The notes below the pieces were generated by a model. That model was given only the letters and a program-made list of their open reading frames with translations, had not been told where the DNA came from and made no database searches. Made by a program: the position numbers and the translations under genes. Below, piece after piece: positions 1-64,000 of a DNA stretch of 64,000 nt (position 1 is the stretch's first letter; each line of letters opens with the position of its first letter). The DNA comes from Sandaracinus amylolyticus (lineage in GTDB: Bacteria; Myxococcota_A; Polyangia; Polyangiales; Sandaracinaceae), in NCBI RefSeq assembly GCF_000737325.1, contig NZ_CP011125.1:7502001-7566000 (forward strand). The letters are read 5' to 3'.

Positions 1-1
1 C

Positions 2-1582
2 GGTGTCTGTCGCGACCTCGCGAGCGATCGGCTCCACTGCGGCGGCTGCGGCGTCGCGTGTGATCCCGGCGAGGTCTGCTCGTCGGGCGTGTGCACCGTC
101 AGCTGCGGCGCCGGCCTCGACGAATGCGCGGGCACGTGCCGCGACCTCGACACCGATCGCCTGAACTGCGGCGCGTGCGGGAGCGCGTGCGACCCCGGCG
201 AGGTCTGCTCGGGCGGCACCTGCGTCGTGACGTGCGGTGCGGGCACGACCGACTGCGGCGGCAGCTGCCGCGACCTGACGACCGATCGCCTCCACTGCGG
301 CGCGTGCGACGACCCCTGCGCGCCCGGCGAGGTCTGCACCGCGAGCGCCTGCACCGTGAGCTGCGGCGGCGGCCTCGCGAACTGCAGCGGCGTCTGCCGC
401 GACCTCCAGACCGATCGCGTGCACTGCGGCGGGTGCGGCGTGACCTGCGATCCCGGCGAGGTCTGCATGGCCGGCACGTGCACGCTGAGCTGCCCCGCGG
501 GACAGGTCGGGTGCGGCGGCACGTGCCGCGATCTCACGAGCGATCGCCTGCACTGCGGCGGATGCGGCATCGCGTGTCCGGCGGGCCAGATCTGCGCGGG
601 CAGCGCGTGTGTCGTCGACTGCGGGGTCGGCCAGACGAGCTGCTCCGGCGTGTGCCGCGATCTGCAGACCGATCGCATGAACTGCGGGATGTGCGGCCGC
701 GCGTGCCCCGCGGGCCAGGTCTGCGACGGCGCGGCGTGTCGCGTGAGCTGCGGCGTCGGGCTCACGGAGTGCTCGGGCAGCTGCCGCGACGTCGTGACCG
801 ATCGCCTGAACTGCGGGATGTGCGGCCGCGTCTGCGGCGCGGGCCAGGTCTGCGACGGCGGCTCGTGCACGCTGAGCTGCCCCGCGGGACAGCTCAACTG
901 CTCGGGCGTCTGCCGCGATCTCTCGAGCGACGCCGCGAACTGCGGCGCCTGCGGGCGCACCTGCGCCGCGGGCACCGTGTGCTCCGCCGGCACCTGCAGC
1001 CCCTCGTGCGGCGCCGGCCTGTCGCCGTGCGGCGGCGTGTGCCGCGACCTCTCGAGCGATCGGCTCAGCTGCGGCGCGTGCGGCCGGGCGTGTGGGCCGG
1101 GACAGATCTGCAGCGCCGGGACGTGCAGCCTCTCGTGCCCGCCGGGCGAGGTCGCGTGCGGCGGCACGTGCGAGGACGGGACGTCGAACACCTGCGAGGC
1201 GCCGATCGACCTCGGCACCATCGCGATCGGCTCGTCGGTCTCGACGCCGACGCTCTCGCTCCCCGCCGACGCCCAGAGCGAGTGGTTCCTCGTGCGGTTC
1301 CCGCACAACCCCGACGTCCGCCAGCGCGGCAGCGGCGCACCGACGATCACGTTCGGCGTGAACGACGGCGGCGTCTTCCGCTTCGAGGTCCGCACGGCGT
1401 GCGGCGGCGGGCCCACGTGCGGGCTCCCGCTCACCCAGTGGGCCTTCCGCGACACGTGCTCGTCGGCGAACCTCGACTGCTCCACGCGCAACGTCGCGTG
1501 GCCGACCGCGGTGTGGATCCGCGTGAGCCGCGTCTCGCCCGGCACCGACTGCCGCACCTATCGCCTCACGGTGTCGCGATGA
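2..1582 (+). CDS. Cys-rich repeat surface protein, 5' partial
   Basis: The reading frame is open from the window edge, so the N-terminus is missing. What remains is a tandem array of about 43-residue modules with the pattern C-G-x-G-x4-C-x-G-x-C-R-D-L, then DR-x2-C-G-x-C-G-x2-C and a G-x-V-C-x3-C close. I count eight full copies, a partial copy at the left edge and a degenerate last half-copy. About 125 residues of non-repetitive, beta-rich-looking sequence with several Cys pairs follow and end in TVSR. Regular Cys spacing implies disulfide-bonded modules outside the cytoplasm; a surface or stalk role is inference. The stop overlaps the start of the OmpA-type gene by four bases (ATGA), so the two are probably co-translated. 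Function unknown. Confidence 0.85.
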   Translation, partial: GVCRDLASDRLHCGGCGVACDPGEVCSSGVCTVSCGAGLDECAGTCRDLDTDRLNCGACGSACDPGEVCSGGTCVVTCGAGTTDCGGSCRDLTTDRLHCGACDDPCAPGEVCTASACTVSCGGGLANCSGVCRDLQTDRVHCGGCGVTCDPGEVCMAGTCTLSCPAGQVGCGGTCRDLTSDRLHCGGCGIACPAGQICAGSACVVDCGVGQTSCSGVCRDLQTDRMNCGMCGRACPAGQVCDGAACRVSCGVGLTECSGSCRDVVTDRLNCGMCGRVCGAGQVCDGGSCTLSCPAGQLNCSGVCRDLSSDAANCGACGRTCAAGTVCSAGTCSPSCGAGLSPCGGVCRDLSSDRLSCGACGRACGPGQICSAGTCSLSCPPGEVACGGTCEDGTSNTCEAPIDLGTIAIGSSVSTPTLSLPADAQSEWFLVRFPHNPDVRQRGSGAPTITFGVNDGGVFRFEVRTACGGGPTCGLPLTQWAFRDTCSSANLDCSTRNVAWPTAVWIRVSRVSPGTDCRTYRLTVSR

Positions 1583-2751
1583 GCACGCGCTCCCTCCTGC
1601 TCGCGAGCGCGCTGCTCGCCTCGATCGCGTCGCGCGCGCACGCCGACGACGTCACGCCCACGCTGCAGCTCGAGGGCGGGGCGCAGGTGATGCTCACCGA
1701 CTCGTACCGCGATCGCTTCGACTGGGGCGGGCTCGGCTTCGCGCGCGCGGGCATCGAGCTGATCGGCCCGCTCGCGCTGCAGCTCGGCGTCGGCACCGCG
1801 TGGTTCCCGGTGCCGGAGCAGGATCCCGGCAACCTCTACGCGTTCGAGCTCGGCGCGCGCGGCTTCTTCGTGATCGATCGCGTCGCCGGCGGTCCGTTCG
1901 TCGACGCGAACGTCGGCGTCGGCATCACCGGCGATCTGGTGCGGCTGGTGTTCGACGTCGGCCTCGGGTGGGAGCTGCTCCCGCTCGAGTGGCTCGGAGT
2001 CGGCCCGGTGGTGCGCTACCAGCAGATCGTGCAGCCCGACGGCGAGGCGCGCCCCGACGACGCGCACCTGCTCTCGTTCGGGCTGAGCGTCACCGCGCGC
2101 ATCGACGTGGGCGGCGGCGGAGACGACGTGCAGACGGCGGCCGCGCCGCCCGCGCCGGTCGACACCGACGCCGACGGGCTGCGCGACGACTCCGATCGTT
2201 GCCCCGATCTCGCCGAGGACGCCGACGGAGTCGACGACACCGACGGCTGCCCCGAGGACGACGTGGATCACGACGGCCTCGACGACGCGAGCGATGCGTG
2301 CCCGACCGCCGCCGAGGTGCGCAACGGCTTCCAGGACGACGACGGATGCCCCGACGAGGCGCCGCCGCCCGAGCCGGCGAGCGCACCGCCCGCGGCAGCG
2401 CGCGGCGAGCCGCTGTCGCAGGAGATCCTGTTCCGCGTCGGCTCGGATCGCGTCTCGGGGCGCTACACGAGCGAGCTCGCGGAGGTCTGCACGTTGCTGC
2501 GCGACGAGCCGACGGTGCGGGTGCGCGTGATCGGCCACGCCGACGAGCAGGGAACGGCGGCGGCGAACGCGCGGCTCGGCGCGGCGCGCGCGGGCGCGGT
2601 GGCCGAGCAGCTCGTGCTGTGCGGCGTCGCGCCGGAGCGCATCGAGGCGGTCTCGTACGGTGACACGCAGCCGCTGTGTCGCGACGAGGCGAGCACCGAC
2701 TGCCACGCGCGGAACCGGCGCGTGACGTTCGAGCTGCTGCGTCGGGAGTAA
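1579..2751 (+). CDS. OmpA-family outer membrane protein with thrombospondin type-3 repeats
   Basis: 390 residues. A signal peptide (hydrophobic run ending RAHA-DD, about residue 22) precedes roughly 170 residues with alternating hydrophobic patterning and aromatic or glycine strand ends, compatible with a small beta-barrel. Next comes a short Asp-rich calcium-loop region (DTDADGLRDDSDRCPD and two more copies, about residues 195-260), a Pro/Ala linker, and a C-terminal OmpA peptidoglycan-binding domain with the hallmarks GHADEQGT and NRRVTFEL. This order is classic for OmpA-like proteins that tie the outer membrane to peptidoglycan. The ATG lies inside the upstream stop (ATGA), so translation is probably coupled to the Cys-rich repeat protein, which may be anchored or exported with it. 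Family confident, partner inferred. Confidence 0.92.
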   Translation: MSTRSLLLASALLASIASRAHADDVTPTLQLEGGAQVMLTDSYRDRFDWGGLGFARAGIELIGPLALQLGVGTAWFPVPEQDPGNLYAFELGARGFFVIDRVAGGPFVDANVGVGITGDLVRLVFDVGLGWELLPLEWLGVGPVVRYQQIVQPDGEARPDDAHLLSFGLSVTARIDVGGGGDDVQTAAAPPAPVDTDADGLRDDSDRCPDLAEDADGVDDTDGCPEDDVDHDGLDDASDACPTAAEVRNGFQDDDGCPDEAPPPEPASAPPAAARGEPLSQEILFRVGSDRVSGRYTSELAEVCTLLRDEPTVRVRVIGHADEQGTAAANARLGAARAGAVAEQLVLCGVAPERIEAVSYGDTQPLCRDEASTDCHARNRRVTFELLRRE

Positions 2752-2925
2752 TCGCGCGCGCCGTCGGCCGAGAGCGCCGAGCTGCACCGACCGGCGGCGC
2801 CAGAAGCGGATAACGCCGCGTCCCGAACTGGATATCGGAGGCCGTGGCCGCTGCGCAATTCTCCCGATGGCGCACGTGGCGGCGCTTCTTCGCCCGGTCG
2901 CGCGCTCACGAGGAACACATCACTC

Positions 2926-4746
2926 ATGCCGTCGAGTCAGCTCGCCAGTCGCCTTCGCCTGCTCGTCCTCACCTCGCTGATCCTCACCTCGCTGAACCTC
3001 GCCGGATGCGGCTCCGACGGCGATCCGTCGGACTCCGACGGCGGCCCGCCCCGTGACGCGTCGCCGCGGGACGCCTCGATCGAGATGGATGCGTCGACCG
3101 ATGTGGATGCCTCGACCGGAGAGGACGCGTCGACCGGAGAGGACGCGTCGACCGACGAGGACGCGTCGACCGACGAGGCCGACGGCGGGGACGGCGATCC
3201 CTGCGCGACGAGCCCCTGCGAGAACGGCGGCACCTGCGAAGCTGACGACGCCGGCGGGTTCGAGTGCTCGTGCGCCCCGGGGTACACCGGCGCGACGTGC
3301 TCGGAAGAGATCGACGAGTGCGCGCCGAGCCCTTGCCAGAACGGCGGGACCTGCACCGACGGCCCGGCGAGCTTCACGTGCGAGTGCGCGCCGGGGTTCA
3401 CCGGAACGCGCTGCGAGACGAACGTCGACGACTGCGCGGGCCCGAGCCTCTGCATGAACGGGGGCACCTGCGTCGACGGAATCGACGAGCACACGTGCGA
3501 CTGCGCGGACGGCTTCGGCGGCGACGCGTGCGAGGCCTCGTGCAACGGATCGATCATCACCGCCGCCGCGAGCGGCCCCTGGAACGCGCCGAGCACGTGG
3601 GGAGGCGGCGTCGTTCCCACGTCGCCGGCGGGGATCGTCGTGATCCCGGCAGGCATCACGGTGACGATCCCGTCGGGGCTGACGGTCCGCACGTACGCCT
3701 GCTCGCGGGTGCGCGTGGCGGGCACGCTCGTCAACCAGGGCGACCTCACGATCGACGGCCATCTGCTCGTGAGCGGCCCCAACCCTGCGGTGGCCGGCAC
3801 GTTCACCAACGCCGGCACCTTCGTGCTGCGCGGCGAGCTGGTGAGCACGGCCGGTGCGTCGGGCCTCGCGGCCATCTCGAACGCCGCCGGCGCCACGTTC
3901 ACGACCTACGGGCCCGTCCAGTACAACCGGTTCGGCAACGCGGGGACGTTCGTGATCGCCCGGGGCGCGACGCACTGCACGACGACGCAGTCGTGCTCGT
4001 TCCACAACTCGGGGACGCTGACGATCGCCGCGGGCGCGGTCCTGGTGACGACCCTGCCGTCGTCCGAGGTCGCCACGAACACCGGCACGATCATCAACCG
4101 CGGCACCTTCCAGTCGGACCACTTGTTCGAGAACCACGGGACCTTCGAGAGCTCCGGCCGGATCGGCCTGGTCTTCGATCTCGAGGTGGCGTGCCGCTTC
4201 ACCAACAGGGCGGGCGCGACGCTCACGACCACCGGCGAGGTCGAGCTCTACTGTCCGATGATCAACGAGGGCTCGATGACGAACCGCGGCACCTTCGTCG
4301 TCCAGAACGTCAGGTGGGCGGGGCTGAACAACGGCGGCACGTTCACCAACACCGCGACCGCGACGTTCGCGAACCGCAACGACCTCGAGAACGGCGGCAC
4401 CTTCGTCAACGAAGGCACGCTGAGCAACCAGGCCGGGGGCGACTCGCAGCAGGGCTTCTCGTGCGCCGGGACGTTCACGAACCGCGGCGCGTTCCGGACC
4501 AGCGCTCCGTTCCGGATCGCCGGGGGCGGCGCGGTCACGATCGCCGCCGGCGCGACCGCCGAGGTGTCGTTCCCCGCGCTCAACGCCGGCGCGATGGAGC
4601 TCGCCGGCGCGCTCACGTTCCGGGCTCCGCAGGGCTCGCTCCAGAACAGCGGCTCGTTCGTGCAGCGCTGCGGCGGCACGATCACGTCGGAGCCCGGGGC
4701 GGGCGGCGTGGGGGGCAACGCGCCCACCATCGAGCCCTGCCCCTGA
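2926..4746 (+). CDS. EGF-repeat lipoprotein with G8-like beta-solenoid region
   Basis: 606 residues. The lipobox LAGC puts the lipidated Cys at residue 28. Residues 30-85 are an Asp/Ser/Thr-rich linker with repeated DAST-x-EDAST units. Residues about 91-202 hold three EGF-like modules, each with the C-x-NGGTC and C-x-C-x2-G-x3-C pattern (for example SPCQNGGTC). A segment resembling the start of a G8 domain follows (APSTWGGGVVP, then VIPAGITVTI), and then many short turns of the form GTFTNxGTF, as in a beta-helix. The ATG has GAGGA about 11 bases upstream. Probably a surface-displayed adhesion or carbohydrate-contact protein; the substrate cannot be read from sequence. It appears monocistronic: 174 bases separate it from the OmpA-type gene. 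Confidence 0.9.
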   Translation: MPSSQLASRLRLLVLTSLILTSLNLAGCGSDGDPSDSDGGPPRDASPRDASIEMDASTDVDASTGEDASTGEDASTDEDASTDEADGGDGDPCATSPCENGGTCEADDAGGFECSCAPGYTGATCSEEIDECAPSPCQNGGTCTDGPASFTCECAPGFTGTRCETNVDDCAGPSLCMNGGTCVDGIDEHTCDCADGFGGDACEASCNGSIITAAASGPWNAPSTWGGGVVPTSPAGIVVIPAGITVTIPSGLTVRTYACSRVRVAGTLVNQGDLTIDGHLLVSGPNPAVAGTFTNAGTFVLRGELVSTAGASGLAAISNAAGATFTTYGPVQYNRFGNAGTFVIARGATHCTTTQSCSFHNSGTLTIAAGAVLVTTLPSSEVATNTGTIINRGTFQSDHLFENHGTFESSGRIGLVFDLEVACRFTNRAGATLTTTGEVELYCPMINEGSMTNRGTFVVQNVRWAGLNNGGTFTNTATATFANRNDLENGGTFVNEGTLSNQAGGDSQQGFSCAGTFTNRGAFRTSAPFRIAGGGAVTIAAGATAEVSFPALNAGAMELAGALTFRAPQGSLQNSGSFVQRCGGTITSEPGAGGVGGNAPTIEPCP

Positions 4747-4837
4747 GCGACGCCTCGATCTCCGACGTATCACGGAAGCGTCGAACATCGTGATCGTGCC
4801 CGGCGCGGCCGTTTTCGTGCCCTCCGCGCGGGCTGGG

Positions 4838-4914
4838 GAGGCCGCCGATCACTTCCTCGAGGCCGCCGATCACTTTCTCGAGCCCGCCGATCACTTCCTC
4901 GAGCCCGCCGATCG
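4838..4914. repeat. 21-bp direct tandem repeat, 3.7 copies
   Basis: Three full 21-base units containing GCCGATCACTTCCTCGAG (with T/C and G/C variants) and a fourth partial unit lie in the 364-base gap between two convergent genes. The period is exactly two helical turns and also seven codons. Further copies of CGATCGGG or GATCGGGG follow up to about 4990. No convincing gene is seen in 4747-5110; it otherwise holds the hairpin at 5004-5039. Confidence 0.85.
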
Positions 4915-5003
4915 GCGCGTCGGGGGAGTGGTCCCGGAGAATCGGGGCCGGCGCTCGACGGATCGGGGCCGCTGCACGGGCGATCGGGCCCCCTCACGAA
5001 CGA

Positions 5004-5039
5004 AACGGCGGCCCCGCGATCGCTCGCGGGGCCGCCGTT
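5004..5039 (-). terminator. strong hairpin, probable terminator
   Basis: A perfect 16-base-pair inverted repeat (left arm AACGGCGGCCCCGCGA) has a four-base loop TCGC. It lies about 70 bases past the stop of the minus-strand gene at 5111-5794 and also faces the end of the plus-strand EGF lipoprotein, so it may stop transcription from both sides. There is no clear T tract, which is common in such GC-rich genomes. Confidence 0.65.
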
Positions 5040-5110
5040 CGGTGCATCGAGGCCGCTCGCCTCGCGCTCAGACCCGCTGGAGTGCTCGCCCGGGCCCGGG
5101 CACCCGCGAG

Positions 5111-5794
5111 TCAGACGCGCGGCGGCGTCGGAGCGGGCGTCACGGGATCGGAAGGCGCGGGCCCCGTCGGATCGTCGTCGCCGTCGCGCGACGAGGCGCG
5201 GCTCACGCGGAGCTTCTGGAAGTCCGGATGCGAGCTCCCGAGCAGCGAGCGCAGCGTCGCGCGGAAGCGGCTGAGCTCGGCGTCGAACACCGCCTGCGCC
5301 TCGCGCACCTGCGAGAGCAGCGAGCTGTAGCGAGCGTCGGCGGCGGCAGCCTCGTCGGTCTCGTTCTCCGCCCTGCTCGCCTTCTCGGTGATCGACGTCG
5401 CAGCCGCAGCGGCCCACGCCACGGTCGCGCCGTCCGCACCGCGCACCTCGCGCAGCTCGTCCGCGAGCGCCTGTGCGTCCTCGATCAGATCCTCCGGCAC
5501 CGTCGGCTTGTCTCCGATGCCCGCGAGGTCGAAGCCGGGGCGCTCGCGCGCGACGTGCGGCTTCCACACGTCGATCTCCTTCTTCAGCGCGAGCATCGAG
5601 CCGCGCCCCTCGTCCATCTCGACGCGCCACCGCGCCTTGTAGGCGCCCGCTTCGGTATACGCCGCGACGAACGCACGCGCGGCGGTGCCGAGCGGCGCCT
5701 CGAACACGGCGACCGCTGGGCTCGAGCCCTTGTGTCGCTCGAGGACCTTCAGCGCGCGCGGCGCGAGCCGGCGCGACTTCCATTGCACGCTCAT
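5111..5794 (-). CDS. hypothetical cytoplasmic helical protein
   Basis: 227 residues with no signal peptide or membrane segment. The sequence is mostly helical with many Ala and Glu; residues about 80-190 look like coiled-coil or helical-bundle material (repeated blocks such as ELREVRGADG and SQVREAQAVFDAEL). The last 30 residues are Pro/Asp-rich and disordered. An AGAGGGGG ribosome-binding site sits six bases before the ATG, which supports this start. It is divergent from the DTW-domain gene (62-base gap) and followed by the strong hairpin at 5004-5039. No family recognised. Confidence 0.75.
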   Translation of the reverse strand: MSVQWKSRRLAPRALKVLERHKGSSPAVAVFEAPLGTAARAFVAAYTEAGAYKARWRVEMDEGRGSMLALKKEIDVWKPHVARERPGFDLAGIGDKPTVPEDLIEDAQALADELREVRGADGATVAWAAAAATSITEKASRAENETDEAAAADARYSSLLSQVREAQAVFDAELSRFRATLRSLLGSSHPDFQKLRVSRASSRDGDDDPTGPAPSDPVTPAPTPPRV

Positions 5795-5856
5795 GAGAGC
5801 CCCCTCTCGCGCGCAGAGCCCCCTGCCCTGCGCGAGCGCGGACGATCACGCGTGCG

Positions 5857-6546
5857 ATGCGAGCTGTCAACGCGGCGGACGTCGCCGGCGGATCGGGTCA
5901 CACTGCGCGCCCCGTGTCCGAAGAGCATTGCGAGAAGTGCGGCAAGCCGCGCGCGATCTGCGTCTGCGATCGTGTGGTGTCCCTCCCGACGACGCTGCGC
6001 GTGCTCGTGCTCCGGCACCCGCAGGAGGACGACGCGATCCTCGGCACCGCGCCGCTCCTCGCCGCGTCGCTGCCGTCGTGCGAGGTGCGCACCGGGCTCT
6101 CGTGGGCATCGCTCGCGCACGCGCTCGATCGCGAGGACGCGGACCCGACGCGCTGGGCCGTGGTGTATCCCACCAAGATCGATCCCACCGTGTCCGCGGA
6201 GGCGCGCGAGCGACCGGTGCTCGTGCTCGATCGCAAGGGACGCGAGCGCGACGCCGACGCGCCGGCGCTCGAGGGCATCGTCGTGCTCGACGGAACGTGG
6301 AGCCAGGCGAAGGCGCTGTGGTGGCGCAACCCCTGGCTGCTCAAGCTCTCGCGCGTGGTGCTGCGCCCGCGCGAGCCGTCGATCTACGGGCGCGCGCGCA
6401 AGGAGCCGCGCCGCGAGTACGTCTCGACGCTCGAGGCGGTCGCCGACGTGCTCCCCGCGCTGGGCGAGCCGGAGACGACGCGCGATCAGCTGCGCCGCCT
6501 GATGCGCACGATGGTGCAGCGCTACCGCGATCAGCAGACGCGCTGA
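5857..6546 (+). CDS. DTW-domain tRNA-uridine aminocarboxypropyltransferase
   Basis: 229 residues. The N-terminal Cys cluster CEKCGKPRAICVC and the motif LDGTWSQAK with a following WWRNPWL block identify the DTW family (TapT/YfiP and TuaA types), which transfers the 3-amino-3-carboxypropyl group of S-adenosylmethionine to uridine in tRNA, forming acp3U. The Cys cluster is the usual putative metal site. The first ATG is used here, but a GTG at 5914 (residue 20) lies closer to the conserved region; neither has a clear ribosome-binding site, so the start is uncertain. The C-terminus overlaps a perfect hairpin at 6525-6552, immediately before the sigma-54 activator gene. Confidence 0.9.
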   Translation: MRAVNAADVAGGSGHTARPVSEEHCEKCGKPRAICVCDRVVSLPTTLRVLVLRHPQEDDAILGTAPLLAASLPSCEVRTGLSWASLAHALDREDADPTRWAVVYPTKIDPTVSAEARERPVLVLDRKGRERDADAPALEGIVVLDGTWSQAKALWWRNPWLLKLSRVVLRPREPSIYGRARKEPRREYVSTLEAVADVLPALGEPETTRDQLRRLMRTMVQRYRDQQTR

Positions 6547-6552
6547 TCGCGG
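6525..6552. terminator. perfect hairpin spanning the stop codon of the DTW gene
   Basis: The 11-base arms CCGCGATCAGC and GCTGATCGCGG flank a six-base loop. The TGA stop (6544-6546) lies in the right arm. There is no T tract. It could be a weak terminator or an operator for the downstream activator gene, whose -10-like box begins seven bases later. Confidence 0.45.
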
Positions 6553-6558
6553 CACACG

Positions 6559-6564
6559 TATACT
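6559..6564 (+). promoter_or_regulatory. candidate -10 box (TATACT) for a leaderless transcript
   Basis: TATACT ends eight bases before the GTG at 6573. In GC-rich DNA an exact TAnnnT box at this spacing suggests that transcription begins at or next to the start codon, which would explain the absence of a ribosome-binding site. No clear -35 box is visible. Confidence 0.45.
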
Positions 6565-6572
6565 CGCGCTCC

Positions 6573-8105
<1,533 letters not shown>

Positions 8106-8108
8106 CGC

Positions 8109-8140
8109 GAGACCGGCGCGCCTCGCGGCACGCCGGTCTC
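8109..8140. terminator. bidirectional terminator-like hairpin
   Basis: Arms GAGACCGGCG (8109-8118) and CGCCGGTCTC (8131-8140) form a perfect 10-base-pair stem in the 44-base gap between two convergent genes, so it can serve both. Confidence 0.6.
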
Positions 8141-8149
8141 CCCGATGCG

Positions 8150-10171
8150 TCAGCTACACGAGCCGCCGTTGCAGCGCAGGGTGCCCGCGCAGTCCCAGTT
8201 GCTCGCGCAGCTCTGTCCCGCGCGACGCTTCCGGCAGCGACCGCCGTCGCACGTCATCTCGCCGCAGCAGTCCGCTTCGGTCTCGCAGCTGCCGCCCTCG
8301 AACCCGACGCAGCACGCACGTCCACCGCCGAACGTCGCGGGCAGGCACGACAGACCACCGCAGCACTGCGATCCGTTCGCGCACGTGACGCCCTCGACGC
8401 CGCACCGCGACGCGTCACGGCACGCGTTCGCGACGCACTGCATGCCGTCGCAGCACTGCGCGTCGACGTAGCAGGGCCCGCCGACCATGCCGCAGACCGG
8501 CCCGGTGGTGCCGCCGTCGCCGCCGGTGCCCGCGTCGCTGCTCGTCCCGCCGTCGCTCGCGCCGCCGTCGTCGGCCATGCCCGCGTCGGGCATCGGAGGC
8601 ATCGGGCACATCCCCGCGGGCCCGACCCAGCCCGCCCCACACGACGCGCGATCCGCGCCCGTCGCGTCGCCACCGAAGCAGCTCGTCGTGCCGGGCGCGC
8701 TGTGGATCGAGCCCGACGCGCCGCCGCACCAGCCGCAGCCCTCGAGCATCGTGCACGCGCCGCAGTCGCTCGCCATCTCGCACGCGCGCGTCACGTCGTT
8801 GCACTGGTCGCGCGACGTCGCGAGGCGTCGATCGCCACACGTCCCGGCGCCGCCCGGCCACGCGATGCACGCGCCGCGCTGCTCGCACCACGCGCATCCG
8901 GGCGCGTCGGCGCAGCTCGCGCAGTCGGTGTTCGAGGTGCACGCGTCCATCGGCAGCGCGCACTCCGCGCCGCGGGTCGCCGACTGATCGGGCATCGTGC
9001 ACGAGCCCGTCGCGGGCGCGGTGCCGGTGTCGTCGCTCGCGACGCAGCGACCGTCGCACCACAGGCATCCCGTCGTCTCCGCGCACGCCGCGCACGCGGT
9101 GATCCCGGTGCAGCGCTCGGCGGTGGATCCCGGAGGCATCCCGCCGTCGGGCATCTCGCACGCGCCGTGCGAGCGATCGATGTCCTGCAGGTAGCCGCCG
9201 CCGCTCACTTCGTTCTGCACGAAGTCGTACGACAGACGCATGTACCCGTTCTGGCCCCAGTCCTGACCCCAGGAGTTCAGCGCGATGAACTCCATCGTGG
9301 CGTCGTCGTAGCCGACGATCGTGTACGCGTGGTAGCCGTCGTAGTCGCTCACTCCGTCGGCCGCGCACGGGAGCATCGGCGCCTGGATCGTCGCCTGGCC
9401 GTCGCCCCAGCCGCCGCTCCAGCAGAGGCCGCTCCAGACCGCGATCGCACGGCCCGACGCGAGCACGCGCTTCATGCGCTCGAGCTTGTCCGCGTCGTTC
9501 GGGATCATCGTGTACCCCGTCGCGCGATAACGACCGTCGGCCATCAGCGTCGCGTCGCTCGGGCGCGTGTCGTTCATCGAGCGCGCGCCGCCGGTGTACG
9601 GCCACGTCGACTCGGGCACGAGCGGGGTCGCGCCGGTCACCGCGCGCATGCCCTCCTCGACGTCCCACCCGAAGCCGCAGTCGCCGATCGTCCCGCCGTG
9701 GCCGGTGGACCAGAGGTGGCCCATCGACACGCGCGGCGGCGGGCAGCCCTCGGCGCAGTAGAGCGCGTCGAGCACCGCGCCCGCGGCGTGCGCGACGCAC
9801 CAGCCGCACTCGCGCTGATCGCGCACCTGCAAGCAGCCGCCGAGCGACTCGCCGCGCAGATCGTGGCTCGACGGGAGCGGGCCGACGAAGTCGGGATCGA
9901 GCAGCGGCTCGACCGCCACGCCTTCGCTGCTCTCGCGCATCGCCGCCTCGACGGTCGGGCCCTGCGGCTCGGTGAGGAGGCAGACCTGTCGCCCGTTCGC
10001 GAGCGGGAAGAGGCGGCACTCACCGCGTGCCGTGACCGGCGCAGCGCCCGCGTCCTCACGGGTTCCGGCGTCGCTCTCGTCCGCTGGGCGCTCGTTCTCA
10101 CAACCGACGAGCGCCGCGACGAGGATGAGCGCGAGCGTGGAAACCCGCGTCGAGTGGTTGGCTATCCGCAT
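8150..10171 (-). CDS. papain-like (C1) cysteine protease lipoprotein with Cys-rich C-terminal modules
   Basis: 673 residues. MRIANHS begins a lipoprotein signal (lipobox LVGC, Cys24). The C1 peptidase core is clear: DQRECGWC gives oxyanion Gln119 and catalytic Cys125, YHAYTIVGYDD gives His281 and ALNSWGQDWGQNGYMR gives Asn299, all in papain order. The usual Trp after the catalytic Cys is Val. From about residue 330 come three PSI-like modules (C-x-GCxWC patterns such as GCLWCDGRC), an Asp/Gly-rich linker and three knottin-like modules with C-C pairs (CCDGMQC, CCGGLSC, CCGEMTC). It is probably an outer-membrane-attached protease whose Cys-rich tail serves for attachment or regulation. A TACACT box lies eight bases before the ATG. 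A classic inhibitory propeptide is not evident. Confidence 0.92.
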   Translation of the reverse strand: MRIANHSTRVSTLALILVAALVGCENERPADESDAGTREDAGAAPVTARGECRLFPLANGRQVCLLTEPQGPTVEAAMRESSEGVAVEPLLDPDFVGPLPSSHDLRGESLGGCLQVRDQRECGWCVAHAAGAVLDALYCAEGCPPPRVSMGHLWSTGHGGTIGDCGFGWDVEEGMRAVTGATPLVPESTWPYTGGARSMNDTRPSDATLMADGRYRATGYTMIPNDADKLERMKRVLASGRAIAVWSGLCWSGGWGDGQATIQAPMLPCAADGVSDYDGYHAYTIVGYDDATMEFIALNSWGQDWGQNGYMRLSYDFVQNEVSGGGYLQDIDRSHGACEMPDGGMPPGSTAERCTGITACAACAETTGCLWCDGRCVASDDTGTAPATGSCTMPDQSATRGAECALPMDACTSNTDCASCADAPGCAWCEQRGACIAWPGGAGTCGDRRLATSRDQCNDVTRACEMASDCGACTMLEGCGWCGGASGSIHSAPGTTSCFGGDATGADRASCGAGWVGPAGMCPMPPMPDAGMADDGGASDGGTSSDAGTGGDGGTTGPVCGMVGGPCYVDAQCCDGMQCVANACRDASRCGVEGVTCANGSQCCGGLSCLPATFGGGRACCVGFEGGSCETEADCCGEMTCDGGRCRKRRAGQSCASNWDCAGTLRCNGGSCS

Positions 10172-10179
10172 GCGGCGCC

Positions 10180-10185
10180 AGTGTA
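10180..10185 (-). promoter_or_regulatory. candidate -10 box (TACACT) for a leaderless transcript
   Basis: Read on the minus strand, TACACT is followed by eight bases and the ATG at 10171. There is no ribosome-binding site, and the arrangement matches those at 6559, 36756 and 54895. Confidence 0.45.
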
Positions 10186-10263
10186 CGGTCGGCCGCCACG
10201 CGATGCCCCCTTCCGCCCGGCATGCGCGCGGGCGTCCAGGGGCGACCTCGCATCGTTCGATCG

Positions 10264-13200
10264 TCAGCGACGACGACGCATCACGAGCGCGAGCCCGAGC
10301 GCGAGCATGAGCGCCCACGCACCGGCGCCGCGGCCCGACGCGCCCGCCGCGCGGCATCCGCACCCGCCCTCGCTGCTCCCCGTCGCCGTGCCGGCATCGA
10401 TGCCCGCATCGATCGTGTTCGTGCCCGAGTCGACGTCGCTCGTGCCCGCGTCGGGGTCGACGCCGCCGTCGGGGCCGCCCGAGCCCTCGTCGACGCAGCC
10501 CGCGCTGCAGCCGTCGCCGCTCGCGTCGTTGCCGTCGTCGCACTCCTCGACGCCGTCGCGCACGTACCCGTCGCCGCACGACGCGTCTTCGCACGTGAGC
10601 AGGCACGCGTCGGTGTTCTCGGCGTTCGCGTCGTCGCACGCTTCTTCGCCGGCGTGCACGAACCCGTCGCCGCAGCTCGCACGGCGACAGCTCGCGAGGC
10701 ACGCGTCGGTGTCGAGCTCGTTGCCGTCGTCGCACGCCTCGACGCCAGCACGAACGTAGCCGTCGCCACACGTCGCGGCGAAGCAGGTCTCGAGGCACGC
10801 GTCGAGGTTCGACGCGTTGCCGTCGTCGCACTCCTCGCCGGCCTGCACGGTCCCGTCGCCGCAGCTCGCGAGCGCGCACACGGCGCTGCAGCCGTCGCCG
10901 TCGGTGGTGTTCCCGTCGTCGCACGCCTCGACGCCGTCGCGCACGTAGCCGTCGCCGCACTCCGCGACGACGCACTCCGCGACGCAGCCGTCCTCGTTGG
11001 ACGTGTTGCCGTCGTCGCAGGCCTCGACGCCGGTGCGCGTGAAGCCGTCGCCGCAGCGCGCGTTCCGGCACGCCGTCGTGCACGCGTCGCCGGGCACGTC
11101 GTTGCCGTCGTCGCACTCCTCGCCGACGTGAAGGATCGCGTCACCGCAGCGCGGCGGACGGCACGCGTTCGAGCACGCGTCGTCGTTCACGGTGTTCCCG
11201 TCGTCGCACTGCTCGCCGCTGTGGATGATCCCGTCGCCGCACCGCGGCGGCTGGCACGCGTTCGAGCACGCGTCGTCGTTCACCGTGTTCCCGTCGTCGC
11301 ACGTCTCGCCGCTCTGCACGATGCCGTCACCGCAGCCGGCCGGTCGGCACGCGTTCGAGCACGCGTCGTCGTTCACCGTGTTCCCGTCGTCGCACGTCTC
11401 GCCGGGCCCGACGAACCCGTCACCGCAGCGCGCCGCGGCGCACGCGTTGGTGCATGCGTCCACGTTGCTCGAGTTGCCGTCGTCGCACGCCTCCATGCCG
11501 GCGCGCACCACGCCGTCGCCGCAGAACGCGGTTCGGCACTCGACGCACGCGTCGGTGCTCGTCGTGTTCGAGTCGTCGCACTGCTCGACGCCGGCGTGCA
11601 CGAAGCCGTCGCCGCACTCTGCGATGGCGCACGCCACGCACGCGTCGGTCGTCACCGCGTTGCCGTCGTCGCACGCCTCCATGCCGGCGCGCACCACGCC
11701 GTCGCCGCAGCGCGCCGAGACGCACGAGCCGAGGCACGCGTCGGTGTCGCTCGCGTTGCCGTCGTCGCACTGCTCGGGGCCGTTCACGGCCATGTCGCCG
11801 CAGCGCGGGCCGGGCCCGGTGCACGACGCGTTGCAGCGCCCGTACATCCCGTTGAGCGCGCCGTCGTCGCACGCCTCGCCGGCGCCCACGACCGAGTCGC
11901 CGCACACCGTGAGCAGCGCGTACTCGTACGCGCCCATGTCGTGCGCGGGCCCGTTGATGCCGTCGCCGTCGAGCGGGCGCGTGGTGCCGTCGCGATCGGT
12001 CGGCGGCGCGCCGGTGGACGTGCCGGCGTCGATGCACTGGCTGCCCGCCGTGAGCCGCATGTCGCTGCCCGGCGCGACGTAGAACGGGTTGGTCGCGAGC
12101 ATCCCCGCGCCCGCGCTCACCGAGCCCTCGTACGCCGTCGAGTTGCCCCACACGTTCGAGTACGAGATCGACGCGCTGCCTCCGTCGACGTCGATCGCGT
12201 CGTCGCTTCCGTTCGTGAGGATCGCGTTCCGGATCGTCGCGGTGCCGCTGGAGACGTAGACGTGATCGCTGTTCGCGTAGAGCGTGCAACCGACGACCGT
12301 CGTCGTGCCCGTCGTCGCGACGCGCACGCCGACCGGGTTCGACGCGATCACCGAGCTCGTGATCGTCGCGCTCGCATCACCGCGCACCGAGAGACCGTCG
12401 ATCGCGTTGCCGCTCAGCGTGAGCGCGTCGAGCAACGCGGGCGTGCGCTCCACGCGCAGCGCGACCTCGGCCTCGGTGATCACCATCCCGCGGAGGCTCG
12501 ACGCGCTCGAGCCCGGCAGCAGCGCCACGCCTTCCCACTGCCCCGCGCTGCCCGCGCACTCGAGCGTCACCGGCGAGTCGCTGGTGCCCGCGACCGAGAG
12601 CGTCCCGAGCACGCGGAGCTCCGCCTCGCTCACGTCGGCGTACGCGCCCATCACGTCGCTCGTGGCGAACACCAGACGTGCACCCGGCGCGAGCGTGAGC
12701 GTCACGCCCGGCGCGACGGTGAGATCGCCCGCGACCATCGTCGTGCCCGCGGCGATCGTCGTGTTCGTCCACAACGTCCCGTACGTCCCGGGCGTCGCGT
12801 CGGACACGTACGGCAGCGCGCCCTGATCGCTCCCGTCCGACGCCGAGCGCCGGCTCGGCGAGTTCGACGTCAGCCGCAGGTTCGTCCCCGGCGTCACGTA
12901 CAGCGGGTTCGCCGCGATCACGCTCGCAGCCGCGCTCACCGAGCCCTCGTACGACGTCGAGTTCCCCCACACGTTCGAGTGCGCGATCGACGCGCTGCCG
13001 CCGTCCACGTCGATCGCGTCGTCGCTCGAGTTCGACAGGATCGACCCCGTGATCGCCGCCGCGCCGCTCGACACGTACACCGCGTCGCTGTTCGCGTAGA
13101 GCGTCACGTGATCGATCGTCACCGTGCCCGTCGTCGCGACCCGCACGCCCACCGGGTTCGAGCTCGCGATCGAATTGGTCAACGTCGCGCTCGCATCGCC

Positions 13201-14532
13201 GCGCACCGCGAGGCCGTCGATCGCGTTGCCGCTCAGCGTGAGCGCGTCGAGCAGCGCGGGCGTGCGCTCCACGCGGAGAGCGACCTCGGCCTCCGTGATC
13301 ACCATCCCGCGGAGGCTCGACGCGCTCGAGCCCGGCAGCAGCGCCACGCCCTCCCACTGCCCCGCGCTCCCCGCGCACTCCAGCGTCACCGGCGAGTCGC
13401 TGGTGCCCGCCACCGACAGCGTCCCGAGCACGCGCAGCTCCGCCTCGCTCGCGTCCGCATACGCGCCCATCACGTCGCTCGTCGCGAAGACCAAGCGTGC
13501 GCCCGGCGCGAGCGTGAGCGTCACGCCCGGCGCGACCGTGAGATCGCCCGCGACCATCGTCGTGCCCGCGGCGATCGTCGTGTTCGTCCACAACGTCCCG
13601 TACGTCCCGGGCGTCGCGTCGGACACGTACGGCAGCGCGCCCTGATCGCTCCCGTCGGATGCCGAGCGCCGGCTCGGCGAGTTCGACGTCAGCCTCAGGT
13701 TCGTCCCCGGCGTCACGTACAGCGGGTTCGCCGCGATCACGCTCGCCGCCGCGCTCACCGAGCCCTCGTACGACGTCGAGTTCCCCCACACGTTCGAGTG
13801 CCCGATCGACGCGCTGCCGCCGTCCACGTCGATCGCGTCGTCGCTCGAGTTCGACAGGATCGACCCCGTGATCGCCGCCGCGCCGCTCGACACGTACACC
13901 GCGTCGCTGTTCGCGTAGAGCGTCACGTGATCGATCGTCACCGTGCCCGTCGTCGCGACCCGCACGCCCACCGGGTTCGAGCTCGCGATCGAATTGGTCA
14001 ACGTCGCGCTCGCATCACCGCGCACCGCGAGGCCGTCGATCGCGTTCCCGCGCAGCTCCAGCCCGTTCAAGCGCGTCGGCGTCGCGTCGACGCGCAGCGC
14101 GACCTCGGCCTCGGTGATCACCGCGTGATCGATCGTCGTCGCGCCCGAGCCGACGTCGAGCACGACGCCGTCCCACTGCCCCGCGCTGCCGACCGACTCG
14201 AAGAGCACGGGCGAGCCCGCAGTGCCGCTCACCGTGAGCCGCCCCGCGACGCGCATCTCGATCTCGCTCGCGTCGCTGCCCGACGCCGTCAGGTCGCTCG
14301 TCGCGAAGCGCACCGTGACGCCGCTCTGGATGACGAGGAACGCGCCCGCGGGCACGGTCACGTCGCCGCGCACCTCGTACGGGCTGTTCGCGACGGTCCA
14401 CGTCTGGTTGATGACGTTGCCGCCGTTGACGATCGTCTGCGCCTCGGCGACCGAGGACAGCGCGAGCAGCGAGACGACGACGGCGAGAGACGAGAGCAGG
14501 AGTCGGGCACGACCAGCGAGCGAATCGCACAT
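10264..14532 (-). CDS. giant beta-helix surface protein with DUF4215 repeats and MYXO-CTERM-type anchor
   Basis: 1422 residues. The start chosen is MCDSLAGRARLL, which begins a typical signal peptide ending SVAEA-Q; the frame stays open 28 codons further upstream without a signal. Residues about 35-870 are parallel beta-helix-like, with repeated blocks ([47 protein letters not shown]). About 15 Cys-rich DUF4215 modules of 30-35 residues follow (C-G-D-G-x-V, then CDDGN, then D-x-C-x3-C), then an Asp-rich linker and a tail with GCGCR, a hydrophobic segment and RRRR. Such tails mark proteins processed and anchored by myxosortases. An adhesin or matrix protein is likely. It is divergent from the DUF4015-type gene, and a palindrome covers its ribosome-binding region. 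Confidence 0.9.
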   Translation of the reverse strand: MCDSLAGRARLLLSSLAVVVSLLALSSVAEAQTIVNGGNVINQTWTVANSPYEVRGDVTVPAGAFLVIQSGVTVRFATSDLTASGSDASEIEMRVAGRLTVSGTAGSPVLFESVGSAGQWDGVVLDVGSGATTIDHAVITEAEVALRVDATPTRLNGLELRGNAIDGLAVRGDASATLTNSIASSNPVGVRVATTGTVTIDHVTLYANSDAVYVSSGAAAITGSILSNSSDDAIDVDGGSASIGHSNVWGNSTSYEGSVSAAASVIAANPLYVTPGTNLRLTSNSPSRRSASDGSDQGALPYVSDATPGTYGTLWTNTTIAAGTTMVAGDLTVAPGVTLTLAPGARLVFATSDVMGAYADASEAELRVLGTLSVAGTSDSPVTLECAGSAGQWEGVALLPGSSASSLRGMVITEAEVALRVERTPALLDALTLSGNAIDGLAVRGDASATLTNSIASSNPVGVRVATTGTVTIDHVTLYANSDAVYVSSGAAAITGSILSNSSDDAIDVDGGSASIAHSNVWGNSTSYEGSVSAAASVIAANPLYVTPGTNLRLTSNSPSRRSASDGSDQGALPYVSDATPGTYGTLWTNTTIAAGTTMVAGDLTVAPGVTLTLAPGARLVFATSDVMGAYADVSEAELRVLGTLSVAGTSDSPVTLECAGSAGQWEGVALLPGSSASSLRGMVITEAEVALRVERTPALLDALTLSGNAIDGLSVRGDASATITSSVIASNPVGVRVATTGTTTVVGCTLYANSDHVYVSSGTATIRNAILTNGSDDAIDVDGGSASISYSNVWGNSTAYEGSVSAGAGMLATNPFYVAPGSDMRLTAGSQCIDAGTSTGAPPTDRDGTTRPLDGDGINGPAHDMGAYEYALLTVCGDSVVGAGEACDDGALNGMYGRCNASCTGPGPRCGDMAVNGPEQCDDGNASDTDACLGSCVSARCGDGVVRAGMEACDDGNAVTTDACVACAIAECGDGFVHAGVEQCDDSNTTSTDACVECRTAFCGDGVVRAGMEACDDGNSSNVDACTNACAAARCGDGFVGPGETCDDGNTVNDDACSNACRPAGCGDGIVQSGETCDDGNTVNDDACSNACQPPRCGDGIIHSGEQCDDGNTVNDDACSNACRPPRCGDAILHVGEECDDGNDVPGDACTTACRNARCGDGFTRTGVEACDDGNTSNEDGCVAECVVAECGDGYVRDGVEACDDGNTTDGDGCSAVCALASCGDGTVQAGEECDDGNASNLDACLETCFAATCGDGYVRAGVEACDDGNELDTDACLASCRRASCGDGFVHAGEEACDDANAENTDACLLTCEDASCGDGYVRDGVEECDDGNDASGDGCSAGCVDEGSGGPDGGVDPDAGTSDVDSGTNTIDAGIDAGTATGSSEGGCGCRAAGASGRGAGAWALMLALGLALVMRRRR
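12400..14038 (-). repeat. 819-bp internal duplication in the beta-helix gene
   Basis: Two nearly identical DNA copies are offset by exactly 819 bases (273 codons); for example GAGATCGCCCGCGACCATC occurs at 12721 and 13540. Outside the pair the module decays to protein-level similarity only. The near identity at synonymous sites suggests recent duplication or gene conversion. Confidence 0.85.
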
Positions 14533-14534
14533 AC

Positions 14535-14557
14535 GGAAACGGTTATCTCCCGTTTCC
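14535..14557 (-). promoter_or_regulatory. palindrome around the ribosome-binding region of the beta-helix gene
   Basis: Arms GGAAACGG and CCGTTTCC (perfect 8-base match, seven-base spacer) end two bases before the ATG at 14532. On the mRNA the spacer GAGATAA holds the only Shine-Dalgarno-like bases. It could be a protein operator or an RNA hairpin presenting the ribosome-binding site in a loop. Confidence 0.5.
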
Positions 14558-14632
14558 CACCCGCTCGAAAAGAGCGCTCCGGCCTCGTTCCTTTTCTTCG
14601 CAACTCGCTGGCGCATACGGCACGATTGCTAC

Positions 14633-15772
14633 GTGCGCCGACTCGCAGCCCTCCCCGCCGCGCTCCTCTGCATCGTCGCCCTCGTCGTCCCCGCCGGTGC
14701 CCAGCAGGCGCCACGCCACGACGAGCTCTCGGAGCGCATCCAGCAGGCCCGCGGCCTCTACATCACCGCGCCCTACGTGCGCGTGAACGGCGCGCGCGGC
14801 GTCGTGCGCATCATCCGCTCGTCGGCGATGGATGCTGCGGTCCTCGACCTCAAGGACGCGACCGGCCGCGTCAACTACGACTCCGCGATCCCCGAGCTCC
14901 AGGAGCAGGAGACGCGCCTCCACGGCGACGTGCGCGCGCTCGTGCAGACGCTGCACGAGAACGGCATCGTCGCGATCGCGCGCATCGTCTGCTTCAACGA
15001 TCCCGTGCTCGCGCATCGCATGCCCGATCGCGCGATCCAGGACGTGCGCGCGCACCGTCGCGGCCGCACGCGCGTGTGGACCTCGTGGGGCACCGGCGGC
15101 GCGTGGCTCGACCCGTGGGACACGCGCAACCACGACCTCGTGATCTCGGTGGCGCGCGAGGCCGAGGCGCTCGGCTTCGACGAGATCCAGCTCGACTACA
15201 TCCGGTTCCCGGTCGACGACGGGGTGCCCTACGCGCACTACCCGCACGAGCAACAGGACGTGCGCCGCCGCGACATGCTGCACGCGTTCCTCGGTCGCCT
15301 CGACGACGCCGTTCGCATCCCGGTCGGCGTCGACGTGTTCGGCATCCAGGCGTACTGGGAGGGCGACTCCTCGGGGCTCGGACAGGACCTCTCGCTCTGG
15401 ACCGACGTCGTCGACGTGTACTCGCCGATGCTCTACCTGAACGCGATGCGCGACTGGGAGCGCGGCACGCAGGATCGCGCGCGCCGCCTCGTGCAGATCG
15501 GCGTGCAGCGCATGCGGCAGCGCCTCGGGCCGCGCCCGGTGATCCGGCCGTTCCTGCAGGCATTCGAGCAGGAGGCCGAGGACTGGGGCCCGCGCTTCAT
15601 CGCGAACCAGATCCAAGGCGCGCGACGTGGTGGCTCGGACGGGTTCCTGTTCTGGCACCCGGGCTCGAACTACGGGACCGTGCAGCGCGCGATGCAGGGC
15701 ATCGCGCACTCGCTCTCGCCGTTCCCGATCCCCGAAGATCGCACCCGCGCCCGCGTCGGCTTCGGCGGCTGA
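14633..15772 (+). CDS. exported DUF4015-type putative glycoside hydrolase
   Basis: 379 residues from a GTG that opens a signal peptide (about residues 1-22, ending PAGA-Q). The body matches the DUF4015 (putative glycoside hydrolase) family: YITAPYVRVNGARG at the start, AAVLDLKDATGRVNYD, a central IDEIQLDYIRFPVDDG-like strand and late blocks GVDVFGIQAYW, DVYSPMLY and a DGFLFWHPG finish, all typical of a TIM-barrel glycosidase-like fold. The acidic residues of FDEIQLDYIRFP are the likely catalytic region by analogy with GH13/18-like barrels. Substrate unknown. It is divergent from the beta-helix gene, with 100 bases between the starts, and is followed by a long gap with a sigma-54-like element. 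Confidence 0.85.
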   Translation: MRRLAALPAALLCIVALVVPAGAQQAPRHDELSERIQQARGLYITAPYVRVNGARGVVRIIRSSAMDAAVLDLKDATGRVNYDSAIPELQEQETRLHGDVRALVQTLHENGIVAIARIVCFNDPVLAHRMPDRAIQDVRAHRRGRTRVWTSWGTGGAWLDPWDTRNHDLVISVAREAEALGFDEIQLDYIRFPVDDGVPYAHYPHEQQDVRRRDMLHAFLGRLDDAVRIPVGVDVFGIQAYWEGDSSGLGQDLSLWTDVVDVYSPMLYLNAMRDWERGTQDRARRLVQIGVQRMRQRLGPRPVIRPFLQAFEQEAEDWGPRFIANQIQGARRGGSDGFLFWHPGSNYGTVQRAMQGIAHSLSPFPIPEDRTRARVGFGG

Positions 15773-15918
15773 GGCCTCTTGCGCGCTCGCGCGCGCCGCA
15801 CGGCTCCGTCGCGACGCCGACTCGAGCAGTGCGCCGCGCGCGACGATCACCGTCAGCGCCGTGACGGCGTGCGCGCTCGGCGCGCGCGGAATTGCCCTCG
15901 TTCCCAGCCAATTCGCGG

Positions 15919-15933
15919 GGCACGACCGTTGCT
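15919..15933 (+). promoter_or_regulatory. candidate sigma-54 (-24/-12) promoter
   Basis: GGCACG-N4-TTGCT with the required GG-N10-GC spacing (GG at 15919, GC at 15931) differs from the consensus only at the first T. It lies 115 bases before the lipoprotein ATG at 16048. Directly upstream, GAATTG (15889) and CAATTC (15909) form a 26-base interrupted palindrome that could be an operator. The rest of the 275-base gap (15773-16047) shows no gene. Confidence 0.6.
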
Positions 15934-16047
15934 GCTCCAACGGTCTCGTCGATCGGCGTGCTGTGTCGGTGAGCGCGGGGCGTGCGGCCCGTGACGCCGT
16001 CGCCGGTCGGACGTCGCGTCGTTCCCACACGCACACGGAGGAACGGA

Positions 16048-16611
16048 ATGAAGAAGACGACATGGTTCGGGACAGCCCTCGCCGGGCTCGCGCTCCTCGG
16101 ATGCGCCGGCAGCGGAGACGTCGGACGCACCGGCGCCGATCTCGCGTACGTCGACGAGACGACGATCGAGGGGCGCAGTGACCTGTTCCTCGATCCGTCG
16201 GTGTCGTGGCGCCCGCAGACGCTCGAGCAGCTCGGCGCCGACGAGAGCACCGTGATCCCCGTCGACGTCGAGATCTACGGCGGCGTCGCGGTCGCGTTCC
16301 GGCGCTACCCGGGCAGCCTCGACGCGGCGCGCACGCGCGAGGACATCGTCGCGCTCTTCCGCGTGGTCGAGCGCGTCGAGCACATCACGCCGACGGCCGG
16401 CGAGGTGGACGAGACCGGCGAGGACGGCCCGGTGTACGTCCCCGGCGAGCCCACGACGGGCCTCGGCACGCTCGATCGCAACGTGATCGAGCAGCCGCGC
16501 GTCGACGGCTTCGACTTCGCGCTCGTCGACTGGATCGACGTGTCGCACCTGCCGACGCCCGACGCGTACGAGCTCTGGCAGGAGCTCCGCGAGAACCACC
16601 CGGGCTGCTGA
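16048..16611 (+). CDS. lipoprotein of unknown function
   Basis: 187 residues. [19 protein letters not shown] is a clean lipoprotein signal (Cys19), and CGGAGGAA stands just before the ATG, fixing the start. The mature part is acidic with no recognised domain. It has a conserved-looking centre ([20 protein letters not shown]), a Gly/Glu-rich loop and an ending rich in Trp, Tyr and His. A Gly after the lipidated Cys-Ala gives no inner-membrane retention signal, so an outer membrane location is likely. The preceding sigma-54-like promoter suggests conditional expression, possibly through the PocR-domain activator or another sigma-54 regulator. Function cannot be assigned. Confidence 0.88.
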
Positions 16612-16744
16612 CGCCGGCGGGAGGGGTCTTCCGGAATCCGGCAGACTCCTCCCGTTTCCCTCCCGTTTCCACGGCGCAAGAACGCGCTCCCGATCGAGAG
16701 TTTCTCTTTTCGAACCGGCCCCGCGAGGCGATCATCGACGCGCA

Positions 16745-20040
<3,296 letters not shown>

Positions 20041-20044
<4 letters not shown>

Positions 20045-22107
20045 TCGACGACGCGCTGGACACCCTCGATCGCGCGATCGGAGCACGCTTCGGACACGCG
20101 ATCTGGATCGGCAGCGAGCCGACGTTCACGGACGCGAGCTCGTTCGACGCGGAGTGGAACGGCGCGGCGCTCGGGCCCACGAAGGAGGCGCGGGCGCGCG
20201 CGCTCGTCGCGCGCATCGCGGCGCGCAGGCCGTGGTGCGTGGTGCTGCGATCGGTCGGACGGCAGTACGGCGCGGAGGAGGTGCCGCGCTGGTCGTACGG
20301 CCTGTGGGGTCGTCGCGATCGCGACGTCGTGTGGCGCGGTCCGCTCGATCCGCTGCTCGGCGCGGCGGTGATGACGGAGCACGACGCACGCGACGCGTGC
20401 GAGCGCGCGCGGGATGCGATCGCGGAGGCGCTCGCGGCGCAGGGCGCGTCGGTCGGGTGCTTCGAGACGGACCACGATCTGCGCATCGTCGCGCGCGCCG
20501 ACGGCGGCCCGCTCGAGCCGAGCGACGAGCGCTTGCTCGCGCCCTCGCCGCACGACGTGAAGACGCCCGACCGTGGCCTCGACGACGCGCTCGCGCGCGA
20601 GGGCACGTGGCTCTTCCGCCTGCGGGTCGAGCGCGCGGAAGGCGGATCGACGGTGCGCCTGGAGCTGCCCGGCATCGGGCGCGTCGACGAGCTCGAGCGC
20701 GTCTTCGATCTCCTCGCGCGCGCCCTCGCGCCGGTCGCGCTGCCCTCGCTGATCTTCGCGGGCCATCCGCCGCCGGTCGACGCGCGCATCGCGCACGCGA
20801 CGGTCACGCCCGATCCCGCGGTGATCGAGGTGAACGCGGCGCCGCACGCGACCGCGCGCGCGTTCGCGGACGACGCGCGCGAGTGGCACGACGCCGCGCG
20901 CGACGTGGGGCTCGCGCCGCGCCGGCTCTTCTACGACGGCGAGGCGTCCGACTCGGGCGGCGGCGGGCAGATCACGATCGGCGGACCGAGCGCCGACGAG
21001 AGCCCGTTCTTCGTCGCGCCCGCGCTGCTGCCGCGCCTCGTGACGCTCTGCGCGGCGCACCCGTCGCTCTCGTATCTCTTCGCGGTCGACAACGTCGGTC
21101 CGTGGAGCCAGTCGCCGCGCGCCGACGAAGGCGTGCGCGCGAGCTTCGGCGAGCTCGTGTTCGCGATCGAGCGCATCGCGCGCGGCGCGCACGCGCTCGA
21201 TCGCGACACGCTGCAGGGCACGCTCGGGCCCTTCCTGCGCGACGTGACGGGCAACGCGCATCGCGCGGAGATCAACGTCGAGAAGCTGTGGAACGCGGAT
21301 CTGCCGCAGCGCGGACGGCTCGGGCTCGTCGAGCTGCGCGCGTTCCGCATGGCGCGATCGCCGGAGCGCGCGGCCGCGCTGGGCGCGATGGTGCGCGCGA
21401 TCGTGGCGTACCTCGCGACGACCGAGATCCCGCTCGAGCTGCCCGACTGGGGTGACGCGCTGCACGATCGATGGCTGCTCCCGACGTTCCTCGCGCGCGA
21501 TCTCGACGAGGTGCTCGCGACGTTGCGCGGCGCAGGCCTCGGGCTCGGGCGCGCGCTCGAGGACGAGCTGCGCGCCACGCCGGAGCGCGTGATCGGCGTC
21601 GCCGAGGATGGTCAATCGCGCTTGACCATCACCCGCGCGCTCGAGATCTGGCCGCTGATCGGCGACGCCGGATCGCAGGAGCAGCACGCCGCGCGGTGGA
21701 TCGACGCGAGCACGCGACGCATCGAGATCCGCGTCGACGGCGCGCCGGGATCGCGGATCATGGTGAACGGCCACGCGATCGCGCTGCGCGCGCTCGACGA
21801 TCACACCGCGCTGCGCGGGGTGCGTCACCGCGCGTTCATCCCGGCGCGCGGTCTCCACCCCGGCGTGGCGGCGCAAGTGCCGCTGCGGATCACGTGGCAA
21901 CGCGAAGGCGCTGCGCGCGCGCTCGAGGCGACGTTGCACGACTGGCGCCCCGGAGGCGGCGCGTACGACGGTCTGCCGCAGGACGATGATGAAGCGCGCC
22001 GCCGACGCGAGGAGCGCTTCGTGGTGCGCGAGATCGACGCGCCGGAGATCCAGCACGCGGACGATGCCGCGCGCTGGACGATCGATCTACGCGCTCACTG
22101 CGCGTAG
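20041..22107 (+). CDS. stand-alone DUF2126 protein, paralogue of the upstream C-terminal half
   Basis: 688 residues with no transglutaminase domain. It aligns by eye with the DUF2126 half of the upstream protein: [17 protein letters not shown] at the start, [19 protein letters not shown] in the middle, [35 protein letters not shown] and [11 protein letters not shown] later, in the same order. The conserved Glu, His and Asp residues of these blocks are retained, so it may be catalytically competent; the reaction of DUF2126 is not established. Translational coupling (ATGA) suggests the two proteins form a heteromeric complex. The stop codon overlaps the end of the convergent gene by 13 bases. 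Confidence 0.9.
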
Positions 22108-23732
22108 GGCTGCGCGCCGGGGAGCACGAGGAGCTCGTAGTAGCCCATGCGCTCCATCGATCCGCGCCACGTGCCGACGCGCAGCACGACCTGGCCGCTG
22201 CGCGGGGCGGTGACGATCACGCGCGCGTTGCGCCCGCCCGCCGAGTCGTCGTCCTGCGCGACCTCGATGCCGTCCGAGAACGCGCGCAGGAACACGTCGA
22301 TCGTGCTGCGGCCCGACATCGACGTGGTGCCGCGCGCGACGACCGTGAACGTCTCGCCGGGCGCCGCGTTCACGACGATCTCGTCGTACTGACCGCCGGT
22401 CTCGTCGACGCGATCACCGGGCTCGAGCAGCGAGCTCACCTGCGATCCGATCGAGATCGCGATCGCCTGCCCCGGCCCGCCCACGCCGCCCCATCCCGGC
22501 TGCACCGGAGGCTGCTGCGGCTGCGGCTGCACCACGACGCCGCCGCCACCACCCCAGAGCTGATCGTACGGGTTCACCTCGGGCATCCAGTTGCCGGGCG
22601 CGCTCTCGAGCACGTACGTGCCGGTCGCGTACGGACCGCCGCGGCTGCGCACGCGCACCGTGTACACGCCGGCCTGTCCCGCGGTGAACGCGAGGCGCGC
22701 GTCCATCGAGCCCGGCATCGTCTGATCGCTCGCGATCACCGCACCGTTCCACACGAGCTGGAGGCCGACCGCGAGGCGCTGTCCCGCGTACTGATCGGAC
22801 GGGCCCGCGACCGCGAGCAGCGTCGCCGTCTCGCCCGCGGAGAGCGCGAGCGCGTAGTCGTGGTAATAGCCGCCGCCCGCGTCCATCGGGTCGTTGCCGC
22901 TCAGCTGGCCCGAGACGTACGCGCCGATCTGATAGGGACGCACCGCGCCCGCGACCGGCCCCGGATAGCTCGGCATCGTCCAGTAGCCGGGCACCCATCC
23001 ACCGCCGTCGGTCGTGGGCGCGATCCAGATCGCGCCCGGCTGCGGCGGCAGCTCCCAGTGACCGTCGACCCACTGCCAGTCGGCGCCGCCCCACGCCCAG
23101 TGGCCCTCGATCCACATCTCACCGGGGCTCGTCGGCGGGCGCCATCGCGTGGTGCGACGCGGCGGCTGCGGGACGACCACGCGCACCGGCGGAGGACGAC
23201 GCGCGACGACGACGCCACCCCCACGACGCGGCGGCTCGACGACCACGACCCCACCGCGCGGAGGCTGCGGCGCGACGACCACCGCACCTCCACGACGCGG
23301 CGGCTCCACGACCACCGCGCCTCCGCGACGCGGAGGCTCCACGACCACCGCGCCTCCACGACGCGGCGGCTCGACCACCACCGCACCACCACGCGGCGGC
23401 TCGGGCGACACGACCACCGCGCCGCCACGACGCGGCGGCTCGACGACGACGGCGCCACCACGACGCGGCGCATCCGGCGTCACCACCACCGCGCCTCCAC
23501 GACGCGGCGCTTCGGGCGTCACCACCACCGCGCCTCCGCCACGACGCGGCGCTTCGGGCGTGACCACCACTGCGCCGCCTCGACCGCCGCCTCCACCGCC
23601 ACCACCTCCGCGGCGCGGCGGTCGCACCTCGACGCGCTGAGCCTCCGCGCGCGAGGCATCGAGCGCGGGCTGCGCGAGCGCGAGCCCGAGCACGAGCGAG
23701 ACGGAGACGAGCGAGCGCGAGCGGCGAGCCAT
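22095..23732 (-). CDS. exported PPRRGG-repeat protein with tryptophan-rich YXWGXW-like region
   Basis: 545 residues. The start MARRSRSL follows a GGAGG site at good spacing; a signal peptide ends near SRAEA-Q. Residues about 35-185 are a low-complexity array of roughly 12-14 copies of the theme PPRRGGAVVV or EAPRRGGAVVV, strongly basic and glycine-rich. Next comes a Trp-rich segment (MWIEGHWAWG, WQWVDGHWELP, GGWVPGYW) of the YXWGXW repeat type, then two beta-sandwich-like domains with LSAGETATLLAVAG and a pre-peptidase-like ending (GETFTVVARGTTS, VAQDDDSAGG). It probably sits in the periplasm or at the cell surface. The Arg/Pro array could bind polyanions such as polysaccharide or DNA; that is inference. 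Confidence 0.85.
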   Translation of the reverse strand: MARRSRSLVSVSLVLGLALAQPALDASRAEAQRVEVRPPRRGGGGGGGGGRGGAVVVTPEAPRRGGGAVVVTPEAPRRGGAVVVTPDAPRRGGAVVVEPPRRGGAVVVSPEPPRGGAVVVEPPRRGGAVVVEPPRRGGAVVVEPPRRGGAVVVAPQPPRGGVVVVEPPRRGGGVVVARRPPPVRVVVPQPPRRTTRWRPPTSPGEMWIEGHWAWGGADWQWVDGHWELPPQPGAIWIAPTTDGGGWVPGYWTMPSYPGPVAGAVRPYQIGAYVSGQLSGNDPMDAGGGYYHDYALALSAGETATLLAVAGPSDQYAGQRLAVGLQLVWNGAVIASDQTMPGSMDARLAFTAGQAGVYTVRVRSRGGPYATGTYVLESAPGNWMPEVNPYDQLWGGGGGVVVQPQPQQPPVQPGWGGVGGPGQAIAISIGSQVSSLLEPGDRVDETGGQYDEIVVNAAPGETFTVVARGTTSMSGRSTIDVFLRAFSDGIEVAQDDDSAGGRNARVIVTAPRSGQVVLRVGTWRGSMERMGYYELLVLPGAQPYAQ

Positions 23733-23888
23733 GCAGACCTCCATGGTCGAGGCGACCAGCGAGCACCGAGAGCGTCTCACGACGCGCGCCTCGGCGCCGA
23801 GGGGCTTCGACACGAGCCGATGGGCTCGACGCGACACGGTGCGCCGATATTCACGCACGTCGTACGCAGACGCGCGCGAACGGCGCCG

Positions 23889-24572
23889 TCATCCGCCGGT
23901 CACCATCTCCCACGCGCGCACATCGCGCAGGTCGTCGACCGCGACGTGCGCGCCCACGCGCGCGAGCGCGTCCGCTGCATGCGCTCCCGTCCCGACCGCG
24001 AGGCACTCCGCGCCGATCGCGATCGCGGCGCTCACGTCGCGCGGCGTGTCCCCGATCACCACCACGCGGCACTCGCTGCGCGCGCGGCCGAGCCTCGCCG
24101 CCCCGCGATCCGCGCCGATCGCGAGCAGCTGCGCGCGATCCTCGGCGTCGCTGCCGAATCCACCGAAGTCGAAGCGATCGTGCAGCGCACCGCGCGTGAG
24201 CTTCACGCGCGCGCCCGCCTCGACGTTGCCGGTGCCGAGCCCGATCGCGATCGCGCCCAGCGCGCGCAGCCGCTCGAGCATCTCGACGACCCCGGGCAGC
24301 ACGCGATAGCCCTCGGAGCGCGTCACCTCGCCTGCGAGGTGCGAGAGGTAGCGCTCGATCAGCGCGTCGATCGCCGCGTCGTGGTCGTCGAGCCCCGCGT
24401 TGCGCAGCCCCTGACGCGCGATCGCGCGGTCGGTCATGCCGCCGAAGTCGAACCCCGCGTGCTCCGTGCGCGCGCCGATCTCGACGAACGCGCGCTCCAT
24501 CGAGCGCCGCCCCGCGCCCCCGCAGCTCACCAGGGTCCCGTCGATGTCGAAGAGCGCGATCGTCGGCCTCAT
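23889..24572 (-). CDS. HAD-superfamily hydrolase
   Basis: 227 residues starting at MRPTIALFDIDGTLV. All four HAD motifs can be read: I is DIDGT (nucleophile Asp9, acid/base Asp11), II is the Gly-Leu-Gly-Thr-Gly segment (GLGTGN), III is a basic residue in the helix after it, and IV is VVIGDTPRDV. A helical cap of the phosphoglycolate-phosphatase type lies between motifs I and II (residues about 15-95). The likely reaction is phosphate-ester hydrolysis of a small metabolite, with substrate unknown. The gene is divergent from the MscS-type channel gene (92-base gap). The frame is open 36 codons upstream, but that extension is arginine-rich and non-conserved in style. Confidence 0.9.
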   Translation of the reverse strand: MRPTIALFDIDGTLVSCGGAGRRSMERAFVEIGARTEHAGFDFGGMTDRAIARQGLRNAGLDDHDAAIDALIERYLSHLAGEVTRSEGYRVLPGVVEMLERLRALGAIAIGLGTGNVEAGARVKLTRGALHDRFDFGGFGSDAEDRAQLLAIGADRGAARLGRARSECRVVVIGDTPRDVSAAIAIGAECLAVGTGAHAADALARVGAHVAVDDLRDVRAWEMVTGG

Positions 24573-24664
24573 GCGCGCCAGCCTGGCATGCGACCGCCCC
24601 GGCGCCACGGGGGATCGCGACTTGGTGCTTCTCTCCCGCGCGCCTGCTCTGCCATCCTCGCGCC

Positions 24665-26188
24665 GTGCCCGAGACGACACGGTTGCACGAGCTGCTCGCG
24701 GTCACCGCGTTCGGCGGCGTCGGCATCGTGCTCGCGGTCGCGATGCTGCTCGCGGCATACGTGCTGCTCACGCGCGAGGAGCGCGCGCGCCTGCGCCTGC
24801 CGACCGCGCTGCTCGCGATGCACGTGCTGATGGTCAGCGTCGAGTGGCTGCTGCCCGACGACCCGATGGTGCGGCGTCCGATGCGCGTGCTCGCGATCGG
24901 GCTCCTCCTGCTCTCGATGGCGCGCAGCGGCTTCCTGCTGCTGGTGCACGTGCTCGTCGGGCGCCGCGGCAACACGCCGCTGCCCAAGATCATCCAGGAC
25001 ATCCTCCAGGGCGTCTTCTACGCGGGCGCCGGCATCGTCGTGCTGCGCGCCGCGGGCGTCGAGCCGACGTCGCTGCTCACGACGTCGGCGCTGCTCACCG
25101 CGGTCATCGGTCTCTCGCTGCAGGAGACGCTCGGCAACCTCTTCGCGGGCCTCGCGATCCAGGCGCAGCGTCCGTTCGAGATCGGCGACTGGATCCAGCT
25201 CGACGCGAACGACGCCAGCGTCGGACGCGTGGTCGAGATCAACTGGCGCGCGACGAAGCTGCTCACGATCGACAACGTCGAGATCACGGTGCCGAACGGC
25301 GCGCTCGCGCGCGCGTCGCTGCGCAACTACAGCCGCCCGCTGCCGCACGTGCGTCGCGCGGTGACCATCACCGTCGCGCCGGACGTCCCACCCGCGGAGG
25401 TGCACCGCCTCTTCGAGGACGCGGTGAAGGGCTCGCCCGGCGTGCTCGAGCAGCCCGCGCCCGACGTGGTCACCGTCGGCTTCACCGACATCGGCGTCGA
25501 CTACCGCGTGCGCTTCTGGATGACCGAGCTCGAGCGCATCCAGCCGATCGAGGGCGCGGTGCGCGATCGCCTCTGGTACGCGCTGCAGCGCGCCGGGCTC
25601 GGCATCCCGGGCGCGCGCCGGCAGGTGCTCGTGCAGCAGGCCACGCGCGAGTCGCGCGCGGAGGAGCAGGCGCAGCACGCGCGCGATCGCGCGACCTCGC
25701 TCTACGCCGTCGACTTCCTGCGCAACGTGCCCGAGGACGCGATGCAGCAGCTCGCCGCGTCGACCGCGCGCCGCATGTACGCGCCGGGCGAGACCGTGAT
25801 CGTCGAGGGCAGCGAGGGCTCGGAGCTCTTCGTCGTCGAGAGCGGCGAGGTCGAGATCGTGATCACGAAGGATCGCGCGCAGGCCGCGCGCGTCGCGACC
25901 GTGGGGCCCGGGCGCTTCTTCGGCGAGATGTCGCTGATGACCGGCGAGCGGCGTCGCGCGACGGTGCGCACGCTGACGCAGACCGTGCTCCTCGTCGTCG
26001 GCAAGAAGGACCTGCAGCCGATCCTCGAGGGCCATCCGGCGATCGCGCAGCGCATCAGCGAGGTGCTCGCGGAGCGCGACCTCGCGCTCGGCAACGTGCA
26101 CGCGAAGGACGCGAAGGAGCACAAGAGCATCGTGGAGCAGCGCAGCGACGCGCTGCTCCATCGCATCCGCGCGTTCTTCAGCCTCTAA
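24665..26188 (+). CDS. MscS-family channel with C-terminal cyclic-nucleotide-binding domain
   Basis: 507 residues from a GTG. Hydrophobic segments near residues 10-30, 38-58 and 75-100 precede the MscS pore region (about 136-165), with LLTTSALLTAVIGLSLQ and NLFAGLAIQ. The cytoplasmic beta domain follows (RPFEIGDWIQL, ITVPNGALARA). Residues about 370-470 form a cNMP-binding domain (MYAPGETVIVEGSEG, FFGEMSLMTGERRRATV) with the phosphate-cassette Glu and Arg present. This layout belongs to bacterial cyclic-nucleotide-gated MscS homologues, which respond to ligand rather than to tension alone. Which nucleotide is bound is not visible. The stop overlaps the end of the convergent EamA gene by 11 bases. 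Confidence 0.93.
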   Translation: MPETTRLHELLAVTAFGGVGIVLAVAMLLAAYVLLTREERARLRLPTALLAMHVLMVSVEWLLPDDPMVRRPMRVLAIGLLLLSMARSGFLLLVHVLVGRRGNTPLPKIIQDILQGVFYAGAGIVVLRAAGVEPTSLLTTSALLTAVIGLSLQETLGNLFAGLAIQAQRPFEIGDWIQLDANDASVGRVVEINWRATKLLTIDNVEITVPNGALARASLRNYSRPLPHVRRAVTITVAPDVPPAEVHRLFEDAVKGSPGVLEQPAPDVVTVGFTDIGVDYRVRFWMTELERIQPIEGAVRDRLWYALQRAGLGIPGARRQVLVQQATRESRAEEQAQHARDRATSLYAVDFLRNVPEDAMQQLAASTARRMYAPGETVIVEGSEGSELFVVESGEVEIVITKDRAQAARVATVGPGRFFGEMSLMTGERRRATVRTLTQTVLLVVGKKDLQPILEGHPAIAQRISEVLAERDLALGNVHAKDAKEHKSIVEQRSDALLHRIRAFFSL

Positions 26189-27101
26189 CCGAGCCGCGGA
26201 TCGCCCACATCACGCCGCCCGCGATCGCCGCGCCCGCGATCGCCGTCGCCCACGAGATCGCCTCGCCCGCGAGCACCGCGCCCAGCACCACGGCGACGAT
26301 CGGGTTCACGTACGCGTAGCTCATCGCGACCGCGGGGCGCGCGTGACGCAGCAGCCACGCGTACGCGGTGAAGGCGACCAGCGATCCGAGCACCACGAGA
26401 TGCAGCCACGCGACCGCGGCGCGCAGCGGGATCTCGTGAGGCACGGGCTCGCCGACGAGCGCGCTCACCGCGAGCAGCGTCGCCCCTCCGAGCATCATCT
26501 GCGTGGCCGTCGCACCGAGCGCGGTGCCCGGTCGCGCGCGTCCTTCCGCGCGCGACCAGAGCGAGCCGAGCGCGAAGCCGATCGGCGCGAGCACGATCAG
26601 CACACCGTCGAGCCCCGCACCGCCGAGCGGCGAGCCGAGCGCGAGCACGATCACCGCCGCGAGCCCGAGCATCATCCCGCCGAGCTCGGCGCGGGTCGGA
26701 CGCTCGCCGCTCAGCGCGCCCGCGCCGGCGGCGATCAGCGGCGTGGTCGCGCACACGACCGCGGCGATGCCGGACGGCACCGTGCGCTCCGCGGCGGCGA
26801 CGAGCCCGTTGCCCGCGCCGAAGAGCAGCGCCCCGATCGGCAGCGCGACGAGCCACGTGCGCGCGCGCGGCCATGCCTCGCCGCGCCACCGCGCGATCGC
26901 GAGCAGCACCGTGCCCGCGACGACGAAGCGCAGCCCCGCCTGTCCGAACGGCGGCAGCGACTCGACGGCGACGCGCATCGCGAGGTAGGTCGAGCCCCAG
27001 ATGAGATAGATCGTGGCCAGCGCGCCGACGAGGCGCGGATCGAGCGAGGGCCGTGCGGCGACGAGCGGGAGCGTGGTCGAGCTGCTCATGCGGCTCGTCA
27101 T
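26178..27101 (-). CDS. EamA/DMT-family inner membrane transporter
   Basis: 307 residues from MTSRMSSS (CGAGG just before it); ATG 27089, four codons later, is an alternative. About ten hydrophobic segments form two EamA repeats, with the typical IYLIWGSTYLAMR first helix, an RF-x-VAGTVLL second helix and a late SYAYVNPIVAVVLG motif. Such proteins export amino acids or drugs. The gene is divergent from a MocR-type regulator, and the shared 130-base region holds a strong palindrome plus a direct half-repeat, so the regulator probably controls this exporter. MocR proteins use PLP or amino-group ligands, hinting at amino-acid or vitamin B6-related transport. Confidence 0.92.
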   Translation of the reverse strand: MTSRMSSSTTLPLVAARPSLDPRLVGALATIYLIWGSTYLAMRVAVESLPPFGQAGLRFVVAGTVLLAIARWRGEAWPRARTWLVALPIGALLFGAGNGLVAAAERTVPSGIAAVVCATTPLIAAGAGALSGERPTRAELGGMMLGLAAVIVLALGSPLGGAGLDGVLIVLAPIGFALGSLWSRAEGRARPGTALGATATQMMLGGATLLAVSALVGEPVPHEIPLRAAVAWLHLVVLGSLVAFTAYAWLLRHARPAVAMSYAYVNPIVAVVLGAVLAGEAISWATAIAGAAIAGGVMWAIRGSVRG

Positions 27102-27117
27102 GCGCCTCGTGGGTGCA

Positions 27118-27173
27118 CCGGTACAGATGCAGGAACGCGCGACCAGGGCCGGTACAGATGCGCGCTGTACCGG
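27118..27173. promoter_or_regulatory. MocR-type operator: direct repeat plus palindrome
   Basis: CCGGTACAGATGC occurs at 27118 and again at 27149 (31 bases apart, about three helical turns). The second copy is the left half of a perfect palindrome, CCGGTACAG (27149-27157) and CTGTACCGG (27165-27173), with a seven-base spacer. It sits between the divergent EamA and MocR genes. MocR regulators such as GabR and PdxR typically bind direct repeats combined with an inverted repeat. Confidence 0.75.
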
Positions 27174-27231
27174 TGTCGGCCTCCCGAATCTGTGCTGGTC
27201 GCTCGCGCGCTCGGCCATCACACTCGAGCGC

Positions 27232-28674
27232 ATGGCACGGGCTGCGGCCGAGGACGATGCGTTCCTCTACGAGCGCATCGCCGACGAGCTGGACGATCTG
27301 ATCGGGCGCGGCGCGCTGCGCGCGGGCGATCGGCTGCCCAGCGTGCGCAGGCTGAGCGAGGAGCGCGGCGTGAGCGTCGCGACGGTCGTCGCGGCGTACC
27401 TGCTCCTCGAAGGTCGCGGCGTCGCCGAGGCGCGCCCCAAGTCGGGCCACTTCGTGCGCGCGCGCTCGAGCGCCGAGGCGAAGGTGCCCTCGGTCCCGCG
27501 GCGCACCGCGGCGCCGGCGCGCGTCTCGATCGACGCCGACGCGGATCAGCTCATCCAGGCGATGCTGCAGGCGCGTCACGGCGAGGTCCCGCTCGGCTGC
27601 GCGTACCTCGCGCCCGAGCTCCTGCCGCTGCGCAAGCTCAACACGATGCTCGCGCAGGTCGCGCGCGAAGGCGGCGGCCCGGGCGGCGCGTACGACGAGC
27701 TGCGCGGCTCGCTCCAGCTGCGACGGCAGCTCGCGCGCCTCGCCGCGGGGTGGGGCGTCGCGCTCGGCGAGGACGAGCTCGTCACGACGCTCGGCGGCAC
27801 CGACGCGCTCAACCTCGCGATCGGCGCGCTGACGCGCCCCGGCGACGTGATCGCGCTCGAGTCGCCGGCGTACTTCGCGTTCCTGCGGATGTTCGATCAC
27901 CACGGGCTGCGCGCGATCGAGATCCCGACCGATCCGCGCACCGGCCTCGATCTCGACGCGCTCGCGGACGCGCTGCGGCGGGCGCCGGTGCGCGCGGTGC
28001 TGTGCTCGCCGAACTTCCAGAACCCGCTCGGCGCGCGCATGCCCGACGAGCACAAGGAGCGCTTGGTCCGCATGGTCTCGCGCCGCGGCATCGCGCTCAT
28101 CGAGGACGACGTCTACGGCGATCTCGCGCACGACGGATCGCGCCCGCGCCCCGCGAAGGCGTTCGATCGCGACGGCTCGGTGCTGCTCGTCGGATCGATG
28201 TCGAAGACGCTCGCGCCCGGCTATCGCGTCGGCTGGCTCGCGCCCGGGCGCTTCGACGAGCCGGTGCTGCGCCGCAAGAGCGCGATGACGCTCGCGTGCC
28301 CGACGCCGACCGAGATGGCGGTCGCCGAGCTGCTGGAGCACGGCGGCTACGAGCGCCACCTCCGTCGCCTGCGCCGCGCGCTCGCCGATCAGAGCGCGCA
28401 GCACCGCGACGCGATCGTGCGCGCGTTCCCGGAGGGGACGCGCGTCTCGCAGCCGCAGGGCGGGTTCGTGCTGTGGGTCGAGATGCCGCACGGCATCAGC
28501 GGCATCGAGCTCCAGGCGCGCGCGCTCGAGCAGGGCATCGCGATCGCGCCGGGGCCGATCTTCTCGGCGCGCGCTCGCTTCCAGAGCTGCATCCGGATCA
28601 GCAGCGGGCACCCGTTCTCGCCGCGGATCCACCGCGCGATCGCGACGCTGGGCCGCCTCGCGCACGAGTCGTGA
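27232..28674 (+). CDS. MocR-family (GntR-aminotransferase) transcriptional regulator
   Basis: 480 residues. Residues about 10-80 are a GntR winged helix (RIADELDDLIGRGALRAGDRLPS, RLSEERGVSVATV split by a short turn). A linker follows, then a fold-type-I aminotransferase domain (about 110-475) with the Tyr and Asp of SPAYFAF and EDDVYGDL and the PLP lysine in GSMSKTLAPGYRVGW (Lys325). PLP usually serves as a ligand or switch rather than for catalysis in this family. The ATG has only a weak GAG upstream. It probably regulates itself and the divergent EamA exporter through the operator at 27118-27173. Family assignment is firm; the effector is unknown. Confidence 0.94.
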   Translation: MARAAAEDDAFLYERIADELDDLIGRGALRAGDRLPSVRRLSEERGVSVATVVAAYLLLEGRGVAEARPKSGHFVRARSSAEAKVPSVPRRTAAPARVSIDADADQLIQAMLQARHGEVPLGCAYLAPELLPLRKLNTMLAQVAREGGGPGGAYDELRGSLQLRRQLARLAAGWGVALGEDELVTTLGGTDALNLAIGALTRPGDVIALESPAYFAFLRMFDHHGLRAIEIPTDPRTGLDLDALADALRRAPVRAVLCSPNFQNPLGARMPDEHKERLVRMVSRRGIALIEDDVYGDLAHDGSRPRPAKAFDRDGSVLLVGSMSKTLAPGYRVGWLAPGRFDEPVLRRKSAMTLACPTPTEMAVAELLEHGGYERHLRRLRRALADQSAQHRDAIVRAFPEGTRVSQPQGGFVLWVEMPHGISGIELQARALEQGIAIAPGPIFSARARFQSCIRISSGHPFSPRIHRAIATLGRLAHES

Positions 28675-28684
28675 CCGCGCGCGC

Positions 28685-29167
28685 TCACTCCTCGCGGAGC
28701 TCGGCGTACTCGATGCGCTCGCCGGTCGAGAGCTGACAGCGCCCCGCGCCTCCCGCCTCCGGTCCCTCCTCGGGACGCGCGAGCTGGAAGACGCAGCGCA
28801 TGCGCTGACCCTCGGGGCCTCGCAGCTGCGCGACCATGCGGCCCGAGTACACACGATCGAAGCTCGCGTCGTGGTACGTCGTCCCCTCCGAGTACGACGG
28901 CGCGGCCCACGACGACCAGTACGGCCCGAGGTCCTCGCGCACCACGCTCGAGTGCACCTGCATGAAGCGCCCGTCGAACGCGCGGCCGTCGGGCAGCGTC
29001 GCGTGGATGCTGCCCTCGGTCGCGTTCGGGTCGGCGCGCCACGCGAACGCGACCTCGCCGCCTTCCTCGGGCTTCCCGTCGCGCTCGAGCACACCGTCGC
29101 CGACGCCCGTGGTCGCGCACCCCACGAGCACCGCCGAGGCCGCGAGGATGATCGTGGTGTTCCGCAT
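28685..29167 (-). CDS. small lipoprotein of unknown function
   Basis: 160 residues. MRNTTIILAASAVLVGC gives lipidated Cys17. The mature part holds the motifs GPYWSSW, YSGRMVAQLRG and MRCVFQL, an arrangement I have seen in many small proteobacterial and myxobacterial lipoproteins of unassigned role, with two Cys near the end that could form a disulfide. It is convergent with the MocR gene (10-base gap) and divergent from the receiver-reductase fusion (123-base gap). No operon partner is visible. Confidence 0.85.
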   Translation of the reverse strand: MRNTTIILAASAVLVGCATTGVGDGVLERDGKPEEGGEVAFAWRADPNATEGSIHATLPDGRAFDGRFMQVHSSVVREDLGPYWSSWAAPSYSEGTTYHDASFDRVYSGRMVAQLRGPEGQRMRCVFQLARPEEGPEAGGAGRCQLSTGERIEYAELREE

Positions 29168-29290
29168 CGCGCTGCTCCGCTCCGCGATCGAAGCAAGCGG
29201 TGCGCCTCGTCCGGGGTCGCCGCCCTGCGCGTCGTCGCGCGCTTCGTCGTGCTCGCGCGCGGACTATCTGTCGGCGTCGAGAGGCACGAC

Positions 29291-30976
29291 GTGCACACGA
29301 ACCCCGTGATCGTCGTCGTCGACGACCAGCCGGCTTCGCTCGAGGCGCTCCGCGACGCGCTCGAGCGGCGCTACCACGCGGACTACCGCGTGCGCGCGTT
29401 CACGGCGCCCGACGATGCGCGCGCCGAGCTCGCGGATCTGCGCGCGCGCGGCGAGCCCGTCGCGCTCGTGATCGCCGATCAGTGGATGCCGGGGACGACC
29501 GGCGTCGAGCTCCTCGACGACGCGCACCGACTGCACCCGCACGCGGAGCGCGCGCTGCTCGTCGAGTGGGCGGATCGCGCGGCGGCACCGGCCATCCTGC
29601 AGGGCTGCGCGTTCGGCCGGCTCGAGAGCTACGTGATCAAGCCGTGGTCGCCGCCCGAGGTGCACCTGTATCCGCTCGTCGGCGAGCTGCTCGCGGACTG
29701 GACGCGCGTGCACGGCGATCGCCTCGAGCTGCTGCGCATCGTCACCGCGATTCCGTCGCGGCGCGGGCGCGAGCTCCAGGAGCTGCTCCAACGCAGCGGC
29801 ATCCCGTATGGCGTGCGTGACGCGTCGAGCCCCGAGGGCGTGCAGCTCCTGCGCGACACCGGGCTCGCGCACGCACAGCTCCCGGTGCTCGTGTTCTTCG
29901 ACGGTCGCGCGCTCGTCGATCCCAGCAACGCGGAGCTGCAGGACGCGATCGCCGAGGCCGCGCCGAGCGAGACGTCGTGCGACCTCGCGATCGTCGGCGC
30001 GGGCCCGGCGGGCCTCGCGGCCGCGGTGTACGCCGCGTCGGAAGGCCTCCGCACGTTCGTGATCGAGCGCGAGGTCGTCGGCGGGCAAGCGGGCACGAGC
30101 GCGCTGATCCGCAACTACCTCGGGTTCCCGCGCGGCATCAGCGGCGCGGAGCTCGCGCGGCGCGCGTGGGAGCAGGCGTGGCTCTTCGGCGCGAAGTACG
30201 TGCTCGCGCGGGCGGTCGTCGAGCTGCGCGCCCAGGGCGCGGAGCGCGTGCTGGTGCTCGAGGACGGCCGCACCCTCCACGCGCGCGCCGTGCTCGTCGC
30301 GACGGGCGCGAGCTACCGCCGGCTCGACGTGCCTGCGGTCGAGCGCTTCGTCGGCGCGGGCGTGTACTTCGTCGTCGGCGGTGACCCGCGCGTGATGGCG
30401 GGCCACGACGCGTTCGTCGTCGGCGCCGGCAACTCCGCCGGGCAGGCGGTGCTCCACCTCGCGAAGCACGCGCGGAAGATGACGCTCCTCGTCCGCGGCG
30501 CGTCGCTCGCGCGCTCGATGTCGGCGTACCTCGTCGGCGAGATCGCGCGCGCGCCGAACATCGAGGTGCGCTTCGAGACCGAGGTCGCGGGCGCGGCGGG
30601 CAAGAGCAAGCTGGAGCAGCTCACGCTGCGTGATCGGCGCACCGGCGCGCTCGAGACGGTCCCGGCCGAGATGCTCTTCGTGATGATCGGCGCGCTCCCG
30701 CACACCGAGTGGCTCGAGGGCGTCGTGCAGCGCGACGCGCACGGGTACCTGCTGACCGGCGCCGACGCGGGTGCCGGCGGGCCCGCGCCGATGCGCTTCG
30801 AGACCAGCCTGCCCGGCGTGTTCGCGGCCGGCGACGTGCGCCACGGATCGGAGAAGCGCCTCGCGTCGGCGGTCGGCGAAGGCGCGGCCGTCGTGCGCGA
30901 GGTGCACGAGCGCCTTCGCGCGCCGGTCGCGGTCGCGTCGAGGACGAGCGCGGTGTGGAGCGAGGTCTCGCCGTGA
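29291..30976 (+). CDS. fused response-regulator receiver and thioredoxin-reductase-like flavoprotein
   Basis: 561 residues from a GTG. Residues 1 to about 125 are a receiver domain (acidic pair Asp11-Asp12, phospho-acceptor Asp63 in IADQWMPG, Lys117 in VIKPW). Residues about 140-225 look thioredoxin/glutaredoxin-like (PVLVFFDGRALVDPS) without a CxxC. From about 230 a thioredoxin-reductase fold follows, with FAD motif IVGAGPAGLAAAVYA, GGQAGTSALIRNYLGFP, NADPH motif VVGAGNSAGQA and C-terminal FAD block GVFAAGDVRHGSEKR. The CxxC redox pair of true thioredoxin reductases is absent (VVGGDP at that place), so electrons must go to another acceptor. A recognised fusion family exists with this order. 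It lies upstream of another redox fusion (31860). Confidence 0.92.
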   Translation: MHTNPVIVVVDDQPASLEALRDALERRYHADYRVRAFTAPDDARAELADLRARGEPVALVIADQWMPGTTGVELLDDAHRLHPHAERALLVEWADRAAAPAILQGCAFGRLESYVIKPWSPPEVHLYPLVGELLADWTRVHGDRLELLRIVTAIPSRRGRELQELLQRSGIPYGVRDASSPEGVQLLRDTGLAHAQLPVLVFFDGRALVDPSNAELQDAIAEAAPSETSCDLAIVGAGPAGLAAAVYAASEGLRTFVIEREVVGGQAGTSALIRNYLGFPRGISGAELARRAWEQAWLFGAKYVLARAVVELRAQGAERVLVLEDGRTLHARAVLVATGASYRRLDVPAVERFVGAGVYFVVGGDPRVMAGHDAFVVGAGNSAGQAVLHLAKHARKMTLLVRGASLARSMSAYLVGEIARAPNIEVRFETEVAGAAGKSKLEQLTLRDRRTGALETVPAEMLFVMIGALPHTEWLEGVVQRDAHGYLLTGADAGAGGPAPMRFETSLPGVFAAGDVRHGSEKRLASAVGEGAAVVREVHERLRAPVAVASRTSAVWSEVSP

Positions 30977-31025
30977 GGCTTCTTCCCCGTTGCGCGCGGC
31001 GGCGCGCGAGTGTCCAATCGCGTTC

Positions 31026-31727
31026 ATGTCGTGGGCCGCTCGGACGGTCGCGCTGCTGTTCCCCCTCCTCGTCGCCTCGCACGCGTCGGCGCAGGCGCCG
31101 CCCGATGCCGCGCTCGATCGCGCCGTCGACCATGCGCGCGCTGCGCTCGACGCCTGCGCGATCGCGTCGCGCGCATCGCTCGCGGAGCTGCGCACGACCG
31201 TGGTGCGCGTCGAGCTCGCGCGGCCGCGCCGCGTCGACGTCACGGTCACCGAAGGCCCGACCGGCACCGCGCGCGGCGGGCTCCAGCGCTGCATCGCGCG
31301 CGAGCTCGGCGACGTGCTGCGCGCCGATCGCAGCGTGGTCGCGCCGCTCGTCCGCGAGCTTCGTCCCTACGTCGATCTCGCGCTGCCGATGGACCCGCCG
31401 CCGACCACGCCGCGCACCATCGCGCGCCCCGTCGATCTCGTCACGCTGCGCGCCCAGCTCGCGCGCCTGCCCGACGATCGCGCACGCCTCGAGCAGCTCG
31501 CGACGCTCGAGCGCGACGCGCGTGGCGTGACCGAGCTCGACGCCGCGACGCTGCTCGATCTCTTCTCGACCGAGCGACGCGCCGCGGCAGGACGGCTGTG
31601 CCGCGTCGCGGTGGGACGTCACGCGCTCGAGCGCTTGATGGCGCCGCTCGCGGGGCCCGATCGACGCTGGCTCCGCGCCGCGACACGCGGTCGTTGCGGC
31701 GTCGATCCGCGCGCCGAGCACGACTGA
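31026..31727 (+). CDS. exported protein of unknown function
   Basis: 233 residues. MSWAARTVALLFPLLVASHASA is a signal peptide with cleavage near residue 22. Residues about 25-110 contain two Cys that could pair and a beta-rich segment (TTVVRVELARPRRVDVTVT). The C-terminal half is helical with RLPDDRARLEQLATL and ATLLDLFSTERRAAAGRL, which resembles DUF4476-type helical repeats; I rate that only as a resemblance. It follows the receiver-reductase gene by 49 bases and may be co-transcribed with it. No catalytic motif was found. Confidence 0.78.
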   Translation: MSWAARTVALLFPLLVASHASAQAPPDAALDRAVDHARAALDACAIASRASLAELRTTVVRVELARPRRVDVTVTEGPTGTARGGLQRCIARELGDVLRADRSVVAPLVRELRPYVDLALPMDPPPTTPRTIARPVDLVTLRAQLARLPDDRARLEQLATLERDARGVTELDAATLLDLFSTERRAAAGRLCRVAVGRHALERLMAPLAGPDRRWLRAATRGRCGVDPRAEHD

Positions 31728-31859
31728 GCCTCGGGCCCATACGACCGCGCATGTCGGCCGATCGCGGCCGCGCGCGCACCTCGTGATCGTTCCCATCCGG
31801 GCCCATGTTGGGCGTACTCTGGGTTCACCACCTGGGGGCGGGAGCGGTCGTTTCGCTGG

Positions 31860-34800
31860 ATGTTCCACTACTTCGGATACGGCTCGAACCTCAGCGTCAT
31901 CTCGCTCCGCGCCAAGGGCGTCCATCCGCTCAGCTCGGAGCCCGCGATCCTCGAAGGATGGCGCCTCACCTTCGACATCCCCGACTTCTTCCCGATCGAA
32001 GGCGGGACGGGGAACATCCAGCCCGCGACCGACGACGCGGTGCACGGCGTGCTGCACGCGTGTCGCGACGCGGATCTCGCGCGGCTCGATCAGCTCGAGG
32101 CGCTCGGCGTCACGTACCGTCGCGTCGAGACCTCGGTCACGACGTACGGCGGTCGGCGCGTGCGCGCGTACGCGTACGTCGGGATCCCCGACATCCTCGA
32201 CGCGCGCTGTCGGCCCTCGGAGCGCTACCGCAACATCCTCGTCGCGGGCGCGACCGACATGCGCCTCGACCCGCGCTACGTCGCGCGGCTGCGCGCGATG
32301 CCCACGCACCCGCGCCCCGAGCGCGGCCCGTTCGTGCCGAGCGAGGACGGACGCGATCACGACGCGGACGAGATCGCGTCGCGCCGCGAGCTCGTCGTGC
32401 TCGCGGGCCACGTCTTCGACACGTCGCACGCGCGCCCCGAGCACACGTACCTGCGCGGCCTGCTCGGCGGACGCGACGCGACGCTGCTCTTCCTGCGCCG
32501 CATGGACACCAGCGACGGCCACGAGCAGCTCGAGACGGTGCGCCGCGGTGTCTTCACGCCCGCGCAGCGCCGCTACCTCGACGGCTACCTGCACGAGTTC
32601 GCGCGCGAGTACCGCTGGGTCGGCCGCGTGCGCAGCGACGACGACGCGCAGCGCGTGCCCGAGATCACGAAGCCTGCGGCGCAGCGCCCGCGCGTGAAGC
32701 GCGCGTCGGACGCACCGAAGCGCGCCTCGTGGGTGCCGACGCACGCGCTCACGTCGCGCCCTCCGGGCACGCTCGTCATCCCGTCGCGCGCGGTGCTCGA
32801 CGAGTCCGATCGCGACTACGAGACGCTCGGCCACGAGAACCGCGGGTTCCTCTCCGACCTGCACGGCTTCATGCCGCGCGAGCAGCCCGCGACGTCGATG
32901 CCCGCGTCGCACCGCGCGTGGGACGAGGTCGCCGCGCAGCTCCCCGCGCTCTACCGCACGCTGAAGCTGCGCCGCGAGATCGACGCGCTGCCGATCCTCG
33001 ATGCGAGCGCGGAGCACCTCGCCGACGAGCACCTGCTGCGCGCGTCGATGGTGCTCGCGATGCTCTCGCACGCGTACCACTACGTCGAGGCGCATCCGCC
33101 GGGGCGCCACCCCGACGCGCTCACGAGGCCGTGGGCCCAGGTGCGCGAGCGGCTCGGGCGCGGGCCCGCGGTGCTCTCGTACCTCGACCTCATCGTCTAC
33201 AACTGGCGCTTCGTCGATCCCGAGGCCGCGGATCCGATGCGCGTCGACAACCTCCGCCTGCTCGTGCCGACCGTCGACACGAAGGAGGAGCGCGTCTTCT
33301 ATCTCACGCAGACCGAGATCCTCGCGCACACCGCGCCGATCGTGAGCGCGGTGGTGCGCGCGCAGGAGGCCGTGGTCACCGACGATCGCGAAGCGCTCGA
33401 GTGCGCGCTCGCGACGATCCTGACGAGCCTGCAGCGCGTGGTGCGCGAGTCGCTGCTGCACATCGATCCCAACCCGCGCGGCCGCACCCACGTCGATCCG
33501 GTGATCTGGGCGAAGGGCGTCGCGCCGTTCGCGGTGCCGATGCAGGAGGGCGTGCAGGGCCCGAGCGGGACGAGCTCGCCGATCTTCAACACGCTCGACG
33601 TGTTCTTCGGTCGCAAGCGCTACGAGACCTTCCTCGGCAAGGAGATCCACGCGCTGCGCACGACGTACCCGCCGCTGTGGCGCGCGTTCCTCGCGGCGCT
33701 GCAGGAGATCTCGGTGCCCGGCTACGTCGCGACGCGCGGCGACGCGAACCTGCGCGGGCTGCTGCAGGACGTGGTCGCGGAGTACGCCGGGCCGAACGGG
33801 TTCCTCGGCCGCCACCGCATGAAGGTCTACGGGTACCTCGAGCTCGCCTTCAAGGTCGGCCGCAGCGTCACGATCGGCGGCTTCAAGGGGATGTTCCGCG
33901 ATCGCACGTGGGACCAGGTCGACGGCGAGCTCGAGAAGGCGCGCGAGGAGCGCGTGCAGAGCTTCCCCGCGACGGTGCACCGCGCGAAGGCCGCGCGCGT
34001 GCTGCCGAGCGATCCCGACGCGGCGGGCGGCGTGCACACCGTGGTGCTCGACGTGCGCGGCACCGGCGTGCGCTTCGAGGCGGGCGATCGCTGCGGCGTG
34101 CTGCCCGAGCACGCGCACTCGCTGATCGCGCGGACGCTGCGCGCGCTGCGCGCGACCGGCGACGAGGAGATGCCGCTCACGCCCGAGTGGCGCGAGCACC
34201 TCGCGATGCGCCCCGACGTCGACGCGGGCGACACGCTGCGCCTCGCCGACATGCTGCGCTTCGGCGCGATCCGCCCGGTCGGGCCGCGCCTCGCCGAGGG
34301 TCTGCACGCGCGCACCCAGCACCCGCTGCTCGAGCACGCGATCACGAGCGGCACCACGTCGCGCTGGGAGCTCTGGGATCTCCTCGAGCTGCTCGCGACG
34401 AGCGGCTTCGATCCCTCGAGGCTGGTGCGCGATCCCGCCACCGGCGAGCCGAGCGCGGCGCTCGCGAAGCTGCTGCCGCCCGAGGCGTTCCGCATGTACT
34501 CGATCTCGTCGGTGATGGGCTCGGCGGGCGGCGGTCACGCCGACGAGCTGCACCTGACGATCGGCCGCGTCGCGTACCGCACCCGCACGACCGAGGGCGG
34601 CCCCGAGATCGAGCGCCGCGGCACGTGCTCGTCGTTCCTCGCGCGCGCGGCGTCGCGCGACGAGCCGATCGCGATCGTGATCCAGCACCCCGCGCGCTTC
34701 GGCCTGCCGCGCAGCGCGCGCACGCCGATCGTCATGATCGCGGGCGGCACCGGGCTCTCGCCGTTCCGCGGGTTCCTCGTCGAGCGCGGCAGGCAGCTCG

Positions 34801-36626
34801 CGGCGGGCCCGGCGTGGCTCTTCCTCGGCATGCGCGAGCGCGCGCACTTCGCGTACGACGACGAGCTCGCGCCGCACCTCGAGAGCGGCACGCTCGAGCT
34901 GCGCGTCGCGATCTCGCGCGAGGACGTCGACGCGCGCGTCGTGAAGGACGGAGGGCGCGCGCGCATCGAGTGGCGCGACGGGACGCGCAAGCGGGTACCC
35001 GATCTGCTCCTCGATCCCGAGACGAGCGCGCGGCTCGACGCGCTGGTGCGCAGCGCGGCCGAGGGCGGCGCCGGCGCGCACGTCTACGTGTGCGGCCGGA
35101 CCGCGTTCGCGCGCAGCGCGCTCGACGCGCTCGAGCAGGTCTTCCGACGACACGCGCGCACCGACGATCCCGCGACCGAGGCGCGCGATCGCATCGCCGA
35201 GATCGTCGCCGAGGGCCGCCTCGCGATCGAGGTGTTCAGCGGTGATCGCGAGCAGGACGCGCTGCCGCCGATCGACGCGTCGGAGCTCGCGCGGCACAAC
35301 GACGAGACGCACGGCCACTGGATGGCGATCGAAGGCCGCGTCTACGACATGACGCAGTTCATCCGCGAGCACCCGGGCGGCCGGCACATCCTCCAGGCCT
35401 ACGCGGGGCTCGACGCGACCGCGGGCTACGCGCGCTCCCACGCAGGGCGCACCGAGATCCACGCGGCGCGCGAGATGTACGCGATCGGCCGGCTGCGCGC
35501 GCTCGATCTCGGCGGCGTGATCGCGACGGTGCACGGCAACGGCAAGAGCCGGCGCGCGTCGCTCTCGGTCGCGCACGGCGCGTGGGTGTCGCTGCTCTTC
35601 CTGCTCGTCGAGATGCAGAACGCGCTGCGCCACGATCACGCGCTGCAGCACGGCGAGACGACGCGGGACGAGCCGCTGCGCCCGCGCTCGCCGTACAAGC
35701 TGCAGCACGCGGTCGAGACGCACCATCGCTTCCTCTGCAGCTACGTCGACGCGCTGTGCGCGGAGTCGATCCCGCACGTGAGCGCGGTGACGCAGGCGTT
35801 CTTCGCGCCCGAGGACGATCCCTTCGTGATGCGCGGAGAGGTGACGGCGCTGCTCGCGAGCGACGAAGCGCGCTTCGTCGACGGGCTCGTGCCCGCGCTC
35901 TTCGAGAGCGTCACGCGGGTGATCGCGGAGGACGACGAGTGGGGCGAGCCGGGCCCGGAGCGGCGGCGGCTCACCCACGCGATCGACGTGCTGGAGCGCG
36001 CGGACGCGGCGCTCCTCGCGTCGCTCAAGCACATCGCGCGCGACGCGGTGCGCGCGTACGAGGCTCACGAGAAGCACGTGATCGAGCGCGACGGCGCCCG
36101 CGTGCAGAGCGCCTGCCGGCGCATGGTGGACGAGCTGCGGCGATATCATCGATCGATCGCGCAGCGACTGGGGCAGAGCAGCGGCTGGGTCGCGCACCCG
36201 CCCGCGAGACGCGCCTCCGAGGTGGAGAGCACGATGACGACGATGCACGCGAACCCGCACTGGACGCTCGAGATCGACGGCGTCGGCCGCTTCCTCGTGC
36301 TCCGGCGCACGCCGGTCCCGTTCGAGACGATCGAGGAGGTCCTGCACTCGAACGACGACGTGATCTCGCACTTCCAGCTGCAGCACCGGCAGTGGGGCAT
36401 CGTCGTCGACATGCGCCAGGCGCCGCGGCGGAACGATCCCGACTTCGAGAACGCGATGCGCCGGCTGCGCGAGCGCATCGGCGAGAGCTTCGCGCGCGTG
36501 GCGCTGGTGCTGAGCAGCGCGGCGGGCGTGCTGCAGGTGAACCGCATCGCGCGCGACGAGGGCGCGTCGACGTTCGCGACGCTCGACGAGAGCGCGGCGG
36601 TGAGGTTCGCGCGCGGGCTCGGGTGA
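31860..36626 (+). CDS. giant fusion: GGCT-like + IDO-like heme domain + FAD/NADPH reductase + cytochrome b5
   Basis: 1588 residues. (1) Residues 1 to about 240: gamma-glutamylcyclotransferase-like fold with YFGYGSNL (4-11) and candidate catalytic Glu80 in LDQLEALG. (2) About 290-690: indoleamine-2,3-dioxygenase-like heme domain with LSHAYHYVE, DLIVYNWRFVDP, QGPSGTSSPIFNTLDVFFG and likely proximal heme ligand His652 in GRHRMKVYGYLE. (3) About 705-1115: cytochrome-P450-reductase-type FAD and NADPH modules with RMYSISS (Arg878), GTCSSFL, GGTGLSPFRG (962) and YVCGRTAFARSA; no flavodoxin (FMN) domain. (4) About 1135-1215: cytochrome b5 with HPGG (His1171) and His1194. (5) About 1220-1588: unknown helical region, then a SpoIIAA/STAS-like end. 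The order suggests NADPH to FAD to b5 to dioxygenase heme. Start by frame and YFGYGSNL position; ribosome-binding site weak. Substrate unknown. Confidence 0.9.
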   Translation: MFHYFGYGSNLSVISLRAKGVHPLSSEPAILEGWRLTFDIPDFFPIEGGTGNIQPATDDAVHGVLHACRDADLARLDQLEALGVTYRRVETSVTTYGGRRVRAYAYVGIPDILDARCRPSERYRNILVAGATDMRLDPRYVARLRAMPTHPRPERGPFVPSEDGRDHDADEIASRRELVVLAGHVFDTSHARPEHTYLRGLLGGRDATLLFLRRMDTSDGHEQLETVRRGVFTPAQRRYLDGYLHEFAREYRWVGRVRSDDDAQRVPEITKPAAQRPRVKRASDAPKRASWVPTHALTSRPPGTLVIPSRAVLDESDRDYETLGHENRGFLSDLHGFMPREQPATSMPASHRAWDEVAAQLPALYRTLKLRREIDALPILDASAEHLADEHLLRASMVLAMLSHAYHYVEAHPPGRHPDALTRPWAQVRERLGRGPAVLSYLDLIVYNWRFVDPEAADPMRVDNLRLLVPTVDTKEERVFYLTQTEILAHTAPIVSAVVRAQEAVVTDDREALECALATILTSLQRVVRESLLHIDPNPRGRTHVDPVIWAKGVAPFAVPMQEGVQGPSGTSSPIFNTLDVFFGRKRYETFLGKEIHALRTTYPPLWRAFLAALQEISVPGYVATRGDANLRGLLQDVVAEYAGPNGFLGRHRMKVYGYLELAFKVGRSVTIGGFKGMFRDRTWDQVDGELEKAREERVQSFPATVHRAKAARVLPSDPDAAGGVHTVVLDVRGTGVRFEAGDRCGVLPEHAHSLIARTLRALRATGDEEMPLTPEWREHLAMRPDVDAGDTLRLADMLRFGAIRPVGPRLAEGLHARTQHPLLEHAITSGTTSRWELWDLLELLATSGFDPSRLVRDPATGEPSAALAKLLPPEAFRMYSISSVMGSAGGGHADELHLTIGRVAYRTRTTEGGPEIERRGTCSSFLARAASRDEPIAIVIQHPARFGLPRSARTPIVMIAGGTGLSPFRGFLVERGRQLAAGPAWLFLGMRERAHFAYDDELAPHLESGTLELRVAISREDVDARVVKDGGRARIEWRDGTRKRVPDLLLDPETSARLDALVRSAAEGGAGAHVYVCGRTAFARSALDALEQVFRRHARTDDPATEARDRIAEIVAEGRLAIEVFSGDREQDALPPIDASELARHNDETHGHWMAIEGRVYDMTQFIREHPGGRHILQAYAGLDATAGYARSHAGRTEIHAAREMYAIGRLRALDLGGVIATVHGNGKSRRASLSVAHGAWVSLLFLLVEMQNALRHDHALQHGETTRDEPLRPRSPYKLQHAVETHHRFLCSYVDALCAESIPHVSAVTQAFFAPEDDPFVMRGEVTALLASDEARFVDGLVPALFESVTRVIAEDDEWGEPGPERRRLTHAIDVLERADAALLASLKHIARDAVRAYEAHEKHVIERDGARVQSACRRMVDELRRYHRSIAQRLGQSSGWVAHPPARRASEVESTMTTMHANPHWTLEIDGVGRFLVLRRTPVPFETIEEVLHSNDDVISHFQLQHRQWGIVVDMRQAPRRNDPDFENAMRRLRERIGESFARVALVLSSAAGVLQVNRIARDEGASTFATLDESAAVRFARGLG
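36221..36236 (+). other. possible internal translation start in the giant fusion
   Basis: GGTGGAG is followed six bases later by an in-frame ATG (residue 1459 of the fusion). Initiation here would give a free 130-residue STAS-like protein (MTTMHANPHW onward), so this C-terminal domain might be made both fused and free. This is inference from spacing only. Confidence 0.35.
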
Positions 36627-36694
36627 GGAGAATTTCCGAGGAGAGTGAGCCGACGCGACCGCCTTGCGCCTCCTCGTTGCAGCGCGACCTCCAA

Positions 36695-36754
36695 CTCACA
36701 CCGGTGTGAGCTGCGACTCGCACCGGTGTGAGTCGGAGCTCACACCGGCGTGAG
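36695..36754. promoter_or_regulatory. three phased palindromic operators (CTCACACCGGTGTGAG)
   Basis: 16-base palindromes start at 36695, 36717 and 36739, exactly 22 bases apart (two helical turns, same face of the helix). The first is perfect; the second and third each have one substitution (A to G in the left arm, T to C in the right arm). The third ends one base before the candidate -10 box at 36756, so protein bound here would cover the promoter of the gene at 36769. Confidence 0.8.
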
Positions 36755-36755
36755 G

Positions 36756-36761
36756 TACGCT
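36756..36761 (+). promoter_or_regulatory. candidate -10 box (TACGCT) for a leaderless transcript
   Basis: TACGCT ends seven bases before the GTG at 36769 and lies directly after the third palindrome. The operator would sit between the -35 and -10 positions, a repressor arrangement. Confidence 0.5.
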
Positions 36762-36768
36762 CCGCGTC

Positions 36769-37377
36769 GTGGCGACCCGCAAGAAGACGGCGAAGAAGGG
36801 CCCGACGAGCGCGTTCGTGAACGCTGCCCGCCAGGCGAAGGCGCTCGGGGACGAGACCCGCGCGAAGAAGCTGAAGTCGCTGCTCGCGCTGATCGAGCGC
36901 CGCAAAGCGCGGATCGTCGAGGACTTCTACGACATCGGCGAAGCGCTCCGCACGATCCTCCGCGAGCGATTGTTCGAGCAGCGTTACGCCTCGTTCGACG
37001 CGCTGGTCGAGCAGGAGATCGGGATGGCGCCGGGGACCGCATACCGCCTCATCGCGGTGGTTGACGCGCTCCCGCGAGAGAAGGCGATCGAGCTCGGGCA
37101 GGAGAAGTCGTACGCGCTCGTGACCTACGCGGGCGCGACGCCCGAGGCCGACTCGCCGCTCGCGCTCGCCGACGCGCCGATCGCGAAGTCGAGCGCGAAC
37201 GAGATCAAGCGCGCGGCGGCGAAGCTCCGCGCGAAGAAGAAGGCCGCGAGCACGCCGAAGGAGACGAAGGCGCTGATCGCGAAGATCGTCGCCGCGGTGC
37301 GCGCGCTCGGGCTGCGCAAGCCGGTCGCGAGCCTGCGCGGCAAGACCCTGACGGTGCGCGTCGAGCTGCCGGAGTAG
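36769..37377 (+). CDS. small basic helical protein, possible autoregulator
   Basis: 202 residues from a GTG. Both ends are Lys/Ala-rich (TRKKTAKKGP at the start, AAAKLRAKKKAASTPKETKA later), like nucleic-acid-binding tails. The middle (about 40-110) is helical with DFYDIGEALRTILRE, a YASFDALVEQEIGM block and TAYRLIAVVDALP, reminiscent of helix-turn-helix segments in phage or plasmid regulators, but no family is recognised. The three palindromes immediately upstream are the best clue: a DNA-binding autorepressor is the simplest reading. It ends nine bases before the stop of the convergent GGDEF-type gene. Confidence 0.75.
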   Translation: MATRKKTAKKGPTSAFVNAARQAKALGDETRAKKLKSLLALIERRKARIVEDFYDIGEALRTILRERLFEQRYASFDALVEQEIGMAPGTAYRLIAVVDALPREKAIELGQEKSYALVTYAGATPEADSPLALADAPIAKSSANEIKRAAAKLRAKKKAASTPKETKALIAKIVAAVRALGLRKPVASLRGKTLTVRVELPE

Positions 37378-37386
37378 CGCGAACGA

Positions 37387-38202
37387 TCACGTGCGACGCC
37401 GCCGGCGCGCTCCGAGCAGCGCGGCGTCGCAGCGCGTGCGCAGCGTGTCCCGCGATGATCGCGTCACCACGACCGCGGTGACCTCGAGGTGTCCGCTGGG
37501 TACCTCGGGATGAATGAACGGGATCGCGAGCCCTGCGACCGCGCGCGTCACAGCCTCGCACGTCGCCTGCGCGTCGACGCCGGGCGCCGGGAGGATCGCG
37601 AGCTCGTCGCCGCCGACACGCGCGAGACGTCCACGCGAGCGCGCGAGCGCTCCGACCGCGGCGTGGACGCGCGCGAGCGCGAGGTCGCCGTCCTCGTAGC
37701 CATACGCGACGTTGAAGTCCCGCATCCGATCGACGTCGACGAACACGATCGGCTCCGACCCGCCGAGCTGCTCGAGTTCCGTGCGTTCCTCGCGCACCTG
37801 GGCGCGCCACTCGCCGTCGAACGCGACGTCGACGGTGAGCCAGCGCCCGAACGTGAACGCGATGACCATCACCGGCGACTCGTCCCATCCGCCGCACGCC
37901 TTCAGGACCGCGATCGCGCCGGCAGCGTCCTCGCTCGCGTCCTCGGGGTCACGCGACCACCACGACGCGACGGCCGCACCGGTCGCCTCGCGCTCGATCG
38001 CGGCGACGACCGGCAGCTCGCGCAGCAGCACGTTGGCCGCGCGCTCGCGGTGCGACGTGGGCGCGAGCACTGCGATCGGACGGGCTGCGTCGACGACGTG
38101 GAACACGGTCGAGCGCGCGGCGTCGACCTTTTCTCGAGCGCCGGGCATCACGACGCGGCCGCGCGCGAGATCGACGACGCCGATCCCGTCGCGCAGCCGC
38201 AT
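37387..38202 (-). CDS. GGDEF-domain protein (variant GGDEL active site)
   Basis: 271 residues. The N-terminal ~125 residues form an unrecognised sensor-like domain. The GGDEF fold is visible from about 130: PIVFVDVDRMRDFNVAYGYEDG (metal-site Asp residues), then RVGGDELAIL as the signature, so the fifth residue is Leu rather than Phe. No RxxD inhibitory site precedes it at the usual place. It could be an active diguanylate cyclase or a degenerate GTP sensor. The start codon lies five bases after the stop of the giant DUF4215 gene upstream, so the two are probably one transcript and c-di-GMP may influence the adhesin or its secretion. Confidence 0.85.
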   Translation of the reverse strand: MRLRDGIGVVDLARGRVVMPGAREKVDAARSTVFHVVDAARPIAVLAPTSHRERAANVLLRELPVVAAIEREATGAAVASWWSRDPEDASEDAAGAIAVLKACGGWDESPVMVIAFTFGRWLTVDVAFDGEWRAQVREERTELEQLGGSEPIVFVDVDRMRDFNVAYGYEDGDLALARVHAAVGALARSRGRLARVGGDELAILPAPGVDAQATCEAVTRAVAGLAIPFIHPEVPSGHLEVTAVVVTRSSRDTLRTRCDAALLGARRRRRT

Positions 38203-38207
38203 CGCTC

Positions 38208-41200
38208 TCACCGCGCGCGCCTGCGGCGCAGCGCGATCACGAGCCCGAGCGCGACCATCGCGAGCCACGGCGCGCTCGTCTGCGTCGCGCCGACGCGGCA
38301 CGCGCAGCCGCCTTCGCTCGGCGGCGTCGTGCCTGCGTCGCTGTCCGACGTGCCGCCGTCGATGTCGTTCGTCGACGCGTCCTCGCCGATCGTGCCCGCG
38401 TCGGGATCGCCGGTGCCCGCGTCGTCGTCGATGCCGCCGTCGCCGCCGCCCTCGATCGTGCACTCCGCGCTGCAGCCGTCGCCGTCGTCGACGTCGCCGT
38501 CGTCGCACTGCTCGACGCCTTCCTGAACGAAGCCGTCGCCGCACGTCGCCGCGAAGCAGCCGTCGACGCACGCGTCGTCGTCGCTCGTGTTGCCGTCGTC
38601 GCACTCCTCCATGCCGGCCCAGACCTCGCCGTCGCCGCAGCGCGCCGGCTCGCACTCCGAGAGGCACGCGTCGGTCTCGATCGCGTTGCCGTCGTCGCAG
38701 TCCTCGACCCCCGCACGCACGTAGCCGTCGCCGCACGACGCGGCCGCGCAGCCCACGAGGCATGCGTCCTCGTTGCTCTCGTTGCCGTCGTCGCAGGTCT
38801 CGCCGCTCTGCACGATGCCGTCGCCGCAGTCCGGCGACGCGCACGAGTTCGGGCACGCGTCGGTGTCGACGCGGTTGCCGTCGTCGCAGCTCTCGACCCC
38901 CGCCTGCACGGAGCCGTCGCCGCAGCGCGCGGCGTTGCACATCACGCACGCGTCGGTGTCGCTCGTGTTCGCGTCGTCGCAGTCCTCGGTGCCGGTGCGC
39001 ACGAACCCGTCGCCGCAGCGCGCGAGCTGGCACGCGCCGACGCAGCCGTCGGTGTCGATCGTGTTGCCGTCGTCGCAGATCTCGACGCCGGCGCGCGTGT
39101 AGCCGTCGCCGCACCTCGCCGCCGCGCACGAGTTGAGGCACGCGTCGTCGTTGCTCGTATTGCCGTCGTCGCACGCCTCGACGCCGGCGCGCGGGTAGCC
39201 GTCGCCACAGCGCGCGTCGAAGCACGAGTTGAGGCACGCGTCGCCGTTGCTCGTGTTGCCGTCGTCGCACTGCTCGACGCCGCTGCGCACGAACGCGTCG
39301 CCGCAGCGCGCGAGCACGCACGCGCCGACGCACGCGTCGGTGTCGCTCGCGTTGCCGTCGTCGCACTGCTCGACGCCCGACCACGTGTACGCGTCGCCGC
39401 ACGTCGCGACCGCGCAGCTCGTGAGGCACCCGTCGGTGTTGCTCGGGTTGCCGTCGTCGCACGCCTCGACGCCCGCCTGCACCTGGCCGTCGCCGCAGCG
39501 CGCCGCGACGCACGAATTCAGGCACGCGTCGCCGTTGTTGGTGTTGCCGTCGTCGCAGACCTCGACGCCCGCGCGCACGTAGCCGTCGCCGCACCGCGCG
39601 GCCTGGCACGCGATGCAGCCGTCGGTCGTGACCGAGTTGCCGTCGTCGCACTGCTCGCTGCCCTGCACGATGCCGTCGCCGCAGGTCGCCGCGGCGAGGA
39701 TGCAGGTGCTCGGGCAGCCGTCTCCGTCGGCGGTGTTGCCGTCGTCGCAGGTCTCGACGCCGGCGCGGACGAACCCGTCGCCGCAGCGCGCCGCGACGCA
39801 CGCGCCGACGCAGGTGTCGGTGTTCACCGTGTTGCCGTCGTCGCACTGCTCGGTGCCGGTGCGGACGTAGCCGTCTCCGCAGCGCGCGCTCTGGCACATG
39901 ATGCAGGCGTCGGTGCTCGACGTGTTTCCGTCGTCGCACTGCTCGCTGCCGGTGCGCACCTCGCCGTCACCGCACGTCGCGAGCTGACACGAGCTCAGGC
40001 ACGCGTCGGCGTTGCTCGCGTTGCCGTCGTCGCACTGCTCGGGCCCGTTCGTCGCGCTGTCGCCGCAGCGCGGCCCGAGGCCGGTGCAGCCCGCGTTGCA
40101 GTGGCCGTACTGACCGTTGTTCGCGCCGCTGTCGCACGCTTCGCCGGTCTCCACGACGCCGTTGCCGCACATGACCATGTACGGGAACTCGTACGCGCCC
40201 ATGTCGAACTGCGCGCCGCCGATCCCGTTGCCGTCGAGCGGGCGCGCGACGCCGTTGCGATCGTGATCGGGCGCGAGCATCACGCTCGCCGCGTCGACGC
40301 ACACGCTCGATCCGGTGAGGCGCAGGTCGCTCGGCGCCGCGACGAACAGCGGGTTCGCCGACATGTTCCCGCTCTGTACGATCGGCGAGCCCGAGAAGTT
40401 CGTGCCGTTGTTCCAGACGTCGCTCGACACGACCTCGATCACCGTGCCCGCCCCGGAGCGGTTCACGCCGAAGCCGCCGTTGTTCGTCACGATGCTGTTC
40501 AGCACCCGCACGGACCGCGCGCCCGCGCTCGACTCGACGTGCACGCCGTAGGTCCCGTTGGCGTTCACCGTGCTGCTCAGGAGAAGCGTGTCGAGCGTGG
40601 TCGACGCGTTCTGCTCGACGTGGAGCCCATAGGTCGAGTTGTTGCGGAGCACCGCGTTCGTCAGCGTCGCGCCCCCGCTCGGCGTGACCCGCACGCCCGC
40701 GTTCGAGCACGAGTGGACCGTGATCGCGTCGGCGACCATCGTGCCGATCGCGATCCAGATGCCGTACTGCGCGTCGTGGATCGTCGTGCGCTGCACGACG
40801 TGGTTGGCCGCCGCGCTCTGGTAGAGCCCGTAGGTGCCCCGGCGGATCGTCACGCGATCGAAGGTCGAGGTGCCGGTGCCGTAGAGGCGCACGCCGTACC
40901 ACGCGCCGATGCTGGTCCCCGAGCTCTCGAAGGTGATCTCGCTCTCGGCGGTGCCCGCCGCGACCACACGACCGAACACGCGCAGCTCGGCGCGCGTGGT
41001 GACCTCACCCGACCCCATGACGTCGCTGCTGTTCGCGAAGCGGAGCGTCACGCCGGGCTCGATCGTCAGCACGACGGCCGGCGCGACCGTCAGGTCGCCC
41101 GCGACGGTGTACGGGCTGCCCGCCGCGGTCAGCGTCGTGTTCACCCAGAGCGTCCCGTGCAGTCCCGCCGTCGCGTCGCCGCCGTAAGGCAGCGCGCCGA

Positions 41201-43103
41201 TGTCCGTTCCCGTGCTCGACGCGAAGCGCGCCGGCGAATTCGAGGTCAGCCGCAGGTTCGTCGGCGCGCTCACGAACAGCGGGTTCGACGCGATGTTGTT
41301 CGACTGCGTGATCGGCGAGCCCGAGAAGTTCGTGCCGTTGTTCCACACGTCGCTGTGCGAGACCTCGATCACCGTGCCCGCCCCCGAGCGGTTCACGCCG
41401 AAGCCGCCGTTGTTCGTCACGATGCTGTCGAGCACGCGCACTGCGCGCGCCCCCGCGGTCGACTCCACGTGCACGCCGTACGTGCCGTTGGCGTTCACCG
41501 TGCTCTGACGCAGCACCGTGTCGACCGTGCTCGACGCGTTCTGCTCGACGTGGAGGCCGTACGTCGAGTTGTTGCGCAGCACCGTGTTCGTCAGCGTCGC
41601 GCCCCCGCCCGCCGTGACCCGCACGCCCGCGTTCGAGCACGAGTGCACGGTGAGCGAGTCCGCGACGAGCCCACCGATCGCGACCCACACGCCGTACTGC
41701 GCGTCGTGGATCGTCGTGCGCTGCACGACGTGGTTGGCCGCCGCGCTCTGGTAGAGACCGTAGGTGCCCCGGCGGATCGTCACGTGATCGAAGGTGGAGC
41801 TGCCGGTGCCGTAGAGGCGCACGCCGTACCACGCGCCGATGCTGGTCCCCGAGCTCTCGAAGGTGATCTCGCGCTCGGCGGTGCCCGCCGCGACCACACG
41901 ACCGAAGACGCGCAGCTCGGCGCGCGTGGTGACCTCACCCGACCCCATGGCGTCGCTGCTGTTCGCGAAGCGGAGCGTCACGCCGGGCTCGATCGTCAGC
42001 ACGACGGCCGGCGCGACCGTCAGGTCGCCCGCGACGGTGTACGGGCTGCCCGCCGCGGTCAGCGTCGTGTTCACCCAGAGCGTCCCGTGCAGTCCCGCCG
42101 TCGCGTCGCCGGTGTAAGGCAGCGCGCCGATGTCCGTTCCCGTGCTCGACGCGAAGCGCGCCGGCGAATTCGAGGTCAGCCGTAGGTTCGTCGGCGCGCT
42201 CACGAAGAGCGGGTTCGACGCGATGTTGTTCGACTGCGTGATCGGCGAGCCCGAGAAGTTCGTGCCGTTGTTCCACACGTCGCTGTGCGAGACCTCGATC
42301 ACCGTGCCCGCCCCCGAGCGGTTCACGCCGAAGCCGCCGTTGTTCGTCACGATGCTGTCGAGCACGCGCACTGCGCGCGCCCCCGCGGTCGACTCCACGT
42401 GCACGCCGTACGTGCCGTTGGCGTTCACCGTGCTCCGACGCAGCACCGTGTCGACCGTGCTCGACGCGTTCTGCTCGACGTGGAGGCCGTACGTCGAGTT
42501 GTTGCGCAGCACCGCATCGGTCAGCGTCGCGCCGGCGCCCGGCGTGATCCGCACGCCCGCGTTCGAGCACGAGTGCACGGTCAGGCGCTGCAGGTCGGGT
42601 GCGCCGGCGTCCAGCCAGAGGCCGTACTGCGAAGTGTGGATGGTCGTGTCGGCGACGACGAGCGCGCTGCCCGCGGCGCTCGAGCGGATCCCGTAGGTGG
42701 CCTCTTCGATGCTCGCGTAGCGGATGATCGCCTCGCTGGCCCCGCTCTGGACCGCGATGCCCCACCAGCTGCCGACGGCCGAGCCCGTGCTGCGGATCGT
42801 GACCGGCGAGGACGCCGTGCCCTCCACCCGCAGCGAGCCCTGCACGATGATCTCGACGCGTGTCGTGCTCGCGCCCGAGCCCTGCCCGTCGCTCGTCGCG
42901 ACGTCGATCACCACGCCGGGCTGGATCGTCAGCGTGGAGCCCGCGGGAACGATGATGTCCCCGTTGATGCGGTACGGGCTCCCGGCTGGAGTCCAGGTCT
43001 GGTTGATGATGTTGCCGCCCGGGACGGTCGTCTGCGCGGACGCGGCAGACGCGAAGAGCCAGAGCGAAGCGAAGAGCAGAGCGAACGAGGTGGCGCGACG
43101 CAC
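38208..43103 (-). CDS. second giant beta-helix/DUF4215 surface protein with MYXO-CTERM-type tail
   Basis: 1631 residues from a GTG preceded by GGGGGAGG five bases away, opening a signal peptide ([15 protein letters not shown], cleavage near ASAAS-AQ). Residues about 25-1000 are beta-helix modules with recurring blocks [33 protein letters not shown] and [16 protein letters not shown]. Eighteen DUF4215 Cys-rich modules ([22 protein letters not shown]) follow, then an Asp-rich linker, GCACR, a hydrophobic segment and RRRRAR. It is a clear paralogue of the protein at 10264-14532: same domain order and opening (GGNxINQTWT), but different repeat sequences. Probable surface adhesin; co-transcribed with the GGDEF-type gene. 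Confidence 0.9.
40370..42600 (-). repeat. 930-bp internal repeats in the second beta-helix gene
   Basis: About 2.4 copies of a 930-base (310-codon) unit; for example GACCTCACCCGACCCCATG recurs exactly 930 bases apart (41002 and 41932). The copies starting near 41200 and 42130 are nearly identical at DNA level; the first and last copies are more diverged. Confidence 0.85.
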
Positions 43104-43228
43104 GAGGACCTCCCCCACGACGGGGCTACGATACGCGAGCTCTCCGAGCGGCCTGCCTCGTTTTTCGCGTGAGAGCGCACGGGACGCAGCGCCGATGTCG
43201 GCCTTCGGCGTACCCCCGCGCCGCGCGA

Positions 43229-44263
43229 TCACGCGCGGGCGCGTGGACGACGACGCAGCGCGAGCGCGAGGATCGCGAGCATCGTCGCGATCGGTGCGAG
43301 CGACACACGGCCGCGCGAGACCGCGCACGAGCCCGAGTCGTCACGCGCCGTGCTCGCGTCGGCGCCCGCATCGATGCCTGCGTCCACGCTCGTCGCTGCG
43401 TCGGTGTCCGCCGACGCGTCGGCGCGCACGCCTCCGTCGGGGTCGAGGTCGTTCGCGCAGCCCAGATCGGCGGCCGGCAGCGGCGTCGGCGCCGACACGT
43501 TGCCCGCGGCATCGATCGCCAGGAGGCCGGCTCCGGTGCCCGACGCGCGCGGCACGCGCGGCACGATGTGCAGCGCAGTGCCGGTGCCCGACACGATGCG
43601 CTCCACCGATCCCGAGGTCGAGATCGTGTGCACTCCGCCGACCGCGCCGTTCGCGTACACGAGCGCGAGGCCGCCGTCGTCGGTCGACGACCAGGTGAAC
43701 CGCACGACCGCAGCGACGTGCGGCCCGCAGCACCCGTCGTTCCCGCAGACCACCGGCGAGCACGCGCTTGCGCTCACGCTCGGCGCGGTCGGCGGCGTGT
43801 CGTCGATCGTGTCGCCGGTGGTGAACGTCGCGAGCACCTCCGCGGCTCCGGCCGCGCACTCGATCGCGAGGTGTCCGTAGTCGCGCGCGCCGAGCACCTC
43901 GTACGTGCGATCCGCGGCGAGCATCGCGACGGGGCGCATCCGGTTCCACACGGGCGAGCGCTCGAGCGCGACGAGCTCGCCGGTCGTCGTGTCGCGGAGC
44001 GTGATCGCGTCGCGCAGCTGCACCGGCTCGTGGCCGGGCGGGAGATCGATGTGATAGGCGACCTCGATCTCGACGTTGAGCGGGACATCGGTCGCGCCGT
44101 CGGGCGGAGACGTGTGCGTGATCTCCGGGCACGGGGTCGGCAGCGAGCACGCCCTCGCGGACGTCGGATCGAGCACGAGCACGAGCGTGCACAACGAGCT
44201 CGCGAGGACGAGGAGCGTTGGGTTGGCGAGGGATGACACACCTTCGCGTCGAGCCAGTCGCAT
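43229..44263 (-). CDS. exported Ig-like-domain protein with MYXO-CTERM-type tail
   Basis: 344 residues starting at [15 protein letters not shown], with GGAGGAG about nine bases upstream and the preceding gene's stop five bases away. A hydrophobic signal precedes ARACSLP. Residues about 45-140 resemble the bacterial Big_5 (SbsA Ig-like) domain: [20 protein letters not shown], then a strand-rich run ending [10 protein letters not shown] second beta domain has a CC pair (CGNDGCCGP). An Asp/Ala-rich linker, GSCAVSRG, a hydrophobic helix and RRRPRARA close the protein, a sorting-signal layout. Its position directly after the two-component regulator gene suggests one transcript. Confidence 0.85.
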
Positions 44264-44268
44264 GCGAG

Positions 44269-45602
<1,334 letters not shown>

Positions 45603-45606
<4 letters not shown>

Positions 45607-46982
45607 GACGCCACCTCCTGCGCGACGATCGGCGCGGGCGGGAGCACGAGCGTCGCGACGCACCCGCGCGCATCGACGCGGTTCTCGAGCGTGAGGTCGC
45701 CGCCGTGCTGCCGCGCGAGACCACGCGCGAGCGCGAGGCCGATGCCGGTGCCCTCGTCCTTCGTGGTGAAGCCCACCGTGAACAGCTTCTCGTCCGCGCC
45801 GCTCGCGATCCCGGTGCCCTCGTCGAGCACCTCGATGCGCGCGTTCGTGCCGTCGCGCTCAATCGCGACACGCACCTCTCCGTCGCGCGGGCTCGCCTCG
45901 ATCGCGTTCTGCACGAGGTTGATCAGCACGCGCTTGATCTTCCTCGGATCGCACCGGAGATGCAGCTCGCCGTCCGGTGCGACGAGCCTCACGTCGCGCT
46001 GGCGGGCGATGCCCTCGTGCAGCTCGAGCACCTCGCGCGTGAGCGCGTGGAGATCGACGTGCTGCTCGTCGATCGGGACCAGCGGGCGCGAGTAGCTGAG
46101 GAACTCGTCGAGGATGAGCTGCAGGCGGTCGACCTCGCGCCGGAGCACGTCCATGCGCTCCGCGGTCTGTCCGCCGAGATCCTTGCGCACCAGCGCCGCG
46201 AGCCCCTTGATGCTCGCGAGCGGGTTCTTGAGCTCGTGCGCGATCTCCGCGGTCATCTGCGAGAGCGCGCGCGTCGTCTCCTCGTACATCTCGAGCTCGC
46301 GATCGCGATCCTCGACCTGCTCGCGCAGGATCTGCATGAGCACGGTGCGCAGCGCGCGGCCGATCGCCATCCCGCCGAGCAGCACGACCGAGAGGAACCC
46401 CGCGCCGAACCACGGGCCCCACCCCGGCGTGCCCGGCGGCGCGAAGAGCCCGTGCCACGCGCTCGGGACGAGATCGGGCAGCACGCCCGACGCCTGCACC
46501 GCGGCGAACACCCAGACCGTCGGCACCTGCACGAACGCGACGAAGATCATCCCGAAGCGCGTGGGCGCGATCAGGTTCATCACCACCGAGATCAGCGGGA
46601 GCGCGACGGCGATCGGCCCCGCGAGCCCGCCCAGCACGAACACGACGACGAGCTGCGCGATCCCGCTGATCCACGCGGTCGCGAGCATCTGCCCGTGGCT
46701 GAGCCGTCCGTCCTTCCACGCGCGCCGCTCGAAGTATCCGAGCGACGCGATCGAGAGCACCGCGAAGACGAGCAGCGTCCACCGCCAGACCGCGGGACCG
46801 ACCCAGGAGAGCCCGAGGATGATCGTGAGCCCGACGGGCGCGAGACGCTTGCGGTGACGGATGATCTCGCCGACGACGCGCGAGCTCGCGAGCTGCTCGA
46901 GATCGTCGAGCGCCTTCGCGCGTTCCTCGAGCGTGCGGGGATGCGATGCGGGTGCTTGCAAAGGACGCGAGGCTCCGGTCAC
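45603..46982 (-). CDS. membrane histidine kinase (NtrB/AtoS-like)
   Basis: 459 residues if the GTG at 46982 is used; the frame is open further upstream (next GTG 47027) and no start has a good ribosome-binding site, so the N-terminus is uncertain. About six hydrophobic segments (residues about 45-210, for example VGLTIILGLSWVG and LVVVFVLGGLAGPIAVAL) lie in the inner membrane with no large periplasmic domain, suggesting sensing within the membrane. A HisKA domain with phospho-acceptor His249 in MTAEIAHELKNPLASIKG follows, then an HATPase domain (LINLVQNAIEASP, DEGTGI, GFTTKDEGTGIGLALARG). Partner: the overlapping NtrC-type regulator. Confidence 0.9.
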
Positions 46983-47126
46983 CGGCTCAGCAAACCACGA
47001 GCCACGCAGGGTCCGCGAGATCACGCGGGATCGCGGCGGCCGAAGCGTCCGGAGATCCGGCGCGCACCGTCCGACACCCCCGACAGCTCGAGCGGCTCGC
47101 CCGAAAAAACAGGCGCAGGAGCGAGA

Positions 47127-47140
47127 GGCACGCGGGTTGC
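47127..47140 (+). promoter_or_regulatory. candidate sigma-54 promoter of the ABC exporter operon
   Basis: GGCACG-N4-TTGC with exact GG-N10-GC spacing (GG at 47127, GC at 47139). The flanking T at -26 and A/T after TTGC are missing. The ATG at 47155 is only 15 bases past the GC, so a transcript from here would have almost no leader. It lies in the 172-base region divergent from the sigma-54 two-component system. Confidence 0.55.
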
Positions 47141-47154
47141 GAAGCAGGCCCGAC

Positions 47155-48183
47155 ATGAAGCGCGTCGTCGCTGCCGGCACCGTCCTCGTCCTGCTCCTCG
47201 TGCTCGCCCTCACGCTCCGCATCCGCGCGCAACGCGAGGCGCAGAGCGGACCGCCGGGCGGCGCGGGCGTGGTCGAGGCGGTCGCGGTCGACGTGGGCTC
47301 GCGCATCTCGGGTCGCATCGTCCAGCTGCACGCACGGGAGGGCGCGGAGGTCCACGCGGGCGATGCGCTGCTCGAGCTCGACTGCCTTCAGGAGCGCGCG
47401 CGGCTCGCGGAGGCCGAGGCGCGGATCGACGCGGCGCGCGCGCAGCTCGCGGGCTCGCTGGCAGCGGTGCAGACGGCGTCGCGGAGCACGGTCGCCGCGA
47501 GCGCGGCGGCGCGCGCGGCCGAGGTGCGGATCTCGGCGGCGTCGGTGCAGCAGGAGACGTACGCGCGCGAAGCGGCGCGCGTCGCGAGCCTCGGGCCCGC
47601 GGCGTCGGCGCAGAGCCGCGACATGGCGCAGTCGCAGGCGGTCGGCGCGGAGACCGAGGTCGAGGCGGCGCGTGCCCAGAGCCGCGCGACGCGCGCGCAG
47701 ATCAGCATCGCGCGCGCGCAGATCGACGCGGCGGACGCGCAGGCGCGCGCCGCGGCGAGCACGCTCGGCGCGTTCGAGGCGCTCCGCGACCTGCAGCGCA
47801 TCGCGGTCGACGAGTGCGTGGTGCGCGCGCCGCGCGACGGAGTGCTCGAGGAGGTCTACTTCGAGGCGGGCGAGATCGTGTCGCCGGGCGCGATCGTGGT
47901 GCGGCTCGTCGATCTCACGGAGGTGCGCGCGACGTTCTACCTGCCGAACGCCGAGCTCGCGGAGGCACGCACCGATCGCGACGCCGAGGTGATCGCCGAC
48001 GCGTGGCCCGACCAGCGCTTCGCGGGCCGCGTGATCACCGTGGCGAACGAAGCGGAGTTCACGCCGCGCAACATCCAGACGCGCACCGATCGCGACCGCC
48101 TCGTCTACGCGATCGAGGTCGCGGTGCCGAACCCCGAGCGCCGCTTGCGCCCCGGCATGCCGGTGCAGGTGACCCTGCGATGA
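47155..48183 (+). CDS. HlyD-family periplasmic adaptor of an ABC exporter (YbhG-like)
   Basis: 342 residues. An N-terminal membrane anchor (residues about 4-22, VVAAGTVLVLLLVLAL) is followed by a biotinyl-lipoyl half (VDVGSRISGRIVQLHAREG, VHAGDALLELDC), a long Ala/Gln/Arg-rich coiled-coil hairpin (about 85-215), the second lipoyl half (CVVRAPRDGVLEEVYFEAGE) and a beta-barrel domain ending in RPGMPVQVTLR. It would bridge the inner-membrane ABC transporter to an outer-membrane channel, which is not encoded here. First gene of a five-gene operon in which every junction overlaps by one to four bases. Composition matches E. coli ybhGFSR, but with the two ATPases as separate genes. Confidence 0.93.
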   Translation: MKRVVAAGTVLVLLLVLALTLRIRAQREAQSGPPGGAGVVEAVAVDVGSRISGRIVQLHAREGAEVHAGDALLELDCLQERARLAEAEARIDAARAQLAGSLAAVQTASRSTVAASAAARAAEVRISAASVQQETYAREAARVASLGPAASAQSRDMAQSQAVGAETEVEAARAQSRATRAQISIARAQIDAADAQARAAASTLGAFEALRDLQRIAVDECVVRAPRDGVLEEVYFEAGEIVSPGAIVVRLVDLTEVRATFYLPNAELAEARTDRDAEVIADAWPDQRFAGRVITVANEAEFTPRNIQTRTDRDRLVYAIEVAVPNPERRLRPGMPVQVTLR

Positions 48184-49121
48184 GCGGTCTCGGAATTACG
48201 ATCGACGCGCGCGATCTCGTTCGAGATTTCGGAACGAAGAAGGCGCCGGTGCACGCGGTGCGCGGGCTCTCGCTCGAGGTGCGGCGCGGCGAGCTCTTCG
48301 GGCTCGTCGGTCCCGACGCCGGGGGCAAGACGACGACGATGCGCATGATCGCGGGGCTGGTGCGCCCGACGAGCGGGATGGTGCGCGTGCTGGGAGAAGA
48401 TCCGTGGAAGGGCGCGCAGAAGGTCCGCGACGCGCTCGGCCTGATGCCGCAGGAGCACAGCCTCTACGGTGATCTCTCGATCGAGGAGAACATGCAGTTC
48501 TTCTCGAAGCTCTTCTGCCTCTCGCGCGCGCAGTACCGCGAGCGGCGCGAGCGCTTGCTCTCGATCACGCGCCTCGGCGCGTTCACCGCGCGCCGCGCCG
48601 ACGCGCTCTCGGGCGGCATGTACAAGAAGCTCGCGCTGATGTGCGCGCTCCTCCACCAGCCCGAGGTGCTGCTCATGGACGAGCCGACGAATGGCGTCGA
48701 TCCCGTCTCGCGCCGCGAGCTCTGGGAGCTGATCTACGAGCTCGTCGATCAGGGCATGACCGTGCTCGTCTCGACGCCCTACATGGACGAGGCGTCGCGC
48801 TGTCATCGCGTCGCGCTGGTCCACCAGGGGCGCGTGCTCAGCGAGGGTGATCCCAACGTGCTCGTGCGCGATCTCGAGTGCCCGACCGCCGAGGTCGTCG
48901 GCGGGGATCGCGAGGCGGTGCACACGATCCTCGCGTCGCTCCCCGAGGTGCTCGCGAGCTCGCCCGCGGGCGCGCAGCTGCGCGTGGTGATCGCGCCGGG
49001 CGCGAGCGATCGCGTCGCGGGCGCGGTGCGTGTCGCGGGCGCGAGCCTCGCGCCGGCGCAGCCGGCGTTCGAAGACGTGTTCCTCGCGAAGGTCGCGCTC
49101 GCGGAGAGGCAGGCCGCATGA
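48180..49121 (+). CDS. ABC exporter ATP-binding protein 1 (YbhF N-half-like)
   Basis: 313 residues, starting inside the adaptor stop (ATGA). Walker A is GPDAGGKTTT, fitting GxxxxGKT with an Asp where Asn or Ser is usual and Ala-Gly-Gly in place of Gly-Ala-Gly. The Q-loop is LMPQEHSLYGDLS, the signature LSGGMYKKLAL (Gln replaced by Tyr), Walker B LLMDEPTNGVDP and the switch region STPYMDEASR, where the usual His is replaced by Pro. The altered Walker A and missing switch His suggest a degenerate, non-hydrolysing site, as in many asymmetric ABC exporters. It presumably pairs with the next gene's product. Confidence 0.92.
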   Translation: MSGLGITIDARDLVRDFGTKKAPVHAVRGLSLEVRRGELFGLVGPDAGGKTTTMRMIAGLVRPTSGMVRVLGEDPWKGAQKVRDALGLMPQEHSLYGDLSIEENMQFFSKLFCLSRAQYRERRERLLSITRLGAFTARRADALSGGMYKKLALMCALLHQPEVLLMDEPTNGVDPVSRRELWELIYELVDQGMTVLVSTPYMDEASRCHRVALVHQGRVLSEGDPNVLVRDLECPTAEVVGGDREAVHTILASLPEVLASSPAGAQLRVVIAPGASDRVAGAVRVAGASLAPAQPAFEDVFLAKVALAERQAA

Positions 49122-50077
49122 GCGCGGAGCATGCGATCACGGTGGACCACCTCGCGAAGCACTTCGGTGCGTTCAAGGCGGTCGACGACGTGTCGTTCCA
49201 CGTCGAGCGCGGTGAGATCTTCGGCTACCTCGGCGCGAACGGCGCCGGGAAGTCGACGACGATCCGCATGCTCTGCGGCCTGCTCGCGCCCACCGCGGGC
49301 CGCGCGATCGTCGCGGACGCCGACGTCGCGCGCGAGCCCGAGAAGGTGAAGCGCGGCATCGGGTACATGTCGCAGAAGTTCTCGCTCTATCTGGACCTCA
49401 CGGTCCGCGACAACCTCGAGTTCTTCGGCGGCATCTACGGCGCGAGCGGCAAGGCGCTGCGCGCGCGCATCGACGAGGTGCTCGATCACGTCGGCATGCG
49501 CGCCCACGAGGACGACCTCACGGGCTCGCTCCCCGGCGGTCTCCGCCAGCGGCTCGCGCTCGGCTCCGCGCTCCTCCATCGGCCCGGGATCGTCTTCCTC
49601 GACGAGCCCACCGCGGGCGTCGATCCCAGCTCGCGCCGCGACTTCTGGACGCTGATCCGCGGCCTCGCGCGCGAGGGCACGACGGTGTTCGTCACGACGC
49701 ACTACATGGACGAGGCCGAGTACTGCGCGCGCATCGGGCTGATGGTCGCGGGCAAGCTCGTCGCCCTCGACACGCCCGCCGCGCTCAAGCGCGATCTCGT
49801 CCCGGGCACGATGCTCCGCATCGAGGGCGCGCTGCTCTCTCGCGCGCTCCCCGCGCTGCGCGCCCACGACGGCGTGATCGGCGCCGACGGCTTCGGCACC
49901 GGCCTCCACGTGCGGATCGACGCCGCGCGCACGAGCGACGAAGACGTGCGCGCGATCCTCGCGTCGAGCGGCGCGACGATCCGCTCGATCGAGCGCATCA
50001 CGCCGACGCTCGAGGACGTGTTCCTCGCGGCCGCGGACGCGGGCACCGAGCAGCGCATCCGAGGAGCGGGCGCATGA
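49118..50077 (+). CDS. ABC exporter ATP-binding protein 2 (YbhF C-half-like)
   Basis: 319 residues, coupled to the previous gene by ATGA. Canonical motifs: Walker A GANGAGKSTT, Q-loop YMSQKFSLYLDLT, signature LPGGLRQRLAL (Pro for Ser), Walker B VFLDEPTAGVDP and switch VTTHYMDEAEYC with the His present. The last ~90 residues are the accessory domain of drug-type ABC ATPases. It is the likely hydrolytically active partner of the asymmetric pair. Confidence 0.94.
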   Translation: MSAEHAITVDHLAKHFGAFKAVDDVSFHVERGEIFGYLGANGAGKSTTIRMLCGLLAPTAGRAIVADADVAREPEKVKRGIGYMSQKFSLYLDLTVRDNLEFFGGIYGASGKALRARIDEVLDHVGMRAHEDDLTGSLPGGLRQRLALGSALLHRPGIVFLDEPTAGVDPSSRRDFWTLIRGLAREGTTVFVTTHYMDEAEYCARIGLMVAGKLVALDTPAALKRDLVPGTMLRIEGALLSRALPALRAHDGVIGADGFGTGLHVRIDAARTSDEDVRAILASSGATIRSIERITPTLEDVFLAAADAGTEQRIRGAGA

Positions 50078-51195
50078 CCCGCACGCTCACCCGCGTCCTC
50101 GCGATCGCGCACAAGGAGGTGCTCCACGTCCTGCGCGACGTGCGCACGCTGTACCTCGCGCTCGGGATGCCGGTCGTGATGCTCGTGCTCTTCGGGTTCG
50201 GCGTGAGCTTCGATCTCGACGACATCCCGCTGGTCGTCGTCGATCAGGACGGCACCGCGACGTCGCGCGAGCTGGTGCGCCGCATGATCGCGAGCGGCGA
50301 GCTGATCGAGGTCGCGCGCGTCGACGATCCGAGCGAGGCCGAGCACCTCTTCGTCACCGGCGACGCCGCCGCCGCGCTGATCATCCCGGTCGGGTTCGCC
50401 GACGATCTCGGTGCGGGCCGCGCGACCGAGCTCCAGCTCCTCGTCGACGGCGCCGACAACAGCACCGCGACGAACGTGCTCGCGAAGGTCGACGCGCTGG
50501 TCGCGGTGATCGGCGGCGATCTCGCCGCGCGCGGCGCGCGCCCTTCCCCGCCGATCGACACGCGCGTCATCACCTGGTTCAACCCGCAGGCGCGCTCCGC
50601 GCTCTATCTCGTGCCGGGGCTCGCGGCGTACGTCCTCGCGATCGTCGCCGTCCTGCTCACCGCGCTCACCGTCGCGCGCGAGTGGGAGCGCGGCTCGATG
50701 CAGCAGCTCTTCGCGACACCGGTCTCGCGCCTCGAGATCGTCGTCGGCAAGCTGCTGCCCTACCTCGGGCTCGGCGCGATCGCGGTGCTTCTCGTGCTCG
50801 CGTCGGGCGCGTGGATCTTCGACGTGCCCATGCGCGGCGATCCCGTCGCGCTCGGCGTGTGCGCGCTGCTCTTCCTCGTCGGCATGCTCGGCCAGGGCCT
50901 GCTGATCAGCGTCGTGACCCAGAACCAGATGGTCGCGACCCAGGTCGCCACGATGAGCTCGATGCTGCCGTCGATGTTGCTCTCGGGGTTCCTCTTCCCG
51001 ATCGAGAACATGCCGCTGCCGCTCCAAGTGATCTCGAACGTCGTGCCCGCGCGCTACTTCATCGACGCGCTTCGCGGCGTGCTCCTGCGCGGCAACGGCT
51101 TCGCCGAGCTCTGGGGCGACGTGCTCGCGCTCGCGATCTTCGCGATGGTCGTGCTCGCGATCGCGACGCGCCGCTTCAAGCGGGAGATCGCGTGA
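50074..51195 (+). CDS. ABC-2 type exporter permease 1 (YbhS/YbhR-like)
   Basis: 373 residues. One N-terminal helix (residues about 25-45, YLALGMPVVMLVLFGFG) is followed by a large periplasmic domain (about 50-175) with VVVDQDGTATSRELVRR. Five further hydrophobic helices lie between about 180 and 365, and include MLPSMLLSGFLFPIENMP, the hallmark ABC2 permease segment. The start overlaps the ATPase stop (ATGA). It should dimerise with the next permease. Confidence 0.93.
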   Translation: MTRTLTRVLAIAHKEVLHVLRDVRTLYLALGMPVVMLVLFGFGVSFDLDDIPLVVVDQDGTATSRELVRRMIASGELIEVARVDDPSEAEHLFVTGDAAAALIIPVGFADDLGAGRATELQLLVDGADNSTATNVLAKVDALVAVIGGDLAARGARPSPPIDTRVITWFNPQARSALYLVPGLAAYVLAIVAVLLTALTVAREWERGSMQQLFATPVSRLEIVVGKLLPYLGLGAIAVLLVLASGAWIFDVPMRGDPVALGVCALLFLVGMLGQGLLISVVTQNQMVATQVATMSSMLPSMLLSGFLFPIENMPLPLQVISNVVPARYFIDALRGVLLRGNGFAELWGDVLALAIFAMVVLAIATRRFKREIA

Positions 51196-52337
51196 TGCTC
51201 GCCGCGCTGCGTGCCGTGGTGACGAAGGAGGTTCGCCAGACGTTGCGCGACAAGCGCATGATGGCGCTGCTCATCGCGGCGCCGGTGCTGCAGCTCGTCA
51301 TCTTCGGCAACGCGGTGAGCTTCGAGATCGATCGCGTCCCCACGGTCGTCGTCGATCACGATCGCAGCGCCGCATCGCGCACCTTCGTGCAGCGCCTGCT
51401 CGCCGATCGCACGCTCGAGCTCGCGGGCGAGGCGCTCACCGCCGACGAGGCCGCGCGCGCGCTGGTCACCGGCCGCGCGGCGGCCGCGGTCGTGATCGAG
51501 CAGGACTTCGCACGCCGCATCGCGCGCGGCGTGCCGCACGAGCCCGCGACCGTGCAGGTCATCGTCGACGGCACGAACCCCAACAAGAGCAGCGTCGCGG
51601 CGAACGCCGCGTCGCGCTTCTCGCAGGTCGCGGCGCGCGAAGCGATCGGCGAGCGCCTCGCGCGCCTCGGCGCGTCGGCGCCGCGCATCACGCCCGCGCC
51701 CTCGCTCGAAGCGCGCGTCCTCTACAACCCGCGCCTCCGCACGCCGATCTACATGGTGCCCGGCATCATGGCGATGCTGCTGCTCGTCGTGACGACGATC
51801 ATCACCGCGATGGGCCTCGCGCGAGAGCGCGAGAGCGGCACGCTCGAGCAGGTGCTCGTCACGCCGGTGCGCCCCGCCGTGCTCATCGCCGGCAAAATGC
51901 TCCCGTTCGCCGCGATCGGGCTCTTCGACTTCGGCCTCGCGATGGCGGTCGGCGCGTACGGGTTCGACATGCCGATCCGCGGCTCGCTCGTGCTGCTCTC
52001 GGGCGTGACGCTGCTCTATCTCGTCGCGACGCTGAGCGCGGGCCTGCTCATCTCGACGATCAGCCGCACCCAGCAGCAGGCGTTCATGGGCGGCTTCCTC
52101 TTCATGCTGCCCGCGGCGCTGCTCTCGGGGATCATGACGCCGATCCACGCGATGCCGGCGTGGCTCCAGCCCCTCACGCTGGTGAACCCGCTGCGGCACT
52201 ACGCGATCGCGATGCGTGCAGTGCTCCTGCGCGGCGCCGGCCCCGAGGACCTGCTGCCCGAGATCCTCGCGCTCGCGGCGATCGGCGGGACCCTCGCGGT
52301 CCTCGCGGCGACACGCTTCCGCAAGACGCTGGCGTGA
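51195..52337 (+). CDS. ABC-2 type exporter permease 2 (YbhR/YbhS-like)
   Basis: 380 residues with the same topology as the preceding permease: helix near residues 20-42, periplasmic region with VVVDHDRSAASRTFVQR, then five helices with MLPAALLSGIMTPIHAMP. The ATG shares one base with the previous stop; a GTG one codon earlier is an equally possible start. Last gene of the exporter operon; 313 bases without a gene follow. Confidence 0.93.
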   Translation: MLAALRAVVTKEVRQTLRDKRMMALLIAAPVLQLVIFGNAVSFEIDRVPTVVVDHDRSAASRTFVQRLLADRTLELAGEALTADEAARALVTGRAAAAVVIEQDFARRIARGVPHEPATVQVIVDGTNPNKSSVAANAASRFSQVAAREAIGERLARLGASAPRITPAPSLEARVLYNPRLRTPIYMVPGIMAMLLLVVTTIITAMGLARERESGTLEQVLVTPVRPAVLIAGKMLPFAAIGLFDFGLAMAVGAYGFDMPIRGSLVLLSGVTLLYLVATLSAGLLISTISRTQQQAFMGGFLFMLPAALLSGIMTPIHAMPAWLQPLTLVNPLRHYAIAMRAVLLRGAGPEDLLPEILALAAIGGTLAVLAATRFRKTLA

Positions 52338-52650
52338 CGTCCGAGATCGGGAGTGGGCACCTGCCCAGACCGGCGCGAACCGGCCGGCCGTCCGCCGGGA
52401 GTCGCGCGGAGTGGCGTCCAGAAGCGCGCGAAATCGCTCGCAATTCCGCGATGCCGTGCGCCGCGCCTCCGCGTCCGAGCAGGATCGGGGCCCGTTGCCC
52501 CCGGAACGGAGCACTGCTACAGGTCGGTCTGGCCCCGCATTCCCCGCCGGGTCCGGTTCGCCCCGTTCGGCCGAAGGTGCTGTTTCGGAGCGCGGGAGAC
52601 GCGGGGATCGTGCTGTCGCCGACACGTCGGCGGACAGGCTGACCCGATTC
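52338..52650. other. 313-base gap without a recognised gene
   Basis: Very GC-rich. Two short stems are visible: GGGCA/TGCCC at 52358-52369, possibly ending the exporter transcript, and GGGGC/GCCCC at 52487-52501. The right part should hold the promoter of the poly(A) polymerase gene, but no clear -35/-10 pair can be picked out. Long open frames crossing it look like composition artefacts. Confidence 0.5.
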
Positions 52651-54687
52651 ATGGATTCCTCGAACCCCGAGCCCGACCCGCGCGCAGACCTGGCGTCCGA
52701 CGACGCGTCGAACGAAGCAGGCGAGCGCGACGCGAACGGCTCCGCAGCGGTGACGAACGGCGCGCCCCGCGCCCGGCGATCGCGCAGCCGCCGCCCGCCC
52801 GCGACGATCGCCGCGGAGACCACGACCGACGAGGTCGAGCCTCCGAAGAAGAAGCGCACCCGCCGCAAGAAGCCCGCGGACGAGACCGCGGCCGAAGCGC
52901 CGACCGCGACCGACGCCGCGATCTCCGCCGAGACCGCAGAGGAAACGACCGAGGCGCGGCGCCCCTCGGACCGCCGACGCCGCAGCCGGCGCCCGCCGCC
53001 GGCCGCAGCGTCCGAGGCTGCAGCGTCCGAGCCCGAGGCCGCAGCGTCCGAGGCTGCAGCGTCCGATCCCGAGGCCGCAGCGTCCGAGCCCGCGATCGTC
53101 GCGGCCGAGGTCGTGATGCTGGTCGAGACCGTCGAGGAGATCGCGTCCGACCCCGCGCGCGACGTCACTCCGGACGACGTCGTCGCGACGGAGCGCGCCG
53201 AGCTCTTCGCGTACGGCGATCCCGACGCCGTGACCGAGGCCGACCTCGCGATCGTCCGCGAGCTGCGCGCCGCCGATCGCGCGACGCGCCAGCGAGAGCG
53301 CGACCGTGATCGCCGCGAGCGCCCGCGAGAGCGAGATCGCGATGCGCGCTCGGCGCCGAACCGCGTCCCGGAGCTCCCGCCGCTCCCGACGACCGGCCCC
53401 AAGCCGACGATCCACCGCCGCGCGTTCCCCTCGGAGCACCTCGACGAGGACGCGCTCAAGGTGCTGCGCCGCCTGCACCGCAACGGCTACCGCGCGTACC
53501 TCGTCGGCGGCTGCGTGCGCGACCTGCTGCTCGGTCGCAAGGCGAAGGACTTCGACGTCGCGACGAGCGCGCGTCCCCACGACGTCAAGCAGCTGTTCCG
53601 CAACTGCCGGATCATCGGCCGTCGCTTCCGCCTCGCGCACATCCTCTTCGGCGGCGGCAAGGTCATCGAGACCGCCACGTTCCGCCGCGATCCCACGGCG
53701 GCGGCCGACGAAGACACGTTCGTCGCCGAGGCCGAAGAGGCACGCGAGGCGATCGACAGCGGCGAGCTCGACGTCGCGACCGTGCTGCGCCCCGCGATGA
53801 AGGCGCGCGACGACGACGCGGATCTGCTCATCCGCAACGACAACGTCTTCGGCGAGCCGCACGAGGACGCGCTCCGCCGCGACTTCACGATCAACGGGCT
53901 CTTCTACGACGTCGAGCGCGGCGAGGTGATCGACTACGTCGGCGGCCTGCGCGATCTCGAGCGCCGCGCGATCAACACGATCGGCCTGCCGGACGTGCGC
54001 TTCCGCGAGGACCCGGTGCGCATCCTGCGCGCGATCAAGTTCTCGGCGCGCCTCGATCTCGGCATCGATCCCGACTGCTACGACGCGATGGTCGCGCAGC
54101 GCGAGGAGCTCCTGAAGGCCGCGAAGCCGCGCCTTCTCGAGGAGATCCTGCGGCTCTTGCGCGGCGGTGCGGCGCACCGCTCGGTCTGGCTCGCGTGGGA
54201 GATGGGCGTGCTCTCGGTCGTGCTGCCCGAGCTCGCTTCGTTCCTCGACGACGACGCGCCGCGCTCGAAGCTGCTCTGGGGGCGCCTCGACGCGATCGAC
54301 GCGGCGGTGCGCAACAAGCGCGTGCCGAGCGACTCGGTGCTGCTCGGCGCGCTGCTGCTCGGCCCGATCGAGGAAGCGATCGAGGGCGCGAAGGATCCCA
54401 GCGTCGCCTACGAGGACTTCATGCACGAGGTCACCGAGTCGCTCGCGGTGCCGCGCCGCATGAAGGAGCGCATGCGCGCGATCATCGGATCGCAGCGCCG
54501 CCTGCGCGCCGGGCGCCACGCGCCGCTCACGCGCCGCGACTTCTTCGAGGAGGCCGTGCAGCTCTTCGAGCTCGAGCACGCCGCGCGCGGCCAGAAGGCC
54601 CCCGATCTGCACGCGGAAGCGATGCACCCCGAGGGCGACGGCGAGACCGCGATCCGCCGTCGCCGGCGCCGCCGCTCGCGGCGCTGA
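52651..54687 (+). CDS. pcnB: poly(A) polymerase I (PcnB) with long disordered N-terminal extension
   Basis: 678 residues. The catalytic part begins near residue 255: AYLVGGCVRDLLLGRKAKDF (about 282) with the DFDVAT metal-binding Asp pair, then the PcnB-specific run RNCRIIGRRFRLAHI and IETATFRRDP, the head-domain DFTINGLFYD and the FREDPVRILRAIKFSARL helix. RRFRLAH separates poly(A) polymerases from CCA-adding enzymes. It adds 3' A tails that target RNA for decay. Residues 1-250 are unusual: Arg/Lys- and Ala/Glu-rich, with repeats of AAASEPE and clusters of Arg (DRRRRSRRPPP), probably an RNA-binding or degradosome-contacting disordered arm. The C-terminus is also basic ([10 protein letters not shown]). 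Start: first ATG of the acidic MDSSNPEPD. Confidence 0.93.
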   Translation: MDSSNPEPDPRADLASDDASNEAGERDANGSAAVTNGAPRARRSRSRRPPATIAAETTTDEVEPPKKKRTRRKKPADETAAEAPTATDAAISAETAEETTEARRPSDRRRRSRRPPPAAASEAAASEPEAAASEAAASDPEAAASEPAIVAAEVVMLVETVEEIASDPARDVTPDDVVATERAELFAYGDPDAVTEADLAIVRELRAADRATRQRERDRDRRERPRERDRDARSAPNRVPELPPLPTTGPKPTIHRRAFPSEHLDEDALKVLRRLHRNGYRAYLVGGCVRDLLLGRKAKDFDVATSARPHDVKQLFRNCRIIGRRFRLAHILFGGGKVIETATFRRDPTAAADEDTFVAEAEEAREAIDSGELDVATVLRPAMKARDDDADLLIRNDNVFGEPHEDALRRDFTINGLFYDVERGEVIDYVGGLRDLERRAINTIGLPDVRFREDPVRILRAIKFSARLDLGIDPDCYDAMVAQREELLKAAKPRLLEEILRLLRGGAAHRSVWLAWEMGVLSVVLPELASFLDDDAPRSKLLWGRLDAIDAAVRNKRVPSDSVLLGALLLGPIEEAIEGAKDPSVAYEDFMHEVTESLAVPRRMKERMRAIIGSQRRLRAGRHAPLTRRDFFEEAVQLFELEHAARGQKAPDLHAEAMHPEGDGETAIRRRRRRRSRR

Positions 54688-54752
54688 GCTCCGACCCGGG
54701 CGCCGTCTCGCCACCGCGAGCAGGGCGACCGCGATCCGGACCGGCTGGTCAC

Positions 54753-54776
54753 CACTCGGCGCACGGGTACCGAGTG
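54753..54776 (+). terminator. hairpin after pcnB
   Basis: Arms CACTCGG (54753-54759) and CCGAGTG (54770-54776) with a ten-base loop, 65 bases past the pcnB stop. No T tract; weak candidate. Confidence 0.35.
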
Positions 54777-54894
54777 CTCACCGACGCGCCGCTGCCGGGA
54801 ACGGGCGTGAGGCTCTGGACGATGTTCCGCGATCCCGATTCGTGATCACGACGCCGCGTCGCGGACCGCCTCCACGATCGACCGAGCGCTCGAC

Positions 54895-54900
54895 TACGAT
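54895..54900 (+). promoter_or_regulatory. candidate -10 box (TACGAT) for a leaderless transcript
   Basis: TACGAT ends seven bases before the ATG at 54908, which lacks a ribosome-binding site. This supports that ATG over the in-frame GTG further upstream at 54842. Confidence 0.5.
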
Positions 54901-54907
54901 TCGCGCG

Positions 54908-56947
54908 ATGGTCGTGCGGATCGCCGTCGTCGCGCTGCTCGTGCTCCTGTCGGGCACCGCGCGCGCGCAGATGCCGCCGCGGCTCGCGCGCGCGCTCGCC
55001 TCGCCACGCTACCCGCGCCAGCCGCTGCTCTCTCCGGCCGGTGCGGTCGGCGCGCCGCTCGTGTGGGCGCGCCACGGGCTCGGCGAGGGGGCGACGATCT
55101 GCGTCATCGACACCGGCGTCGATCCCCGCCATCGCGATCTGCGCGACGCCGACGGGCACACGCGCATCGAGTGGCTCGTCGATCTCGAGCGCGCGACGCC
55201 GACCGGCGATCATCTCGAGCTCGAGGCGCGCTACGGCGTCGCGATCCATGCACGCGCGACGATCGACGCCGCGCTCGCCGCGGGCACGCCGCTGCCTGGA
55301 GATCGACACGGGCACGGCACCGCGATCGCCTCGATCGCCGCGGGCGACGACAGCGGCGGCGACACGCCGGGGCCGCTCGCCGGCGTCGCACCGCGCGCGT
55401 CGTTGATCGTCGTGCGCACGCTGCGCGCCGACGCCGCGGGGTTCGAGGACGACGACGTCGTGCGCGCGACCGAGCTCTGCTTCGCGCTGACCGACGACCC
55501 GGCGCGCACCGTCGCGCTGCTCGCGCTCGGCGGGCACGACGGAGCGCACGACGCGAGCGAGCCGCTCTCTCGCGCGCTCGGCGCGATGGCGCGCGAAGGA
55601 CGCGCGCTCGTCGTCGCGGCAGGCAACGACGGCGATCGTGCGATCCACGCGACCGGACGCGCGCTGCCCGGTGCGCCCGCGCGCGTCACGCTCCACGTGC
55701 CGACGCCGCGCACGACCGACGCGCACTGGGTCGCGATGGTGGTGCGCGGAGCGCGCGACGTGTCGTGGGTCGCGCCGAACGGCACCTCGCTCCGCGCGCG
55801 CGAGGGCGAGATCGCGATGACCGGTCACGAGAGCGGCTATCTGCTCCTCGACGCGCGCGACGCGGGCGCGATGCGCGCGGTGGTCGGCGGCGGCGGCGCG
55901 GACGCGATGCTGCATGCGGGCGACTACGAGCTCGTGATCGAAGGACGCGACGTGCCGTTCGACGCGTGGATCGTCGAGGCGCGCCTCGGCGCGACGCTCG
56001 GCACGGCGACGCTCGATGGTGTCCACGTCGTGCCCGGCGAGTCGGTCACGATCCCCGCGACGACCCCCGAGGTGATCGCGGTCGGTGCATCGATCTCGCA
56101 CGCCGAGCACGGTGCGCTCGCGCTGCAGGCGCGCGACGACGGGAGCGCGACGTTCTCGGCCCGTGGGCCGTCGTCGGCCGGGCGTCCGCGTCCCGACGTG
56201 ATCGCGCCGGGCGGGTTCTTCGCCGCCGCGCTCTCGAGCGATCTCGAGCCCGACGATCCGTGGAACCTGATCGGCGGCTCGCGCCCGGTGCTCGATCGGC
56301 GGCGGGTCGACGAGACGCACCTCGTGCTCGAGGGGAGCTCGGCCGCCGCAGCGGTCGTCGCCGGGGCCTACGCGCTCGCGCTCGCGACCTCACCCGCGGA
56401 TCTCGAGCGGGATCGCGCACTCCTCGCCACCACGACCGACGCGACCGACGCGACCGACGCGTGGACCGACACGCGCGGCGCCGGCGTGCTGCGCGTCGAT
56501 CGCTGGCTCGACGCGCGCCTCGCGCCCGACGTCGCGCGCGCGATCGATCCCGAGCGCAGCGCGCTCTCTCTGACGCGCACGCTCGCGCTCCCTCGCGCGA
56601 CCGACGTGCACGCGATCGCGCGTGTGATCGACGTCGACGGCGCGCCGGTGCACGGCGGTGAGCTCGTGCTGCGCACGAACGGTCGCGTGCTCGCGCGCGC
56701 GGCGATCGCGCACGGGCGCGCCGAGGCTCCGATCACGATCGACGCGCCCGCGGGCGAGCGCGTCGTGATCGAGGGCGAGGCGAGTGGGATCGCGATCGGC
56801 GCATCCGCGATCGACGTGCGCGTCGACGAGAGCGCGCGTGGCATCGCGGTGCCGCGCGGCGGGGCACACTGCGCGATCGGCGCGCGGCGCGAAGGCTCCC
56901 TGGTGTGGATCGTGATCGCGCTCGCGCTGCTCGCGCGGCGACGCTGA
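54908..56947 (+). CDS. exported subtilisin-like (S8) serine protease
   Basis: 679 residues. The signal peptide (MVVRIAVVALLVLLSG, cleavage near ARA-Q) follows the chosen ATG. The triad is Asp68 in CVIDTGVDP, His136 in GHGTAIAS and Ser478 in EGSSAAAAVVAGAYAL. In the last block the family pattern GTSMAAPxVAG has Thr to Ser, Met to Ala and Pro to Ala, so the Ser is kept but the loop is atypical. A large insertion (about 240-400) forms a beta-rich domain between His and Ser. Near residue 505 a short ATDATDATDA run occurs. The end has a Cys (HCAIGAR), a hydrophobic helix and LLARRR, a short MYXO-CTERM-like anchor. Cell-surface protease is the likely role. Confidence 0.92.
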   Translation: MVVRIAVVALLVLLSGTARAQMPPRLARALASPRYPRQPLLSPAGAVGAPLVWARHGLGEGATICVIDTGVDPRHRDLRDADGHTRIEWLVDLERATPTGDHLELEARYGVAIHARATIDAALAAGTPLPGDRHGHGTAIASIAAGDDSGGDTPGPLAGVAPRASLIVVRTLRADAAGFEDDDVVRATELCFALTDDPARTVALLALGGHDGAHDASEPLSRALGAMAREGRALVVAAGNDGDRAIHATGRALPGAPARVTLHVPTPRTTDAHWVAMVVRGARDVSWVAPNGTSLRAREGEIAMTGHESGYLLLDARDAGAMRAVVGGGGADAMLHAGDYELVIEGRDVPFDAWIVEARLGATLGTATLDGVHVVPGESVTIPATTPEVIAVGASISHAEHGALALQARDDGSATFSARGPSSAGRPRPDVIAPGGFFAAALSSDLEPDDPWNLIGGSRPVLDRRRVDETHLVLEGSSAAAAVVAGAYALALATSPADLERDRALLATTTDATDATDAWTDTRGAGVLRVDRWLDARLAPDVARAIDPERSALSLTRTLALPRATDVHAIARVIDVDGAPVHGGELVLRTNGRVLARAAIAHGRAEAPITIDAPAGERVVIEGEASGIAIGASAIDVRVDESARGIAVPRGGAHCAIGARREGSLVWIVIALALLARRR

Positions 56948-56949
56948 CG

Positions 56950-57020
56950 GAGTCCACGCCGTGGACTCGGAAGTCCGCGTGCGCGGACTCGGAAGTCCAC
57001 GCCGTGGACTCGGGAGTCCG
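56950..57020. terminator. tandem palindrome array between convergent genes
   Basis: Three successive palindromes (AGTCCAC-GCC-GTGGACT at 56951, AGTCCGCG-TG-CGCGGACT at 56972, AGTCCAC-GCC-GTGGACT at 56994) and a fourth half-unit at 57015, spaced 21-22 bases and joined by CGGA. They fill the 85-base gap between two stop codons; a bidirectional terminator made of repeated stems is the simplest reading. Confidence 0.65.
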
Positions 57021-57032
57021 CGCGCCCACGAC

Positions 57033-58466
57033 CTAGTCGCTCTCGGCAGCGCGATCGACGACGACGCGGAACCCGCGGACGTTCTCGTCGGGCTCGTCGG
57101 CGTCGGGCCTGCGCCACGACACGTTCGTGATCACGACGAGCACCTCGGCGACGCTCGCGTCGAGCTCGATCGGCAGATACGCGCGCGGCTCGCGACGAAT
57201 CGGCGTGCGCATCCGACCGAGCTCGCGCCCGCTCGCGTCGAGGCGCACCGCGACCATCGACCACGTCACGCCGTGCTCGCCGCGCAGCCACACGCGCAGC
57301 CGCGATCCCTCGGGCGCGCCGCGCACGTCGACGCGCACGTATGCGCTGCCGCCCGGCTCGAGCTCGAGCTCACCGCGGTACGGCGAGCGCGGCAGTCGCG
57401 CCCACTCCACGCGCGCGACCGGCACCTCGCCGGGCACGTCGCGCATCATCGCGATCGCCCCTGCGCCGAGGCCCGCGCGCGGGCCGGTGAAGTAGCGCGC
57501 GACCGCGACCTCCTCGAGCAATCGCGGCCACGTCCCGCGCGTGCGCGAGAGCGACAAGAAGTGCGCGACGGCGTGCCACACGTCGGGCTCCGCGCGCAGT
57601 CCCTCGCCCTCCCACGTCCACTGCCGTGCCCCCTGCACCAGGTCGCGCACGAAGTCGCCGCTGCCTCCGTCGTGGCGCGCGCTGATCGCGCCGAGCAGCA
57701 TCGCGCCGCCTTCGCCCGAGCCCGGCGCGTGCGAGACCAGCCCGCGATGCGCCGCGGCCTGCTGCGCCGCGATCGCGTCCTCCGCGCACCCGAACGAGCC
57801 CGTGACCTGCCACGCGACGAACGCGCCGATCGCGCGGCGCCACGCGGGCGCCTCCGCGGGATCCTGCTGTGCGAGCACGGCCTGCGCGTAGGCGTACACC
57901 GCACAGCTCGCCAGGTCGGCGCTGCGCGCGTCGATCGTCGCAAAGCTCGTCACCGCGTCGAGCGACGCCCACGCGATCGGCACGTCCCACCCGACCCGCA
58001 CCCAGCGCGGCGGGACCTCGTCGCTCTCGCCGGGCGCAGCCTCGGGCTCCTCGAAGCGACCCGCCGCGGGCAGCGCGTCGACGAGATAGACGTCGAGCTC
58101 GTCACCCCCGCCGCGACCGCCGTCGGAATGGGGCTCGCCCCACCCGTTCGACGCCATCCACGCATGCGCCGTCTCGAGCGCGCGGAGCGTCGTCGCGACG
58201 CGCGCCTCGTCGGCTCCGTGCACCGCCACGGGCGCGCGCCACGAGCGCGCGACGAGCGCGTCGTCCGCGGGGCGCGGCGTCGGCTCGGTCCACGCGACGC
58301 GCGGCCCGGTCCAGCGCGGCATCGAGCCCTCGGCGATGGCGCGCGCCCACGCGTCGATGACGCCGTCCTCGCGGGGCACGTCGCCGTCCTGCGCGCGCGC
58401 GACGGACGCGACGAGCGCGATCACCACCAGCGCGCAGGTGCGCGAAAACCGAACGGAAGTTGACAC
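57033..58466 (-). CDS. exported protein of unknown function
   Basis: 477 residues from a GTG that opens a signal peptide (FSRTCALVVIALVASVARA-Q). The segment ALETAHAWMASNGWGEP followed by GGRGGGDELDVYLVDALP resembles the opening of myxobacterial putative metalloproteases of the MXAN_6640 type, but the HExxH motif expected after it is absent (AFVAWQVTG at the corresponding place), so any protease ancestry would be inactive. The C-terminal ~130 residues are a beta-sandwich-like domain (GGSAYVRVDVRGAPEG, VLVVITNVSWRRP). It is divergent from the gene at 58516 (49-base gap). Confidence 0.8.
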   Translation of the reverse strand: MSTSVRFSRTCALVVIALVASVARAQDGDVPREDGVIDAWARAIAEGSMPRWTGPRVAWTEPTPRPADDALVARSWRAPVAVHGADEARVATTLRALETAHAWMASNGWGEPHSDGGRGGGDELDVYLVDALPAAGRFEEPEAAPGESDEVPPRWVRVGWDVPIAWASLDAVTSFATIDARSADLASCAVYAYAQAVLAQQDPAEAPAWRRAIGAFVAWQVTGSFGCAEDAIAAQQAAAHRGLVSHAPGSGEGGAMLLGAISARHDGGSGDFVRDLVQGARQWTWEGEGLRAEPDVWHAVAHFLSLSRTRGTWPRLLEEVAVARYFTGPRAGLGAGAIAMMRDVPGEVPVARVEWARLPRSPYRGELELEPGGSAYVRVDVRGAPEGSRLRVWLRGEHGVTWSMVAVRLDASGRELGRMRTPIRREPRAYLPIELDASVAEVLVVITNVSWRRPDADEPDENVRGFRVVVDRAAESD

Positions 58467-58515
58467 CGAGCCTGCGAAGCTTCTACACAAGCACGGGCAG
58501 GAGAGCCACTCGAGC

Positions 58516-59082
58516 ATGCCTCAGCCTTCGCCCTTCGACCCCGGGGGTTTCTTCGAGTTCGACCTCGCGGGAGGCGAGGTGCGAGCGCGGAGTGGGAACC
58601 GGGTCCTCGTGCTCTCCGACACCGTCGTCGCGCCGCTCGTTTCCGCCGCGGTGCAGAACGGAGATCTCACCGCCGTGCGTCGCCTCGGTCGCCACATGGG
58701 CGAAGAGGTCGCGCGCGCGCTCGAGGGCGAGGCGCGCGAGGCGCCGCCCGAGCTCGTGCTCGGTCACGCGGCGACCATCGTGTCGCTCTTCGGCTGGGGC
58801 CGGCTGCGCCTCGAGCGCTGGGGCGACGCGCTCTGCGCGCGGCTCGATCAGCTGCCGCAGCTCGACGCGGATCATCTCGCGATCGCGGCGCTGCTCGGCG
58901 GGCTCTTCTCGGCGCTCGCGCGGCACGAGGTCGCGTGCGTGCCGGTGTCGAGCGACGGGCGCTTCCTGCTGGTCGATCCGCAGATCGCGGAGCTCGTGTG
59001 GAACTGGTCGCGCGCCGGCGACGACGTGCCCGCGATCGTCGGGCGCCTCGCGGTGGGCGCGGACGCGGAGGCGGCGGGATGA
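58516..59082 (+). CDS. hypothetical cytoplasmic protein
   Basis: 188 residues, no signal peptide. Short beta segments at the start (FEFDLAGGEVRARSGNRVLVL) are followed by a mostly helical domain with LGRHMGEEVARALEGEA and a hydrophobic core (LVLGHAATIVSLFGWGRL). The opening pattern and the late GRFLLVDPQIAELVWNW strand suggest a small sensor-like alpha/beta fold of the V4R/heme-NO-binding kind, but this is only a resemblance. The stop overlaps the ATG of the coiled-coil gene (ATGA), so the two proteins are probably made together. AGGAGAG lies about 11 bases before the ATG. Confidence 0.8.
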   Translation: MPQPSPFDPGGFFEFDLAGGEVRARSGNRVLVLSDTVVAPLVSAAVQNGDLTAVRRLGRHMGEEVARALEGEAREAPPELVLGHAATIVSLFGWGRLRLERWGDALCARLDQLPQLDADHLAIAALLGGLFSALARHEVACVPVSSDGRFLLVDPQIAELVWNWSRAGDDVPAIVGRLAVGADAEAAG

Positions 59083-59942
59083 GCGACGTCGGCAAGCTCG
59101 AGGCGCTGCTCGCACGCGTGCAGCGCAACCGCAGGCCGGCACCGCCGAGCCTCGAGGACGTGCTGCGCGGGCGCATCGGCGCGGGCGCGGTGACGAAGGC
59201 CGCCGCGCCGGTCGCGATCGCACCGGTCGCACCGACGCCGGTCGCGGTCGCACCGACGCCGGTCGCGGCGAAGCCCGCGGCGGTCGGAGCGACGCCCGCG
59301 AAGATGCGCGCGCCGACGCCGATGGAGCAGGCGCTCGCGGTCCCGCGCGACAAGGCGGAGCCGGACATCGAGGTCGTCGTCGACGAGGACGAGGAGCTCG
59401 CGGAGACCGGCGAATTCGCCGAGGTGCACACCGGCGAGATCGAGGTCACCGAGGGCGCGATGCGCGAGGCCGAAGCGCGCGCCGAGCGCGAGCGAGCCGA
59501 GCGCGAAGCGCGCGAGCAGCAGGAGCGCGAGGCCAAGGAGCGTGAAGCCGCCGAGCGCGAAGCCCGCGCGCGCGCCGAGCGTGAAGCCGCCGAGCGCGAG
59601 GCCCGCGCGCGCGCCGAGCGTGAAGCCGCCGAGCGCGAGGCCCGCGCGCGCGCCGAGCGTGAAGCCGCCGAGCGTGCCGAGCGCGAGGCGCAAGAGCGTG
59701 CCGGGCGCGAGGCCCGTGCGCGCGCCGAGCGCGAGGCCCAGGCCCGCGCGGAGCAGCAGGCGCAGGAGCGCGCCGAGCAGCAGGCGCGCGACCTCGCGAC
59801 GCGTCCGCACGAGGCCGCCGAGCTGCACCCCGTCGAGCCCGTCGCGAGCGGTCCCGTCGCGCGCGTCGCGCGCCCGATGGATCTCGAGCCCGCGACGTTC
59901 GGGCGCCTGATGCAGCGCACGCTCGCGCTGCGTCCGCGCTGA
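59079..59942 (+). CDS. Glu/Arg/Ala-rich coiled-coil protein
   Basis: 287 residues. Residues 1-40 form a short helix with basic end (LEALLARVQRNRRP). Residues 40-90 are a Pro/Ala/Val linker (PVAIAPVAPTPVAV), then an acidic stretch with VVVDEDEELAETG. Residues about 130-245 are one long charged coiled coil of ERE, AER and EAR units, including a near-perfect 13-residue repeat (AEREAAEREARAR) encoded by a 39-base DNA repeat. A short conserved-looking end has LEPATFGRLMQRTLALRPR. No membrane segment. Coupled to the preceding gene; a scaffold role is plausible but unproven. Confidence 0.82.
   Translation: MSDVGKLEALLARVQRNRRPAPPSLEDVLRGRIGAGAVTKAAAPVAIAPVAPTPVAVAPTPVAAKPAAVGATPAKMRAPTPMEQALAVPRDKAEPDIEVVVDEDEELAETGEFAEVHTGEIEVTEGAMREAEARAERERAEREAREQQEREAKEREAAEREARARAEREAAEREARARAEREAAEREARARAEREAAERAEREAQERAGREARARAEREAQARAEQQAQERAEQQARDLATRPHEAAELHPVEPVASGPVARVARPMDLEPATFGRLMQRTLALRPR
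59541..59675 (+). repeat. 39-bp tandem repeat inside the coiled-coil gene
   Basis: CGTGAAGCCGCCGAGCG recurs at 59541, 59580, 59619 and 59658 (period 39 = 13 codons). A 13-residue period does not match a plain heptad, so the coil must include stutters. Copy-number variation between strains is likely. Confidence 0.85.
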
Positions 59943-59981
59943 GCCTTCGCGCCGCGAGAGATTCTGGAGCCGGACGCGCGC

Positions 59982-60739
<758 letters not shown>

Positions 60740-60746
<7 letters not shown>

Positions 60747-61087
60747 AGCGGCTCGCGCCAGCGCTCCTCGCGCCGCGCCTTCAGCATCTCGATCACCGCG
60801 CACAACGTCGGATCGTCGCGCCGTCGCACGTCGAGGCGCGCGCCCTTTCCCTGGTTGCAGCGCGCGCACGCGAGCGCGAGGTTCGCCACGTCGTCGGTCC
60901 CGCCGTGGGTCGTCGGCTCGATGTGCTCGATCGTCGCGATCGTCTCGCCGCTCTCCTCGACCACCACGCGCGCGTTGCAGTGGATGCAGCGCCCGACCCA
61001 CACGCGATCGCCGCGCACCTCGCTGCGCTCGAACGTGCGATCGGTCGCCACGATCGCGAGCACGGTGCGCCCTCGTCCCCGTCGCAT
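60740..61087 (-). CDS. HNH endonuclease-family protein
   Basis: 115 residues. The HNH motif is visible: zinc ligands CIHC (about residue 34), ATIEHIEPTTHGG with the catalytic His, the Asn of VANLALAC and the second pair CARC followed by NQGKG. This is the compact form seen in free-standing HNH proteins with no other domain. No restriction or phage genes are near, so its target is unknown; a DNA-repair or housekeeping nuclease is possible. The end overlaps coaX by seven bases tail to tail. Confidence 0.9.
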
Positions 61088-61135
61088 CGCGCGGTTCGTG
61101 GAGCGCGGCGCGCGCCGCGTCGAGCCACCCCGAGC

Positions 61136-63958
61136 TCAGCCGACCGTCGCGAGCGACGCGACCGCCGAGATCAGCGCCTCGGGCTCGACCGGCTTCGGGA
61201 TGTGCACCTGGTAGCCCGCGGCGAGCGCGCGCTTGCGATCCTGATCGCGCGCGAACGCGGTGAGCGCCGCCGCGGGCACCGCGATCCCGCGCCGTCGCAC
61301 CTCCTCGATCAGCGCGTATCCGTCGCGCTTCGGCATCCCGATGTCGCTGAGCAGCACGTCGAAGGGCGCGCGCTCCATCACCTCGAGCGCTTCGTCTGCC
61401 GACGACGCCGTCGACACGTCGGCCTCCGCGAGCTCGAGCACCTGCGCGATCACGTCGCGTGCGTCGGGCTCGTCGTCGACCACCAGCACCCGCACGCCGC
61501 CGAGCCGCCGCAGCGCGTCCGGCCCGCGCTTGGCGCGCTCCGTCGCCGGCGTCGTCGCGACCTCGCGCGCGGTCGCCGGCAGCGTGATCGCGAAGCGCGC
61601 GCCCTTGCCCACGCCCTCGCTCTCCGCGCGCACGGTGCCGCCGTGCATCTGCACGATCTGCTGCACGATCGCGAGCCCCAGCCCGAGCCCGCCGTGCCGT
61701 CGCGTCGTCGTCTGATCCGCCTGCCGGAACCGCTCGAACACGTGCGGCAGGAACTCCGGATCGATCCCCTGCCCGCTGTCCGCGACCGCGATCTCGACCT
61801 CGTCGTCGCGCCGCGCGATCGACACCTCGACACGCCCGCCGCGCGGCGTGAACTTGATCGCGTTCGACAGCAGGTTCCAGATCACCTGCTGCAGCCGCGT
61901 CGCATCGCCCCGCACGCGCGGCACCGGCGAGTCGACCACGGTGCGCAGCGTGATCTCCTTCGCGCTCGCGGCGGCGCGCACCGACTCGAGCGCGGCCGAC
62001 ACCGCGGCGCTCGGATCGAGCGGATGCACCTCGAGCGCGAGCTTGCCCGCGATGATGCGGCTCATGTCGAGCAGATCCGCGATCAGCGTCGCCTGCAGCT
62101 GCGCGTTGCGCGTGATCACGTCGAGCCCGCGCTCGAGCCGTGCACGATCGTCCGGGCCGCTGCGCAGCAGGTGCGCCCACCCGAGGATCGCGTTGAGCGG
62201 TGTGCGCAGCTCGTGCGAGATCGTCGCGAGGAATTCGTCGCGCATGCGGCTCGCGCGCTCCGCGTCCTCGCGCGCGCGCCGCTCGCTCTCGAGCAGGCGC
62301 GCGCGGTCTTCCTCGGCGCGCTTGCGCTCCGAGACGTCGAGCGTCACCGCGCGCAGCACCACGGGCCGTCGACCCTCCGGTGTGTCCTCGAACGTCGTGC
62401 GACCGCGCGACTCGAGCCAGTGCACCTTGCCGTCGGTCCCGAGCACGCGGCTCTCGTCCAAGAACATCCCGTCGCCGCTCGGATCGAGGCTGCGCTCGAA
62501 CGCCGCGCGCGAGCGCACGACGTCGTCGGGATGCAAGCGCGTCAGCGCCTCCTCGAGCGTCGACTCGGGCGTCGCGCCCCAGAGCTCCAGCATGCGCTCG
62601 GACCAGCGGAGCTCGCCGGTCGTGACCCAGTACTCCCAGTCGGCCGCGCCCGACGCCTCGATCGTCAGGCGCCAGCGCGCGTCGTCGCGCTGTCGCTCCT
62701 GCTCGAGCGCCTTGCGCGCGCTGAGGTCGATCACCGCGCCGCTCGCATGCACGAACCGACGTGCGTCGCCCTCGCCTCGGAACTCCGAGCGCCCGCGCGC
62801 CAGCACCCACGCCACGCTCCCGTCGGGACGCACGAAGCGGTGCTCGCTCTCGAACACTCCGTCGCCGCGCGGATCGACCGACTGCGCGATCTCCTCGAGC
62901 ACCCGCGCGCGATCGTCCGGGTGGAGCAGGCGCTCGAGCACCCCGATCGTGATCGGCTCGTCGACCTCGGGAAGACCGACGATGCGGCGCAGCTCCGGCG
63001 ACCACTGCGCGCACTTGTCCTCGCGCACCTCGAACGTGCCGAAGCCCGCGGCGGTCGCCGCGAGCCGCAGCCGCTCGTCGCTCTCGTGCAGCGCGCGCTG
63101 CACGCGCCGCGCCTCGGTCGTCTCCTGCGCGACGACGTTCACGGCGACCACCGTCCCCGTCGTCTCGTCGCGGATCGGATAGAAGCTCTCGACCCAGCTG
63201 CGCATCACGCCCGGCTGCGCCGGCGTCTCGCCCTCGAGCTCCACGCGCAGCACGGGCTCGCCGGTGTCGAGCACGTGCCGCAGGATCGACTCCGCTTGAT
63301 CGGCGATCCCCGGGAGCACGTCGCGCACCCGCCGCCCGAGGTGCGCGGCCGCCGGCACGCCGTTCATCTCGGCGAGCCGCTCGTTGATGCGCACCCATCG
63401 CAGCTCGCGATCGACCACGCAGAGCCCGATCGGCGCGGTGCGATAGGTCGCTTCGAGCTCCGCGGCGCGCCGCCTCGCCTCGGCTTCGCTGTGGCGGAGC
63501 GCCTCCTCGCTCTCCTTGCGCGCGCTGACGTCGACCGCCGAGAGCACCACGTACTCGACCGCGCCGCGCTCGTCGCGCACCGGCAGCAGCTGCAGCTCGA
63601 TCGCGACGAGCCGTCCTCCCGTGACGCGCACGTCGACGTCGAAGCGCACGCGCTCGCCGCCCGCCGCGCGCTCGGCGCCGTCGCGCACCCGAGCCGCGAC
63701 CTGCTCGTCGTAGGCGAACCACGGCGCTTCCCAGACCTTGCGCCCGACGACCTCCTCGGCCTCCCGCCGCGCGGTCTCGAGCGCCGCGCGATTCACCTCG
63801 ACGAGCGTGCCGTCGCGCTCGATCACGCCCGCGAACACGAGCAGCGCGTCGAGCACGTTCCGGATGTCGCGCTTCGTTCCTCCGCTCAACTCCACCTCGC
63901 CCGTGCGCGCATCTCCGTCCCGCTCCGTGCGACGCAAGCCCGGGACCGACTGGCCCAT
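61136..63958 (-). CDS. hybrid histidine kinase with four PAS domains and C-terminal receiver
   Basis: 940 residues with no membrane segment, so cytoplasmic. Four PAS/PAC units lie at about 30-150, 160-290, 305-425 and 435-555; the third and fourth are of the PAS_3 type with HPDDRARV and HPDDVVRS. The HisKA phospho-acceptor is His582 in ISHELRTPLNAILGW. The HATPase domain (about 690-805) shows NLLSNAIKFTPRGG, DSGQGI and GGLGLGLAIV. The receiver (about 822-940) has VVDDEPDARD and Asp872 in LLSDIGMPKRDG. The first ATG of the frame is 42 bases from the window edge with no good ribosome-binding site, so a longer N-terminus is possible. No coupled regulator gene is seen; its output may be a partner elsewhere. 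Confidence 0.94.
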   Translation of the reverse strand: MGQSVPGLRRTERDGDARTGEVELSGGTKRDIRNVLDALLVFAGVIERDGTLVEVNRAALETARREAEEVVGRKVWEAPWFAYDEQVAARVRDGAERAAGGERVRFDVDVRVTGGRLVAIELQLLPVRDERGAVEYVVLSAVDVSARKESEEALRHSEAEARRRAAELEATYRTAPIGLCVVDRELRWVRINERLAEMNGVPAAAHLGRRVRDVLPGIADQAESILRHVLDTGEPVLRVELEGETPAQPGVMRSWVESFYPIRDETTGTVVAVNVVAQETTEARRVQRALHESDERLRLAATAAGFGTFEVREDKCAQWSPELRRIVGLPEVDEPITIGVLERLLHPDDRARVLEEIAQSVDPRGDGVFESEHRFVRPDGSVAWVLARGRSEFRGEGDARRFVHASGAVIDLSARKALEQERQRDDARWRLTIEASGAADWEYWVTTGELRWSERMLELWGATPESTLEEALTRLHPDDVVRSRAAFERSLDPSGDGMFLDESRVLGTDGKVHWLESRGRTTFEDTPEGRRPVVLRAVTLDVSERKRAEEDRARLLESERRAREDAERASRMRDEFLATISHELRTPLNAILGWAHLLRSGPDDRARLERGLDVITRNAQLQATLIADLLDMSRIIAGKLALEVHPLDPSAAVSAALESVRAAASAKEITLRTVVDSPVPRVRGDATRLQQVIWNLLSNAIKFTPRGGRVEVSIARRDDEVEIAVADSGQGIDPEFLPHVFERFRQADQTTTRRHGGLGLGLAIVQQIVQMHGGTVRAESEGVGKGARFAITLPATAREVATTPATERAKRGPDALRRLGGVRVLVVDDEPDARDVIAQVLELAEADVSTASSADEALEVMERAPFDVLLSDIGMPKRDGYALIEEVRRRGIAVPAAALTAFARDQDRKRALAAGYQVHIPKPVEPEALISAVASLATVG

Positions 63959-64000
63959 CGCGTTGCTTGCACCACGTGCACCCCCACCCCATGTTCCGCG

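Follow-up and report, generated by a model that had tools for sequence, protein, structure and literature searches.

An IDO-like heme domain joined to a FAD/NADPH reductase and cytochrome b5 in one chain of Sandaracinus amylolyticus and other Myxococcota

The window analyzed here is a stretch of 64,000 nucleotides from the genome of Sandaracinus amylolyticus (contig NZ_CP011125.1, positions 7,502,001 to 7,566,000), which is assembled as a single contig of 10.3 Mb and harbors one locus of the indoleamine 2,3-dioxygenase (IDO) family. This locus encodes a protein in which seven domains are arranged from the N- to the C-terminus in the order gamma-glutamylcyclotransferase-like (GGCT), MAPR-like b5, IDO-like heme, FAD/NADPH reductase, cytochrome b5, helical and STAS (Table 1). 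In a sequence comparison against the structure database the whole protein matches CysJ, P450 reductases as well as human IDO1 and IDO2. The start codon is backed by the GGCT-bearing relatives, which begin at the same first residue, share the pattern [MLV]F[YH][YH]F.YGSN and use ATG, GTG or TTG. An open reading frame of 1921 amino acids on the antisense strand was rejected as a gene, since it is a mere by-product of the high GC content.

Table 1. Coordinates of the gene, its domains and selected residues (positions within the window; hIDO1, human IDO1)
Feature	Position	Strand	Basis
Whole gene, 1588 aa	31860..36626	+	ATG start, without internal stop
GGCT-like domain, residues 1-150	31860..32309	+	PF06094, PF13772
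MAPR/PGRMC1-like cytochrome b5-fold domain, residues ~160-262	32337..32645	+	profile match
IDO-like heme domain, residues 312-700	32793..33959	+	PF01231 and profile-profile match to canonical IDOs
Gln484, position of hIDO1 Ser167	33309..33311	+	alignment
Ala555, position of hIDO1 Arg231	33522..33524	+	alignment
His652, predicted proximal heme ligand (hIDO1 His346)	33813..33815	+	invariant; MAFFT and hhalign alignment
TIGG, residues 671-674, position of the GTGG motif of IDO/TDO	33870..33881	+	alignment
FAD/NADPH reductase, CysJ/CPR type without FMN domain	33957..35243	+	1ddg match 1.2e-51; NF004859 4.8e-37
Cytochrome b5 domain with HPGG	35247..35525	+	PF00173 4.1e-20
Helical domain, residues ~1218-1442	35511..36185	+	six helices predicted, good local confidence
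STAS/SpoIIAA-like domain, residues ~1465-1588	36207..36623	+	structure comparison

A first-pass annotation of this DNA had described an IDO-like domain, a FAD/NADPH module and a cytochrome b5 in one uninterrupted frame, and Pfam, NCBIfam and structure matches bear this out. The three domains lie where they had been placed, whereas the GGCT, MAPR-like b5, helical and STAS domains had been overlooked. For the IDO-like domain, PF01231 matches residues 333-616 (E 1.8e-35 to 3.1e-37) and a profile of the domain matches canonical bacterial IDOs and human IDO2 with an E of 6.3e-39 and a probability of 99.96% (hhalign). The AlphaFold model of this domain has a pLDDT of 36, obtained with an alignment of two rows only, and the fold assignment therefore rests on the sequence profiles. 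His652, already proposed as candidate proximal ligand, is invariant in the nine fused lineages that were compared at the IDO residues, and both MAFFT and hhalign align it with the proximal histidine of canonical IDOs. Among the closer relatives the IDO domain is the best conserved part, with an identity of 56–65% in comparison to 40–50% for the reductase and 23–36% for the helical domain, which suggests that it is the functional core of the fusion.

The reductase belongs to the type found in CysJ and NADPH-cytochrome P450 reductase (CPR). A profile built from nine relatives aligns end-to-end, including the connecting domain, with the FAD/NADPH module of CysJ (1ddg), and the module ends with E1124-V-F1126, where Phe1126 corresponds to the C-terminal aromatic residue of CysJ. 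The best NCBIfam match is sulfite reductase subunit alpha (NF004859, residues 719-1031), and NAD_binding_1 of Pfam matches residues 959-1087 (E 4.1e-10). FAD_binding_1 stays below the Pfam cut-off in this protein and exceeds it in the relatives L052, L056 and L035. The motifs R878-x-Y880-S881, GGTG at 962 and Cys1078 are present; the relatives retain RxYS, GGTG and YVCG, with AGSG or AGTG replacing GGTG in two members. NADPH is the probable donor of choice, judging by the family and by a conserved SR motif. A search of the protein with PF00258 gave no match to a FMN domain, and no space is left for one between the IDO and FAD modules, in agreement with the earlier description of a CPR-type module devoid of this domain. 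The following cytochrome b5 (PF00173 at residues 1140-1212) was likewise correctly recognized, and its two predicted heme ligands, His1171 and His1194, are shared by every relative without exception.

The additional domains are located at both ends of this central part. At the N-terminus, the GGCT-like domain matches PF06094 at residues 4-108 (E 1.1e-9 to 3.5e-11) and PF13772 (2.8e-9), and displays the motifs YGSN at 7 and LDQLEALG at 76. It is followed by the MAPR-like region, whose profile matches 1t0g (2e-4) and PGRMC1 (4x8y, 7e-4). The helical domain matches no Pfam family, and neither a convincing sequence match in the PDB nor an informative fold match was obtained for it; a glutamate, an asparagine, a histidine, an aspartate and a second glutamate are invariant in it. 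All other parts of the fusion belong to known families. Within the class, the helical domain occurs almost only in the fusion. The exception is an open frame of 210 amino acids in the genome G538 (L092:132-617), which matches the helical domain only and has no IDO, reductase or b5 nearby; it is either a free-standing helical domain or a remnant. At the C-terminus, structure comparison by VIA relates the last domain to the stressosome protein RsbS and to SpoIIAA (Z ~10, rmsd ~3 over ~110 residues), and the Foldseek E value for this domain is weak on its own. The four overlooked domains point partly to signaling.

The core of IDO, FAD/NADPH, b5 and helical domain is present in one frame in ten genomes of Myxococcota including this one, spanning at least two classes. 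The first-pass annotation had suggested a search for proteins sharing all three of its domains, and this revealed the nine further genomes: two of the same family (G150, G590), five of the same order (G112, G488, G492, G560, G577), one of the same class (G456) and one of another class (G220). Since the same core occurs in one open frame in all nine, a frameshift or an assembly error joining separate genes, which had been named as a possible artifact, is excluded. In the sample of the class, 14 of 318 genomes have a match to the IDO family, nine of them as the fusion. The locus L002, whose N-terminus is truncated by a contig end, is identical in sequence to the locus L054 of G492 and is thus assigned to the Myxococcota.

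The ends of the fusion vary. The N-terminal block of GGCT and MAPR-like domain is missing in L035, L051 and L056, and the C-terminal tail consists of STAS in most members, of two cNMP-binding domains in L035, and is lacking in L056. A tree of IDO domains places the nine fused domains in one clade (support 100/100) on a stem of 1.67, separate from the canonical IDOs and from an IDO-like lineage with cNMP-like tails. As long branches meet at this stem, the tree is used solely to show that the clade is a unit, and its exact placement is unsure. Among viral contigs no relative of the fusion was found, and the best matches on plasmids lie within the reductase, with none spanning the fusion. Statements on the range of the fusion are confined to the Myxococcota; other phyla were covered by one coarse scan of bacterial and archaeal genomes with short peptides of the single protein, which gave one close relative.

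The lineage with cNMP-like tails comprises L068, L069, L070 and L071 (G038, G068, G325, G238). Here, Arg231 is replaced by Gln and GTGG by STGG, and C-terminal to the heme domain the proteins carry sequence that, as read by eye, resembles cNMP-binding domains. These proteins are possible IDO-fold sensors. Another IDO-like group (L047 and L048 from G486 and G484) carries Gln for Arg231, Thr for Phe163 and SVSG at the position of GTGG.

Within the window, the open reading frames adjacent to the fusion belong to no recognized family. Just 3′ of its stop codon, at 36690-36754, a 22-base repeat based on the palindrome CACACCGGTGTG occurs three times and may serve as a terminator or regulatory site. 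On the reverse strand, 38208-43328 encodes beta-helix-like repeats, then about 16 cysteine-rich CGDG...CDDGN repeats and a MYXO-CTERM-like tail, and the product is probably a secreted repeat protein. Further downstream, the forward frame 59982-60746 reads like a putative type III pantothenate kinase (MLLTIDVGNTHTVLGL).

Across the genera the neighborhoods of the fusion vary; signaling genes recur, and the conserved neighbors do not form a biosynthetic or catabolic cluster. A gene for a PAS histidine kinase-receiver lies directly upstream in two genera (L034:12145-13818 and L051:7848-9434; 51% identity), and a CBS-domain gene occupies this place in two classes (L056:6233-6742 and L035:6185-7039; 47% identity), namely beside the two most divergent members of the fusion. 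In L002 and L052, separate STAS-like genes lie next to the fusion. On the level of the whole genomes, tryptophan 2,3-dioxygenase (TDO) exceeds its curated cut-off in seven of the ten fusion genomes, and kynureninase does so in none of them.

The residues lining the substrate site set the fused domains apart from canonical IDOs, and MAFFT and hhalign agree on which of them are lost. The position of Arg231, whose ion pair with the carboxylate of tryptophan has been called critical in human IDO1 (PMC5700043), is Ala in all nine fused lineages, whereas the 11 canonical IDOs compared in the phylum all have Arg. At the GTGG position TIGG, TNGG or TNSG is found, so that the T379 site is Ile or Asn. 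Leu or Val stands in place of Glu171 in all nine, which also lack the W237 loop on the substrate side. The equivalents of Phe163 and Tyr126 are retained. At the distal Ser167 position eight of the nine fused lineages have Gln, whereas canonical bacterial IDOs have His.

Taken together, we favor a heme protein of the IDO fold that is self-sufficient and most likely acts as an O2-activating oxygenase on a substrate other than free tryptophan; to this reading we assign a probability of roughly 45%. The idea of a self-reducing heme enzyme, put forward in the first-pass annotation, is supported as far as the architecture, the choice of proximal histidine and the logic of NADPH, FAD, b5 and heme are concerned, on the basis of the sequence and its conservation in ten genomes. 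Its label as a dioxygenase of tryptophan or indoles is not supported in view of the exchanges at Arg231, T379 and Glu171, the deleted W237 loop and the presence of TDO.

Such a label would describe a tryptophan/indole 2,3-dioxygenase in which reductase and b5 merely hold the heme ferrous. The match to the IDO family, the conserved proximal histidine and the retained Phe163 and Tyr126 fit to this, as does b5 as a known reductant of IDO (PMC4191572). Nevertheless, the residues holding tryptophan are lost in nine of nine lineages, these lineages group in a single clade with a long stem, and a second tryptophan-degrading enzyme would be unexpected in the genomes with TDO, since bacteria tend to possess either TDO or IDO (PMC4191572). 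This makes a self-reducing tryptophan dioxygenase of the ordinary kind unlikely, and the indole version included we regard the whole proposal as improbable. More improbable still is a protein that uses the IDO fold in the manner of a flavohemoglobin, as an NO dioxygenase or as a reductase that detoxifies O2. The distal Gln484 resembles the glutamine of flavohemoglobins, heme and FAD/NADPH module share one chain, and IDO-derived myoglobins exist in molluscs (PMC4191572), but flavohemoglobins need neither b5 nor GGCT or helical domain, and in the neighborhoods examined no link to genes of NO stress was found.

The main rival is a redox or gas (O2, NO or CO) sensor-transducer, because the variable tails and the neighbors are signaling modules. 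In such a protein, reductase and b5 would reset the IDO-fold heme, and this heme would drive a conformational signal that is passed via the helical domain to the STAS or cNMP tails or to PAS-kinase or CBS partners. The stressosome/SpoIIAA fold of the C-terminus, its replacement by two cNMP domains in L035, the conserved upstream kinase and CBS genes, the separate STAS-like genes and the second IDO-like lineage with cNMP-like tails all argue for it. On the contrary, a complete NADPH reductase together with a b5 is seldom required in a sensor, the neighbors in the window are not recognizable as signaling genes, and conservation is highest in the IDO domain including the distal pocket, whereas the domains that would form the output show the lowest conservation or, as the STAS domain in L056, are absent. 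That the heme domain is so well conserved cannot, taken alone, decide between the two readings, and the neighboring signaling genes fit to a sensor as well as to an oxygenase, which counts against the latter. We consider the sensor possible but on balance not likely. A reading that joins both functions is a somewhat more doubtful proposal: the IDO-fold heme, freed from binding of tryptophan and wired to NADPH via FAD and b5, might form a redox- or gas-responsive oxygenase, which uses the helical domain to signal to partners of the STAS, cNMP, PAS-kinase or CBS kind.

For the favored oxygenase, a path of electrons can be proposed, provided that the domains are loaded with their predicted cofactors. 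NADPH would reduce the FAD, as the intact CysJ-like module suggests. Since the FMN domain, which usually splits the electron pair, is absent, the FAD would hand over single electrons to the bis-His heme of the b5, which in turn would reduce the IDO-fold heme carried by His652; for mammalian IDO, a reduction by cytochrome b5 is known (PMC4191572). The ferrous heme would then bind O2 beside Gln484, and repeated delivery of electrons could lead to monooxygenation of a neutral or amine-type aromatic compound, which appears likelier than a simple dioxygenation of tryptophan. A monooxygenation would account best for a stoichiometric supply of electrons and is favored for this reason. With the carboxylate clamp lost, a compound lacking a free amino-acid carboxylate is the more plausible substrate. 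Monooxygenation is within reach of the superfamily: human IDO shows monooxygenase activity (PMC12921851), and MarE is a monooxygenase forming 2-oxindoles in the presence of a reductant (PMC11904535). Against the oxygenase it has to be noted that MarE retains its carboxylate-binding arginine although it is a monooxygenase (PMC11904535). Speculatively, the GGCT-like domain might free an amine from a gamma-glutamyl conjugate, and three lineages lack this domain.

Several known systems resemble parts of this protein. With human IDO1 and IDO2 and the bacterial IDOs (PF01231) it shares the IDO profile, the proximal histidine, Phe163 and Tyr126; in contrast to these, it carries its own reductants and has lost Arg231, GTGG, Glu171 and the W237 loop. 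P450-BM3 (CYP102) also joins an oxygenase-type heme domain with a FAD/NADPH reductase in one chain, and the reductase profile matches bifunctional P450/P450-reductase chains as well. In the fusion, no P450 profile of Pfam matches; its heme domain is IDO-like, the FMN domain is absent, and the middle place is taken by a cytochrome b5. With CysJ and NADPH-cytochrome P450 reductase, the connecting domain and the C-terminal aromatic residue are shared, whereas the module of the fusion has no FMN domain and is followed by the b5. Flavohemoglobins likewise combine an O2-binding heme domain and a FAD/NAD(P)H reductase, but theirs is a globin, and b5, GGCT, helical and STAS domains are extra in the fusion. 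MarE and PrnB represent members of the heme dioxygenase superfamily with reactions beyond tryptophan dioxygenation; in contrast to the fusion, they have no built-in reductase and both bind an amino-acid carboxylate. The first-pass annotation knew of no described enzyme with this order of domains, and in the open-access literature no description of a fusion of IDO, reductase and b5 was found.

If confirmed, the fusion would represent a new architecture of self-sufficient heme enzymes alongside P450-BM3, nitric oxide synthase and flavohemoglobin. The long-debated role of cytochrome b5 as the natural electron donor of IDO-type hemes could then be tested within one chain, and the built-in reductase would make it an attractive scaffold for biocatalysis. 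With the tryptophan clamp lost and the heme ligand kept, this family of the Myxococcota would be a natural experiment on the IDO fold outside of tryptophan dioxygenation.
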